A DNA stretch of 64,000 bases. It comes from a bacterium (GTDB lineage: Bacteria; Campylobacterota; Campylobacteria; Campylobacterales; Sulfurimonadaceae). Position numbers and translations under genes: made by a program. The notes beneath the pieces were generated by a model. It made no database searches and had not been told where the DNA came from. It saw nothing but the letters and a program-made list of their open reading frames with translations. The DNA is taken from contig JAHJJX010000029.1 of NCBI GenBank assembly GCA_018822665.1, positions 1-64,000 on the forward strand, written 5' to 3'. Within the stretch, counting starts at the first letter, position 1; every line of letters begins with the position of its first letter. Of the stretch, positions 1 through 64,000 are shown piece after piece.

Positions 1-101
1 AGGGAAACGCCTGGCTCCATTCCGAACCCAGAAGCTAAGCCTCTCATCGCTGATAATACTGATCCTTGCAGGATTGGAAACGTAGGTCGCTGCCTAGTTA
101 A
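1..101 (+). rRNA. rrf: 5S ribosomal RNA, 3' portion (5' end outside window)
   Basis: Characteristic 5S core 'CCATTCCGAACCCAGAAGCTAAGCC' followed by the 3' part ending near GCTGCCTAGTT; end is approximate. Confidence 0.88.
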
Positions 102-272
102 TCAATTTTTAACTTCAATTCTCTTTTTAATCAAACTTGAGAATCAAACTTTTTTATTCAAACACAACTCCCTCTTATTTAAACAACACTCTTTTATTTA
201 AACAAAACCTATCTATTCAAATATTATCCCTTTCTTATCAAACCTTCTTAGCAACTCTCTTGAAATAATTCT

Positions 273-283
273 GGCATGTGGAA
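273..283 (+). repeat. GGCATGTGGAA motif copy (exact), intergenic upstream of ung
   Basis: Exact 11-mer. Confidence 0.95.
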
Positions 284-345
284 ATATGTGTAGGTTTTTA
301 TGGGGATTTTTATATAATACCTGAAATAAATAAGTTGGTAACATT

Positions 346-1017
346 ATGGTTTTAAATGATAAATGGACTAAGTTTTTACGTGATGAATTAAATAAAGATT
401 ATTTTATTAAACTAAAGACTCATATAGATAATGAATATACGATAAGAACAATTTTTCCAAAATATAATGATATTTTCAGTGCATTTAATCTACTTTCTCC
501 ATGTGATGTAAAAGTTGTCATAATAGGGCAAGATCCTTATCATGGAGTAGATCAGGCTAATGGGCTTGCCTTTTCCGTTTGTGATGAGTGTAAAATTCCT
601 CCTTCTCTTTTAAATATTTTTAAAGAACTTAAGGAGGATATTGGTTGCAATATTCCGGCATGTGGAAATCTTAGTAAATGGGTGACAGAGGGTGTATTGC
701 TTATTAATAGTGTCTTGACGGTTGTTGAATCAAATGCAAATTCTCATAAAGATTTAGGTTGGGAAATTTTTACAGACAGTATAATCAAAAAACTCTCTCA
801 CGAGTATGAACATATCGTCTTTATATTATGGGGTAATCCATCTCAAAAAAAAGCTTTGTTTATAGATGAAAATAAACATTTTATTATCAAATCACCACAT
901 CCTTCACCTTTATCTTCTTACAGAGGATTTTTTGGTTCTAAGCCTTTTTCCAAAACGAATGAATATCTAAAGCTTCATCATAAAAAAGAGATTGATTGGT
1001 GTCTCAATGAGCTATAA
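346..1017 (+). CDS. ung: uracil-DNA glycosylase
   Basis: GQDPYHG active-site motif and HPSPLS motif of family 1 UDG. Confidence 0.97.
   Translation: MVLNDKWTKFLRDELNKDYFIKLKTHIDNEYTIRTIFPKYNDIFSAFNLLSPCDVKVVIIGQDPYHGVDQANGLAFSVCDECKIPPSLLNIFKELKEDIGCNIPACGNLSKWVTEGVLLINSVLTVVESNANSHKDLGWEIFTDSIIKKLSHEYEHIVFILWGNPSQKKALFIDENKHFIIKSPHPSPLSSYRGFFGSKPFSKTNEYLKLHHKKEIDWCLNEL
657..667 (+). repeat. GGCATGTGGAA motif copy (exact), inside ung
   Basis: Exact 11-mer; encodes ACGN frame. Confidence 0.95.
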
Positions 1018-2011
1018 TAAACTGAGCTACTACAGGTAGATGGTCCGAGTAACCTTTTCCCTTGTGAATTTGCGGCTTTTTTTTCGTCATTTTCCATCTA
1101 TATATTTGTTTTCCATTAAATAAATATTCTGGTTTGAAACTCGCTATGCTTTCTTGTTTATAATACATACCTTTTTTATTGAGAAGGGATTGAGAGATTA
1201 TTATATTGTCAAGAGCTTCTTTTTTGCCTCTATAGATATAGCTGTATCTGTCATTTTCTTCGGTATCGTACCAAGTATTATAAAAATTATCTTTTTCGTA
1301 TTTTACATTACTTGTTTTTTGAGTTTGATGTATAGTTTTGAGTATATGATTAATTGCAGTTTTGCCATGAGTATCATTTAATTTTCTATTTTTTTCAAAT
1401 TTTTTATATTCTTCATAATCAGAGTTAAAGTCGCCTAGGAGAATAATATTTTTGTCATATCCAAGCTGTTTTATGCGATTCAGCAGAGCTTTTGCTGAAA
1501 TAATTCTCATGCTTTCCCCTCCATTTTTTGCTTTCCAATGATTTGTAAATATATGTATATCTTGATTATTAACAGAGAATTTTGTTTCTAAAATATTTCT
1601 ATACTGTAGTGATGAAGTTACGCTAATTTCTTTTGAGTAGATAAAGGGTATTTTGCTGAGTATGGCTACTTTGACTGTTGTATTTTTTTTATCTGCTAAA
1701 GAATAGTATTGGTAATATAAGCCATTTTGTTTAAGAGTAAATCTTAAATCTTTTAAAGCTTCAAGTGATTCTACCTCTTGGAGAGCAATAATGTCCGCAT
1801 TTATATCTTTTATTACTTTTGCTATATTTTGTAATTTAATTTTATAATTTTTTGCGTTCCAATTTGAAGATGTGTTAGGAAAAAACTCTTCATATTCATA
1901 TCCGCTCCTTTGTAAATCAAATAAATTTTCTACATTATAAGAAGCAATTGTCAAAATTTTTTCTCCAAAAACTAAAGTAATACAAAAAACTAACAGAATA
2001 AATATTTTCAC
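1004..2011 (-). CDS. endonuclease/exonuclease/phosphatase family protein, secreted
   Basis: Signal peptide; ASYNVENLFD, LQEVES, GDFNSD and SDHLPV motifs of the EEP superfamily. Confidence 0.85.
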   Translation of the reverse strand: MKIFILLVFCITLVFGEKILTIASYNVENLFDLQRSGYEYEEFFPNTSSNWNAKNYKIKLQNIAKVIKDINADIIALQEVESLEALKDLRFTLKQNGLYYQYYSLADKKNTTVKVAILSKIPFIYSKEISVTSSLQYRNILETKFSVNNQDIHIFTNHWKAKNGGESMRIISAKALLNRIKQLGYDKNIILLGDFNSDYEEYKKFEKNRKLNDTHGKTAINHILKTIHQTQKTSNVKYEKDNFYNTWYDTEENDRYSYIYRGKKEALDNIIISQSLLNKKGMYYKQESIASFKPEYLFNGKQIYRWKMTKKKPQIHKGKGYSDHLPVVAQFIIAH

Positions 2012-3960
2012 TAACGAATGCCATTAAGTCTTAATAAGTTAGTTGGATTTGGCTCTCTTTGCATTAGCTCATAAAATAATACTTCCATACTTTTTGAACC
2101 TCCGCCACTAAGAACAATATCTAGATATTTTTTAGCTGTTTTTGAATCAAATATTCCTTCATCAACAACACAAAAAAAGGCATCCGCACTTAAAACTTCA
2201 GCCCATTTGTAACTGTAGTACCCAGCGGCATATCCGCCGGAAAAGATATGTGAAAAGCCATTTTGAAATTTATTGTAAGAAGGCGTTTTGATAAGTGCAG
2301 TTTCCTTTCTTAGACTGTCAATTAAATTTTGAATCGCATCTCCTTGATATACTTTTGTATGAAGAGTAAAATCAAAAATTGAAAATTCCAGCTGCCTTAA
2401 CATACCCATAGCCGATAAAAAGTTTTTACTTCTCACTAATTTATCTATCATCGCATCTGATATAGTTTCACCCGTTTCATGATGTGAGGCAAATAATTTT
2501 AATACATGCGGCTCATAAGCAAAATTTTCTAAAAATTGTGACGGAAATTCAACGGCATCCCATTCAACTCCATGAACGCCGCTTACTTCATATTCATCAA
2601 CTGCACTAAGCATATGATGAATTGCATGTCCCATTTCATGAAAGAATGTAACTACGTCATCATGTCTGAGCAGAGATGGATTCTCATGTGAAGAAGCTGG
2701 AAAATTGCAAACTATAAATGCAGATGCCAGATGTTCATTTGTTTTGTCGTCTTTACTGTGAGTTTGCCAGTTATGCATCCATGCACCGCCGCTTTTACCT
2801 TTTCTCGATTCTAAATCAAGGTAGAGTCTAGCTTTTAATTTTTCATTGAGATATAAATCATAAGAAGATGCTTTTTCGTTCCAAAGTTTTTCATCTGTTT
2901 TGATAAACTCAATACCGAAAAGTTTATTTAAAAATTCAAAGGTTCCATGAATAACACTTTTTTGCTCAAAATATGGGCGATATAACTCTTCATCTAAATC
3001 ATACTGTTCCCTTTTTAGTATTTCACTATAGTAGGCAGTATCAAAGCTTTGCAGAGGTTTGATACTCATTTTTTGAAGAGTTGCTAATTCTTCTTGTGCC
3101 TGTTTTTTGGACTTTTTTGCAAGTGTATGTAAAAAATCAAGCACAATATGCTCATCTTTAGCCATTTTGCTAGCCAGTGAATATGAAGCATAATTAGAAA
3201 ATCCAAGCAACTTACTCATCTCATCTCTCAGCAGCAATAGTTCATCAATAATCTGTGAATTCTGCGGAGCTCTCGTTACATACGCTTTATAAAGTTCTTC
3301 TCTGATTTTTTCATTTTTGCCATAGGTCATATAAGCTATGTATGAAGGCATTTGAAGAGTAAATCTGTATTTTGTAATTCCATCCTCTTCAAATTTTGCA
3401 TTTTTTATGTCACTTTCGGGTAGACCTTCTATATCTTTTTTATCACAAATAATGTATTCGTAAGCATTTGTTGCATCTAAAATATTTTGAGAGAAATTAT
3501 TGGATAATTCGCTTTTTTTTATATTAATTTCTTGAAGCCTTGCTTTTGTTTTTTTATCTAAATGTGCACCGCTGAGTTCAAAATTTAAAATATTGAGCTC
3601 TAAAACTCTTTTTTTTTCATGATTTAGGGTTGCTTTTTCATTTTCAAGTATCTTTTTATATGCTAAATAGATATCTAGATTTTGTGATAGTTTTGTTGAA
3701 TATTCTGTAATAATCGGCAAAGAATTTGCGTATACTTCTTGTGTTTTGTCAGAATTATTTACGGAGTTAATATGCGAAAGAGGAGTGAAAAATTGATCTA
3801 AGCTTTCTTCCATTATTTGCATTGGCTTCACAAAATTTATATAAGTCTTGTCGCTGATAGTTAATAGTTTATCAATATTATTATCGTTGTTTTCCAATCT
3901 TCTAGATAGATCTTCTATGAAATTATCTAAATCGATTTTAAATTCTAAAAATGTTGGCAT
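2011..3960 (-). CDS. M3 family metallopeptidase (oligopeptidase A-like)
   Basis: HEMGHAIHH zinc-binding motif, 649 aa. Confidence 0.93.
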   Translation of the reverse strand: MPTFLEFKIDLDNFIEDLSRRLENNDNNIDKLLTISDKTYINFVKPMQIMEESLDQFFTPLSHINSVNNSDKTQEVYANSLPIITEYSTKLSQNLDIYLAYKKILENEKATLNHEKKRVLELNILNFELSGAHLDKKTKARLQEINIKKSELSNNFSQNILDATNAYEYIICDKKDIEGLPESDIKNAKFEEDGITKYRFTLQMPSYIAYMTYGKNEKIREELYKAYVTRAPQNSQIIDELLLLRDEMSKLLGFSNYASYSLASKMAKDEHIVLDFLHTLAKKSKKQAQEELATLQKMSIKPLQSFDTAYYSEILKREQYDLDEELYRPYFEQKSVIHGTFEFLNKLFGIEFIKTDEKLWNEKASSYDLYLNEKLKARLYLDLESRKGKSGGAWMHNWQTHSKDDKTNEHLASAFIVCNFPASSHENPSLLRHDDVVTFFHEMGHAIHHMLSAVDEYEVSGVHGVEWDAVEFPSQFLENFAYEPHVLKLFASHHETGETISDAMIDKLVRSKNFLSAMGMLRQLEFSIFDFTLHTKVYQGDAIQNLIDSLRKETALIKTPSYNKFQNGFSHIFSGGYAAGYYSYKWAEVLSADAFFCVVDEGIFDSKTAKKYLDIVLSGGGSKSMEVLFYELMQREPNPTNLLRLNGIR

Positions 3961-3966
3961 GTGGAA
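3956..3966 (+). repeat. GGCATGTGGAA motif copy (exact), spans start codon of M3 peptidase gene
   Basis: Exact 11-mer. Confidence 0.95.
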
Positions 3967-3974
3967 ATTCCTTT

Positions 3975-5081
3975 TTAATCTTCTTCTCTTTTAAGTTTTA
4001 TTGCACCGAACTTTTCTATTAAAAAAGCATCATATTTATCTGAGTATTTTAAAAGTCTGTCAATCGCAATTTTACCTTCTTTTAGTGTTAATGAGGAGTC
4101 TATAATTAAATACGAGATGTAAATACTGTTTTCATTTATGGAAAATTGCAAATAGGAGAGTTTCTTATTTTCTTCAAGTAGATAATCATAGAGTTCGTTT
4201 ATATTGCTTTGTGGAATTCTGCAAAGTTGAGAATCTCCTATTATTACTCCGTTTTCATAGTAATTTATTTCCACTCTTGCGCTTCCATGGTCAACTCTCC
4301 ATGAAACTTGTGAGCGTCTTGCAAGTGTTACATTAATATCTAAAGAAGTTAAAATGTCTTCTAAAAGTTTTGTTGCTCCGGTAGGTTTGTATCCCTTTCT
4401 TCTTAATTTTGCTACTTCAAGTTTGGTTCCACATGCCGGACAATAATCATTGATAATATCTTTTTCATTAATATAATTTTTACAAGAGGGGCATTTAATG
4501 ATATTTGTTTTTGCTAATTTTTTATAGCCTTGTATAGCCTCTTCAACATAAAAATAGGGTAGAGCAAAGCCTACATTATTTGAGTTTTGTATGATAAAAG
4601 TATTGACGCCGATGACCATTCCATTTTCGTTTAGAAGCGGTCCTCCGCTGTTGCCTGGATTGATTGCAGCATCCATCTGAATATATTCTAACTCACCTTG
4701 AAGTCTGGATGCTTTTGAAACTATACCTTCTGTCGCAGTGTAATTGAGACCGTATGGATGGCCGATGGCTATGGCAATATCCCCGTCTAGAACAATTTTT
4801 GTTGCTAATTTCAATGGATTTTTCGGCATGATGGATGCTTTGTCCGTTGTTATAAAATCTGTACTTATAAAGGCTATGTCATAATTAGGGTCATCATAAA
4901 CAACTTTTGCAATACATCTTTTAATCTTTTTAGATGAGATAACAACCTCTTTTAAACCACTTGCAACATGGGAGTTCGTAATGATTAAATCATCAATTAA
5001 AAAGCCGCTTCCGCTTCCATAAGGTGTCATAATTTGTATAATGCTGTCAAGATATGTATCTAATATTAGCTGAGTATTCAT
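3975..5081 (-). CDS. trypsin-like serine protease with zinc-ribbon segment
   Basis: NPGNSGGPLLNENG catalytic Ser motif; SHVASG; CPSCKNYINEKDIINDYCPACG zinc ribbon. Confidence 0.85.
   Translation of the reverse strand: MNTQLILDTYLDSIIQIMTPYGSGSGFLIDDLIITNSHVASGLKEVVISSKKIKRCIAKVVYDDPNYDIAFISTDFITTDKASIMPKNPLKLATKIVLDGDIAIAIGHPYGLNYTATEGIVSKASRLQGELEYIQMDAAINPGNSGGPLLNENGMVIGVNTFIIQNSNNVGFALPYFYVEEAIQGYKKLAKTNIIKCPSCKNYINEKDIINDYCPACGTKLEVAKLRRKGYKPTGATKLLEDILTSLDINVTLARRSQVSWRVDHGSARVEINYYENGVIIGDSQLCRIPQSNINELYDYLLEENKKLSYLQFSINENSIYISYLIIDSSLTLKEGKIAIDRLLKYSDKYDAFLIEKFGAIKLKREED
4427..4437 (-). repeat. GGCATGTGGAA motif copy (exact), inside serine protease gene
   Basis: TTCCACATGCC on + strand. 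Confidence 0.95.
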
Positions 5082-5086
5082 ATCTA

Positions 5087-6400
5087 TTACACCTCTTCAA
5101 AGTTTAGATGTTTGAGTTGCACGTAAAAGCTATTGCTAAACTCATTAAGCGATGAAAAATCAAGTTCATTCCCAAAGGGCTTAAGTGCTTTAAATCGATT
5201 TTGATAAGGAATAATTATCTCTTCAATTTTGGAGATGATTTGTCTTTTTGAAAAAGAAGATGTTTCTTCACGGTAAAGCAATGGATAGCCAAGAGCATTA
5301 AAAAAACTAGGATTTTGAATTTCTACAAGTGTGTGAAGTAAAGCTTTTGTAACGGGGTGTAACCCATAATTATATAAAATATAAAATCCTATATAATTAT
5401 AAATAATGGGGATTATTTGATAATATCTGTTGTTTTTGTACCATCTGATTTTTATAAGAGACTCATTGATGAAGGCATTTATCTCTTCATAAGATGTTTT
5501 GTCGGTTGGATTAAAAGTGTACTTTGAATTATAAAACTGAGTGCAAAACTCATTAAAACTAATCTTTTTGAGAGTGTCTATATATTGTCTTAATTCTTCA
5601 TTTTTTGATTCAGTTGTAGAATCTTCCTCACCAAAATACTCTTGAACTTTTTTAGTGAGGTTTTGAGAGATTTCAAATTTTGGTACCAAAAGGTAGTCTA
5701 TTTTAAATAAAAGAGAGAGATATGAAAAAGCTTGCATACCTGCGTTGTCATTGGAGTGGAATGCATCTACTTTATTGTTAATCTCATTTATCCATTGATG
5801 CAAAAAATCATATTTTATTTTCAATTCATTTTCGTCAAGTTCTTGCAGATGTTGTATATCTTCAAGAACAGTATTTGGAAATTCGCATCGCATATATTCT
5901 TTATCATAATCTGCATTTAAGGCTATTTCTCTAAGTGGATAAAAGATTTTTTGAGGAGTCATTGTGATATTGTCGTGATAGAGTTTTAGTTTAATATATT
6001 GCTCATCACTGAAATAGCAGGCATACGTAAGTTGATAATTTCTTTCTAAAATGTATCTTTTTAAAGCTACATGTGCCAAATCTTTTTTCATCATAATTAC
6101 TTCAGCAGAAAGATGTTCCTTCGTTACATAACCTACAACTTTTGCGCTGCCTTGGTAAATTTCAAATTTTAGCTTATCCTCTTCTTTGTAGGTAATTATA
6201 TTTTGATTTGGGGCATCTTTTGAAAAATTCTCAAGGGATTTGAAAAAATATTCATAAGTATTTATAATATCATTTTTTTCAAAAGCTTCATAGGATTTGT
6301 TAAATAGTTCATTTTCATAGGGAGAGATACTCGCATTGATTCCTCTTCCAAAAGGGTGTTGTAATTCAGGTTTGGTGTCAAAAAAATGTAGCAAATTCAA
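5087..6400 (-). CDS. hypothetical protein
   Basis: 437 aa uninterrupted ORF co-directional with the downstream protease gene. Confidence 0.6.
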   Translation of the reverse strand: MNLLHFFDTKPELQHPFGRGINASISPYENELFNKSYEAFEKNDIINTYEYFFKSLENFSKDAPNQNIITYKEEDKLKFEIYQGSAKVVGYVTKEHLSAEVIMMKKDLAHVALKRYILERNYQLTYACYFSDEQYIKLKLYHDNITMTPQKIFYPLREIALNADYDKEYMRCEFPNTVLEDIQHLQELDENELKIKYDFLHQWINEINNKVDAFHSNDNAGMQAFSYLSLLFKIDYLLVPKFEISQNLTKKVQEYFGEEDSTTESKNEELRQYIDTLKKISFNEFCTQFYNSKYTFNPTDKTSYEEINAFINESLIKIRWYKNNRYYQIIPIIYNYIGFYILYNYGLHPVTKALLHTLVEIQNPSFFNALGYPLLYREETSSFSKRQIISKIEEIIIPYQNRFKALKPFGNELDFSSLNEFSNSFYVQLKHLNFEEV

Positions 6401-6516
6401 TTTTGTTTATCCAGATAAGTAATATAAAATGTATTGTTATTATTATAATGAATCCACCCTTAGAAATTAGCTTGATAGGATTCCAAATAACTTCCCAAGA
6501 AAGATAATTATGTTGA

Positions 6517-7335
<819 letters not shown>

Positions 7336-7420
7336 TTTATGCCTTTAAAAGAGGCTGGCTTGAGTCAAGTAGAAAGAAAATAGAGTTCTTTTACGGACAA
7401 TAATACAGTAAGGATAAAAA

Positions 7421-7642
7421 ATGAGAGTTGAAGAATTAACAGCAAAAGTTTTACAAAATAATCCAAATATGGACCGTTATCAGTTAGCGTTGGCAGTGTC
7501 AAAAAGATGTGATGAACTATTAAATGGTGCTGTAAGCAAGTTAAATGTTAATAACAAAAAAATTAAAGCTGCTGATTTAGCTTTAATGGAATTAGTGGAA
7601 GGTCTTATAGTAGTGAAAGGCTTTGTGGATATAGGCGAGTAA
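7421..7642 (+). CDS. rpoZ: DNA-directed RNA polymerase omega subunit
   Basis: Small 73 aa ORF between pyrH and spoT with omega-like MRVEELTAKVLQNNPNMDRYQLALAVSKRCDEL. Confidence 0.85.
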   Translation: MRVEELTAKVLQNNPNMDRYQLALAVSKRCDELLNGAVSKLNVNNKKIKAADLALMELVEGLIVVKGFVDIGE

Positions 7643-7646
7643 ACAT

Positions 7647-9803
7647 TTGAGCCTGAGTCGAGTAGATATTGAAAAAGTTAAACATCTACATGATGTTGAC
7701 TCAGCCATACAGTACCTTTTTTCTCATATCGCTCCTAGCGAATCTTTAAAAAAAGCTCTAGAATATTCTACACAAGCCCATGCGGGACAACGTAGAAAAA
7801 GTGGAGAGCCATATATAATCCACCCCATTTTGGTAGCTAGCATTGTTTCATCTATAACAAATGATGAATCAATGACGATTGCCGCTCTTTTACATGATAT
7901 TGTAGAAGATACTTCAACGAATATTAATGATGTCTCAGAAATATTTGGAACTGATGTAGCTCATCTTGTAGAAGGCTTAACAAAGATAGACTCCATCCGA
8001 GACTCAGAATTAATCCCGTCAAGTTCCAATGAAAGACTGGTCGTATCTGCGCTTTCATTTCGGAAGATGTTGCTAGCGAGCATAGAGGATGTGCGTGTTC
8101 TAGTTGTTAAACTTTGCGACAGACTGCACAACATGCTGACTTTGGATGCTCTTCCTGCGCATAAACAACTAAGAATATCAGAAGAAACATTGGTTGTTTA
8201 TGCTCCTATAGCACAGCGACTTGGTATCTCTTTTTTAAAAAATATATTAGAAGACTTAAGTTTTTCATATCTTTTCAAAGAAGAGAAGCATCATATAGAT
8301 AATTATTTGGATTCAAACTATCATGCTATTGAAATGAAGTTGAATGATTTTAAAGAGTCTATTTATAAAATTTTGGTTACAAATGGCTTTTGTGAAGATG
8401 ACTTTGAAATACTAAGTCGTGTAAAACATAGATATTCTATATATTTGAAGATGCAAAGAAAAGGTATTGGAATTGATGAGGTGCTTGATCTTTTAGCCGT
8501 TAGAATTTTAACTCAAGATGCTGTAAAGTGCTATAATATTTTAGGTCTTATCCACTTAAATTTTCAACCCCTTTCATCTAGATTTAAAGATTATATTGCT
8601 GTGCCTAAAGACAATGGATATCAAACTATTCATACAAGCGTTTTTTACAACACCGCAATTTTTGAAGTACAAATTAGAACATACGATATGCATAAAACAG
8701 CTGAGCTTGGTGTTGCAGCTCACTGGAAATATAAAAATGGCGGCAATGACAATATTAAACTTGATTGGCTGCATAATCTGGAATACCAAAATGAATCCGT
8801 GGAAGACTTTTATGCGTTGATTAAAGATGATTTGTATACGGATGATATTGTAGTTTTTTCACCAAAAGGGCAACCGTTTACATTACCACGTAGTGCTGTT
8901 GTGCTTGATTATGCCTATTCTGTGCATACAGAAGTTGGGAATAAAGCCGAATCGGCTTTGGTGAATAAATCCAAAGCCTCTTTGCTTAGCGAATTGCATA
9001 ACGGGGATATCGTAAGCATAAATACTTATGATGATATTATCACGCGATGCAGTTGGATAGATGCTGTTAAAACTTCTAAAGCAAGAACAAATATGAGGCT
9101 CAATTGTAATGCAAGAATAAGGGATATTAATATAAAATCAAGTACCAATATTGTTGCAACAGCTATGAATTTAAATCATTCAAGGGTTGAAGAGTGGTTT
9201 GAAACATACAACGGCGACAATCGCTCAAGCATATCGTCCGATATTGATCGGTTTCGTGATGTGATTTACAAATATACCCAAGAAATCAGTAAGAACAGCC
9301 GGTTTAAAAGTTTTTTATCCAGACACAGGTTTAAATTAAAATCAAGTGTATTTTCGGGAGTGGAAATATTTAGTATTGCGAGCGTTAATGATGTTGTATT
9401 TGATTATTGTTGTCATCCAAAATTTGGTGATGAGGTTGTAGCTTTTTTAGAAAAAGGAAAAGTGCATGTGCATCATAAAATGTGTAAATATGCAAGTAAA
9501 AAAATAGATGCGCATGAACCTATGGTTTTTGTCAGATGGGAAAAACAAAATATTTATCATTACCATTCTATAATTTCACTTCATAATGAAAAAGGTGCTT
9601 TAGCAAATTTTTTAACATTTTTGGTAAAACTAAATATAGATATAAGCTCCATCGAATTAGGTAAAAAAAGTAATGACTATATAAAGTATTGTGAGCTTAG
9701 TTTTGAATCGACGGAGTCTGATGTGAATATTCTGCGTTCTAAATTGGAACAAAAAATAAAAGTAATCCATCTCATACGAACTGATGATGCTTATAAAAAT
9801 TAA
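7647..9803 (+). CDS. spoT: RelA/SpoT family (p)ppGpp synthetase/hydrolase
   Basis: HD domain ([10 protein letters not shown]), synthetase domain ([17 protein letters not shown]), TGS and ACT-like C-terminus. Confidence 0.95.
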
Positions 9804-11020
9804 TGAAAGAAAGAGAAAATATGTTAAAAGAAGCTTTGAGAGAAATACAAAGAGGCAGTGCGGAAATTATTGACAACCAAAGAATAGAAAAGTTGTTGAG
9901 TGCGTACTTTAATGAAGGAAAATCTTATACGGTAAAAGCCGGATTTGATCCTACCGCACCTGACTTGCATCTCGGGCATACCGTGCTTTTGCAAAAACTT
10001 GCAACATTTCAAAAGTATGGAGCTACAATACAGTTTCTCATAGGTGACTTTACAGCTCAGATTGGTGATCCTACCGGTAAAAGCGCCACGAGAAAAACTT
10101 TAAGTGCCACTCAGATTCAAGAAAATGCAAAAAGCTATAAAGAGCAGGTATTTAAAATTTTAGATTCTGAAAAAACAGAAGTTGTTTTTAATTCAGAATG
10201 GATAAATCCTCTTGGCGCATCAGGTATGCTTTCTTTAACAACAACATATAATGTAGCAAGAATGCTTGAGCGCGATGATTTTGATAAAAGATATAGAAGT
10301 GGAACATCTATTTCTATAAGCGAATTTATCTATCCTTTGCTGCAAGGTTATGACAGTGTTCATCTTCAAAGCGACATAGAAATAGGCGGAACCGACCAAA
10401 AATTCAACCTTTTAATGGGGCGTCATCTTCAGCGTGCCTATGAGATAGGAAAAGAGCAGTCCGTTTTAATGATGCCTATTCTTGAAGGTCTTGACGGTGT
10501 GCAAAAGATGAGTAAATCATTGAATAACTACATCGGCGTTGCGGATGAACCTAACGATATGTTTGGAAAAGTTTTAAGTATTTCTGATGAGCTCATGTGG
10601 AGATATTATGAACTGTTAAGTTCAAAAACTTTAGATGAAATTTCTATGCTAAAAATTGGTGTTAACAATGGAACTATACACCCAAAAAAAGTTAAAGAAG
10701 ATTTGGCATCGGAAATTACTGCGAGGTTTCACTCACAAGATGAAGCCAAAAATGCTAAAATTGAATTTGACAATGTTCACTCGAAAAGTCAAATTCCAAC
10801 AGAGATTGATGAATTTAATTTAGATGGACCAATCTGGATAGCTAAAGCTTTAGTAGAATGCAATATTTCTCCATCTACTTCACAGTCGAGAAGAGATATT
10901 AAGCAAGGTGCTGTTAAAATAGATCAGGAAAAAGTGTTTGACGAACAATTACAACTAGAAGCGGGTGAATATGTCCTGCAGGTTGGAAAAAGAAAATTTG
11001 CAAAAGTAAGGGTAAGCTAA
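9803..11020 (+). CDS. tyrS: tyrosyl-tRNA synthetase
   Basis: [15 protein letters not shown] and KMSKS motifs; start may be ATG 9803 (overlaps the spoT stop) or 9821. Confidence 0.96.
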
Positions 11021-12111
11021 TGAGCTTTGAGTCTTTAAAAATTGGTAAATATGTTATAGAAAAGCCGATAGTTCAGGGTGGAATGGGTGTCGGAATCAGT
11101 TGGGATAAGCTAGCTGGAAGTGTTTCTAAAGAGGGTGGTTTAGGTGTAATCAGTGCGGTTGGAACCGGCTATTATGAAAACAAAAAATATGCTACAAAAT
11201 TGGTAGCAGGCAGACCGCTTGATGCACTTGGTTTCTACTCAAAAGACGGCTTTGACGCAATAATAAAAAATGCAAGAAAGATATGCGGCGATAAACCGCT
11301 TGCTGCAAATATTTTATATGCTATTAATGACTATGGCCGTGTTGTTAGGGATGCTTGTGAGGCTGGAATCGATATCATTATAACAGGTGCAGGACTCCCT
11401 ACGAATATGCCTGAATTTACCGAAGGGTATCCAGATGTTGCACTTGTACCAATAGTCTCATCTGCGAAAGCTCTTAAAATCATTTGTAAAAGATGGCAAA
11501 AAAGATATAACAGACTTCCAGATGCCGTTGTGCTTGAGGGACCAAAAAGTGGCGGGCATCAAGGTTTTACTTACGAACAGTGTTCGATGGAAGAAAATCA
11601 ATTGGAAAACCTTGTGAAGCCGGTTGTTGAGGAAGCTGCATTATGGGGTGATATACCAGTTATAGCTGCCGGCGGTGTTTGGGACAAAAAAGATATTGAA
11701 GAGATGATAGCTTTGGGTGCAAAGGGTGTTCAAATGGGAACCCGTTTTATTGGGACATTCGAGTGTGATGCGCATGAAAATCTTAAGCAGGTTTTATTGG
11801 ATGCTAAAAAAGAAGATATCCAGCTCATGGCTTCACCTGTTGGATATCCAGCACAAGGCGTTAGAACCAATCTTACAAGGCTTGTAGAAAAAAGAGAGGG
11901 TCCTGCTATTAAGTGTATCTCTAATTGTGTTGCACCGTGTAATCGCGGCGTGGAAGCAAAAGAGGTTGGTTTTTGTATAGCCGACAGATTAAGTGATGCT
12001 TTCGAGGGTAATCTTGAGACCGGTTTATTTTTCTCAGGTACCAATGGATATAGATTGGATGAAATAATTTCCGTAAAAGAGTTGATTAGAAAATTAACAG
12101 AGGGCGAATAG
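11020..12111 (+). CDS. nitronate monooxygenase / 2-nitropropane dioxygenase family protein
   Basis: PIVQGGMGVGIS N-terminus, IAAGGVWD, GAKGVQMGTRF motifs. Confidence 0.88.
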   Translation: MSFESLKIGKYVIEKPIVQGGMGVGISWDKLAGSVSKEGGLGVISAVGTGYYENKKYATKLVAGRPLDALGFYSKDGFDAIIKNARKICGDKPLAANILYAINDYGRVVRDACEAGIDIIITGAGLPTNMPEFTEGYPDVALVPIVSSAKALKIICKRWQKRYNRLPDAVVLEGPKSGGHQGFTYEQCSMEENQLENLVKPVVEEAALWGDIPVIAAGGVWDKKDIEEMIALGAKGVQMGTRFIGTFECDAHENLKQVLLDAKKEDIQLMASPVGYPAQGVRTNLTRLVEKREGPAIKCISNCVAPCNRGVEAKEVGFCIADRLSDAFEGNLETGLFFSGTNGYRLDEIISVKELIRKLTEGE

Positions 12112-12118
12112 ATAGCGA

Positions 12119-13510
12119 ATGATTCGTTGGTGGACATTAGTTTTTATTTTTTCAATATCTCTTCATGCTTTATCAGACAGTGAAGTTTTAAAACGAGCTG
12201 ACGGTTTTATGCAAACCGGAACTAAGAGTGATCAGTTTCGTGCATATAATGATTATAAAAATTTGTACCTTCGTGCAATTATGTCGAATGATGACAAACT
12301 AAGATTTCACTCTTTGCAGGGTATTGTAAGCAGTGGAAGAAAGCTTCATATAGATGTTTCCCAATATTCAAAAGAGCTTTCATCAGATGATTTTACGCAT
12401 TCCTATCAGCAGCCCATATCTAAGTCTATCAGCAAAACAAAAGATAATGAAAATATTAAAGTTACGTCTTCTAATAAACTTGAATCAGTTTTATGGAAAG
12501 ATGAAAGATTAGTATTAAAATTTGACAATGAATTAGCACTAAAGCAGATAAACTATTTTACACTTTATGATTCAAAAAATCAAAAATATAAATATGTTTT
12601 TGATATACATGCTTCCATGCTGAGTAAATCTAAAAATCTTAGAAAAGATGGAATAACCAGAATAAAAGTTGCTCAATATGATTCAAGTACTATCCGTCTT
12701 GTTATAGAAAATAATGAGAAACTTGACGTGAAGTTTAAAAATGAAAATAATGAATTAATTATTAATATTGAATTTATATCTCAATCATCCACGGATGAGG
12801 CTGAAAAAATTGTTACTCCTACTAGAGTTGATAGAAATAAAATAATAGTAATTGATGCAGGGCATGGCGGAAAAGACCCAGGAGCAGTTGGCTATAAAAG
12901 ATATAGAGAAAAAGTCATTGTCCTTCAAATCGCACAAGAACTCAGTGATATTTTGAGGGTGCGCGGCTATCAAGTTTATATGACGAGAAATAGTGATACA
13001 TATACAAAATTAAGCTATAGAACCGAGTATGCAAATGAGAAAAATGCAGATATATTCGTTTCTATACATGCAAATGCAGCTCCTGAAAAAAATGCAGACA
13101 AAGCGCAAGGAATAGAGTGTTACTTTTTATCACCGTCTCGTTCAGATAGGGCAACAAGTGTTGCGGAAAAAGAAAACTCTGCTGATATGAGCGATATGAA
13201 TAAATACGGAAAAGAGAGTTTTTTAAATTTTTTAAATCACCATAAAATTTTAGCATCAAACAAGTTGGCTATAGATTTGCAAAGAGGAATGCTATCATCT
13301 GCAAATAAATTATATTCGAATGTGCATGATGGTGGAGTAAGAGAGGGGCCTTTTTGGGTTTTGGTAGGAGCACAAATGCCGGCTGTCTTAGTCGAAGTAG
13401 GTTTTATTACACATAAAACAGAAGCAATCAGATTAGTAGATTCAGAATATCAAAATAAATTAGCGCTTGGGATGGCTGATGGAATAGAGAGATATTTTAA
13501 AAATAACTAA
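12119..13510 (+). CDS. N-acetylmuramoyl-L-alanine amidase (AMIN plus amidase_3)
   Basis: IVIDAGHGGKDPGAVG, VSIHANA, VLVEVGFITH motifs. Confidence 0.94.
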   Translation: MIRWWTLVFIFSISLHALSDSEVLKRADGFMQTGTKSDQFRAYNDYKNLYLRAIMSNDDKLRFHSLQGIVSSGRKLHIDVSQYSKELSSDDFTHSYQQPISKSISKTKDNENIKVTSSNKLESVLWKDERLVLKFDNELALKQINYFTLYDSKNQKYKYVFDIHASMLSKSKNLRKDGITRIKVAQYDSSTIRLVIENNEKLDVKFKNENNELIINIEFISQSSTDEAEKIVTPTRVDRNKIIVIDAGHGGKDPGAVGYKRYREKVIVLQIAQELSDILRVRGYQVYMTRNSDTYTKLSYRTEYANEKNADIFVSIHANAAPEKNADKAQGIECYFLSPSRSDRATSVAEKENSADMSDMNKYGKESFLNFLNHHKILASNKLAIDLQRGMLSSANKLYSNVHDGGVREGPFWVLVGAQMPAVLVEVGFITHKTEAIRLVDSEYQNKLALGMADGIERYFKNN

Positions 13511-14583
13511 TCTTCTCTTTTATATTCCAAATCACCGGCAACAGATTCTTTATCGTTAATTATTTTTTCTATTTGTATTTTAACTTTGTCATAACGAAAT
13601 TGTTCTTTAAATCCAACAATTCTTCCACCCGCAGCGTTTGGATGGCCACCACCGTTTGTCCACTCTTTTGAAATTTGTGAAACACTCACTTGATTGTTTG
13701 CTCTGAGGCTCATTGCCCCGCGAAAGCTTACATCCACAATAAAATCATACTCCGGATAAGCCACTAAAAATCCATTTCCGATAATAGATGTATTTCCGAC
13801 TCCATAACTCAAAAAACCACGATACCCTTTGTAATATATTGTCATTTCATTTCTTTTCGTGCCCAGAAGTTCTACAATAAATCTTGTCGCTAAATTGTCT
13901 AGAGTATCATTATTTTCTTTTTTAAAAAAAGTTTTTTTAAGCGAGTGAATTTTTTCATCGAGTAAAATAGGTGCATCATCTTCATCTATAAGTTTCGTTG
14001 CCTCATGAAGCAAGGACAATTTGTATTCTCTATCTTCATGGTTAAACATAACTCTATTGAGCTCTCTTGTTTCAGTTACAAGCCTCATACAAACTTTTCC
14101 ATATTCAAAGTTTGCATATTCCTCCTGTTTCCATAAATCAACCGCATTTACAATGTCTACATATTTGCGCATCCAAGAGGGTTCATTAATATTAAAATGT
14201 TCTTTTGCATAATCATATGTAATTTTAGTTGCAGATCTTGATACATCAAGATAATACCACTCATATTTATTTGCACTCTCCTCACCGCTTCCGTGGTGAT
14301 CTAGCAGAGTTAATTTTATATTATGACTATGATTATTAAGTTTAATCACTTCATTATTAAGCCATTTTGATTCATCATTGCTAAGATTCAAATCTGTAAT
14401 TAAAATAACTATCTTTCCCTTATCATGCTTTATATTTTCCAGTATTTCATTTAATCTTTCTTTTACTTCCGCACCATAATTTGCATTATAGTTAAATATT
14501 TTATATGGTGTATATCGCATAATAAGCTGGCAGCTGTACCCATCTAAATCAATATGTGATAAGTGGTGAATTGTTTCTTGCAT
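13507..14583 (-). CDS. DHH family phosphoesterase
   Basis: HLSHIDLDGYSCQ, LLDHHGSGE and GGGHPNAAGG motifs. Confidence 0.9.
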   Translation of the reverse strand: MQETIHHLSHIDLDGYSCQLIMRYTPYKIFNYNANYGAEVKERLNEILENIKHDKGKIVILITDLNLSNDESKWLNNEVIKLNNHSHNIKLTLLDHHGSGEESANKYEWYYLDVSRSATKITYDYAKEHFNINEPSWMRKYVDIVNAVDLWKQEEYANFEYGKVCMRLVTETRELNRVMFNHEDREYKLSLLHEATKLIDEDDAPILLDEKIHSLKKTFFKKENNDTLDNLATRFIVELLGTKRNEMTIYYKGYRGFLSYGVGNTSIIGNGFLVAYPEYDFIVDVSFRGAMSLRANNQVSVSQISKEWTNGGGHPNAAGGRIVGFKEQFRYDKVKIQIEKIINDKESVAGDLEYKRED

Positions 14584-14642
14584 TTTTTTCCTTAATTTAG
14601 AGTACCTACGAAAAAATTATAGCTTTTTTATAAGTACGTATC

Positions 14643-16811
14643 TTATTCTATTGAGATTGAACCCATAACTTCAAATGTTGCACTAGAGTCTATCTCGGCA
14701 TGTGAAAGTGTTACCACATCTAAAGAAAATCTTTCAAAAATTTCTGCGACGGCACGACGGAGCTGAGGATCGACTATGATGACAACCGGAGAAATTCCTT
14801 TTTGTAATAATTCAGCAGCTTTTTTACTCGTTGCCTGAATCAGTTTATTTATTTCACCCACATTTAAAAGAAGACTTCTTGTCCCGTCTTGTTCCCTTGA
14901 TTTTTCTAACATCATCTGTTCGGATGATGTGTCAAAAGTTAAGAGTCTGATAACCCCGTCATCGGATGAATACATTTGCGTTATTATTCGAGATAATTTT
15001 GCTCGAACTTGTTCTGTGATTAAATCAACATTTTTTGTAAACTCTGCTATGTCGGCAATAGTTTCCAAAATAGTGAGCATATCTTTCAAAGGTATTTTTT
15101 CATGCAAAAGAGCCTTGAAAATTCTTTGAATCAAGCCAATACTTGCAACTTTTAATACATCTTCAATAATAACCGGAAAATCAGCTTTAATTTTATTAAC
15201 AAGAGTTTGAACTTCTTGTCTTGTTAGCAAGTCTTCAGCATTTCTTTTAATAAGTTCACTCATATGTGTGGAAATTACGGTTGCTGGATCAACTACAGTG
15301 TATCCGTTTATTATAGCATCTTCTTTTTGTTCTGCCAAAATCCACATAGCATCTAATCCAAAGGCCGGCTCTTTTGTCGGTTCACCTTTAATCTCTCCTG
15401 TGGCCATTCCGCTATCCATTGCTAAAAATTTATCCGGCATAATTTTCCCTTCACCGATAGAGATGCCTTTGAGTAAAATTTGATACTGGTTTGGTTGGAG
15501 ATGCAGATTATCGCGTATCCTAACTTGCGGCATCAAAAATCCAAAATCCGAGGCTATCTTTCTTCTCATTGAACGAATTCTCTCTAGTAAATCTCCGCCT
15601 TGGGAATTGTCTGCTAGACGTATAAGCTGATAACCAAGCGTTAGCTCAAGCATTTCCACTTTTAAGATATCTTCTAGTGCAGATTCTTCTTCTTTTGCAA
15701 TCTCTTCATTTGTTTTCTTTGGTTTTATGGCTGAGCGTTCTTTTTCTTGTTGTTCTTTTGTTTTTTGACCTAAAATATTTTCAACATCAAGTATGCTTAA
15801 TTCACCTCTTTCATATTTATAAATAGAATAGCCAAGCAACGCAAAGATAATACCAACAAGCCCCATAGAAGCGGTTGGAAGCCCGGGAACAAGAGCAAAT
15901 AAAATCATAATGAATCCGACTATCATCATAATTTTTGCATTTCCCATCATTTGATTAATCGTGCCCTCAGCAAAGTTGTCACCATCGCTTGAAGAACGGG
16001 TAATCATAATGCCGGTGGCTGTTGAGATGATAAGTGCAGGGATTTGGCCGACTAAACCATCTCCAATTGTCAAAAGAGTAAAGGTTGAAGCACTATCACC
16101 AACACTCATTCCGTGCTGAAACACCCCTATTAAAAATCCGCCTATGATGTTAATAAGGGTAATGATAATACCGGCTACCGCATCCCCTTTTACAAATTTA
16201 CTAGACCCGTCCATTGCTCCGTAAAAATTTGCGTCCTGCAAAATTTCAGCTCTTCTTTTTTTGGCTTGTGCATCATCAATGAGTCCCGCATTTAAGTCAG
16301 CATCAACAGCCATCTGTTTCCCCGGCATGGAGTCGAGCACAAAACGAGCTGCGACTTCCGCAACTCTGGTTGAACCTTTTGTAACAACCATAAAATTGAT
16401 AAGCACTAAGATAGAAAAAAGGATAATACCTATGACATAATTTCCGCCAACAACAAAATTGCCAAAACTGCTGATAATATCGCTAACGGCATCCGGACCT
16501 TCATGTCCATGGCTTAAAATCATTCTTGTTGTTGCTATATTTAAAGATAATCTGAAAAGAGTAACAATAAGTATAAGTGTTGGAAAAGTTGTTAAATCGG
16601 TTGGCTTTGGAACGTAAAGTGATATTAGCAAGATTAAAACAGCAATAGCCATTGAAATAGTTAGTAAAATATCAAGCATACCCGAAGGCAGAGGAACGAT
16701 AATAATTGCCAAAATAGCCATAACAAAGATGACAACACTTAAATCTTTTTGCCCGAGAAGGAAGTTTAAGCTTGTGCCGACTTGTTGTTTAAAGGTAAGT
16801 TTTCTTGCCAA
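14643..16811 (-). CDS. flhA: flagellar export apparatus protein FlhA
   Basis: 722 aa, multi-TM N-terminus, conserved FHIPEP-region residues ([29 protein letters not shown]). Confidence 0.96.
14697..14707 (+). repeat. GGCATGTGGAA motif copy (1 mismatch), inside flhA
   Basis: GGCATGTGaAA. Confidence 0.6.
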
Positions 16812-16815
16812 CTTC

Positions 16816-17220
16816 TTACTCTTCTAAGATATCTGCTAGGGTTAAGTCTGCTAAAAATGTATCTATTTTTCCCTGAAGTTTATTCAAAAAAGGCCAGATA
16901 GAACAAATATTTGCCTTTTCGGAGGGGCAGTTATTTATAGAAGGTGCACAATCAAATACTGCGGGAGCTTTACCTTCCACGGAAGACATGACATTTAACA
17001 TATTTATTTCTCTTGGGTGCAAAGCAAGGCTGAAGCCTCCGTTAACACCCTTGTAAGATTTTAAAATATTACTTTTTGCAAGTGCCTGCAAAATTTTTGC
17101 CAAAAAGCTTTTGGAGATTGAAAGTTCACGGGATAAGGTTTCACTATCCATAGGTGAATTTGCTTTGGATAAAACAATAAGAGATAAAATCGCATATTCA
17201 CTAGCGCGTGTTATTAGCAT
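16816..17220 (-). CDS. Rrf2 family transcriptional regulator
   Basis: N-terminal wHTH plus three-cysteine segment [19 protein letters not shown]. Confidence 0.9.
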
Positions 17221-17399
17221 TTAGGTTACTTTGGATTAATTTTCGTAGATTATATCCAAAGAACTTGAAATTTCTATTGATTAAAGCAGCGCTCTATTTA
17301 AATATCAAATAAAATAAAGGATAATTTGGATAAAATTTCGCTTCAACTTTATGTAAACGTACATATATGTTAGATTATGATACCCATCAGGAGGCTATT

Positions 17400-17675
17400 A
17401 TGGCTTTAGATTCGGCTAAAAAATTAGAGATTATTGCAAAATATGGTCGCAAAGAGAATGATACTGGTTCAAGTGAAGTTCAAATTGCATTATTAACTAC
17501 GCGTATTGCAGAGTTAACAGAACACCTTAAGAGTTTTAAAAAAGACCATGCTTCAAGATTGGGCCTTTTAAAATTAGTAGGTCAGCGTCGTCGTTTAATG
17601 GGTTATTTCAAACGTACGAATAAAGAAGCTTACCTTAAATTAGTACAAGATTTAGGTATTCGCGACAATATCTAA
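17400..17675 (+). CDS. rpsO: 30S ribosomal protein S15
   Basis: [30 protein letters not shown]; start MALDSAKK. Confidence 0.97.
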
Positions 17676-17693
17676 AGTCAACACTTTTTCTTT

Positions 17694-17720
17694 AAAAAAA
17701 GTCCTTTTTGGACTTTTTTT
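17694..17720 (+). terminator. Rho-independent terminator downstream of rpsO
   Basis: AAAAAAAGTCC-TTTTT-GGACTTTTTTT hairpin with T tract. Confidence 0.85.
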
Positions 17721-17771
17721 GCGTAGAGTAATCTACACCTACTTTCAAATCAATCTATACATTTCAAAAAA

Positions 17772-18488
17772 CTAAAGAAAAATTTCTATAGCTCTTTTTA
17801 AATCTTCCGGAGTATCTATCCCAAAACCGGTACTTGCAACCTTAACCATGGTTATTTTTTTTCCATGATAGATTGCACGGAGTTGTTCGAGTTTTTCTAT
17901 GTCTTCTATAGGGGCATCACTCAAATTACAAAATTCTTTTAAACTTTTTTTACTAAAGCCATAAATTCCTATGTGTCCAAAATATGTGGCTTCCCCGCCA
18001 CGGTTGTACGGTATGCAGGCGCGAGAAAAATAGATTGCATTATCGTCATGGTCTAAAACAACTTTCACAAGATTGGGATCTTGGGCTGATTCTGCATTGA
18101 TTGCATTGTAACAACTTCCCATGATAAACGGCTCATTGTTTTTTTGAAGAGATTTTAATTTTGATAGAAGGGACTCAACAACCTCCGGTTCAATAAAAGG
18201 CTCATCCGCTTGAACATTGATGATGAGCTCATCATCAGGCAGTTTGAGTATATTGGCGCACTCATTGATTCTGTCTGTTCCGCTTTTGTGTGTTGTGGAA
18301 GTAAGCATCGCTTCTATTCCATATTCTCGGCATGTACTGATTATAAGTTCATCGTCTGCAGCAACTACGACTCTGTCTAAGTGGGCTACTGCTTTTGCAG
18401 TTCTTACAACCATAGGCAAACCGCCAATATCGGCTAATACTTTTTGAGGAAATCTTGTTGATGCTAATCGCGCTGGAATAATTATCAT
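17772..18488 (-). CDS. kdsB: 3-deoxy-manno-octulosonate cytidylyltransferase
   Basis: IIPARLASTRFPQKVL, NVQADEPFI motifs. Confidence 0.95.
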   Translation of the reverse strand: MIIIPARLASTRFPQKVLADIGGLPMVVRTAKAVAHLDRVVVAADDELIISTCREYGIEAMLTSTTHKSGTDRINECANILKLPDDELIINVQADEPFIEPEVVESLLSKLKSLQKNNEPFIMGSCYNAINAESAQDPNLVKVVLDHDDNAIYFSRACIPYNRGGEATYFGHIGIYGFSKKSLKEFCNLSDAPIEDIEKLEQLRAIYHGKKITMVKVASTGFGIDTPEDLKRAIEIFL

Positions 18489-18537
18489 TTAAACCCTTTA
18501 AGATATAATTACGCAATTATACTCAAAAAGGTGTTGG

Positions 18538-19233
18538 ATGCTACTTTATCAGCCCGAAGATGGTTATTGTTACAATAGCGATTCTGTCTTTTTATATGAT
18601 TTTATATCATCTTTTAAACCTCGTGGTAAAGTACTTGATGTCGGTGCAGGTTGTGGAGTCGTAGGGCTTTTAGTTGCCAGAGATAATCCAAAAGTTGAAC
18701 TCGAAGCAGTTGAAAAGCAAGAAGCTTTTGTACATTATGCAATCACAAATGCACGAGTAAACAAGATAGATTACAAGATGCATCCAAGTGACTTTTTAAA
18801 ACTTGATGAGGCAACAAAGTATAATTATATTATCTCAAATCCACCTTTTTATCATGAAGGTGTTTCTCGAAGTGAAAATGAAATGTTGCTCAATGCAAGA
18901 TATAATATTAATTTACCATTAAGAGATTTTTTTAAAAAGGTTTCTCGTCTTTTAAAGCCGAATTCTCATTTCATATTTTGTTATGATGCGTCTCAATTTG
19001 GCTTGATATGTGCTGAACTTGAGAGAGTAAAGTTAAGAGTGGTTGATGCGCAGTTTGTGCATCCTAAAATAGATAAAAAGGCATCTTTGGTGATGTTACA
19101 TGTTAGAAACGGCTCAAAATCATTAATGAAAGTATGGCCGCCATTTATAAGTTTTGATGGTAATGAATTTTCAAAAATGGCACAAATAATTTATAAAAAA
19201 GCTTCAACACAGAGTATTAAATGTCAGATTTAG
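18538..19233 (+). CDS. tRNA1(Val) adenine methyltransferase-like SAM methyltransferase
   Basis: VLDVGAGCGVVGLL SAM motif and NPPFY catalytic motif. Confidence 0.85.
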   Translation: MLLYQPEDGYCYNSDSVFLYDFISSFKPRGKVLDVGAGCGVVGLLVARDNPKVELEAVEKQEAFVHYAITNARVNKIDYKMHPSDFLKLDEATKYNYIISNPPFYHEGVSRSENEMLLNARYNINLPLRDFFKKVSRLLKPNSHFIFCYDASQFGLICAELERVKLRVVDAQFVHPKIDKKASLVMLHVRNGSKSLMKVWPPFISFDGNEFSKMAQIIYKKASTQSIKCQI

Positions 19234-19601
19234 TAAAAAAAGAGGGATTCCCATATTCCTTTAATTCATCTGCATGTTCCACATGCCAAGGAAAATGTTG
19301 TACCGGCGAGAGCGGGTATGTTTATGTGAATAAAGAAGAGATAGAAAATATCGCCAATTTAATAGATTTTGAAGTTGAAGATTTTATGGATCATTATCTT
19401 ATTAAAAATGGGTACAGATACTCATTGCGAGAGATAAATGTTAACGGCTCCCATGAATGTATATTTTATGACAGTGAATCCAACGGATGTATCATTTATC
19501 AAGCGCGACCTTCTCAGTGTATCACGTTTCCATTTTGGGATTATTATAAAAATAGAGTGGATGAATTGAAGCAAGAATGCCCGGGTATCGTAGATGTATA
19601 G
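19221..19601 (+). CDS. YkgJ family cysteine cluster protein
   Basis: CSTCQGKCCTG and C...IYQARPSQCITFPFW motifs. Confidence 0.88.
   Translation: MSDLVKKEGFPYSFNSSACSTCQGKCCTGESGYVYVNKEEIENIANLIDFEVEDFMDHYLIKNGYRYSLREINVNGSHECIFYDSESNGCIIYQARPSQCITFPFWDYYKNRVDELKQECPGIVDV
19277..19287 (-). repeat. GGCATGTGGAA motif copy (exact), inside YkgJ-family gene
   Basis: TTCCACATGCC on + strand. Confidence 0.95.
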
Positions 19602-20874
19602 GATTTTATTTCTTTTCATTTTAGTACTTTTTTTTGGCGGCTGCGTAGGAAGTACGCCAAAAGTAATACAGGCAAATCAAAAAGTATTTGAAGATGAAGA
19701 TGCGTATATTCTTTTTGCATTAAGAGCAGAGCAGTTAAAAGAGCATAAGGCATCTGCAAGCATCTTTAACACGCTTTATGAAAAATCTGGGAAAAAAGAG
19801 TATATTTACCGTTCTTTGCAAAATGATTTGGTTGCGGGAGATAATGAAAACGTCGTAAAAAGAATCGATGAGATTACAAAAGGCGCGTTAGATGATTTTA
19901 TTCTCATGAGACTCAAAATTGTCGCATTGGCAGGACTTGAAATGCTTGAAAAAGCTAAAAATCTTGCTCTGTCTTTGGTGGAGTCTTCCCATGAAGTAGA
20001 TGACTACATCTTAGTGAGTGATATTTATGTAAAAGAAAAAAAATTCGATACCGCTCTTAAATATTTAGAGAGTGCGTATGCAAAAAACTATAATGAAAAA
20101 ATTCTTGATAAGATGTCCATTATTTTGTATGTTAATTTACAAAGAAAAAGTGAAGCAATAGCCCAGCTGGAAACACATGCTCGCATGCATAGCTGTTCGG
20201 TTCTTATTTGTTCAAGACTCATCGGATTTTACAGCAATGAAAACGATATAGAGGGGCTGTTGTCAGTCTATTTAAGACTTTATGAACTGGAATCAAACGA
20301 AGAGATAGCAAAAAAAATTATTCAAATTTATCAATATAAAAAAGAGTACATACAATTGATGGATTTTTTGGAACAAAGCAATACAGACGATGCTTTACTT
20401 TTGCAACTCTATACAAGTGCTAAAAACTATAAAAAAGCAGCAGATTTGGCCGATAAACTTTATACATTTACAGGTGAAATAAATTATTTAGGGCAAAGCG
20501 CAATTTTTGAATATGAAAGCAGTGTAGATAAAAATGACGGGTCAATGCATACGAGAGTATTGGAAAAATTGAAAAAAGTTTTGCTTCAGGAAGAAAATTC
20601 ACTTTATCTCAATTATTATGGATATATAATGATAGACCATAATATTGATGTAAAGTCAGGTATTGAATATATTCAAAGAGCTTTAAACTTTGAGCCAAAT
20701 TCAGCCTATTATCTAGATTCTCTTGCGTGGGGATATTATAAACTTGGAAACTGTGTGAAAGCTAAAAAAATAATGGATAAGGTTGTAAAGCTTGAGGGCG
20801 GAAACGACAAAGAGGTCGTGTCTCATATTGAGAGTATCGATAACTGTTTAAAACTTAAAAAAGGTAAAAAATGA
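19594..20874 (+). CDS. TPR-repeat lipoprotein
   Basis: Lipobox LFFGGC; C-terminal TPR-like repeats. Confidence 0.75.
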
Positions 20875-21656
20875 TTTTAGATGACATTATAAAAAAAACC
20901 AAAGAGGATTTACTCAAAAGGGAAAAAGAGTTTTCATTGGACTGGTTAGGTCGTTCGTTAGCGTTTAATGCAAGAGCTCCAAGAGATGTTATTCCGTATT
21001 TAAAAGCAACAGAAGAAGACCCGTATAGAATTATTGCGGAAGTTAAAAAAGCTTCTCCTTCCAAAGGTGTTATTCGTGAAAATTTTGACCCCCTTGCCAT
21101 AGCTCAAAGCTATGAAAGGGGAGGGGCTAGTGCCATCTCTGTTTTAACCGAACCACATTTTTTTCAAGGTTCATTGGATTACCTTGGGGGCATTAGAAGA
21201 TATGTAGGCATTCCACTTTTGAGAAAGGATTTTATCGTTTCAAAATATCAGATTTTAGAAGCTATGGTTCACGGGGCTGATTTTATTTTGCTCATCGCTG
21301 CCGCACTGAGTAAAAAAGACTTAAAAGATTTGCTGAATTATACAAGACACTTGGGAATGGAAGCTTTGGTTGAGGTGCATGATAAGTCAGACCTTATAAA
21401 AGCAATCTATGCTGGGAGTGATATTATAGGGATAAATCATAGAAATTTACAAACTTTCGAGATGAATATGAACTTATGTTATGAGTTGATTCCTATGATT
21501 CCAAACGGAAAAATTATTGTAGCCGAGAGCGGAATTTATGAGCATGGACAGCTGGAAGATTTATCTAAGGCAGGAGTAGATGCATTTTTGGTCGGTGAAT
21601 CTTTGATGAGGCAAGACAATGAAGAAGAGGCTCTTAAAAAATTAAAATTCGGTTGA
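20871..21656 (+). CDS. trpC: indole-3-glycerol phosphate synthase
   Basis: [39 protein letters not shown] motifs. Confidence 0.96.
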
Positions 21657-21702
21657 TAGGAACTTTAGAAGTTTCTAAAAGTATTTTTTCGTTTGAATTA
21701 CG

Positions 21703-21727
21703 GGCATGTGGAAGTGTTCCACATGTC
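21703..21727. repeat. Head-to-head pair of the 11-bp motif, hairpin between convergent trpC and yqeY
   Basis: GGCATGTGGAA-gtg-TTCCACATGtC; 11-bp arms with a single G-T pairing, 3-nt loop. Confidence 0.9.
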
Positions 21728-21744
21728 GAAGAATCGGAGGCAGT

Positions 21745-22188
21745 TTAGGCTAAAAGTGTTTTTACACATTCATTGATTCTTTTTCCATCCGCGCGGCCAG
21801 CTAATTCTTTTGAGGCGACGGCCATGATTTTACCCATATCCTTAACACTTAGCGCCCCTACTTTTTTGATAATTTCATGAAGGGCGGAGGTAAGTTCTTC
21901 ATCCGTTAATTGCAGAGGAAGATAAGGGGTGTATACTTTTATCTCATTGAGTTCGATTTGTAATAAATCATCTCTGCCGGCATCTCTGTATTGTGTTGCG
22001 GCATCATCTCTTCTTTTTATTTGAGTTTGAATAATTTTTATTATATCATCATCGTTTAATTCTTTTCTCTCATCCACTTCTATCTGCTTAAAAGCACTTG
22101 TTAATAAACGAAGAGCATCTCTTTTTTTTGTATCTTTTGCTTTCATAGCATCTTTTATATCTTGATTGATTATTTCTCTTAAAGACAT
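21745..22188 (-). CDS. GatB/YqeY domain-containing protein
   Basis: MSLREIINQDIKDAMKAKDTKKRDALRLL N-terminus, C-terminal VKDMGKIMAVASKELAGRADGKRIN. Confidence 0.92.
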   Translation of the reverse strand: MSLREIINQDIKDAMKAKDTKKRDALRLLTSAFKQIEVDERKELNDDDIIKIIQTQIKRRDDAATQYRDAGRDDLLQIELNEIKVYTPYLPLQLTDEELTSALHEIIKKVGALSVKDMGKIMAVASKELAGRADGKRINECVKTLLA

Positions 22189-22200
22189 GAATTATATTCC

Positions 22201-22218
22201 TTGGAACTATTTTTGCTA
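22201..22218 (+). promoter_or_regulatory. Sigma-54 (RpoN) promoter upstream of flgH
   Basis: TTGGAACTATTTTTGCTA; GG and GC elements separated by exactly 10 nt, about 42 nt upstream of the flgH ATG. Confidence 0.85.
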
Positions 22219-22259
22219 GTATTATATCTGAATAAGATACTACTATCAAAGAGAAGGCA

Positions 22260-22982
22260 ATGCTAAAACTTTTTTTAATATTTTTAACATCTTTATATGC
22301 TATACTTTTTTTCACGGGATGTACAGCTAACTTAACTGATCCGGAAATAGACTTTGAGCCTCCGGTCTATGTAGAACAAATGCCCTCTTATGAGGACATC
22401 AACGACTTTGTTTCAACGGGCAGTATCTTTGGTCAAGGCGACAATCCGCTCTTTTCAGACCATAAGGCTATGCATGTAAACGACATCGTCAGAGTGGTAA
22501 TTTCTGAAACGACAAAAAGCTCGAGCACAGGAGCAAAGCAGTTAAGTGAAGCCGATAGTACAAACTTGGGCGGCGGTGTTTTTGCGACAGGCGGACTTAA
22601 CCCCGCGATGCAGGCAAATACTGCAAACTTGTCAGGTTTAACAAATGTAGGCTTTTCCAGTGCGACAACCAATTCCTTTAAAGGAGCCGGAAGCGCTACA
22701 AAAGATGCATCATTTACTACTACGGTTTCAGCCAGAATAGTAAAAGTGTTGCAAAATGGAAATTATTTTATTTCAGGTAAAAGAGAGATATTGGTTGATG
22801 ACCAAAAGCAGGTTATTCAAATAAGCGGTGTTATCCGCCCTTATGACATAGATCAATACAACAAGATAGACTCTGCTCAAATGAGTGAAGCAAAAATACT
22901 TTATAAAACACAGGGAGATGTGGATCGTGCAACAAAACAAGGTTGGGGAACCAAAATTATTCAAGCTATTTGGCCATTTTAG
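22260..22982 (+). CDS. flgH: flagellar L-ring protein FlgH
   Basis: Lipobox FTGC, VNDIVRVVISETTKSSSTG, GKREILVDDQKQVIQISGVIRPYDI. Confidence 0.94.
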   Translation: MLKLFLIFLTSLYAILFFTGCTANLTDPEIDFEPPVYVEQMPSYEDINDFVSTGSIFGQGDNPLFSDHKAMHVNDIVRVVISETTKSSSTGAKQLSEADSTNLGGGVFATGGLNPAMQANTANLSGLTNVGFSSATTNSFKGAGSATKDASFTTTVSARIVKVLQNGNYFISGKREILVDDQKQVIQISGVIRPYDIDQYNKIDSAQMSEAKILYKTQGDVDRATKQGWGTKIIQAIWPF

Positions 22983-24468
22983 TTTAGTACTTTTGCTGAG
23001 TGCTTCGGCATTAAATGCGCAAACTTTTGAAGATTTTAAGCGTTCAGAAGCGGAATCTTTTCAAAAATATAAAGATGAAAGAGATAATGAATTTAACAAT
23101 TACTTAAAAGCAGAATGGAAAGCATATAGAGTAGAGCAGGGAGTTGACTTATATGAAAAGCCTAAACCAAAAGAAATCACTCCCGCACAACCGATTCAAA
23201 TTAAAAGTGTCGGTCCAAAAATAAGTATAAAAGTCAAAGAAATACAATATATTAAACCAGAGAGCGTAAAAAAAATTCAACCACAAGAAGAGCCTCTTCG
23301 TAGTGTCTCAGAACCTCAGGCAGAAAAACCAGATATTGAAATAGCAAAGGAAGTTGAAGAACCCGTAAGAGTTACGAAAAAAGATATAAATTTTGAATTC
23401 TTTGGTTCATCCTTAGCGTTTAATATTCCTGATGGCATGAAGAGTGCAAGATTTTATCCGCAGAATCAAAAAGGGATAACAAACTTTTTTGAAAGTGCTG
23501 CTTTGAGTGAATATGAAGAATTTATTAAAGAGATACAACAGGTAAGCAAAACCATGAATTTAAATGATTGGGGTGTTTATTTACTTGTTATACAAGTCTC
23601 TGATAAAGTTTTTTCAAATCCGGATGATTCTAAACTTTTAAGTTGGTTTCTATTTAATAAGCTGGGTTATGCCGTAAAAGTGGGATTAGCTGACAACCAC
23701 GTAGTTGTAATGCACTACTCCAAAAAAACTATATATTCGACTCCAAACTATAGTTTTGATGCAAAGAAATTTTATGTTGTCTCAAACTATGCCAAGGGAA
23801 GTGTCGGGCAACTTTTTTCATACAAACAAAATTATCCAGGCGCTAATAAACCTATGGATTTATCTCTCCTAGAGCTTCCAAATTTTGAATTGGATATTAA
23901 AAGTAAAACTTTATCGTTTGTGCAGTACGGAAAAACATACAATGTGCCTTATGAATACAACCAAAATCTTATAGATTTTATGGCGACGTATCCCCAAGCC
24001 GATTATGAAACATTCTTCAATGCACCTATAGAAGACAGAACGTATACAAGTATCGCAACAGCAATTAAAGAGCATGTAGATGGTAAGCAGGCAAGTGATG
24101 CTATGAATTTTGTTCTTAATTTTGTTCAAAATTCTTTTGCTTATCAAAGAGATAATCAGCAATTTGGAAGAGAAAAAGTAATGTTTGCTCAAGAAACACT
24201 CTATTTTGATAAATCAGATTGTGAAGATAGAGCAGTACTGTTCTCTTATCTTATTAAGGAGTTATTTGGAGTAGGTGTGCTGGGAGTGAAATACAAAGAC
24301 CACATGGCAACTGCCCTTTATATTCCAATGGAGGGGGATTATGTGGAAGCCGGCTCGAGAAAATTTGTTGTAGCCGACCCAACGTACATAAATGCCAGCA
24401 TAGGACAAAGTATGCCTAAGTACAAGCCTCAAAGACCGGAGAGCTTTATCGTTATTAAAAATAATTAG
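22918..24468 (+). CDS. transglutaminase-like protein, exported
   Basis: Signal sequence LFGHFSLVLLLSASALNA; C-terminal KSDCEDRAVLFSYL / YKDHMATALYI / VADPTYINA matching Cys-His-Asp transglutaminase core; start uncertain, gene overlaps the flgH 3' end. Confidence 0.75.
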   Translation: MWIVQQNKVGEPKLFKLFGHFSLVLLLSASALNAQTFEDFKRSEAESFQKYKDERDNEFNNYLKAEWKAYRVEQGVDLYEKPKPKEITPAQPIQIKSVGPKISIKVKEIQYIKPESVKKIQPQEEPLRSVSEPQAEKPDIEIAKEVEEPVRVTKKDINFEFFGSSLAFNIPDGMKSARFYPQNQKGITNFFESAALSEYEEFIKEIQQVSKTMNLNDWGVYLLVIQVSDKVFSNPDDSKLLSWFLFNKLGYAVKVGLADNHVVVMHYSKKTIYSTPNYSFDAKKFYVVSNYAKGSVGQLFSYKQNYPGANKPMDLSLLELPNFELDIKSKTLSFVQYGKTYNVPYEYNQNLIDFMATYPQADYETFFNAPIEDRTYTSIATAIKEHVDGKQASDAMNFVLNFVQNSFAYQRDNQQFGREKVMFAQETLYFDKSDCEDRAVLFSYLIKELFGVGVLGVKYKDHMATALYIPMEGDYVEAGSRKFVVADPTYINASIGQSMPKYKPQRPESFIVIKNN

Positions 24469-24491
24469 CAAAGAGCAAAGAAGAGAGAACT

Positions 24492-27182
24492 TTATTTTAA
24501 TAATAAAGTTTTAAAACTCTCTTCGTTTACTGCTCTGCTAAAATAAAATCCCTGGTACTGCTGTACATTGTTATCTTGTATAAATTTGAGTTCGGACTCA
24601 TTTTCTATACCTTCGGCAACGATATTCATATTGAAAGTTTTTGCCATATTGATTATCATTTTGACTAGCTCCTGATTCGATTCTTCTGCTAAATTTTGAA
24701 TAAAGCTTTTGTCAATTTTGAGAGTATTGACGGGTAGTTTTTGCAGATAGGTAATCGATGAATAACCTGTTCCAAAATCATCTATTGAAAATTTGATTCC
24801 AAATGCTTGCAGGTTTTTAATTTTGCCCACAACCAAATCAAAATCTTTTATAATGGCTGTTTCAGTTATCTCTAATTCAATTCTCGATGGATTTACCCCA
24901 TTTTTTGAAATAATGGATATCACTTCTTTTTCAAAATTTGGGTGGAGTATCTCTTTGGAATTAATGTTTACAGCGAGACAACCGCTAAAGATATCTAAAT
25001 TAGATTTCAAAAAATTGCAGGCAGTCTCAAGTGCAAGCGTTGAAAATTTATGTATCACTCCTATCTGTTCGGACATTTCTATAAATGAATCCGGATATAA
25101 AAGACCTTTTTGAGGGTGTCTCCAGCGTATGAGCATTTCTGCCCCTCTTATTTTTCCTGAAAATGTATCTACCTTCGGCTGATAAAAAAATACAAAATCA
25201 TTGTTAATTATGGAATTTTTAATCTCTTTTTCAAGTTTTGTAAACTGTTTTAATTCAATTTCAATAGTGTTGTCGAAAAATACGAACTGATTTTTACCTT
25301 GTTTTTTCGCCTTGTAGAGTGCTTTATCTGCATGTATGAGCATATCATTTATACTCGTATCATTGTCCGGAAAAAATATTATGCCGATACTCAAGCTTAT
25401 TTCCATTCTATGGGTATGGATTGTAAATTCTCGAGAAATTTCTTGTAAAATTTTTTTACAAACTTCCTGTACCGCTTTTGCGGCTTCTGCTTCATTGTTG
25501 TTTAAGTTTAAAAGGATTATTCCAAATTCGTCACCGCTTATTCTCGCGATGATATCCTCTTTCCTGAGAGTATTTGTAATACGCTTGGAAACTTCTATTA
25601 TGAGCATGTCTCCGATATTATGACCAAAACTATCATTGATATTTTTAAAATCATCCAAATCTATAAATAAAAATGCATGTAGAAAATTGTGTCGTTTTGC
25701 TCTTATGAATTCTTCATTCAATTTTTGCATAAGAGCTTTTCTGTTGAATAAATTTGTCAAGAAGTCATGGTTTGCTTGGTACTCCGCATTTTGTTGAGCA
25801 TTTTTTATATCTGAAATATCGATAAACTGACCTATATAGTTTGTAGTAATATTGTTTTCATCTTTTATGGCATTAATAGATAAAATTTCTGGAAAAATTT
25901 CTCCATTTTTTCTTTTATTATAGAGTTCTCCTTTCCATTGTCCATACGTAATCAGCTCTTGCCACATACGTTGATAAAAGGCATCATTTTGTTTAGAAGA
26001 CTTTAAAATTCTGGGATTCTGTCCTATTACTTCGGAAGCTTTATATCCTGTAATTAATGTGAACGCTTCATTCACTTTTACAATATTTCCATTTAAGTCG
26101 GTGATTGTAATGGCTTCTTGTGTTTCAAACGCATACGAAGTTATTCTAAGTTTTTCTATAAAGGCTTCTTCTCTGCTGATTAGTTTTTTCAAAATGTATG
26201 TTAAAAATATAAGAGCTATGAATGATATAATCCATAAAAAAGAGGTGATGTAGAGAGATTTGAGAGAATTGTCATAGAGAATATTTGCATTGCGGGCATA
26301 TAAGGCCAATAATTGCCCTGAAATTTTGGCAAGCATATTGATGTAGCGTGTACTCGCTTCAAAACACTTGTCTGCCTCATCGCTTTGTATAGTTTTTTCA
26401 AGGATGCCTGTTCTGCAATATTGCAAATTACTTTTTATATTTTCATGATAGTTATCATTGTATATAACACCGGCGTCCATGGAAGCATTTATAAAAAAAT
26501 CTTCAATTAAATCATTTTGTTTTAATTGAAGTTGTTTGATATTTTCTATATATGCATCATCAAAAGTTTTAGATAGTATTTGATGATAGGAGAATGCACG
26601 TTCCTGCCCAGCATACTCCTTTAATTCTTGTAGCGTTTCTATGCTTTTAGCGTCGCTTTGGATATGATTAAATGTTGCACGAAGTACCCTCATTGCCAAG
26701 ATGAGTTGCGTATTTGTGTTGTTGTATTGATGAATCATATCTTTAAAGGGAATGGATAAATTTAAAACTTCTTGTCTTGTATTTTTTATTTTTTGCAGGT
26801 TCAGCATTATTGCGCTCATGAGCGGTTTAGCTTTTTCGCTTACAAATTTTTCGAGCAACTTTCTTTCATTTGATTTTGATTTGATGATATTGAGAAGTTG
26901 CTCGTATGCAATATCCGTTTTTGCATACTGTTCGAGCAGTTTGTTTTCAGAGACAGAATCACTTGTTTTTGCAAGATAACCGGAACTTAATCCTCTCTCA
27001 AGCTGTAAATTGTGTAATAAAGAACTCAAAACTTCTGTCACTTTTGATGATAATTTAAAAGCTGTAATATTATTTAACTGTTTATACTCATTCATAAGAG
27101 AGATATAAGAAAAATAGATAAGCGCAAGCGCAGGTATAGAAAATATTAACAAAACTTTGAATTTTAGGGATTTACTTTTCAT
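24492..27182 (-). CDS. NIT-PAS-GGDEF-EAL signalling protein
   Basis: NIT-like periplasmic segment (LLHNLQLERGLSSGYLA), PAS, RISGDEFGI (GGDEF-type), EMLIRWRHP and DDFGTGYSS (EAL). Confidence 0.92.
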   Translation of the reverse strand: MKSKSLKFKVLLIFSIPALALIYFSYISLMNEYKQLNNITAFKLSSKVTEVLSSLLHNLQLERGLSSGYLAKTSDSVSENKLLEQYAKTDIAYEQLLNIIKSKSNERKLLEKFVSEKAKPLMSAIMLNLQKIKNTRQEVLNLSIPFKDMIHQYNNTNTQLILAMRVLRATFNHIQSDAKSIETLQELKEYAGQERAFSYHQILSKTFDDAYIENIKQLQLKQNDLIEDFFINASMDAGVIYNDNYHENIKSNLQYCRTGILEKTIQSDEADKCFEASTRYINMLAKISGQLLALYARNANILYDNSLKSLYITSFLWIISFIALIFLTYILKKLISREEAFIEKLRITSYAFETQEAITITDLNGNIVKVNEAFTLITGYKASEVIGQNPRILKSSKQNDAFYQRMWQELITYGQWKGELYNKRKNGEIFPEILSINAIKDENNITTNYIGQFIDISDIKNAQQNAEYQANHDFLTNLFNRKALMQKLNEEFIRAKRHNFLHAFLFIDLDDFKNINDSFGHNIGDMLIIEVSKRITNTLRKEDIIARISGDEFGIILLNLNNNEAEAAKAVQEVCKKILQEISREFTIHTHRMEISLSIGIIFFPDNDTSINDMLIHADKALYKAKKQGKNQFVFFDNTIEIELKQFTKLEKEIKNSIINNDFVFFYQPKVDTFSGKIRGAEMLIRWRHPQKGLLYPDSFIEMSEQIGVIHKFSTLALETACNFLKSNLDIFSGCLAVNINSKEILHPNFEKEVISIISKNGVNPSRIELEITETAIIKDFDLVVGKIKNLQAFGIKFSIDDFGTGYSSITYLQKLPVNTLKIDKSFIQNLAEESNQELVKMIINMAKTFNMNIVAEGIENESELKFIQDNNVQQYQGFYFSRAVNEESFKTLLLK

Positions 27183-27280
27183 ATTGCATTCTAGTTACTT
27201 TATAGTTAAAGAAAATTTAAACTGTCTCTTAATCATTTAAAATACTTCATTTGAAGTTATCAATAGTGGCTCGATTGCTT

Positions 27281-27291
27281 GGCATGTGGAA
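27281..27291 (+). repeat. GGCATGTGGAA motif copy (exact), divergent intergenic region
   Basis: Exact 11-mer. Confidence 0.95.
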
Positions 27292-27361
27292 CTGATTTTG
27301 TGTATGCCGATGTTTCATTATTAAGTATCGATTATGTACAATTCGTGTAATTTTAAAAGGA

Positions 27362-27937
27362 GTGCTTATTGTGAAAAATTTATTATACTTAGTTGTTATC
27401 GCATTATTTATGGGAGGATGTTCCTATAAAAATGAAGCTATCAACCTTCAATCGTACAAAGCTGATTATGCCGGAGAAGTCTCAAAAGAGAATAAAACTG
27501 TTTTTCTGGCATTTGTAAAAGATACACGAATAGATAGACGAAGCCTTGGATATCATATTAAAAATGGTGAAAAACTAGCAGCGCTTTACAGCGATGAAAG
27601 TTTTGCTGATAAATACAAGGAAGGGCTTGGATACGCACTTAATATTGCGGAATTCAAAACGGATGTTGATGAGAAAAATGCCGCTTTAATTATGGAAGTC
27701 TACATTAAAAACATAGACTTCATCTATTCCGATAAAAGCTTTGATGAAAATCTTAAAGGTGAAATAGAAATAGAAGTGATTATTAAAAAGGGAGAGGAAG
27801 TCATAACTCAAAACTTTCGACAAACAGGCGGAAAGTGGATTGCACCATCGTATAATTCAAAAGATATCGAGCCTTTTTTATACACGCTTTTTTCAGACAG
27901 TATCAACGATATCGTTTCAAAATTAACACGTTTTTAA
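27362..27937 (+). CDS. YajG-like/hypothetical lipoprotein
   Basis: Lipobox FMGGC; 191 aa. Confidence 0.6.
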   Translation: MLIVKNLLYLVVIALFMGGCSYKNEAINLQSYKADYAGEVSKENKTVFLAFVKDTRIDRRSLGYHIKNGEKLAALYSDESFADKYKEGLGYALNIAEFKTDVDEKNAALIMEVYIKNIDFIYSDKSFDENLKGEIEIEVIIKKGEEVITQNFRQTGGKWIAPSYNSKDIEPFLYTLFSDSINDIVSKLTRF

Positions 27938-27986
27938 AAGATTGTATCTTGAGGAGATTCCGGAGAATATCCGGAATGGTGAGGTT

Positions 27987-30614
27987 CTATTTTTGAAGCG
28001 AGCGGAGTTGCTCTAAAACTTTTTCTTGTTTAGCTTTTGCATCAGCGAGTGCTTCTCGATTTTTAGCAAGTACGTCTTCAGGCGCATTTGCTACGAATCT
28101 TTCATTGTTTAACATTCCTCCGAGTTTGTCTATCTCTTTTTGCAATTTCTCATCCTGTTTTTCAAGTTTTGAGATGATTGAGCTTAAATCAATAGAGTCT
28201 CTCGGAATAAAAGTCTCACATGTATCCGCAATATCACTGACCGCATTGTCAATTTTTGTGTCTGTGAACTCTAAAACTTCAACCTTCGCAAGTCGAGTGA
28301 TAAAGGGAAGCATCATCTCTTTGTCTTTGACTGAAATACCGTCTATTTTTACATAGGCTTTTTCAATTTTTTGGTTGGCTAAATCAACTAAAACTTTGGC
28401 GCGTCTGATAGATACGATAGCATCCATAATAATTTCAAATTTCTTTTCGTCTTTCTCGCGCTTTTTGGTTTTAGTAGGAAATTTCATGACCATGATAGAT
28501 TCGGCATTTTCCAAGGAAGTTCCCGATAGCTCATGATGCAGATATTCCGTGATAAAGGGCATAAAGGGGTGTAAAAGTTTCATAGCCTCTTTATAAATCG
28601 CTCCAAGTTCCACTATGGAAGCTTTGTCTGCTTTACTTAGCTCAATTCCCCAGTCACAAAACTCATTCCATAAAAAGCGATACATTACAGTTGCGGCATC
28701 ATTAAATCTGTATTCATCAAGAAAGGCACGAACCTCTTTTGTAGCAAGATTTAAACGAGATACCATATACTTTCCAAGGTCAGTCGTCATGCAAAAACTT
28801 TGCATATCAGGGAATGTGTCTACATTCATCTGTAAGTATTTTGATGCATTGTAGAGTTTATTTGTAAAGTTACGGTTGAGTTCAAGTTTCTCTGTACTCA
28901 TCCTAATATCACGACCCTGCGCAGCACTTATTGCAAGAGTAAAACGAAGTACATCGGCGCTGTATTTGTTTACCATATCCAGAGGGTCGATTACATTGCC
29001 TTTGGACTTGCTCATCTTGTCCCCTTTTTCATCGCGGACAAGAGCATGAAGGTAGATGTGGTTAAATGGAAGTTGTCCGTTGAAACTCTCGCCCATCATC
29101 ATCATTCTAGCTACCCAGAAGAAGAGGATATCAAAACCTGTAATGAGCAATGAGTTTGGATAGAAATCCTTCATATCATTGGAATGAAAAAGTTTATCCA
29201 TTTCCGTATCGCCGTTACCCCATCCTAAAGTTGAAAAAGGCCATAAAGCAGAGCTGAACCATGTATCTAAAACATCAGGGTCCTGAGTCAGATTCTTGGA
29301 TGCACATTTTGGACACGAGGAAGGATTTTCATCTTGGGTTGCAAACTCATGCTCACAATCTCCGCAGTAAAAGACAGGAATTTGGTGTCCCCACCAAAGT
29401 TGACGGGAAATACACCAGTCTCTTAAGTCACCCATCCAAGAGTTGTAAGAGTTTATCCAGTGAGGCGGGAAGAATTTTGCTTCCCCATTGTTTGTTTTCT
29501 CAATGGATTTTTTTGCAACTTCGCTTCGTACAAACCATTGTTTTGAGATGTACGGTTCTACGATATTTTTACATCTGTAGCAATGTCCAACCTGATGCTT
29601 ATGGTCTTCTATTTTAACCATAAACCCTTCTTCTTCAAGTCTTTTGACGATGATAGCGCGCGCTTGAAGTCTTTCTAAACCTTTAAACTCGCCGGCATAG
29701 TCATTTAAAATACCCTTCTCATCAAAGATAGTTATGAACTCCAAATCGTGTCTTTTGCCAACTTCATAATCGTTTTGGTCGTGGGCAGGAGTAACTTTAA
29801 CCACACCCGTTCCAAAATCCATAGCCACATGCGTATCAGCGATGATGGTAACTTCTCTATCGAGCAGCGGAAGACGGATTTTTTTGCCGATTAAAGCTTT
29901 ATAACGCTCATCCTCAGGATGAACCATAACTGCTGTATCTCCGAAGTAAGTTTCAGGTCTGGTAGTTGCAACTTCCACATGCCCGCTGCCATCGGCAAAA
30001 GGGTATTTAATGTGGTAAAACTTTCCATCATGGTCTTCATGTTCAACTTCGATGTCACTTAAAGCACCATCATGCGTGCACCAGTTTACCATGTAGTTCC
30101 CACGAACAATAAGCCCTTGATTGTAAAGATGGACAAAGGCTTCTTTGACAGATTTTTGAAGTCCCTCATCCATGGTAAAACGCTCACGTTCCCAAGCCGG
30201 AGATACCCCCATTTTACGAAGCTGGTCTGTCATGATTCCCGCAGATTCCGCCTTCCATGCCCAAGCACGTTCCAAAAACTTCTCACGGCCTAATTCTTCT
30301 TTGGTTGTACCTTCTGCCAAAAGTTGTTTTTCAACTACATTTTGCGTAGCAATTCCTGCATGGTCGGTTCCCGGTTGCCAGAGAGTTTTATAGCCGTCCA
30401 TTCTTTTGTAGCGGGTGATAATATCTTGAAGCGTAAAGGTAAGCGCATGACCTATATGCAATCTGCCTGTAACATTCGGCGGAGGCATCATTATAGAGAA
30501 GTTTTTCCCCTCTTCTTGAATGGCTTTATTGCCATCAATCTCAAAATACTTTCTATCTTCCCATAGTTTATAATATTTATTTTCTATTTTTTGTGGTTCG
30601 TAGCTGTTTGACAT
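27987..30614 (-). CDS. valS: valyl-tRNA synthetase
   Basis: PPPNVTGRLHIGHA and KMSKSKGNVIDP motifs. Confidence 0.97.
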   Translation of the reverse strand: MSNSYEPQKIENKYYKLWEDRKYFEIDGNKAIQEEGKNFSIMMPPPNVTGRLHIGHALTFTLQDIITRYKRMDGYKTLWQPGTDHAGIATQNVVEKQLLAEGTTKEELGREKFLERAWAWKAESAGIMTDQLRKMGVSPAWERERFTMDEGLQKSVKEAFVHLYNQGLIVRGNYMVNWCTHDGALSDIEVEHEDHDGKFYHIKYPFADGSGHVEVATTRPETYFGDTAVMVHPEDERYKALIGKKIRLPLLDREVTIIADTHVAMDFGTGVVKVTPAHDQNDYEVGKRHDLEFITIFDEKGILNDYAGEFKGLERLQARAIIVKRLEEEGFMVKIEDHKHQVGHCYRCKNIVEPYISKQWFVRSEVAKKSIEKTNNGEAKFFPPHWINSYNSWMGDLRDWCISRQLWWGHQIPVFYCGDCEHEFATQDENPSSCPKCASKNLTQDPDVLDTWFSSALWPFSTLGWGNGDTEMDKLFHSNDMKDFYPNSLLITGFDILFFWVARMMMMGESFNGQLPFNHIYLHALVRDEKGDKMSKSKGNVIDPLDMVNKYSADVLRFTLAISAAQGRDIRMSTEKLELNRNFTNKLYNASKYLQMNVDTFPDMQSFCMTTDLGKYMVSRLNLATKEVRAFLDEYRFNDAATVMYRFLWNEFCDWGIELSKADKASIVELGAIYKEAMKLLHPFMPFITEYLHHELSGTSLENAESIMVMKFPTKTKKREKDEKKFEIIMDAIVSIRRAKVLVDLANQKIEKAYVKIDGISVKDKEMMLPFITRLAKVEVLEFTDTKIDNAVSDIADTCETFIPRDSIDLSSIISKLEKQDEKLQKEIDKLGGMLNNERFVANAPEDVLAKNREALADAKAKQEKVLEQLRSLQK
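29973..29983 (-). repeat. GGCATGTGGAA motif copy (exact), inside valS
   Basis: TTCCACATGCC on + strand. Confidence 0.95.
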
Positions 30615-30839
30615 ATGAATCGCCTTGTGAAGTTCTCTTGAAAATTTCGCGATTATAACTAAAAAGAGGTGAGGGTTTGCTTATGTAATATCACGCGATA
30701 TATGGAGAGTTATACACACATTCGTACACTCTGTTGAATTTTTTCAAGACAATTAACGTTAAATTAACATACGCACAATATAATAATATAATATTTGAAC
30801 TAAATAGTTATAAAGTTTCAAATGCAAGGATAATTACTC

Positions 30840-31610
30840 ATGAAACTAGATGAAGTTGAATTATTGGAAAAAATCGTATTTATACAGTCTTGCATTATTG
30901 AAGGGCATAATGTCAAGGCTATTTTACGTAAAGAAACTTCCTCTTTTAAAGAAAAAAGCGGGGCGGATGTTATAGCCCTGTGTATGGAAAATGAAAATTA
31001 TGTCAACATAGAATTAGTTCTAGAAGAGAAAAAACGATTTCTTAATTTGATGCGAAAGTATAAGCTCATGCCAAGACATATGGTACTGAGTAACTTTATG
31101 AAACAGTGCAATTCACGTTTTACGGGCTCGAAAAAATTTCTCACCATAGAAACACTTTATGATATTTTTCAAGGAACTCTTTCTAAGGCAAAATCACTTG
31201 CTTTTGAGCAAGAGATGAGCTTCAAAGAAGCCAAGATTTTTCCTTTACATAACAGACTTGGAAAAAAAATAGGTTTTGTTGTTTATTTTTTCGTTAAAGA
31301 TAAAAAGCCTTTGTATGATAATTTACCTGATTTAACGAGAGTTTTTGAAACATTAATTCTTCCTTTTTATGACAGCAACTTACGTTCTATGCATTCAAAA
31401 TGTGTGCAGGTAGATAGCAGAATGGGGATTTTAACAGAAAAAGAGAAGCAAATTGCTCATCGGGTTTTACATGGCAAAACCCATAAAGTGATAGCCTCGG
31501 AACTCGGCATTTCAATTAATACACTTAAGACGCATATGAAAAATATTTTTAGTAAATACGGAATAAACTCTAAAATGGAATTGCATAATAAAATTTTGGG
31601 AAATTTCTAA
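30840..31610 (+). CDS. LuxR-type HTH transcriptional regulator
   Basis: C-terminal LTEKEKQIAHRVLHGKTHKVIASELGISINTLKTHMKNIFSKYGI. Confidence 0.88.
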   Translation: MKLDEVELLEKIVFIQSCIIEGHNVKAILRKETSSFKEKSGADVIALCMENENYVNIELVLEEKKRFLNLMRKYKLMPRHMVLSNFMKQCNSRFTGSKKFLTIETLYDIFQGTLSKAKSLAFEQEMSFKEAKIFPLHNRLGKKIGFVVYFFVKDKKPLYDNLPDLTRVFETLILPFYDSNLRSMHSKCVQVDSRMGILTEKEKQIAHRVLHGKTHKVIASELGISINTLKTHMKNIFSKYGINSKMELHNKILGNF

Positions 31611-31622
31611 AAATATTTTGCG

Positions 31623-32033
31623 TTATTTTTTTCGACCTGCTTTATAGTCGATTTTCCACTCTTCGTTGAACTTTGAAAAATACATTTTTTTTGAATAACC
31701 GTCTTGGGCATAGCCGAGAGTGATGCGGTTTGTGCCTTTTGGCTCAAATGAAGTTATTTCAAGTTGATGCTCCCTTGAATTATTGAGTAAGTCTGCGCAA
31801 AGCATTGTTTCTACGCTCTTTAAAGATTGGGCATCATTTTCAATATTTTTGAGTAAAGTTTGAAAATCAGCCTCCCTAAAAGCACGCTTGAAACCCAATG
31901 ATTGCAAGGTAATCATATAAGACTCTCTTGTCATAAGATGCGAGAGTGACTTCAAATCTCCAAATTTCAGAGCATCATAAAAAAGTAAAAGAGACCTATG
32001 CAGAGTCTCTTTGGTGTTTTTGTTAATTTCCAA
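31623..32033 (-). CDS. hypothetical protein (possible SnoaL/DUF4440-like fold)
   Basis: 136 aa ORF with intact start and stop; family inferred weakly from size and pattern. Confidence 0.5.
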   Translation of the reverse strand: MEINKNTKETLHRSLLLFYDALKFGDLKSLSHLMTRESYMITLQSLGFKRAFREADFQTLLKNIENDAQSLKSVETMLCADLLNNSREHQLEITSFEPKGTNRITLGYAQDGYSKKMYFSKFNEEWKIDYKAGRKK

Positions 32034-32057
32034 TAGAATTACCTTTCGCAGAGAGTC

Positions 32058-32642
32058 TTAGGATTCTCTTGCTATCGCTTTTTCAAAAGCATCTAAGTGA
32101 TTGAGACTTCCCTCTTTTAAGTTGCTATATGTATTAACAACATCCAAAGGCATCCCCTCAGCTGCTTTTTCAAGATCATCAATATCTGTAATTTCGATTA
32201 AACGGCCAACCTTGAGTGCTTCAAGTAAAGAGACCTGACCTAACTCAATACATTGATTATATAACTCTTGCATACTTAAAAGTTCAAACTGTCCAATATA
32301 ATTATCATCAAGCGAAAGGTTCACTCCTGTTGTGTCAATTCCATAACGCTCGCAAAGAACTTGGGCAAAAAGGATATGTTCTTGTTCTGAAATCTGAATA
32401 TTCGCGAATGTACTCTCTTCTGTATATATCTTCCCTAAGGTAATATAAACATCCCTTGCAACTTTTTCCTCTTGGAATATAAAGAAAAGAGTGTCTTTTT
32501 GTTCCTCGCTTAACTCGACTGTAACACTCGAAGTAGTTTTCTTACCTCGCGCCGCAAATGCCGAAGAAGCGGCTACAACCGCACCTACACCTACTATTTT
32601 CATAAAACTTCTACGCTGAGCGTTTGTAATTATTGATCTCAT
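32058..32642 (-). CDS. DUF2202-like (ferritin-like helical) protein with Tat-like signal
   Basis: QRRSFMKIVGVGAVVAASSAFA signal; EEKVARDVYITLGKIY...FANIQISEQEH pattern; start taken as MRSIITN. Confidence 0.75.
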   Translation of the reverse strand: MRSIITNAQRRSFMKIVGVGAVVAASSAFAARGKKTTSSVTVELSEEQKDTLFFIFQEEKVARDVYITLGKIYTEESTFANIQISEQEHILFAQVLCERYGIDTTGVNLSLDDNYIGQFELLSMQELYNQCIELGQVSLLEALKVGRLIEITDIDDLEKAAEGMPLDVVNTYSNLKEGSLNHLDAFEKAIARES

Positions 32643-32762
32643 ATTCGTACCTCTTTGTTTTAAAATTAGATATGAGTATATTGTAAATGCGTTAGCAGAG
32701 TGTAAGTTTTGTTTGTAAAAAAAGCGGTCATGCAAATGAGAAAATAGAAGCAAAAAAATAGG

Positions 32763-32790
32763 GCGCCGGGGAAACCCCGGCCAAAACGTG
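32763..32790 (-). terminator. GC-rich Rho-independent terminator of the 33172-32795 gene
   Basis: GCCGGGG-TTT-CCCCGGC stem (32765-32781) then a T-rich run in the minus-strand direction. Confidence 0.8.
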
Positions 32791-32794
32791 TTGC

Positions 32795-33172
32795 TTAACG
32801 ACGACCGCTGCCGTTTCCGCTCCCACGGGTGTTATCTGATTGGTTGGAGCCAAAGCTTTTTTCTTTTTTGCCAGGACTAGAAGTGATACTACCTTCTTGC
32901 ATTGTGGCTGCGCCGCTTTGGTTTTGATATCGGTGCTGATTTTGGTTTTGCTCACCACTGGGTGCATTATCTTTGTATTGTTTTTGATACTGATTCTGGC
33001 TCTTATCCTGATAATTTTCTTGGGTCTTCACCTGTTTTTTTGGTTGAACCTCACCGCTGTTTTGAGTCTGCTCACTCAGCTGGTTATATAAGGGAGCGGG
33101 AACACTGTCCGCCGCCATGACACCGACACTTAAGAGTAAACATGCAGAGAAACTAAGTAGTAAATTTTTCAT
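32795..33172 (-). CDS. small exported Q/N-rich low-complexity protein
   Basis: Signal peptide MKNLLLSFSACLLLSVGVMAADS followed by Q/N/K/S-rich repeats. Confidence 0.65.
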   Translation of the reverse strand: MKNLLLSFSACLLLSVGVMAADSVPAPLYNQLSEQTQNSGEVQPKKQVKTQENYQDKSQNQYQKQYKDNAPSGEQNQNQHRYQNQSGAATMQEGSITSSPGKKEKSFGSNQSDNTRGSGNGSGRR

Positions 33173-33252
33173 TTTTCATCCTTTATTTTATATACAAGAA
33201 GTATAAGACAACTCTGTTAGCGGAGCGTTAGTTTAGAGAGTGCAATACTTAC

Positions 33253-34572
33253 TTAAAAAGCAAGGATTGCAGTCAGATAAACATCATAATAGTTGTCGAC
33301 TAAACCATTTTGAGGACGATTATATGTACACTCTGCATCAAAAGTAATATTTTGACGTAAAAGATAGTTGAATCCTAAAGAAAAAGCATTGTAGTCATAA
33401 TCTTTGATAAAGCCACCTGCAATAGCTTGAGTGTTTTCATTGATATAATTGAGGTAGGCAAATTTAAGACCAAAATTTGGAGAAACTGGATTCATTTGAA
33501 ACTCTACAGATTTGGCTTTATTCCCGGTTTGTTGCATACTAGGACTTGTAAGTAGATTTATCGGTTTAATATCAACACGATTATCGATAACATAACTGAT
33601 AGTCGCCATCATCATGACATTGTCTACTTTTCCTGTCATCTCAAAATCAAAACCATATCCCTCTTTATGAATATTGACAAGGGTTGCCCCTGTGTTAATT
33701 AGCCCTCCGTTTAAGCTTTGATTGCTTGCTTTGGCATCTCCATAGAGCCCAAAAGCGCCAATCATAAAGCTCCAATCATTTAGAGGCAGTGTGTACGCTA
33801 CCCTTGCAAAAGGAATTAAACTTTTTCCGGCATCGATACCTTCGTTATTTTGAGCCGGCACACTGGCTCCAACACTTGCAAAGAGATTGTCATCGCCATA
33901 ATAGAGCTGTAAACCTGTTGCTGGACCATTGCCGATTCCCGTTGCTTGGGCTGCATTGGTGCCATGAGAATTTTCAAACTGTTTCAGCGGTGCATTGAGA
34001 CCGGTATTGAAGTTCTCCATTCCAGAAAAAATACCATTGTTTTGTGTAGAATAAAGAGATACGCCCGTGTATCCATTGAGGGCTTCGTAGGCTAAAACAA
34101 CTTTTCCGCCAAAGAGGACATCATTCTCTTTGGATGGATCACCCGTTAAAGAAACAAGACCTCCAACATTTTCTGCCATGCGCCCTCCAAAGTAGAGACC
34201 GGAAGTTTCAAATACTTGCAGTTCTCCGCGCTGTGTTCCTATGATATCGGTATTCCCTGTATTTAACTTTTGGGTAGTTTGAACGTAGCGTGCTTTTAAA
34301 ACAGCGGAAACATTTAAAGTTGCAGGCAGACCAAGTGCAATTTCAGAGCCCTCGACCAAGGACTGCGTTTCACTTTTGGCATTGTAAAGCGTGTACCCAG
34401 AAAGAGCAAAATTACGGCCGTGATTATTCAACTTTTGCATATTCTGAACATGGCAGCTCATACAATCCTGACCAGTTTGACGAGAGAATCCAGGCAAAGC
34501 ATTGGCTGATTCCGGAAGCATAAAAAGTAAAACACTTGAAAATAAAAGTAAGTTCTTCATGGATGATTTCAT
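33253..34572 (-). CDS. outer-membrane porin-like protein with N-terminal CxxCH
   Basis: Signal peptide, QDCMSCHVQN heme-binding-like motif, beta-barrel-like pattern, terminal Phe. Confidence 0.7.
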   Translation of the reverse strand: MKSSMKNLLLFSSVLLFMLPESANALPGFSRQTGQDCMSCHVQNMQKLNNHGRNFALSGYTLYNAKSETQSLVEGSEIALGLPATLNVSAVLKARYVQTTQKLNTGNTDIIGTQRGELQVFETSGLYFGGRMAENVGGLVSLTGDPSKENDVLFGGKVVLAYEALNGYTGVSLYSTQNNGIFSGMENFNTGLNAPLKQFENSHGTNAAQATGIGNGPATGLQLYYGDDNLFASVGASVPAQNNEGIDAGKSLIPFARVAYTLPLNDWSFMIGAFGLYGDAKASNQSLNGGLINTGATLVNIHKEGYGFDFEMTGKVDNVMMMATISYVIDNRVDIKPINLLTSPSMQQTGNKAKSVEFQMNPVSPNFGLKFAYLNYINENTQAIAGGFIKDYDYNAFSLGFNYLLRQNITFDAECTYNRPQNGLVDNYYDVYLTAILAF

Positions 34573-34587
34573 TAGATACCCCTGTTT

Positions 34588-35955
34588 TTAAAATGAGATT
34601 GTTAGCACTGTTAAAATATCAGCGTAATCTTTAATATCTTGTTTTTTCGGTTGAACCATAGACCCTTCCATGGTCAACATAATATTTTGGCGGAATGAAT
34701 AATCAAAACCGAGTGTGTACGCATTTTTGTCTTTGACATCAATTTTGTCGGGCTGGTAAGTATGAGGACCCTTGTCATCGACACTCATAAAGGCTATTTT
34801 GATACCGAGTGAATCTATCGGATACATTTCTAATTCAAGAGAGGAAGCTTCCATAGCCGAATCCGCAGGATCTCCGTAGATACTATCTTGTGGATTTATT
34901 GTAGAGATATAGTTCATCATAGAAGGACGATCTAAGGTGGTGTTGTTTTTAAGCACTGCATTGATTGTCAAAATAGTGTCCATTGATAAAACTTCCCCCT
35001 CTAATTGCAAATCAATACCATACGCTTCTTTTTTTGTTTTTACAAGAACTTGAGGCACCAAACCGGAGAGTGAAGGTTCATACACTGTATTGCTGGCCTT
35101 TGCTGAGCCATTAATACCATAAGCCCCGATGATGAGCCTTAGGTTTCCAATCGGCTGTTCGTAAGCAAGGCGCGCAAAAGGAATTAAATATTTTCCAATG
35201 TCGATTCCGTCACTGTTATGTATAGGTACATAGGCTCCAAGTGTTGCAAATAAGTTTTCACCTGAATAAAAAACCTGTAATCCGGTAGCCGCTCCGCTTG
35301 CCAAGTCGGCAGCCTGCGCCGCATTTGTGAGTTTATGATTTTCAAACTGGCGAAGCGGTTTGTAAAGTCCCGTGTTGTAAGTTTCCATACCGGTAAAGGG
35401 ACCATAGTTATTAGTGGAAAAAATAGAAAGACCCGCGTAGCCTTGCCCCATTTCATAGGATGCTGCGACTTTACCGCCGATAATAGCTTTGCCCTCTTTT
35501 TCGCGGAACTCTATAACTGTACCGATATTATCGGCCACGCGGCCGGCAAGATTGATAGTCGAAGTTTTGAAGATTTCATATACGCCTCGATTATTACTGA
35601 GATAATCTCCATTTTTTGCTTCTAAAACATCACCATTTCCGTTTACAACATCATAACCTTTGTCAAACCTGGCTTTGAGCATGAGAGACATATTGAGTAC
35701 AGAGGGAAGACTAAGACCGACATCATCACCGACGAGGAGAGATTGCGGACCGCTTTTTGTACTCATAGTATAAGCTGAATGGGCGAACTGACGCCCAAAA
35801 CTATTGAGTTTTGTTTGATTGCCTGCGTGACACATCATACATTCCAATCCTGTTTGCCTAGAAAAGGCAGGAATAGCATGCGCACTCTCAAGAAAAACAA
35901 ATAAAACTAAAAAATAAAAAAGCGGGGAATAGGGTTGTATTCGCTTCATAATCAC
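34588..35955 (-). CDS. outer-membrane porin-like protein with N-terminal CxxCH (paralogue of the neighbouring gene)
   Basis: LECMMCHAGN; shares PAFSRQTGxxCMxCH, GRxFAxSxYT and GxxxxYNTGLxxPLxQFEN with the adjacent ORF. Confidence 0.72.
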   Translation of the reverse strand: MIMKRIQPYSPLFYFLVLFVFLESAHAIPAFSRQTGLECMMCHAGNQTKLNSFGRQFAHSAYTMSTKSGPQSLLVGDDVGLSLPSVLNMSLMLKARFDKGYDVVNGNGDVLEAKNGDYLSNNRGVYEIFKTSTINLAGRVADNIGTVIEFREKEGKAIIGGKVAASYEMGQGYAGLSIFSTNNYGPFTGMETYNTGLYKPLRQFENHKLTNAAQAADLASGAATGLQVFYSGENLFATLGAYVPIHNSDGIDIGKYLIPFARLAYEQPIGNLRLIIGAYGINGSAKASNTVYEPSLSGLVPQVLVKTKKEAYGIDLQLEGEVLSMDTILTINAVLKNNTTLDRPSMMNYISTINPQDSIYGDPADSAMEASSLELEMYPIDSLGIKIAFMSVDDKGPHTYQPDKIDVKDKNAYTLGFDYSFRQNIMLTMEGSMVQPKKQDIKDYADILTVLTISF

Positions 35956-36119
35956 TCTTTTGCGTAAGATTATATGCTAATTATACAATACAAAAAAATA
36001 AAATCAATCACACTAAAAGGTGAATTATTTAATTTTCTTGAATAATAAAAATTAAATTACATTTTAAGTTTAACTAATATAGACTTATACAAAAATATAA
36101 TAAGTGAAGGATTCAAAAA

Positions 36120-36419
36120 ATGAGAAAGATAGTTGCTGTGTTGGTGTTGAGTTCTTTGTCGTTGTTGGCTTTTGATAATGAGAAAATATATAAAGAATGC
36201 AGTATGTGTCATGGTAAAAACGGTGACAAAACAGCCCTCAACAGCTCTCCGCAGCTCTCTTCTTTAAGTGAGGAAGAATTAACTGTAAAACTTAAAAGGA
36301 TATTGGACGGTACGAGTGAAATTTCTAAGAAATATCTTTCTTTGCATAAAATGAAACTAAAATCAGTGAGTGAGGATGATGTTGCGGGATTTGCAAGCCA
36401 TATCCACAATCTAAAATAA
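36120..36419 (+). CDS. small periplasmic c-type cytochrome
   Basis: Signal peptide; YKECSMCHGKNGDK. Confidence 0.88.
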   Translation: MRKIVAVLVLSSLSLLAFDNEKIYKECSMCHGKNGDKTALNSSPQLSSLSEEELTVKLKRILDGTSEISKKYLSLHKMKLKSVSEDDVAGFASHIHNLK

Positions 36420-36539
36420 TTAAAAAAAATATTTTTAAAATAGTATGCAAATGTAAGAGCTCGGAGAAGTTTTCTTTAATCTTTAGAAAATAAAATGCGG
36501 GTATAATCACGCTCTTAAATTTTTTGCATAGGAGTACGT

Positions 36540-38624
36540 TTGCCTCTTTCTCGTTTAAATCAAGAACAGTATGCCGCTGCTACTTCCTTTCATTCACAAA
36601 ATCTTATCATCGCATCTGCGGGAACGGGAAAAACTTCCACAATAGTAGGAAGAATCGCGCATCTCTTAGGTGCAGGTGTAAAACCGCATGAAATTTTACT
36701 CCTTACTTTTACAAATAAAGCTGCCGCAGAGATGGTAGAACGTGTTGCTTCTTTTTTTGGAAACGAGGTGGCTTCAAAAATAGATGCCGGAACTTTTCAT
36801 GCGGTGAGTTACAGATGGCTGAAAAAACAAGATAAAAAAGTAGTTTTAAAACAACAACGGGAATTGAAAACACTTTTTAGAAGTGTCTATGAAAAACGCT
36901 CCTTTATGCACATCGATGCAGAGACTACCCCTTATGGGGGAAATTATCTTTATGATTTATACTCTTTTTATCAAAATACGGAACTAGAAAATAATTTTGA
37001 GAGCTGGATAATAGAAAAATATCCTGAGCATGATTTGTTTGCGATGATTTATGCAGATATAGTGGATGAGTTTGAAACACTTAAAAAAGAGTACGGATTT
37101 TTGAACTTTAATGATTTGCTTATAAATTTTAGAGATTTGTGTAAAAGTAAAGAACTGGGTTATAAAGAGGTTCTGGTTGATGAGTATCAAGATACAAATG
37201 CACTTCAGGGAACGCTTATAGAAGCTATGAATCCGCCCTCACTGTTTTGTGTCGGGGATTATGACCAGAGTATTTATGCTTTTAACGGTGCGGATATTTC
37301 CATTATAGGTTCATTTTCCACGAAGTTTCCACATGCCAAGGTGCATACCCTTACAAAAAATTACCGTTCAACGCTTGCGATACTTTCTTTGGCAACAAAG
37401 GTGATTGAGCATAATGACAGAATCTATCCAAAGCAGTTGGAAGTTACAAGAAATAAAGAGGCACAGGCACCAAAACTTCTGGCGTATGATGAGTTGTTTG
37501 ACCAATACCATGCAATGGCCGCACAGATACGAGACTCGCAAACACCAAGAGAAGAGATAGCTGTCATCTACAGAAACAACTCCTCGGCGGACGGGATAGA
37601 GGTAGGATTAAGAGAGTTAAATATACCGTGCAAAAGAAAAGGGGGAACAAGTTTTTTTGATTCTAAAGAAGTGAAATCTGTTCTTGACCTTTATACGCTT
37701 CTTGTAAATGAATCGGATATGATGGCTTTTATCCACCTGTTTGAGTATGCAAGGGGAATAGGAAGCGCAATGGCAAAAGAGATGTATATTGCTTTAAAAA
37801 CTCTTGGCCACGGCTCTATATTTTATGGATTGTATGCTCCCGATGTATCGATTAGCAATCCTTTTGAGAAAAGAAAACTTAATCATCAGTTAGGTCTTTT
37901 TGATGATTTCTTGGAATTAGGAGCCGTAGGAAAATTTGCAAAGCTTGGTTTTGAAGACAAGTTTATGAAAAACCCAATTTTAAAGCATCCAAAACTCTCA
38001 AAAGACGGAGCGGTTTTTTTACACGATTTTTATTGTTTGTACAGAGATTTAAAAGGGATAAAACAGCCCCGCAGTATTATAAAAAAGATAGTAGCATCTG
38101 CTTTGTTTAAGCATATTGTTGAACTTTTGGCCGCTAAAAGAGCAACACTCAAAGATGGAAGTATTGATGAAAAGCTTCAAGAGGGGGCACGCACCAACAT
38201 AGCCAGAAAAGGATTATTGCTAGAAGAATTGTCCAAGCCTTACAGTGAACACGAAAGATTTTTGAATGCCATGATTTTAGGTTCTCAGGATTTAACGCAG
38301 GGAGAGGGGGTGAATCTGCTCAGTGTCCATGCTTCAAAAGGTTTGGAATATAAAGAGGTCTATGTGGTTGATTTAATGGATGGAAGATTTCCAAACAGAA
38401 AACTGATGCAAAGAGGCGGTTCTTTGGACGAAGAAAGACGTTTATTTTACGTGGCAGTGACAAGAGCAAAAGACATTTTGTATCTAAGCTTTGCAAAGTT
38501 CGATAAGATAAAAAAGATGGACTTCGTGCCATCTTTGTTTTTGTATGAGGCAGGGCTAGTCCCCAAAGATGAAGCTTACAGGGCCTTAGTTTTAAAAGAG
38601 GCAGAAAAAGAAGATAAAGAATAA
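36540..38624 (+). CDS. UvrD/Rep/PcrA-type ATP-dependent DNA helicase
   Basis: ASAGTGKTSTIVGRI Walker A, VDEYQDTNALQ, LLSVHASKGLEYKEVYVVDL, EERRLFYVAVTRAK. Confidence 0.95.
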   Translation: MPLSRLNQEQYAAATSFHSQNLIIASAGTGKTSTIVGRIAHLLGAGVKPHEILLLTFTNKAAAEMVERVASFFGNEVASKIDAGTFHAVSYRWLKKQDKKVVLKQQRELKTLFRSVYEKRSFMHIDAETTPYGGNYLYDLYSFYQNTELENNFESWIIEKYPEHDLFAMIYADIVDEFETLKKEYGFLNFNDLLINFRDLCKSKELGYKEVLVDEYQDTNALQGTLIEAMNPPSLFCVGDYDQSIYAFNGADISIIGSFSTKFPHAKVHTLTKNYRSTLAILSLATKVIEHNDRIYPKQLEVTRNKEAQAPKLLAYDELFDQYHAMAAQIRDSQTPREEIAVIYRNNSSADGIEVGLRELNIPCKRKGGTSFFDSKEVKSVLDLYTLLVNESDMMAFIHLFEYARGIGSAMAKEMYIALKTLGHGSIFYGLYAPDVSISNPFEKRKLNHQLGLFDDFLELGAVGKFAKLGFEDKFMKNPILKHPKLSKDGAVFLHDFYCLYRDLKGIKQPRSIIKKIVASALFKHIVELLAAKRATLKDGSIDEKLQEGARTNIARKGLLLEELSKPYSEHERFLNAMILGSQDLTQGEGVNLLSVHASKGLEYKEVYVVDLMDGRFPNRKLMQRGGSLDEERRLFYVAVTRAKDILYLSFAKFDKIKKMDFVPSLFLYEAGLVPKDEAYRALVLKEAEKEDKE
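37327..37337 (-). repeat. GGCATGTGGAA motif copy (exact), inside UvrD-type helicase gene
   Basis: TTCCACATGCC on + strand. Confidence 0.95.
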
Positions 38625-38627
38625 TTT

Positions 38628-39080
38628 TTAATATGTCAGTATATTGCCTCTGTCTTTTTCAGATATTTCAACGAGATATAAATTGATAAAGTTAAAATAA
38701 TTAAAGATTTCAGGTTCTATGGCATTCACGGAACTAAAAACTTTAATATCTTTGAGCACATTGTATTCAATATGATTGATAAGTGAAAAGCTATGCTCTA
38801 CATCCGTAAAAGGCAAAAATACAAAATTAAAATAAGAATCTTTAATTTGAATAATATTTCTTATATCACTTAATCTTATATGTTCTATTATTAAATTGGA
38901 TATATCATGTTCTGAATACAATAAGATTAAAGTAATCGGCACATTGTATCTCTTAACATTGTAGGTACATTCGTCAATTAAAGGTTGTAACTCTGCAACT
39001 AGCAAGTCCGTCACTGCTTTTTGTGTCATTTTGGTTTTTAAAAAATCATTTGTTACATCTGTCATAATTTTCCCTTTCAA
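38628..39080 (-). CDS. hypothetical protein (possible degenerate GGDEF-like domain)
   Basis: 150 aa ORF; pattern ELQPLIDECTYNVKRYNVPITLILLYSEHD resembles a GGDEF N-terminus without a GGDEF motif. Confidence 0.45.
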   Translation of the reverse strand: MKGKIMTDVTNDFLKTKMTQKAVTDLLVAELQPLIDECTYNVKRYNVPITLILLYSEHDISNLIIEHIRLSDIRNIIQIKDSYFNFVFLPFTDVEHSFSLINHIEYNVLKDIKVFSSVNAIEPEIFNYFNFINLYLVEISEKDRGNILTY

Positions 39081-39104
39081 TAATTCAACTATAACATTAT
39101 ATAA

Positions 39105-39890
39105 TTAATCGGCTCTCATTTTTCTAATTTCTATAAAATAAGTATGTCCCAAATATATTACGTAAAAAACAGCGCCAAAAAATATGGCAAAGGGAATAAG
39201 GGAAACAAGATAAAGCGCTAAAGTTTTCATTCTCAGTGTATTTGCATTCAGGTATTTTATCTTTTTATCCTCTTCTCTTGTACAAATATTTGAAGAAATA
39301 TCATACGTCATCACCTTATGAAAGAAATAATACAGAGGAAAATTTAATGCAATGATGTTTAAAAGCGGAATAAAGTAAAGAGGTATGAAAACTAAAAAAA
39401 GTAAAAACATTACAAATGTCCACTTGATAATTAAGAAGAGTGCCTCAATGATGCTTGAATGTCCAAGAAGCTCCACATCCTGATAGTGTCTGCGTTGAAG
39501 CTCTTTTAAAACCATAGGTGTTAAAAAACCAATAACCAAGACAGCTACGAAAATTGACACATAAAGCATAAAAAAACCGCCAATGGCATAAACTAAAAAG
39601 CTTACTATCCATGAAGTAACGGCATAACTCATTAAAAATTTTATAATGGCATCGCCTTGGAGTTGTGCGGTAAAACTCTCCGTATGCTCTATGGCGTTTT
39701 GAAGAGTTGTTTGTGAAGTTTGCACTTCAAGCGTACCGAGTTGCTCGAGTCCGATACCGGCTATTATAAAAAATATAAGATACATAGCCAAGACGCTGAT
39801 TACAAATGGAAGTATGGAGAATTTGAGCATTTTAGCACTAAAAAAATCTTGAATGCTACGCGTCAATATCTCTTTTTCACTCTCAATCAT
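39105..39890 (-). CDS. EI24 domain / CysZ-like membrane protein
   Basis: Multi-TM 261 aa with FIPLYFIPLLNIIALNFPLYYFFHKVMTYD. Confidence 0.7.
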   Translation of the reverse strand: MIESEKEILTRSIQDFFSAKMLKFSILPFVISVLAMYLIFFIIAGIGLEQLGTLEVQTSQTTLQNAIEHTESFTAQLQGDAIIKFLMSYAVTSWIVSFLVYAIGGFFMLYVSIFVAVLVIGFLTPMVLKELQRRHYQDVELLGHSSIIEALFLIIKWTFVMFLLFLVFIPLYFIPLLNIIALNFPLYYFFHKVMTYDISSNICTREEDKKIKYLNANTLRMKTLALYLVSLIPFAIFFGAVFYVIYLGHTYFIEIRKMRAD

Positions 39891-39914
39891 AATGCTTCAT
39901 TCCAGCAGATTCTC

Positions 39915-40880
39915 TCATTTTTTACTCCATATTTTTCTGTTTAGTTTTAACTCTTCAACGATGCCTAGCGCTAAGTGCAGTGTTTTTACATATTCCATAG
40001 CTATTTTATACTCTAAAAGTGAACGAAAAACAGACGGCTCAAATAAATCTTTGTCATAGTAGATTGCTATATGGATGGCATCACCTATAAATGAAACATA
40101 TACCGGATGTTCGGATTTCTTTTTAAACTCCAAGAGTCTTTGCATGAGTGAATGTGAAAGTATATATCTTGCTTCAATCTGGTCGCTTGAATAAACAACA
40201 AACTCTTTTTCAAATGCGCTATTATCCATTTTAACCAATTCTTCTCTTGCACCGTTTTTTGATTGCAGCCAGTGTCCGATGAGGTCTCCGAAAGTATTTT
40301 GTGCACTGTCGGGGAGCACTATTGTTTTAGCATCAAAATTTTTATTGAATTCAGCAACGATAAAAATACCTTTAAAAATAGTACTCCAACTCTCTCTTCC
40401 TTTGGAATCTTTATGTCTTTTTTGTGCATGAACATCTGAAAATTCTATTTTCGTTCCGTCCATTTCCCCTTTAACATAATCATTTCCGCTCATTCTATCG
40501 GGTCTTGAGGTAAAAAGCTCTGACTTTTCAAAAAGAAACTGTGGAATATATTCGTTGCTGGAATAATGCAGTTTTTCATCTATGGCGTGGATAAGAGGCT
40601 GTATAATTTTATCTTTAAACTCTTGCGTATAATCTTTTATAAGAAACTTATAGATAATAGCTCCGATTCCGATATATGCGAAACCGACAAAGAGAATAAA
40701 ATTTAGATTTTGCAGTAAATCATTGAGAAAAATAAAACATATTACAGCTACAAAAAGTGTATAAAGGGAGCCTATTAGAAGGATTCTGTAACGTAAATGC
40801 TCTCTATCTTTTTCTAACTTTTTTAAAACAGGATAGAGATTTTTATAATAAAAATCGGTGAGCTCGCTTGCACTTTTCAT
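39915..40880 (-). CDS. DUF3137-like membrane protein
   Basis: Two N-terminal TM helices, FKGIFIVAEFNK segment; adjacent to lemA as often seen. Confidence 0.7.
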   Translation of the reverse strand: MKSASELTDFYYKNLYPVLKKLEKDREHLRYRILLIGSLYTLFVAVICFIFLNDLLQNLNFILFVGFAYIGIGAIIYKFLIKDYTQEFKDKIIQPLIHAIDEKLHYSSNEYIPQFLFEKSELFTSRPDRMSGNDYVKGEMDGTKIEFSDVHAQKRHKDSKGRESWSTIFKGIFIVAEFNKNFDAKTIVLPDSAQNTFGDLIGHWLQSKNGAREELVKMDNSAFEKEFVVYSSDQIEARYILSHSLMQRLLEFKKKSEHPVYVSFIGDAIHIAIYYDKDLFEPSVFRSLLEYKIAMEYVKTLHLALGIVEELKLNRKIWSKK

Positions 40881-40894
40881 TTAAAAATACGCCC

Positions 40895-41449
40895 TTAGCT
40901 AAAAAGCTCTTTGACATTTATATTGTTTCTTTGTGTTTCATGTATTTCAAATACTTCTTTTCTTGTGTAGTTCATTGCAGAAGCCATAAAATTTGTGGGA
41001 ATCATCTCTATTGCATTGTTGTAATCTGTGACAGCTTGATTGTAGGCGCGCCTTGCCGCTGAAATTTGCTCCTCTGTTTCATTGAGAGAGTGCTGAAGAT
41101 GCATTACATTTTCATTTGCTTTAAGCTGCGGATAATTTTCAACCGCAACCATAATGGAACCAAGGGCAGAACTTACTTTTGCATCAAGAGCTATTTTTTG
41201 CGCATCAGAAAGATTTGGTTTATTTGCATCTGCGCGAAGCTTCGTAATCTCTTGTAAAAGCGACTTTTCATGCTCCATATATTTACTCACGCTTGCCACA
41301 AGATTTGGGATGAGGTCATACCTTTTTTTGAGAACGGTATCTACACCTGCAAAAATATTTTCAACCTGATTCTTCTTCGAGACAAGCGAGTTGTACATTA
41401 AAATTAAAATGAGAGCTACTACGGCTGCGACTATGAGCAATGTTGGCAT
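40895..41449 (-). CDS. lemA: LemA family protein
   Basis: YNSLVSKKNQVENIFAGVDTVLKKRYDLIPNLV...YPQLKANENVMHLQ. Confidence 0.95.
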   Translation of the reverse strand: MPTLLIVAAVVALILILMYNSLVSKKNQVENIFAGVDTVLKKRYDLIPNLVASVSKYMEHEKSLLQEITKLRADANKPNLSDAQKIALDAKVSSALGSIMVAVENYPQLKANENVMHLQHSLNETEEQISAARRAYNQAVTDYNNAIEMIPTNFMASAMNYTRKEVFEIHETQRNNINVKELFS

Positions 41450-41455
41450 GTGGAG
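41445..41455 (+). repeat. GGCATGTGGAA motif copy (1 mismatch), spans start codon of lemA
   Basis: GGCATGTGGAg. Confidence 0.8.
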
Positions 41456-41487
41456 ATCCTTTTTTTATTATTATAATATTTTTATTT

Positions 41488-42261
41488 TTAAAAGTTATAC
41501 TTGAGAGTATATATAAATCCGTCTTGATATCCATTGTATCCAAGTTTATATAAGGCATAGCGGTATTGTATTCCTGATGTAAAATCTTCGCTCGGATGCC
41601 ACCAGACACTCAGCGCTCCTTGAATACCATAAGATTTTCCATCCCCCACGGGAGAGCCGTCGCTTGCTAAATAGTGTTCTTTTACTCTTGCAAACTCCAT
41701 TTCATGCCATTGTGAAACAGACATGTTTTCACTGTTTTTTTTAAATTTATAGTTGAGCAGCCATCCTGCCATATAGCCGTTCATGCCGCTATAGTAAGTA
41801 CTTTGCTGATAATGGGGAGCTAAAAATGGCTGAAATAAAAGAGCATCTGTTTGTATTTTATAGGAGATGCCTGCTATAAAGTTAGACACATAATAAGATT
41901 GAGAGTACAGGTTGTAGTCTTGCGCATACAAATACCAATTGCTCTTTGCGATTTGAACATCAAGCACAGGTTTAAAAACATACCTTCTATCGTTCATAGG
42001 AGTTTCATTCTCCGTATGCGTTGGATTTTCTATATCTGTAAACATATAAACATTGCCCCATTCAAATCCTACCCCGCCCTCGAATTCTAAATAAGCAAAA
42101 CTTTTTTGAAAAGACCTTTCCTGCGTTGCTTGAGTCCAACTAAGGTAGTTGATGCTGAGGTTTGAGAATGAATATTTTGTTTGAAAAAGACTATCGCTCC
42201 GGGCACTTGCTAAAGAAAAGAAGAGAAATAAATAAATAAATTTTTTTTGTAAATGAGGCAT
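41488..42261 (-). CDS. Tsx-like nucleoside-channel / DUF5020 outer-membrane protein
   Basis: Signal peptide, FSNLSINYLSW, GVGFEWGNVYMFTDIENP, C-terminal YTLKYNF. Confidence 0.65.
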   Translation of the reverse strand: MPHLQKKFIYLFLFFSLASARSDSLFQTKYSFSNLSINYLSWTQATQERSFQKSFAYLEFEGGVGFEWGNVYMFTDIENPTHTENETPMNDRRYVFKPVLDVQIAKSNWYLYAQDYNLYSQSYYVSNFIAGISYKIQTDALLFQPFLAPHYQQSTYYSGMNGYMAGWLLNYKFKKNSENMSVSQWHEMEFARVKEHYLASDGSPVGDGKSYGIQGALSVWWHPSEDFTSGIQYRYALYKLGYNGYQDGFIYTLKYNF

Positions 42262-42388
42262 AAACGCTCCAGCTTCGTTTTTCGTATAGATTTTAGTATA
42301 TTGTGTCTTAAAAGAGCTTAGGTCAATACATTTTTAATTAAATAAGGCTATAATCATTTTTAATAAAATTAAACCTAAAAGTATAAGT

Positions 42389-42889
42389 ATGAAAAAGATA
42401 TATATCGCCGGACCGGATGTATTTGAAACAGATTCTGTTGAGATTGGAAGAAAATATTCTGTTCTTTGTCTAAGATATGGTTATGAAGGACTCTATCCTT
42501 TGGATAATATCATTAATTTTAATCAGGATAAAAACAAGATAGCGCAGGATATCTTCAAAGCAAATGAAGAACTGATAAAAAAAGCAGATATAGTTGTGGC
42601 AAATCTCAACTCATTTCGGGGAAAAGAAGCGGATAGCGGGACGGTTTGGGAGTGTGGATATGCGTATGGGCTTGGCAAGAAAGTTTATGGATATATGGAT
42701 TCCACTCTCTCTTATATCAATCATTTTAATGAAAATGAGAAAATGTTTAACGGTGATATTTATGTTGATAATGACGCAAAAATAATAGAAGATTTTGATT
42801 ACCCCCTCAACTTGATGATAGCATGTTCGGCACTTCGTATTATTGAGGGTGGCTTTGAAGATGTATTAAAAAGTATAAATGAAGTATAA
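42389..42889 (+). CDS. nucleoside 2-deoxyribosyltransferase
   Basis: KKIYIAGPDVF N-terminus, ADIVVANLNSFRGKEADSGTVWECGYA. Confidence 0.9.
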   Translation: MKKIYIAGPDVFETDSVEIGRKYSVLCLRYGYEGLYPLDNIINFNQDKNKIAQDIFKANEELIKKADIVVANLNSFRGKEADSGTVWECGYAYGLGKKVYGYMDSTLSYINHFNENEKMFNGDIYVDNDAKIIEDFDYPLNLMIACSALRIIEGGFEDVLKSINEV

Positions 42890-45484
42890 ATGAAATATAT
42901 ATTTACACTTTTTATTTTTATGGCAACTCTTGCATTTGCCGACACTCTCTCACGAGAAAATGCAGAAGCTACTGTACATCTCGATAAGGTTTCGCTCCAA
43001 TTGCATTGGAAATACCAGTTTGAATTTGCAGGATTCATAGCAGCGAAAGAGAAAGGATTTTATGAAGAGGCAGGGCTTGATGTTGAGCTCAAGGAATACG
43101 TGCACGGTATGAACGTTGTAGAGGAAGTTTTAAGTAAAAAATCTAATTACGGTATCTATAACTCAAATATTTTACTTGGATATTTAAACAATCAGCCTCT
43201 GCTCCTGCTTTCATCGTACTTTAAAAGGTCTGCTCTCATTTTAATTACAAAACCAGGCATAAAATCTCCGACGGATTTAGTCGGTAAAACTATTATGTCC
43301 AGCGGTGAAGATGATTTTAATATCAATTTTAAATCTTTATTTGACATATATGATATAAATACGGGTACTTTGAAATTTGTGGAGCATACATACAGTGTGG
43401 ATGATTTTGCCGCAAGCGACTTGGACGCTATGACTGCCTTCATCTCCGATCAGCCCTATTGTCTCAATAAGCTGGGGGTTAAATACAATATTATCAATCC
43501 TAGTGATTATGGAACATTTAATCTTCAACTTGAACTTTTCACATCACAAGAAGAGGCCCTAAGCAATTTTTCAAGAACTAAAAAATTCAGAGATGCAAGC
43601 ATAAAAGGGTGGCAATACGCTTTTACCCACCAAGAAGAGATAATAGAAATTATTTACAATAAATATTCCAAAAAAAATTCTAAAGATTTTTTGAAAAATG
43701 AAGCAAAAGAGATTCGAAAGCTGATTCTTCCCTTTACTTATAGCATAGGCTCCATAGATAAAAACTATTTAAGCAGACAACTGGAAATTTTTAAACAAAA
43801 TTACCATCTAAAAAATGATAAGACGGTCGATGATTTTATTTTTGATGAGAGCGTAAAAGATAATCAGCTTGAACTCACAGAGGGTGAACTCGAATATTTA
43901 AAATCGCACAAAATTATCAATGTTTGTCTGCAGTATAATCAATTCCCTTATGATGGCTATGAAAACAAAGCACATACAGGGATTATGTCCAGCATATTCA
44001 ACATCATATCGGAAAATTTAAATGTGGAATTTAGAGCCGTTACCACTACATCCCATAATGATTTAATGTCAAAAGTGCTAAATAAAAAGTGTGAAATCCT
44101 TTCTATCTTGCCCACACAAAGCAAGCATTTTCCAAATATTATTGCAACAAAGCCTTTTGTTAAAAGTCATTTTACATTGATAAGCGAACTTGATAAATCT
44201 TTTATACAAAATCCAATGCAGCTAAAAGATAAATTGTTGCTTGTACAGTTTCCGATATATAAAGATTACTTAATCCATCTCTACCCCTATTTAACAATAG
44301 AAGTTGAAGAAGATGTGAATAAATTAATGAAAAAAATATTTGACGGCACTGCGTATGCTTCTCTAGAAGTCGATGAAAAAGCTGACTATCTGGTAGATAA
44401 ATATGGTTATGGCAAGTTGAAAATCAATGGATTTTTAGCAAAAGACAAACCAATACCCGGAAGCATCGGTGTTCAAAAAGATGAAGCTGTTCTTTTTTCG
44501 ATTATGCAAAAAGCCTTAGAAAATATTTCCGAACAAAGAATTGAAACGATTATCAACAGCTGGAGGCTGACGAGATACCAAAATCGTACGGATTATCATC
44601 TGGTCATAAAAATTTTGATGGTAGTAGGTTTTATTATTTTACTAATGGCATATTATCAAAGAAAACTTCAGCATTTTAATATTGAACTTGAAAAACAGGT
44701 AAAAGAAAAAACCCGTGAGCTTCAAGAAATAAACGAATCTCTTGAGCATACTGTTCAAGAAAAAGTGGAAGAGTTGATTCAAAAAGACAAGATATTGACA
44801 GTTCAATCAAAACAGGCGGTTATGGGAGAGATGATTAGCATGATAGCGCATCAATGGAGACAACCGCTCTCGACCATTACTCTGCAAATATCAAATTTAC
44901 AAATAAAAAGAATGATGGGGGAAGCTGTTGATGACGTAAAAGTTGAAGATACGCTCAATAAAATAAGCGATACAATCATGTATCTCTCCGATACAGTAGA
45001 TGATTTTCAGACATATTTTCGCACAGATAAAACATCTACAAGAGTAGAAGTTCACGAGGTTTTGGAAAAGGTTGCAAATTTTGTTTTGCCGCGAATACAA
45101 AATATAAACTTGGAAATAAAAAAAGAAGAAGAAATTTATGTGGATGTTTACATCAATGAACTTATGCAAGTGATTATAAACATCGTCAATAATGCGATAG
45201 ATTCTTTTGAGGGGATACAAAGAGAGAATAAGAAGATTACTTTATATGCGCAATCCAAAGATGAAAATGTTTGCATCTGTGTTGAAGACAATGGAAGCGG
45301 AATTTTAGAGCAGGACTTAAATAAACTCTTTGAACCGTATTTTAGTACGAAAGGAAAAAATGGAACAGGACTTGGACTGTATATGTCTCAAATGATTATT
45401 GAAAAACAGTTCAACGGGAAAATCAACGTTCAAAGTTCACAAGAGGGAAGCCTTTTTATTGTTGAAATACATAAAAGTGTTTAA
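42890..45484 (+). CDS. sensor histidine kinase with NMT1/THI5-like and SBP_bac_3-like periplasmic domains
   Basis: VSLQLHWKYQFEFAGFIAAKEKGFYEEAGLDVEL; SBP-like second module; MIAHQWRQPLSTI H-box; GTGLGLYMSQMII. Confidence 0.9.
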   Translation: MKYIFTLFIFMATLAFADTLSRENAEATVHLDKVSLQLHWKYQFEFAGFIAAKEKGFYEEAGLDVELKEYVHGMNVVEEVLSKKSNYGIYNSNILLGYLNNQPLLLLSSYFKRSALILITKPGIKSPTDLVGKTIMSSGEDDFNINFKSLFDIYDINTGTLKFVEHTYSVDDFAASDLDAMTAFISDQPYCLNKLGVKYNIINPSDYGTFNLQLELFTSQEEALSNFSRTKKFRDASIKGWQYAFTHQEEIIEIIYNKYSKKNSKDFLKNEAKEIRKLILPFTYSIGSIDKNYLSRQLEIFKQNYHLKNDKTVDDFIFDESVKDNQLELTEGELEYLKSHKIINVCLQYNQFPYDGYENKAHTGIMSSIFNIISENLNVEFRAVTTTSHNDLMSKVLNKKCEILSILPTQSKHFPNIIATKPFVKSHFTLISELDKSFIQNPMQLKDKLLLVQFPIYKDYLIHLYPYLTIEVEEDVNKLMKKIFDGTAYASLEVDEKADYLVDKYGYGKLKINGFLAKDKPIPGSIGVQKDEAVLFSIMQKALENISEQRIETIINSWRLTRYQNRTDYHLVIKILMVVGFIILLMAYYQRKLQHFNIELEKQVKEKTRELQEINESLEHTVQEKVEELIQKDKILTVQSKQAVMGEMISMIAHQWRQPLSTITLQISNLQIKRMMGEAVDDVKVEDTLNKISDTIMYLSDTVDDFQTYFRTDKTSTRVEVHEVLEKVANFVLPRIQNINLEIKKEEEIYVDVYINELMQVIINIVNNAIDSFEGIQRENKKITLYAQSKDENVCICVEDNGSGILEQDLNKLFEPYFSTKGKNGTGLGLYMSQMIIEKQFNGKINVQSSQEGSLFIVEIHKSV

Positions 45485-46668
45485 TGTGTTATAGCCTGCG
45501 CCGCCGCGTATCCGCTTGCCCAGGCAAAGGCAAAATTGTATCCGCCCCTGCGCCCGAGCACATCTAAAACTTCTCCGCAAAAGTAAAGATTTTTTTGTTT
45601 GAGAGATTCCATGGTTTTTGGATTAATTTCACGTACATCCACTCCGCCTCCGCCCACTTCGGCATGGCGAAAACCGTGCGTAGCGCTCACTTCAAATCTC
45701 CAGTTTAGCATTGCATTTGCTATTTTTTTAGCGAGTTTTGTATGTATCTCCTCTGCTTTGAGGGCATGTGGAATTTTTAAATCTTCTAAAAGAAAATGAG
45801 CAATTTTTATAGGAATCATTCCTGCTAAAATATCCGTTACTGAAAATTTCGGCATATTTTTAGCGAGGTTGCTCATATGAGCCGAGAGCTTTTGGGCGTT
45901 GAAGGCAGGAAGCAAATTAATAGAGATGCCGACATGCTCAAAGTTCATTAAAGCCATACTGGCCCTTTGGGAGAGATCCAAAACGGCAAAACCGGAGACC
46001 CCATAGTTTGTAAAGAGAATATCGCCTTGGCATGTGGAATCTTTTTTATGGTTTATAAGCAGAGTAACTTCCCCATACATTTTAGCACCGGACATCTTGT
46101 GTGCAATTGTAGAATCAAGATGAAGCTGCACCAAAGAGGGGTAGGTCGGAATAATGTTATGCCCAAACTCTTTTGCAAAGCTAAGTCCGTCCTCGTTTCC
46201 TCCAAGATGACTTGCCGCCTGCGAGCCTGTTGCAACAACAACGACATCGTATTTTGCAAGTAAAGTTTTTATCTCTGTGATTTTTGTGTCGGTATGTATT
46301 TTTACTCCAAGAATTTTGGCATAGTTAAGTAAAAGTGAAGCAACACTTTTTGCTTCATTGCTAAGAGGATAAACTCTGCCGTCCTCTTTTACATCAAGTA
46401 AAAGGCCAATTTCAGAAGCAAACTTCTCAAACTCTTTAAAGCCAAAATTCTCAAGGGAGGACTGAACAAAGGAGGGATGATTGCTAAAGAAATCATTGGG
46501 GCTGATTTCTCGGTTTGTAATATTGCAACGGCCGTTGCCCGAGACCAAAATTTTCTTTGCACATTTGTCATTTTGTTCATAAACATCCACATCCAGCGAA
46601 GCTTTTGCACAAAAAATTGCACAAAGAAGACCCGAAGCACCAGCACCGATAATCGCAACTTTTTTCAT
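45481..46668 (-). CDS. HI0933-family NAD(P)/FAD-dependent oxidoreductase
   Basis: AIIGAGASGLLCAIFCAKA, GNGRCNITN, YNFAFAWASGYAA. Confidence 0.92.
   Translation of the reverse strand: MKKVAIIGAGASGLLCAIFCAKASLDVDVYEQNDKCAKKILVSGNGRCNITNREISPNDFFSNHPSFVQSSLENFGFKEFEKFASEIGLLLDVKEDGRVYPLSNEAKSVASLLLNYAKILGVKIHTDTKITEIKTLLAKYDVVVVATGSQAASHLGGNEDGLSFAKEFGHNIIPTYPSLVQLHLDSTIAHKMSGAKMYGEVTLLINHKKDSTCQGDILFTNYGVSGFAVLDLSQRASMALMNFEHVGISINLLPAFNAQKLSAHMSNLAKNMPKFSVTDILAGMIPIKIAHFLLEDLKIPHALKAEEIHTKLAKKIANAMLNWRFEVSATHGFRHAEVGGGGVDVREINPKTMESLKQKNLYFCGEVLDVLGRRGGYNFAFAWASGYAAAQAITH
45763..45773 (+). repeat. GGCATGTGGAA motif copy (exact), inside HI0933-family gene
   Basis: Exact 11-mer. Confidence 0.95.
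46029..46039 (+). repeat. GGCATGTGGAA motif copy (exact), second copy inside HI0933-family gene
   Basis: Exact 11-mer. Confidence 0.95.
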
Positions 46669-46669
46669 A

Positions 46670-48895
46670 TCAGAGACTCACAACTTTGGCGCCGAATCCG
46701 CCTAAATGCTGTGGAGCATCTTCAAACTTTTTAACTTTAGGGTGGGCTGTTAAAAAGTTTTTTACAGCATAAGAGAGTTTTCCCGTTCCTATGCCGTGGT
46801 ACACGATAACTTCATCCCAGCCTGAAATAAGGGCATCCGAAATAAACTTATCTAACACTTCTTCAGCTTCTTCAGCCCGCATGCCATGGAGGTCGCATTT
46901 TAATCCGGCTCTTTTTTCTACATTGACTTTAAGGTCCGTTTTTGATTTTTGTTTGAGTATCTCGGTATGTTTGAGTTGCGCGGTTTTGACACGAAGCCGC
47001 ATCCCCTCAACTTCTATCATCGCATCTTTTTTATCCGTTAAAGAGATAATAATTCCTTTTTTGGAATGGTACTTGACAGCGTCCCCGATTTTAAATTCCA
47101 CATGCCGGACTAAAGGCTCTTTATTTGGAGGGGGAAGTTGTTTATTTGCTTTGTTCATGGCTCTGTGAATTGAAGCACTGTCCCCGGCTTTTGCGGCTGT
47201 TTTTGCTTCACTGATGGCAATCTCGTAACTTCTTTTGAGTGCTTCTTTTTGCTCTTGGAGTTCCAAAAATATCGCTTCTCTTTCTTCTTTTAAAGCCAAC
47301 TCTTTTTTTCTTAAATCGTCTAGCTTTTCATCCACTTTTATATGTTTTTGTTTGAGTTCGCGCTCAAGTTGCGAGCCTCTTTCAATGAGAAGATTGAGCT
47401 TTTCGCTATTGTCGCCATAAACGTTTTTTGCTTCATTGACGATAGCGTTGGAAATTCCGTATCTGCTGGCTGTTTCAAAAGCGTAACTTTTGCCGATAAT
47501 TCCCTGCATAAACTCATAGGTGGGAAGTCTTAGCTTTTCATCGTAAATTGCCGCCATAAGCTCTACATCGTCACGGTCTGCCATAAGAGCGGCAAGTCTT
47601 TTGTGGTGCGTTGTCACCACCACCTTTTGCCCTCTTTTGATTAAGTCATCCAAAATCACCTTAAAAAGTGCCGCTGCTTCATCGCTGTCTGTTCCGAGTT
47701 CTATCTCATCCACTCCCACTAAAGCGGATTTATATTCAAAAATTTTTGAAAATTCCTGCATTCTTCCCGCAAAAGTCGAGATATCATTTTTGACATTTTG
47801 AGGGTCATCAATAACGGCTAAAATACTTTTGAATGAACCTATGTGGGATGTATGCTCATTTAGCTTCATAGGTATAATATATTTTGCCATGAAAGCAGAT
47901 GCCAAGATGGACTTTAAAAGCATTGTTTTACCGCCGGCATTCACCCCTGTAATCATGAGTATATTTTTACTAAAATTCACATGGATAGGTTTCGCGTGTT
48001 GCAGAGCAGGGTGAATAAAACCGTTCAATACGATATGAGAATCATTTTTTGATTTTACAAGTTGCAGATTTTTGCTTCTTGCAAATAAGACTCTTGCCTG
48101 ATAATTGTCAAACTTATCAAACTCTTTGTCAATAAAGGCGATAAATGGCTGAATCTCAGCCAGTTTTTCTGAAAAACTTTTGGCATAAGAGTAAAAAATG
48201 CTCTCCCGCTCTTGCTGGATATATCTGATTTTTTCTTTTGTTTTTAAGATATTATCGGGAGAGACATAAAAAAAACCGCCGCTGCTTCTGGCAATGACTG
48301 CTCCTTTGAGAACATGGTTGAAACCGCCGCGAACCAAAAGACACTCCTCGTCATTGATAAAGTGAACCTGCGTATCGACAAGATATCCTGTTATCTTTGA
48401 GCTTGAGATAAGCCTTTTAAGTGAACCGCTCATCTCATTTTTATATTCTTTAATTCTCTGACTTAATCCAAAAAGAGTTTCATCAAGGGCTTCATTAAAC
48501 AAACCGTCTTGGTTAAAATACTCTTCAATCTCTATAAATCTCTCATCAATGATTATCTTATGCATCCACTCACCGATGATTCCTTCTAATGCACGATTTT
48601 TAAAATATCTGAAATATCTCACTACTTTCACAATTTCAAATATTTGTTCAAAATTTAAAACACCTCTTTTTTTGAGATGTGCTTTTATATTTGAAAAATC
48701 CGCAGTTTTTTGAGGTGCTTTAAACTCTATGGTATCGAGTGCTTTTATGTAGCGAAAGTGGAGTTCTTGGTCTCCTTCTATGTAAAGAGGGGTGTCTCTT
48801 GAGAAAAAATGTTTAAAGGAGTTTATATGATCATTTAAATCGAGTTGTTCAATAAGCAACTCGATTTTAGATTTATTAGAAGGAGCTACTCGCAC
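46670..48895 (-). CDS. mutS2: endonuclease MutS2
   Basis: MutS ATPase ITGVNAGGKTMLLKS and C-terminal Smr domain LDLHG-like CDLHGMRAEEA...VYHGIGTGKL. Confidence 0.93.
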   Translation of the reverse strand: MRVAPSNKSKIELLIEQLDLNDHINSFKHFFSRDTPLYIEGDQELHFRYIKALDTIEFKAPQKTADFSNIKAHLKKRGVLNFEQIFEIVKVVRYFRYFKNRALEGIIGEWMHKIIIDERFIEIEEYFNQDGLFNEALDETLFGLSQRIKEYKNEMSGSLKRLISSSKITGYLVDTQVHFINDEECLLVRGGFNHVLKGAVIARSSGGFFYVSPDNILKTKEKIRYIQQERESIFYSYAKSFSEKLAEIQPFIAFIDKEFDKFDNYQARVLFARSKNLQLVKSKNDSHIVLNGFIHPALQHAKPIHVNFSKNILMITGVNAGGKTMLLKSILASAFMAKYIIPMKLNEHTSHIGSFKSILAVIDDPQNVKNDISTFAGRMQEFSKIFEYKSALVGVDEIELGTDSDEAAALFKVILDDLIKRGQKVVVTTHHKRLAALMADRDDVELMAAIYDEKLRLPTYEFMQGIIGKSYAFETASRYGISNAIVNEAKNVYGDNSEKLNLLIERGSQLERELKQKHIKVDEKLDDLRKKELALKEEREAIFLELQEQKEALKRSYEIAISEAKTAAKAGDSASIHRAMNKANKQLPPPNKEPLVRHVEFKIGDAVKYHSKKGIIISLTDKKDAMIEVEGMRLRVKTAQLKHTEILKQKSKTDLKVNVEKRAGLKCDLHGMRAEEAEEVLDKFISDALISGWDEVIVYHGIGTGKLSYAVKNFLTAHPKVKKFEDAPQHLGGFGAKVVSL
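47096..47106 (-). repeat. GGCATGTGGAA motif copy (exact), inside mutS2
   Basis: TTCCACATGCC on + strand. Confidence 0.95.
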
Positions 48896-49215
48896 TGTGA
48901 TGCACTAATCATCTGGTTAAAATAAGGAGTGTTTGCTTTGCCTATAAAAGTGTAGGTTCCGATACTGAGGGTATAATTTGTGCTGTTTACGTCTTGGCCT
49001 GGGCATTGAACAGTTTTATTTTGCTCAAATTTTCGTACAACATTCAACATCTTTTCTCTTTGCGAATCACTGTATGCGTTAAAGGCGATAGCACCGAGAA
49101 TAATGGAAAAAAATACACCCGTTACTACGGCTTTTTGAGATTTTGTTAATTCTGTAAAATAATGCAGGGCTAAAAAGAAAAATCCTACAATTACAAGACC
49201 TGCTATATATGCCAT
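48886..49215 (-). CDS. hypothetical membrane protein
   Basis: 109 aa, two TM segments, overlaps mutS2 and abuts murC. Confidence 0.6.
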   Translation of the reverse strand: MAYIAGLVIVGFFFLALHYFTELTKSQKAVVTGVFFSIILGAIAFNAYSDSQREKMLNVVRKFEQNKTVQCPGQDVNSTNYTLSIGTYTFIGKANTPYFNQMISASQCE

Positions 49216-50543
49216 TAAAGAGTTCCTCTTATTTGATACGTTATATCTCCTGCGCCGAAACTGATAATTAAACCATTGTCTACGGTTCGGAGAACTTGTT
49301 TGTCTTTGACTATGGATATTTTATTGTCAGTTCTTTGGATGCTATCGGCCATGGTCAGATTATATTGTTTGAATTTTTCTTTAAAGTCAATATCTCTAGT
49401 AGCTTCACCTGCCGACCAAACAGGTAAAATGATAAGTTCCTGTGCGCCCTCAAAACACTTGATAAATTCTTCTAAATTATCAATAGTACGAGAATATTTA
49501 TGTGGCTGCCAAATAGCCGTAATTTTATCAAAACCTTTGAGAAGCGCATATTCTTTGACAGATTGGAAGGTGGCTTTTATCTCTGTAGGATGGTGCCCGT
49601 AGTCATCAATAATAACACTGTTCTCCTCCAAGCCTACGATATCAAAGCGTTTTTTAATCCCTTTGAATGTGAGTAAATTAGCGCGTATTTCTTCTATGTC
49701 CATACTGTCATTGGCTGCAAGTATAGCCAAAGAAGCATCTATGGCGATATGTTTGCCAAATCCCCATACATCAAAACTTCCCAAATCTTTGAGGGTAAAT
49801 CTTGTGTGCGGCTCATCCTCTATAAGGATAAACTCTATCTCCGTAATATCCGTGTTTGGATAAAGCCAGGTTGCCTCGATTTCCCCTACTAATTTACTTA
49901 AAAACGGGTCTTCGGCATTTAATACACGAAGCGTTGCCGAATTGATAAAAGTACGGTAGGAATCATAAAATAATTCATAGTTATAATCATAGTATTCCAT
50001 GTGCTCCGGTTCGGCATTGATAACTATGGAGCAGTATGGATTGGAGTTTATAAAACTGCCGTCACTCTCATCCGCTTCAAAAAGCATAACATCTGTTGTC
50101 GCATCGTATCTTACATTTGAACCGAAGGCTTTTGATTCTGCACCGATAATCGCAGAGCCCTGCATAATGGCCGTGAGAATTGCCGTTGTTGTGCTTTTGC
50201 CATGTGCTCCTGCAACAGAGTAGACTTTTTTGTCATCCAAGATTTGCAGAAGCGCCTCGCGGCGGGCTAATACTTCTATCTCTTTTGTTTTTGCTTCAAT
50301 TATTTCCGGATTGTCGGGACGGATAATTGCAGAGTGCACTATGAGATCTTGATCCGTGACAGCATCCGCGGCATGTGGAACTGTGACTTTTATTCCCAGT
50401 TTTTTCAGCTTTTGAGTGATAACCGTGTCAGAAATATCAGAGCCGCTTACTTCATGCCCTTTATAATGCATGTACTGTGCGAGTCCTGAAATACCGATGC
50501 CGCCAATTCCAATAAAATGAATTTTGATTTTTTGAGTTATCAT
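49215..50543 (-). CDS. murC: UDP-N-acetylmuramate-L-alanine ligase
   Basis: HFIGIGGIGISGLAQ, AGAHGKSTTTAI, DDYGHHPTEI. Confidence 0.96.
   Translation of the reverse strand: MITQKIKIHFIGIGGIGISGLAQYMHYKGHEVSGSDISDTVITQKLKKLGIKVTVPHAADAVTDQDLIVHSAIIRPDNPEIIEAKTKEIEVLARREALLQILDDKKVYSVAGAHGKSTTTAILTAIMQGSAIIGAESKAFGSNVRYDATTDVMLFEADESDGSFINSNPYCSIVINAEPEHMEYYDYNYELFYDSYRTFINSATLRVLNAEDPFLSKLVGEIEATWLYPNTDITEIEFILIEDEPHTRFTLKDLGSFDVWGFGKHIAIDASLAILAANDSMDIEEIRANLLTFKGIKKRFDIVGLEENSVIIDDYGHHPTEIKATFQSVKEYALLKGFDKITAIWQPHKYSRTIDNLEEFIKCFEGAQELIILPVWSAGEATRDIDFKEKFKQYNLTMADSIQRTDNKISIVKDKQVLRTVDNGLIISFGAGDITYQIRGTL
50370..50380 (+). repeat. GGCATGTGGAA motif copy (exact), inside murC
   Basis: Exact 11-mer. 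Confidence 0.95.
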
Positions 50544-51061
50544 GCAGTTGCTCCCCCGTCTATTTGGGATTTTTCTAGCAATTTTTGTGCCTCTTTTGTA
50601 AAGCAGCTTACATAAAAAGTACCGGCATTCTGAGTCTCGTCAATATCTGCAATGCGGGAAAGAAAATCGTCTAAAGAAAGATTTTCACTCGAGGCAATCC
50701 AATGGAGTTTAAGTGCGCTTGAAAATTTTTCATCATTGCTTAATCCGCTAAGAACTTCAAATAAAGCGCTGGCATCTGAAAGTTTATCTGCACTGTAATG
50801 TTCGATAGCATATTCGTAAAGTGCCCTTAATGTGGCAAAGTCCTGAACTTCATTCATATCCATAACTCTGTGTGCTTCAAGAGCATCTGTTAATCTTTCA
50901 AGGGCCAAATCAAGAATGTTGGCATAAAAACCATAGAGAGATTCTTCATCAAAGGAGTCAAATGCTTTTTGTTCCAACACATAAAGTGAGGCCAAATCTG
51001 CATTTTGCTGCGCTTTTAAAACTTCTGCTTTTAAATTTTCTATTGTATTCATGCTAAACAT
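50540..51061 (-). CDS. hypothetical protein
   Basis: 173 aa ORF overlapping murC and dapC-like genes in an operon arrangement. Confidence 0.6.
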   Translation of the reverse strand: MFSMNTIENLKAEVLKAQQNADLASLYVLEQKAFDSFDEESLYGFYANILDLALERLTDALEAHRVMDMNEVQDFATLRALYEYAIEHYSADKLSDASALFEVLSGLSNDEKFSSALKLHWIASSENLSLDDFLSRIADIDETQNAGTFYVSCFTKEAQKLLEKSQIDGGATA

Positions 51062-52185
51062 TCCTTGATTCTATTGAGGGCATCTTTTGTATTTGTTTCA
51101 TTTTCGACTAAAGCTATGCGGATAAAGTTTTTTCCGGGATTGTATCCGTTTTTGTCATCTCTTGCCAAGTATTCTCCCGGAAGCACTTTTACATTGTACT
51201 CTTTGTAGAGTTTTTTTGTAAATTCCAAAGGATTTTTTACTTTCAACCAGACGTAAAACGTGGCATGTGGAATCTCCACGCCAAGAATTTCTTGTGCTAG
51301 CTCAAAGTTTCTTTTGTAAACTTTTCGTGAGACTTCAACATGGGCTTCATCGCTCCAAGCTTCGGCTGCAGCGCTTTGAAGAGGAAGAGGAGAAGCACAT
51401 CCGACATAGGTTCTGTAGTCCATGTATTGTTTTAAAATAGCTGCATCACCGGCTATGAAACCAGAACGAAGTCCCGGAGCAGAGGAGCGTTTGGATATAG
51501 AATTGATGACTATAACATTTTTAAAATCTGTATTTCCTACATGTGTAGAAGCTTCGAGAAGTGAAGGAATAGGTTTGTCTGTGAAGATTTCGCTGTAACA
51601 TTCATCATTGAGCAAAACAAAATTATGTTTTAAGCTCAGCTTCACCCAGGTTCCAAGCTCGTCAATGCTGAGTGTTGAAGATGTAGGATTATTCGGAAAG
51701 TTGAGTATCACAAGGTCACAGGTGCGTAACTCATCTTCGTTTATTTCAGGTTTAAACTTGTTTTGTTCATTTAAATTCATAAGAATCATTTTGGCTCTTG
51801 AAGCGATTGCCGCACCTTCATATATCTGATAAAAAGGGTTTGGAAAAGCCATAACGGGTTCTGTTTTGTCAAAAAGTAAAAACTGGGGGAAGTTAAACAA
51901 TACTTCCCTTGTCCCAAAAGTTGGAATGATTTGCGCATTGCTCAGTTTGGTGTTGAATCTTTTTAATATGAATTCTCTTTGGGCTTCTCTTAGATTGTCT
52001 TCACCCGCTGTTTTAGGGTATTTTCTCAACAAAGAAGAATTTTTGCAAAGTGATTTTTGTATAAAATCAGGAGTTTCAAACTGGGGTTCGCCGATGGTTA
52101 AAGCACATGGGGCGTATGCAGCATTTGGAGTGATATCCGAGAGTAAATTATTTAGTTTTTCAAATGGATAGGGTTCAAAGTTCAT
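51049..52185 (-). CDS. class I/II aminotransferase, likely succinyldiaminopimelate transaminase
   Basis: LNFPNNPTSS, NSISKRSSAPGLRSGF PLP-lysine region. Confidence 0.88.
   Translation of the reverse strand: MNFEPYPFEKLNNLLSDITPNAAYAPCALTIGEPQFETPDFIQKSLCKNSSLLRKYPKTAGEDNLREAQREFILKRFNTKLSNAQIIPTFGTREVLFNFPQFLLFDKTEPVMAFPNPFYQIYEGAAIASRAKMILMNLNEQNKFKPEINEDELRTCDLVILNFPNNPTSSTLSIDELGTWVKLSLKHNFVLLNDECYSEIFTDKPIPSLLEASTHVGNTDFKNVIVINSISKRSSAPGLRSGFIAGDAAILKQYMDYRTYVGCASPLPLQSAAAEAWSDEAHVEVSRKVYKRNFELAQEILGVEIPHATFYVWLKVKNPLEFTKKLYKEYNVKVLPGEYLARDDKNGYNPGKNFIRIALVENETNTKDALNRIKECLA
51262..51272 (+). repeat. GGCATGTGGAA motif copy (exact), inside aminotransferase gene
   Basis: Exact 11-mer. Confidence 0.95.
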
Positions 52186-52256
52186 TGTTTATTTCTGCCT
52201 TATAAAAATCGTGTTATTATATCTTAATTGTCGTTTGTCTAGAGAAAAAGAGGTGT

Positions 52257-53144
52257 GTGATGCGAATAATTTTAACCCTGCTATTTCTGGCGGTTTTGGC
52301 TTTGAGTTTAACTCTAAGTCTCGATGAAAGCGCGATGAATCTACATGATGAATCTTTTGAAAGAGCGATGATAGCGTTTGGTTTAGCAAAAGGCCTGAAT
52401 GCGATTATCTCGCTTATTCAGGGCACACAACTGTCTCTGACACCTGTCGGCGTAGGTATGACCTTTAGTGTCGGGGAAGTTTTGGACCCCCTCAATGATA
52501 TGGTTGAGCGATTCTCATGGGTTATGCTTGGAGCTACTGTATCATTAGGAATTCAAAAAATAGTTTTAATTTTAAGCACGAAACTGTTTTTGCAAGTTGC
52601 TTTATTTTTGAGTGTCGGGACAGTGTTGTTTTTTATGTGGATGAAAAAGTTAAAAACACATGGTTTTTTTATCCTTAGCATTAGAATCGTTTTATTTCTT
52701 TTTATTTTAAGATTCGGTGCTATTGCCTTTGTATATTCCTCTGAACTTTTTTATAATTCTATTCTTCAGACAGAATTTGCAACATCCAGTGCAGTTTTGG
52801 AAAAGACCAAAGACAAACTCGAGGAGATGCAAAGCAAAAACAATAAAATAGTTGAGTCAAAAAAAGATAGTGCATGGTATGAATTGGATGTTCGCACAAA
52901 ATACGAGGAGTTGAAATCACAACTCAACATTCAACAGCAGTTAAAATCTCTCGAAGAGAGCATGGAGAGTGCATCAAGAAAAATAATCAATTTAATAACT
53001 ATTTTCGTGGTTCAAAGCATATTAATGCCATTATTGTTTTTATGGCTTTTATTTGCAAGCATACGATGGATATTCAGAATGGAAATGGACGCAGAGCACA
53101 TCTTTCGCATGTTAAATAAAACGCAAAAAAGCAGTAGAATATAA
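52257..53144 (+). CDS. hypothetical multi-pass membrane protein
   Basis: 295 aa, several TM segments, central coiled-coil-like region. Confidence 0.6.
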   Translation: MMRIILTLLFLAVLALSLTLSLDESAMNLHDESFERAMIAFGLAKGLNAIISLIQGTQLSLTPVGVGMTFSVGEVLDPLNDMVERFSWVMLGATVSLGIQKIVLILSTKLFLQVALFLSVGTVLFFMWMKKLKTHGFFILSIRIVLFLFILRFGAIAFVYSSELFYNSILQTEFATSSAVLEKTKDKLEEMQSKNNKIVESKKDSAWYELDVRTKYEELKSQLNIQQQLKSLEESMESASRKIINLITIFVVQSILMPLLFLWLLFASIRWIFRMEMDAEHIFRMLNKTQKSSRI

Positions 53145-53167
53145 AACACGAATTATAAAGGAAAATA

Positions 53168-53602
53168 ATGAAAGTATCGCTAAGCATAGTTTTAGCTCTC
53201 CTTATTCTAGGATGCGGCGAAGATGTTAAGAAAGAGCCTCTCAGCGCTGTTCAAAATGCTCAAGAAATGCCAAAAGAGGAGCGTGTTAAAGAACTTAAAG
53301 AGAGAATCGTCGAACCTGTTCAAGCAGCGACAATCCAAAGAACCATTGCTCCGACTCCTCTAAAAACAGGGGAAACAATTTATAAGGCATGTGGAAACTG
53401 TCATGGAGCAAATGCCCAAAAAGCGGCTTTAAATAAATCTCAAATCATTCAAGGTTGGAATGCTGAAAAAATTGCCGATGCCTTGAATGGGTATAAAGAG
53501 GGAAGTTATGGCGGAGCTATGAAAGCAGTTATGAATACGCAGGCTTCTAAGTTAAGTGATTCAGAGATTCATCTTGTTTCTGAGTATATTTCAAAGTTAT
53601 AA
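53168..53602 (+). CDS. c-type cytochrome lipoprotein
   Basis: Lipobox LLILGC; YKACGNCHGANAQKAALNKS. Confidence 0.85.
   Translation: MKVSLSIVLALLILGCGEDVKKEPLSAVQNAQEMPKEERVKELKERIVEPVQAATIQRTIAPTPLKTGETIYKACGNCHGANAQKAALNKSQIIQGWNAEKIADALNGYKEGSYGGAMKAVMNTQASKLSDSEIHLVSEYISKL
53386..53396 (+). repeat. GGCATGTGGAA motif copy (exact), inside cytochrome c gene, next to the heme motif
   Basis: Exact 11-mer. Confidence 0.95.
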
Positions 53603-53643
53603 ATATTTCTGCTGCCCAAGAAGCGGAATAAGGAGTGATTTTT

Positions 53644-54405
53644 TTATAAATCGCTCACGCACCTAAAGAAGCTTTTGTTATTTGTTTTGCTTGTCGCAAC
53701 CGTGCCAATGCTGAAACCGACGACATAAGCTTCATTGTCGTTGAATGTATCATCGCTCCAATAATATTTTTTCTGCATATTTGAAAATATTTCCTGATTT
53801 ACAGATGGTTTTATATAGTTGTAGTTGACTATGGAATAGAGTTCATTGAGGGTTGGAAGTCTCCAAACTCTTGAATAGAGTGTTTTGTATTCGCAAACTT
53901 CTTGAGCTTCTTCATGAGGACGCTTGAGGTGACGATTGTCTTGTGTGAGAGGTTCCCACAAAATATCATTTTTTGCGTCTATGACACCTTGATCCGTAAT
54001 TTGAAGCTCTTGTTGATTTTGTGCAGTTTTTGGCAGATTTGTGCATATTGTATGGGCATTGATAAATTTCGGAGTAGGTGTAATATCTCCATCTTGGAGG
54101 TAAAAAGCAAAGGCAGGTATCTCTTTGTCCACTATAAAAGATTCGTCGCTACTTGTTTGCGTACTTGTTTCCCTTGCTTCAACAAGGTTTGTGATGGACC
54201 AGTAGCGTTTATCTTTTCCAAAGAGCTCTGTTTCTCCCCGCAGAGGAAAAAGTTCCCAAATTTCAGGAAGCCTCCACTCTTTTGCAAGATTTTTGCATTC
54301 ACTAACGGCGCTAAGATAGCTGTACTGTTTGTCTAATTCTCTGTAATTTTCATTTGCAAAAAGGCTCAAGAGCAAGAATGTGGACAATGTTAATATTTTA
54401 ATCAT
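53644..54405 (-). CDS. DUF1566-like exported protein
   Basis: Two WRLPxxxEL repeats (EWRLPEIWELFPL, VWRLPTLNELYSIV). Confidence 0.75.
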   Translation of the reverse strand: MIKILTLSTFLLLSLFANENYRELDKQYSYLSAVSECKNLAKEWRLPEIWELFPLRGETELFGKDKRYWSITNLVEARETSTQTSSDESFIVDKEIPAFAFYLQDGDITPTPKFINAHTICTNLPKTAQNQQELQITDQGVIDAKNDILWEPLTQDNRHLKRPHEEAQEVCEYKTLYSRVWRLPTLNELYSIVNYNYIKPSVNQEIFSNMQKKYYWSDDTFNDNEAYVVGFSIGTVATSKTNNKSFFRCVSDL

Positions 54406-54406
54406 C

Positions 54407-55129
54407 TTATGCCTTTGGAAGCCCGAATTTTTGGGTAATTAACTCACCGTCGTTATTGAAATAAAGATAATACAATATATCTTTTTTAATGCGGAGCCCT
54501 GCTAAATATCTTAGTGCCAAATTTGCTTGAAGCGAGGCGATGTGCATAACAATCGGTGCCGCAATTCCGGCGGGAGTTTTTGTAGTTATTTTAAAAACAT
54601 CGTTAAAAGAGGATTCATTGAAAAAACAAACCTGACCGTTAAAAGCCTCTACGCTTCCATAAACCCAGGGAAGTTTTTTACTTTTTGCATAGGTATTGAT
54701 ATCTCCGCGGCTTGGAAGATTATCGGTCGCATCTATAATCAAATCCACTGCTATATTCTTTTGTGTCCATGCATTGAAGTCACATTCATGCGCAATCGCT
54801 TTGACAAAAGGGCATCGGGCTTCTATGAGCTGCGCATTTAATACAGCTTTGTTTTTACCTTCATCTCCTGTCTTAAAAGCGATTTGGCGGTGAATATTAT
54901 GAAGGCTTACTTCATCAAAATCTATCATGTGAATTTCACCGATACCGCTCGCACCCAGAGCAAAGGCTAAAGAGCTTCCAAGACCTCCTGCGCCGATTAT
55001 AGCTATCTTTTTTGTTTGAAGAAGAGTTTGTGTTTCTTCTCCCCAAAGTTGCACCTGACGGTGAAAATATTTCATCATAATAAAGCCTTTATCAAAAAAA
55101 ATTAGTATATCATAAAAAAATATATTCAA
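54407..55129 (-). CDS. ThiF/MoeB/HesA family adenylyltransferase
   Basis: KYFHRQVQLWGEE, AIIGAGGLGSSLAFALGASGIG, DATDNLPSR; true start probably the internal MMKYFHRQ. Confidence 0.88.
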   Translation of the reverse strand: MNIFFYDILIFFDKGFIMMKYFHRQVQLWGEETQTLLQTKKIAIIGAGGLGSSLAFALGASGIGEIHMIDFDEVSLHNIHRQIAFKTGDEGKNKAVLNAQLIEARCPFVKAIAHECDFNAWTQKNIAVDLIIDATDNLPSRGDINTYAKSKKLPWVYGSVEAFNGQVCFFNESSFNDVFKITTKTPAGIAAPIVMHIASLQANLALRYLAGLRIKKDILYYLYFNNDGELITQKFGLPKA

Positions 55130-55145
55130 AAAGGGAGGTTTTGTT

Positions 55146-55937
55146 TTAAACTCTTTTATGAAGTATTTCTTTAAATCCCCATGTGCGGCGAGCTTGAATT
55201 ACTTCGCCGTGATTCATGTCTACTATCATAAGTTCCTCTTTATTTCCCAAATGCTCCAGCAACTCTCCATTTGGCGAGGCTAAAATAGAATCTCCGTAAA
55301 ATTGCCAGCTCAACTCTTCGTCTTTGTATTCACCAATTCTGTTTGCTCTTAAAATATAACAATTGTGCGTAAATGCACGAGAAAGTATCAGGTGTTTCCA
55401 TCTGTCGTAAGATTTAAATGTGGACACGCTTGGAAGTAAAACACAATCAATATTTTTATTTGATAATTGCATCCATAATTCATCAAAATGAAGTTCAAAG
55501 CCGCTCATAACAGCAAACTTAAATCCATCTACTTTAAAAATCAAGGGTGCTTGCAAGGCTTCTGCTTCGTTTGAAAAGAATTTTTCTTCATTCCAGTGCG
55601 GGTAATTTATAAGAAGCTGCTGTTGGTAATACGAGGTGGAATTTGGTGCGAATTTAGCTATGGTTTTGTACACTTTTTGTTTCTTGACAATGATAAGGGG
55701 AGCGACAATGGTTATAAAGTAAGTGGAAGATAAATCTTTGAGGACTTTGATTTGATGTTGAGCCTGCTCTTGTATCATGGAAACAGACAAACTTTCCAGC
55801 TCTTTAAAAAAAGGGTTTAAAATATACTCACCCAAGAGCAGTACTTTTACATTTTTTTTATGGGCAATTCTGACATAATTAAAAAGCTTCGTACTGCTCA
55901 TACCCTGAGCGCTAAGTTGTAAAACGGCAGCTCTCAT
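55146..55937 (-). CDS. carbon-nitrogen hydrolase family protein
   Basis: Nitrilase-like fold, LLLGEYILNPF (Glu), FAVMSGFELHFDE. Confidence 0.7.
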   Translation of the reverse strand: MRAAVLQLSAQGMSSTKLFNYVRIAHKKNVKVLLLGEYILNPFFKELESLSVSMIQEQAQHQIKVLKDLSSTYFITIVAPLIIVKKQKVYKTIAKFAPNSTSYYQQQLLINYPHWNEEKFFSNEAEALQAPLIFKVDGFKFAVMSGFELHFDELWMQLSNKNIDCVLLPSVSTFKSYDRWKHLILSRAFTHNCYILRANRIGEYKDEELSWQFYGDSILASPNGELLEHLGNKEELMIVDMNHGEVIQARRTWGFKEILHKRV

Positions 55938-56123
55938 CTATTTGCTTTTGATTTCATTTATCTTCATCTGCGCATCTTCTAACATTTTTTGGGCTTCGCT
56001 TAGCTCATTCATACCTTTTTCGTATGCTTTTACGCTCTCTTGGAGTGTGATTTCAGGATTCATAAGGGTTTCTAAAATCTTTTTAGCACCTTCGAGTTTT
56101 GTTTCAAAATTTTCTTTAGCCAT
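55938..56123 (-). CDS. xseB: exodeoxyribonuclease VII small subunit
   Basis: FETKLEGAKKILETLMNPEITLQESVKAYEKGMNEL. Confidence 0.92.
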   Translation of the reverse strand: MAKENFETKLEGAKKILETLMNPEITLQESVKAYEKGMNELSEAQKMLEDAQMKINEIKSK

Positions 56124-57222
56124 TTAAAGCATCCTTTATATAGTCTTCAAACTTCTCAATCTCAACCAAAAAAGCGTCATGACCATAATCACTCTTTATC
56201 TCTAAATAGTGATTATTTTTGTTTTTTAGATTTGTAAGAACATCATCTATCTCTTTCATCTCAAAACTTTTAAAAAGCAAATCATTACTAAAGCTAATCA
56301 GGTGCAGTTCTGCTTGCACTTTGCTCATTGCTTCTTCGAGCGAATCGAATCCTCTGGATAAATCAAAAATATTTATAGCTTTTGTAATGTAGAGATAAGA
56401 TAAGGGGTCAAACCATTTTGTGAAATTATAGCCGTTATATTCTAAGTACGATTCCACTTGAAATTTTCCAAAAAGCTCATATAGCCCATCATCTCTTTTG
56501 TATTCCCTGCCGAATTTTCTAGCCATGGATTCATGCGACAAAAAGCTGATATGCCCGGCCATTCTTCCAATGGCCATGCCTGATAAGCCTTGTTCTTTAA
56601 TGATTTCAGGGTCATAATAACCTTGCTTAAAATCAGGGTCTTTGAGTATAGCTTCTTGGGCTACCTTGTTAAAGGCAATGGCCCAAGGCTGTGTGGCATG
56701 CGTTGTGGCCATTGCTATAATTTTATTGGAAAAATTAGGGTAATGCACAGCAAATTGAAGTGCTTGCATCCCACCCATAGAACCGCCTATAATTGCGTGT
56801 ACTCTGTGAATGTCCAGCTTATCGCAGAGTATCCGTTGTGCTTTTATCATATCTTTTATAGTTACAACGGGGAATTTATAACGGTAGGGTTCATGATGCG
56901 GATGCATAGAGCTCATGGGTCCGGTTGAACCAAAACAGCTTCCTATAACATTCGTGCAAATGACAAAAAAAGTATCGGTATCTACCGCTTTTCCCGGACC
57001 TATAAGTCCGTCCCACCAGCCAGGTTTATTCTCATTTTCATAAAATCCCGCACAATGGTGAGAACCTGTAAGGGCATGACAAATCATAACAACATTGCTT
57101 TTGTCATCATTGAGAGTTCCGTATGTTTCATAAATAATATCATAGGGCTCTAAAATACGACCACTCTCCAAATAAAGCGGATTGGTGAAATGCTCAGTAT
57201 GTGTTTGCAGATTTAGTGGCAA
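56116..57222 (-). CDS. metX: homoserine O-acetyltransferase
   Basis: ICHALTGSHH, IGGSMGGMQALQFAV, DYGHDAFL. Confidence 0.95.
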   Translation of the reverse strand: MPLNLQTHTEHFTNPLYLESGRILEPYDIIYETYGTLNDDKSNVVMICHALTGSHHCAGFYENENKPGWWDGLIGPGKAVDTDTFFVICTNVIGSCFGSTGPMSSMHPHHEPYRYKFPVVTIKDMIKAQRILCDKLDIHRVHAIIGGSMGGMQALQFAVHYPNFSNKIIAMATTHATQPWAIAFNKVAQEAILKDPDFKQGYYDPEIIKEQGLSGMAIGRMAGHISFLSHESMARKFGREYKRDDGLYELFGKFQVESYLEYNGYNFTKWFDPLSYLYITKAINIFDLSRGFDSLEEAMSKVQAELHLISFSNDLLFKSFEMKEIDDVLTNLKNKNNHYLEIKSDYGHDAFLVEIEKFEDYIKDALNG

Positions 57223-57441
57223 CTTTGCGACTCTCCAGTGAAATAATTTTGTTATTTTAGCGAAAATGACTTAATACTAATGAAATCATGTTTAAACTCT
57301 TTAGTAAATTGTTGCGTTTTTAAAGATGTGTATTAAAATTTCAGATATTTTATAAGAAGTGTTTTTATAGACTTCACCGATTGTTAAGCAAAGTAAGTTG
57401 CTTTTTCATCGGTTCACTCATGAAGCTAAGAAGCTCTTTGT

Positions 57442-58707
57442 TTAAGCCTCGAGAGCCTGTTTCATATCCGCTATCAAATCTTTGATAGATTCTAATCCGC
57501 AAGAGATTCTGATAAGTCCTGATGGAACTCCACATGCCAAGAGTTCTGCTTCATTTAATTGCTGATGCGTTGTAGAAGCAGGGTGTGTGATGATAGATTT
57601 TGAGTCACCGATATTTACGACTAAAGAGTAAAGCTTTGTTGCATTTACGATTTTAGTTGCTTCTTCCAAACTTGCAACTTCAAAACTTAGAAGTCCTGAA
57701 CAAGCTCCATCTTCAAAATACTTTTGAGCATTTGCATAGTTTGAGTTGCTTTTAAGTCCTGGATAGTTTACTTTTTTAACTTTTGGATGCGACTCTAAAA
57801 ACTCGGCAAGTGCAAGAGCATTTTTGGAGTGTTCTCTCATTCTCAGTGAAAGCGTCTCCATCCCTTGTATAAAGAGCCATGCGTTAAACGGAGAGACAAC
57901 AGCACCCAAATCGCGAAGAAGTGAAAGGCGGGCGCGAAGTGTAAATGCCGGAAGTGGCACATCTACATAGACTAAACCGTGGTAAGAGTGGTCGGGCTCG
58001 TTGAAGTGAGCATAACGAGGATTACCTTTTAATTTTTCTAAAAGACCTTTTCTCTCTACTAAAATACCGCCGATAGCAAGACCTTGACCGGTCGTATATT
58101 TCGATGCACTGTGAACAGTGATATCTGCTCCATGCTCAAATGGGCGACATAAAACAGGAGTCGCAACCGTGTTATCCACAACTGTTAATATTCCATATTT
58201 ATTTGCTATTTTTGTAATAGCTTCTATGTCTGCTACGTCAATACTTGGATTTGTTAAAGATTCAAAAAATATTACCTTTGTTTTCTCATCCATTAATGCT
58301 TCAATCTGCTCAGGTTTATGTACATCGAAAAATCTCGCTTCGATTCCAAATCTTTTGAAGGTATGGGCATTCAGGGTTAAGCTTCCACCGTAGAGTTGTT
58401 TGGCACATACGATGTTGTCTCCGCATTCGGCAGCATTGGCTATAGCATAAAAAATAGCGCTCATTCCGCTTGAAGTAGCAAGGGCTGCTTCTCCGCCTTC
58501 AAGCTCGGTAAAACGTTTTTCAAAGACATCTGTCGTCGGATTATTGAGGCGAGTGTAGATATTCCCAAGTTCTTTTAATGCAAAAAGATTTGCAGCGTGT
58601 TCAACATCACGAAATTCATAAGCCGTTGTCATATAAATAGGAACTGCCATAGTCCCCTGAGAATCTTTTTCATAGCCTGCGTGTAGTGCTTTTGTCTGTA
58701 AATCCAT
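57442..58707 (-). CDS. metY: O-acetylhomoserine aminocarboxypropyltransferase/cysteine synthase
   Basis: YTRLNNPTTDVFEKR, SASKYTTGQG PLP motif. Confidence 0.94.
   Translation of the reverse strand: MDLQTKALHAGYEKDSQGTMAVPIYMTTAYEFRDVEHAANLFALKELGNIYTRLNNPTTDVFEKRFTELEGGEAALATSSGMSAIFYAIANAAECGDNIVCAKQLYGGSLTLNAHTFKRFGIEARFFDVHKPEQIEALMDEKTKVIFFESLTNPSIDVADIEAITKIANKYGILTVVDNTVATPVLCRPFEHGADITVHSASKYTTGQGLAIGGILVERKGLLEKLKGNPRYAHFNEPDHSYHGLVYVDVPLPAFTLRARLSLLRDLGAVVSPFNAWLFIQGMETLSLRMREHSKNALALAEFLESHPKVKKVNYPGLKSNSNYANAQKYFEDGACSGLLSFEVASLEEATKIVNATKLYSLVVNIGDSKSIITHPASTTHQQLNEAELLACGVPSGLIRISCGLESIKDLIADMKQALEA
57528..57538 (-). repeat. GGCATGTGGAA motif copy (1 mismatch), inside metY
   Basis: cTCCACATGCC on + strand. 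Confidence 0.8.
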
Positions 58708-58855
58708 AGTATCCCCTAGCTCTTAACATATAAATTATTTTGATAATTTTAGCGAAAACGAATTAATGTAAAGTTATTGCAAATCAATTTGTAAATATGA
58801 ATTTGATGAATAACTTTATTATGTCGATATATGTACATTAAATAAAGGATTAACA

Positions 58856-59869
58856 ATGAAGATAAATCAATCTGAAGTTTCCTTTCTCTCTTCGCACGAA
58901 AAACATCATGAGATTGAAGAAAGGGAGAGTATAAATATCTGGAACTCGGAGGAAGATGCTCCTGAGCGCTTGCAAAGAGGCGATAGGCTTGAGCTATCGA
59001 AAGGCTTCAATGCGGCGCTCTATGAGAAGAAGGCGGATTCTCTTCAAGGAGAGTCTTCGGACATGCCCTTAGATTCTAAAATGATGAGTATCATACGTGC
59101 GCTTGAAGCGTTGATGGGAAAAAAAATAAATATCTCTTTTTACCGTGAGGCAGAGGCCTCGGGGAATGAATCAGCAGATAAAATCAGTGAAGTGGAACGT
59201 CTGGGATGGGGGATGGAATATAGCTACAGTCGTACAGAGACGCGTCAAGAAACATTAAACTTTTCAGCAACAGGGAGTGTAGACACCGAAGATGGCAGGA
59301 AGATAGATTTTAAATTGGCTCTTAGTATGCAAAAAAGTTCGGTCGCGCACGAGAGTATTTTCATGAAGGCCGGAGATGCTCTGATTGACCCGCTTGTACT
59401 TAATTTTGAAGGCAACAGTGTGAGCATGAGCAATATTAGGCACACCTTTGATTTAAACCTTGATGGGAAAAATGATGAATTTTCATTTGTAGGTAAAGGC
59501 AGCGGATTTTTAGCTCTAGACAAAAATGGGGATGGAAAAGTAAATGATGGAAGAGAACTGTTTGGACCGACACTTGGAAATGGTTTTGAAGAACTCTTAT
59601 CTTACGATTTAGACAACAATAGCTGGATTGATGAAAATGATGCAGTTTTTGAAAAACTTCGCATTTGGACAAAAGACGAAGAGGGCAAAGAACAGCTGTT
59701 TAGTCTCAAAGAAAAAGGTATCGGCGCGCTTTATCTTGAAAAAATTTCAACTCCGTTTGATCTTGAAAACTCTAGTAATACATTGCTGGCGAAAATGCGT
59801 GAGAGTTCTATTTATCTTAGTGAAAATGGCAGAGTCGGAACATTGCAGGAGATAGATTTAAAAATTTAA
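58856..59869 (+). CDS. hypothetical protein with EF-hand-like/dockerin-like Ca-binding loops
   Basis: DLNLDGKNDEF, LDKNGDGKVNDGRELFGPTLGNGFEEL, DLDNNSWIDENDAVF. Confidence 0.75.
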   Translation: MKINQSEVSFLSSHEKHHEIEERESINIWNSEEDAPERLQRGDRLELSKGFNAALYEKKADSLQGESSDMPLDSKMMSIIRALEALMGKKINISFYREAEASGNESADKISEVERLGWGMEYSYSRTETRQETLNFSATGSVDTEDGRKIDFKLALSMQKSSVAHESIFMKAGDALIDPLVLNFEGNSVSMSNIRHTFDLNLDGKNDEFSFVGKGSGFLALDKNGDGKVNDGRELFGPTLGNGFEELLSYDLDNNSWIDENDAVFEKLRIWTKDEEGKEQLFSLKEKGIGALYLEKISTPFDLENSSNTLLAKMRESSIYLSENGRVGTLQEIDLKI

Positions 59870-59896
59870 CAGAGATGGTTTTATGATGTGGCTCTT

Positions 59897-59907
59897 GGCA
59901 TGTGGAA
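59897..59907 (+). repeat. GGCATGTGGAA motif copy (exact), in the short gap between convergent genes
   Basis: Exact 11-mer. Confidence 0.95.
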
Positions 59908-59909
59908 GT

Positions 59910-60401
59910 TTAAATTGCTTCATCATAAATAACGACAGTTCCGGCAAGTAGGTCGTGAAGTCCTCTTTTGTCTTTCCTCCATGCTACCATGATAAAACCG
60001 ATTAAAAAAAGCAGGGTGGAGACGATATAGCCGAGCGAACGGGTTATTGCTTGTTTGTTGTTGATGTCTTGAAATGTTTGAGAATCAACTATCTTGATAT
60101 TTACAAGTTTTTTTCCTGGAGTGGCTCCCCGCCACCTTTTCCAAAAAATCATAGTGACTATTAAAACTGTAATTTCAAAAAGAAGTTCCCACTGAAGTGA
60201 GGTTTGCGGTTGCGTTGCGAGTGCTTTTTGGGCATTTCCGCTTAGGGCATAGGCCATATTTTGCTGGTACTGCGAAAAGTCAAACCAGTTTCCGTCACTT
60301 AAAAAATAAATAACTACTGCCACAGGCAGAGCTAAAAATAAAGTATCGAAGAATGAAGCAGTAAAGCGAATCCAAAAACCTGCATATCTTACTTCATTCA
60401 T
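59910..60401 (-). CDS. RDD family membrane protein
   Basis: YAGFWIRFTASFFDTLFL and WRGATPGKKLVNIKIVD. Confidence 0.9.
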   Translation of the reverse strand: MNEVRYAGFWIRFTASFFDTLFLALPVAVVIYFLSDGNWFDFSQYQQNMAYALSGNAQKALATQPQTSLQWELLFEITVLIVTMIFWKRWRGATPGKKLVNIKIVDSQTFQDINNKQAITRSLGYIVSTLLFLIGFIMVAWRKDKRGLHDLLAGTVVIYDEAI

Positions 60402-60419
60402 AGGAACTATTTTTCTCGA

Positions 60420-61883
<1,464 letters not shown>

Positions 61884-61964
61884 TCAAAGCTATAATATAG
61901 GTATATTAAAATTTTTGGATTATAGCTTTTTTGTAGTTAAAAAGAGGTAAAGCGACTTTAAGAA

Positions 61965-62534
61965 CTATTTTTTGTCAAAGTGATATATCGAACTAATCTT
62001 CTTTGGTTTTTTATCTTTAAAGCTTAAGTAAGAGCTTTTTAAGTGTTTTGCGTTGTTGGAGAGTTCATGTATAATTTGGTGCACATGGTCTTCATCTGAG
62101 AGACAAAGCTCTGTGCTCATGTCACAATCAAAAATAATTCTATTTTTTGTGCTTTTTTCTAGGTTTGCTATAAATTCTGGCTGATTTTGCTTGACACAAT
62201 AATGGGTAGCTTTTATTTGCTTGCACGCCATATCTTTACAATGGTACATTGTAACCATCTGCTTGGAGGTATTTGGCAAAAGGTCTTCTTGGATTGTACT
62301 GTTAGCACCGATGGACTTAAAGGCTATTCCTGTTGCATTCGTGCCGACGATTGGCATGACTGCCTCGTGTTTGTAGGAGTCTGTGCCTGTTTGTTTCTCG
62401 GCGGGTGATAATGTCCACTCACCGTTGAGCGATTCCATCCAGTCGTACACGTCAAAGGCATCTGCTTCTTGGGCGGCACCTGATGTCGTGAGAAAAATCG
62501 TTAATAAAACACTCGAGATATATTTTTTAAACAT
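61965..62534 (-). CDS. hypothetical exported protein
   Basis: 189 aa with signal peptide, ending upstream of guaB. Confidence 0.55.
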   Translation of the reverse strand: MFKKYISSVLLTIFLTTSGAAQEADAFDVYDWMESLNGEWTLSPAEKQTGTDSYKHEAVMPIVGTNATGIAFKSIGANSTIQEDLLPNTSKQMVTMYHCKDMACKQIKATHYCVKQNQPEFIANLEKSTKNRIIFDCDMSTELCLSDEDHVHQIIHELSNNAKHLKSSYLSFKDKKPKKISSIYHFDKK

Positions 62535-62630
62535 TTTGGTCCCTTGAAAATAATTGCATTACTATATCAAGACTTTATAAGAGAATTTGTTTATGTTGAG
62601 GTTGCAATAAGCTTGATAGTTTTAAAAAAA

Positions 62631-62706
62631 TGGTGGAGCATAGCGGGATCGAACCGCTTACCTCTTCACTGCCAGCGAAGCGCTCTCCCAGATGAGCTAA
62701 TGCCCC
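62631..62706 (-). tRNA. tRNA-Ala, anticodon GGC, CCA encoded
   Basis: Reverse complement GGGGCATTAGCTCATCTGGGAGAGCGCTTCGCTGGCAGTGAAGAGGTAAGCGGTTCGATCCCGCTATGCTCCACCA folds as a cloverleaf. Confidence 0.95.
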
Positions 62707-62960
62707 AAGTTAATGGTTTGCAATTCTACTGTGTTATTTTTTTAAATAAGCTTTAACGTGCTTAAATATTTGAAATATAATCTGTCAGTATTTTTTTGAT
62801 GTAAGTGGATTGAAAAAAAGTTTCATCCATCTTAGGTGAGAATTTTTAAGGATATAAAGGGTTTGTATTGCAACTTTTTTTTCATATAAACGAATAATAA
62901 TATTTAGAAATGCTCTAGATTAAGTTTTATTATTATAGAATTTTTCAAAAATGATTTTAT

Positions 62961-63232
62961 ATGAAATATTATGAATTAATGTGCAGTATATATATTAAGG
63001 CGGACATAGCTTTAGAAATGTGTTTTGAGATTATTTCAAAATATATTAGTTTTAGCATGGTAAAAGGAAAACTTGAAGAGATTCATAACAAGGATGGATT
63101 TAAATATTATGTTTTTGGTAGATTTATGCCACTAGAAAAAAACAAGATTTATAAAAAAGATTCCACTTACAGCTTTAGTATCCGCTCACCCGATGAAGCC
63201 CTTATCGCCTCTCTCTCACAACTTGAACCGAC
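62961..63232 (+). pseudogene. N-terminal fragment of a Cas6-like CRISPR endoribonuclease (truncated)
   Basis: YYVFGRFMPLEKNKIYKKDSTYSFSIRSPDEALIASLSQL resembles the Cas6 N-terminal domain as I recall it; similarity breaks off at the inverted repeat. No database check possible here. Confidence 0.5.
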
Positions 63233-63406
63233 ACATATGATGTATTTAAATTTTGCTGATGCAGTGTTTGTAGGAACTGCTTTAGCAAAATTTAAATACA
63301 TCATATGTACTGCTTGTAATCTCTCTTTTACAACAAGATTTGTTTCATTTTTTAGTGCTATATTTATATCTTCTTTTTCTTCACTAAAGATGTAGACTAT
63401 GAACAT
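63167..63406 (-). pseudogene. Possible N-terminal HTH fragment of an IS630-like transposase
   Basis: ALKNETNLVVKERLQAVHMMYLNFAKAV resembles the N-terminal HTH of such transposases; ORF runs on into antisense of the cas6-like fragment. Confidence 0.4.
63233..63308. repeat. 33-bp inverted repeat with 10-nt loop
   Basis: ACATATGATGTATTTAAATTTTGCTGATGCAGT (63233-63265) versus its inverse at 63276-63308, two mismatches. Confidence 0.92.
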
Positions 63407-63613
63407 ATTATCCCAACTTTTTAGCTACCTTCTAGCAATTACCGATCTCTTAGTTTGTTTTTTGATGGGTGTATCTACAATCCTTAAGTCTAAAGATGAG
63501 TCATTAAATAACTGATAATATCTTATTTTTGAAAGCTTTTTTGGGCGAGGGCAAGCTATTGCTTTGGGAGAAGAAATTATGCTTGCTTGTTTATTTATAT
63601 GTAAGCTATGTCA

Positions 63614-64000
63614 TTAGTTGGCGTAGTTTATCTCTTTTTCCAAACCGAGTGCGCCATCAAAAAGCGTTTGTTCATCGTAAGCTTTTGCAATGAGCTGAAG
63701 TCCGACAGGCATGCCGTCTGCATTTTTATTTATCGGAAGGGAAAGGGCAGGGAGACCTGCAAGATTTACGCTGATGGTGTAGATGTCGCTCAGGTACATC
63801 TCCATCGGGTTTGAAAACTCTCCAAATTTGTTTGCAACACTTGGTGCTACAGGTGAGAGAATTAAATCTACATCATTGAATATTTTTGCATACTCATCTT
63901 TGATGAGGTGACGGACTTTTTGTGCTTTTACATAGTAGGCATCATAGTATCCGCTCGAAAGTACAAAGTTTCCAAGTAAAATACGGCGTTTGACTTCATT
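63614..64000 (-). CDS. gatA: Asp-tRNA(Asn)/Glu-tRNA(Gln) amidotransferase subunit A, C-terminal part (continues beyond window)
   Basis: [47 protein letters not shown] and upstream in-frame [17 protein letters not shown]. Confidence 0.93.

Follow-up and report, generated by a model that had tools for sequence, protein, structure and literature searches.

The word GGCATGTGGA(A) is a good candidate for a DNA uptake sequence of the Sulfurimonas lineage in which it was found, and its inverted pairs have probably been reused as hairpins at the ends of genes. The genome was placed in Sulfurimonas by its relatives. Neisseria and Haemophilus recognise their own DNA during uptake by words of this kind (DUS and USS, respectively), and the well-characterised cases of abundant uptake sequences come mainly from the Neisseriaceae and Pasteurellaceae. 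We found no earlier report of uptake sequences in Sulfurimonas or Campylobacterota in the literature searched, and our best reading is a DUS/USS-like sequence, which would be new for the Campylobacterota as far as that literature extends. If this is true, it would be a third, independent case of abundant uptake sequences, in a free-living sulfur-oxidising genus, and its presence in some species and absence from close relatives would make it possible to ask how such systems arise, how they change dialect and which receptor they use. A further question would be why inverted pairs come to lie at gene ends where no U-tract is added.

Abundance, sequence and placement of the motif

The commonest 11-mer by far in the window (the whole 64,000-nucleotide stretch of DNA that was analysed) was GGCATGTGGAA, with 17 exact copies against approximately 0.014 expected from base composition. 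Across the 2,507,095 bases of the genome it was counted 665 times, or approximately 265 times per Mb, and its reversed-letter control once; 330 copies lie on the (+) strand and 335 on the (−) strand, showing no strand bias. Besides the copy in the hairpin described below, the following sites were identified in the window by sequence match:

273..283, + strand, single exact motif site
657..667, + strand, single exact motif site
3956..3966, + strand, single exact motif site
4427..4437, − strand, single exact motif site
6524..6534, + strand, single exact motif site
19277..19287, − strand, single exact motif site
27281..27291, + strand, single exact motif site
29973..29983, − strand, single exact motif site
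37327..37337, − strand, single exact motif site
45763..45773, + strand, single exact motif site
46029..46039, + strand, single exact motif site
47096..47106, − strand, single exact motif site
50370..50380, + strand, single exact motif site
51262..51272, + strand, single exact motif site
53386..53396, + strand, single exact motif site
59897..59907, + strand, single exact motif site, inside the convergent gap 59870-59909

The core GGCATGTGGA is nearly all-or-none. In a 453-kb sample, 118 exact 11-mers stood against 0–3 copies of most single-base variants, and the exceptions were variants of GGCATGTGGAA at position 9 (C, 11 copies) and position 11 (T, 20; G, 13; C, 7). The same sample gave a weak flanking consensus, CT(T/C) 5′ and AT 3′ of the core. 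Motif copies share only approximately 11–16 bp; homology stops beyond approximately 15 bp, and the flanks are unrelated.

Context and pair-partner statistics were drawn from 664 kb of genome stretches picked regardless of pairs, with genes for the context classes called by a simple longest-ORF method; the earlier 453-kb sample had been partly picked for known pairs and was excluded from pair statistics. In the 664 kb, coding sequence and divergent gaps both had 0.26 motif sites per kb, tandem gaps had 1.27, and convergent gaps had 2.70, approximately 10 times the density of coding sequence. A like context was found in other motif-rich species (4.6 per kb in convergent gaps versus 0.15 in coding sequence). 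Within genes, where 163 of the 220 classified sites lie, the motif has no clear coding-strand bias and prefers the frame xxT CCA CAT GCC (Pro-His-Ala).

Some stretches of the genome carry no motif. A 20-kb stretch (L135, G000:C20:180001-200000) encoding PcfJ, a conflict-type histidine kinase, a NERD helicase and AAA proteins looks like a defence island, and the sample's largest motif-free gap, 25.7 kb (L169-L171, G000:C41:77833-103520), contains a bacterial cellulose synthase operon.

The trpC–yqeY hairpin and inverted pairs

Convergent trpC and yqeY are separated, stop to stop, by an 88-bp gap that contains a hairpin built of two opposed motif copies. The features of this site are:

20871..21656, + strand, trpC, indole-3-glycerol phosphate synthase (IGPS), ending upstream of the hairpin (PF00218, E 2.7e-86)
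21703..21713, + strand, first hairpin arm, exact motif GGCATGTGGAA (sequence match)
21714..21716, no strand, 3-nt hairpin loop GTG (sequence and fold)
21717..21727, − strand, second hairpin arm, motif copy reading GACATGTGGAA with one mismatch (sequence and fold)
21745..22188, − strand, yqeY, converging on the hairpin from the opposite side (PF09424, E 3.7e-48)

Positions 21703-21727 read GGCATGTGGAA-GTG-TTCCACATGTC, and the preliminary description, which had reported a head-to-head motif pair in this gap, was exact in both sequence and coordinates. The 11-bp stem and 3-nt loop that it gave apply to the trpC transcript, for which folding yielded an 11-bp stem including one G-U pair, at −14.3 kcal/mol and a z-score of −4.6; in the yqeY transcript the second-arm mismatch becomes A-C, and the stem is shortened to 9 bp. 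An Rfam search of the site returned no match, and a U-tract terminator was found there on neither strand.

Across the genome the 11-mer forms 21 perfect head-to-head pairs (spacers of 0–30) versus approximately 1.4 expected, and the 10-mer forms 23 perfect tail-to-tail pairs versus about 2.2. These counts come from the genome-wide search for paired sites that the preliminary description had called for, and the dozens of perfect pairs dispose of the possibility, raised there, that the window's pair is the only one. When spacers were limited to ≤10, 17 head-to-head (11-mer) and 14 tail-to-tail (10-mer) pairs were found, with no orientation preferred. In the 664 kb, an inverted partner (≤2 mismatches, within 30 bp) accompanied 28 of the 58 sites between genes versus 4 of the 163 within coding sequence (p 2e-15). 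Given dozens of pairs and partners that are mostly intergenic, the window's pair is not unique, and pairing belongs to gene-end sites.

Hairpins formed by motif pairs have a mean of −24 kcal/mol. In the genome sample, a U-tract followed these hairpins at 13 of 56 ends, versus 22% at random positions. The motif is flanked by CTT rather than AAA, so that pairing creates no T-tail, and accordingly U-tracts are no commoner than at random; the doubt previously voiced about an intrinsic terminator was thus well placed. We rejected an intrinsic (Rho-independent) terminator, as the stable hairpin is present but the U-tract is missing. Several strong non-motif hairpins at this genome's convergent junctions are likewise without a U-tract, and gene-end hairpins lacking one may therefore be a habit of this organism.

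We found an inverted motif pair at the trpC–yqeY junction in 7 of 7 motif-rich genomes in which the two genes adjoin (the window's genome, L053, L063, L081, L094, L116 and L120) versus 0 of 12 motif-poor species counted with the two genes likewise adjacent (Fisher p 2e-5, kinship ignored). The spacers of these pairs vary among species, and the L120 junction, in a genome with a looser motif form, has the compensated variant AGCATGTGGAA-T-TTCCACATGCT, in which both arms are altered. In many motif-poor species the junction holds a hairpin whose sequence is unrelated. To judge from sequence, nothing argues more strongly for a role of the stem than the recurrence of the pair, with the motif apparently serving as the material from which the stem is built. 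Between trpC and the hairpin, L081 and L116 also have common sequence around CTTGGCACCCCAAGAGTACTTCCTCG...TTTACTCACAGC, with a near copy in L051, which is possibly a repeat element.

Distribution of the motif and competence genes

In a survey of 229 genomes of the family, GGCATGTGGAA occurred in tens to approximately 950 copies in a minority of Sulfurimonas species and in 0–8 copies in the rest; in 398 genomes drawn from the phylum, the motif was found in no other genus. Those motif-rich genomes that bear a name are assemblies from metagenomes or single cells. In a trpC tree, which represents one gene and is poorly resolved, the motif-rich species are scattered, requiring 7 changes, at least 3 of them forced by well-supported branches. 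The palindrome TTACATGTAA/CTACATGTAG is abundant in several relatives by trpC (L056, L066, L106, L119 and L150-L157). It contains the same CATGT core, is enriched in convergent and tandem gaps, and is possibly a dialect of the window's motif.

A further word, AAACGCAG, reaches 373–2333 copies per genome in L054, L062, L058, L113, L104 and nine other Sulfurimonas, with others near 50, and the genomes in which it abounds are never those with GGCATGTGGAA. At the loci examined it lies almost only in coding DNA, with a lagging-strand skew of 103 to 60. This coding-only, strand-skewed placement speaks against another dialect, and instead of an uptake word AAACGCAG may be a polar signal for recombination.

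The genome encodes ComEC (C24:17003-17785) and a type II secretion (T2SS) operon with pseudopilins, and a pilin search gave nine matches, with further pilin groups besides the T2SS operon. DNA uptake in Campylobacter jejuni is performed by a T2SS/T4P-type apparatus (PMC10046745). Of 136 genomes of the genus, 126 carry ComEC, and two pilin candidates occur in motif-rich and motif-poor relatives alike; with ComEC near-universal and the two pilins independent of the motif, nothing that we found accounts for the patchy distribution or marks a receptor.

Candidate functions and comparison with known systems

The enrichment of the motif after genes, strongest between convergent genes, the strong hairpins formed by its inverted pairs and the recurrence of these pairs between trpC and yqeY would also suit a motif that is primarily a transcript-end element (terminator or 3′-end stabilising), unconnected to DNA uptake. 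We consider this unlikely, however, as the 163 sites within genes are nearly all single copies that form no hairpin, a stem can be built without any fixed 11-base word, and hairpins with different sequences suffice both in motif-poor species and at other junctions of this genome. Hundreds of copies along the chromosome, many of them within genes, would agree with a signal for recombination or chromosome handling (Chi-like, KOPS-like or a nucleoid-protein site). Such a signal is very unlikely: by GC skew 104 sites fall on the leading strand and 117 on the lagging strand, so that the motif has no leading-strand bias and is not polar as Chi and KOPS are, and we rejected a Chi-like role on this symmetry. 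Nor would a signal of this kind predict inverted pairs or gene-end enrichment, and the motif is patchy within one genus.

We regard as highly improbable a methylase or regulator target that is tolerated or selected genome-wide, such as an uptake methylation mark as in C. jejuni. It is general knowledge that methylase sites are usually shorter than an 11-bp non-palindromic word and are normally neither enriched a thousandfold nor paired, whereas the phylum does have a known self-mark based on modification, as C. jejuni uptake needs methylated RAATTY (PMC10046745). That a transposase has spread the motif as a short mobile or REP-like repeat is extremely improbable, even if inverted pairs at gene ends recall the generally known placement of REP/BIME elements: the common sequence extends over just approximately 11–16 bp, most copies are single and lie in genes in varied frames, and the unrelated flanks led us to reject a mobile repeat.

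In the uptake reading that we favour, a DNA receptor on the cell surface, belonging to the competence machinery, would prefer motif-bearing DNA; the proposed machinery is ComEC and the T2SS/pseudopilus operon, which is of the general type that Campylobacter uses. Recombination of the preferred DNA would build up the motif wherever it is tolerated, in both orientations. Two opposed copies would offer a ready 10–14-bp stem, and inverted pairs would therefore be retained in the short gaps after genes, where the hairpin would mark or protect the transcript end; the pair at 21703-21727 would serve trpC and yqeY as a common 3′-end hairpin. That uptake is biased and is the cause, which protein would be the receptor, and any action on transcripts are inferred. 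More tentatively, the Campylobacterota may have evolved an uptake-sequence system of their own, independently of Neisseria and Pasteurellaceae. Its receptor would be unrelated to ComP, inverted pairs would be reused as transcript ends without U-tracts, and one genus would contain several dialects, namely GGCATGTGGAA, the looser GCATGTG(A/G)A and the palindromic TTACATGTAA.

The motif has the features of the DUS/USS type, comprising hundreds of copies, strand symmetry, few near-misses, gene-end enrichment, inverted close pairs, patchy variants among relatives and in-gene sites, in a genome that encodes competence machinery (ComEC, a T2SS operon and pilins). The parallel to DUS and USS drawn in the preliminary description therefore holds on every genome-statistical feature tested, and an uptake function would follow by analogy. 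The density of exact motifs is below that of typical DUS/USS genomes.

Among known systems, C. jejuni is of the same phylum and discriminates self-DNA in uptake through a T2SS/T4P-like apparatus (PMC10046745). It differs in that a 6-bp degenerate palindromic site must be methylated, with no reliance on a long over-represented word, and no uptake sequences had been identified in it (PMC3458841). The USS of Pasteurellaceae have similar statistics, and their close pairs favour one orientation weakly or not at all (50 to 25 in H. influenzae and 6 to 8 in H. ducreyi; PMC1852404). The word differs, however, and we saw here neither the A-run that USS have on the 5′ side nor their AT-rich 3′ extension. 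Like the DUS of Neisseria, the motif is abundant, short and non-palindromic, equally frequent on the two strands and enriched between genes, with inverted close pairs, above all in convergent gaps, and related variant words among relatives (PMC3630211, PMC1852404); inverted pairs are present in all DUS dialect genomes (PMC3630211). It differs in word and phylum, and uptake and a ComP-like receptor are putative here. The pairs of Sulfurimonas are also without T-tails. In N. meningitidis close-pair orientations stand at 226 to 5, a preference explained by an A-run that is turned into a T-tail in the first orientation (Kingsford et al. 2007, PMC1852404), whereas the corresponding pairs of Sulfurimonas are nearly balanced.
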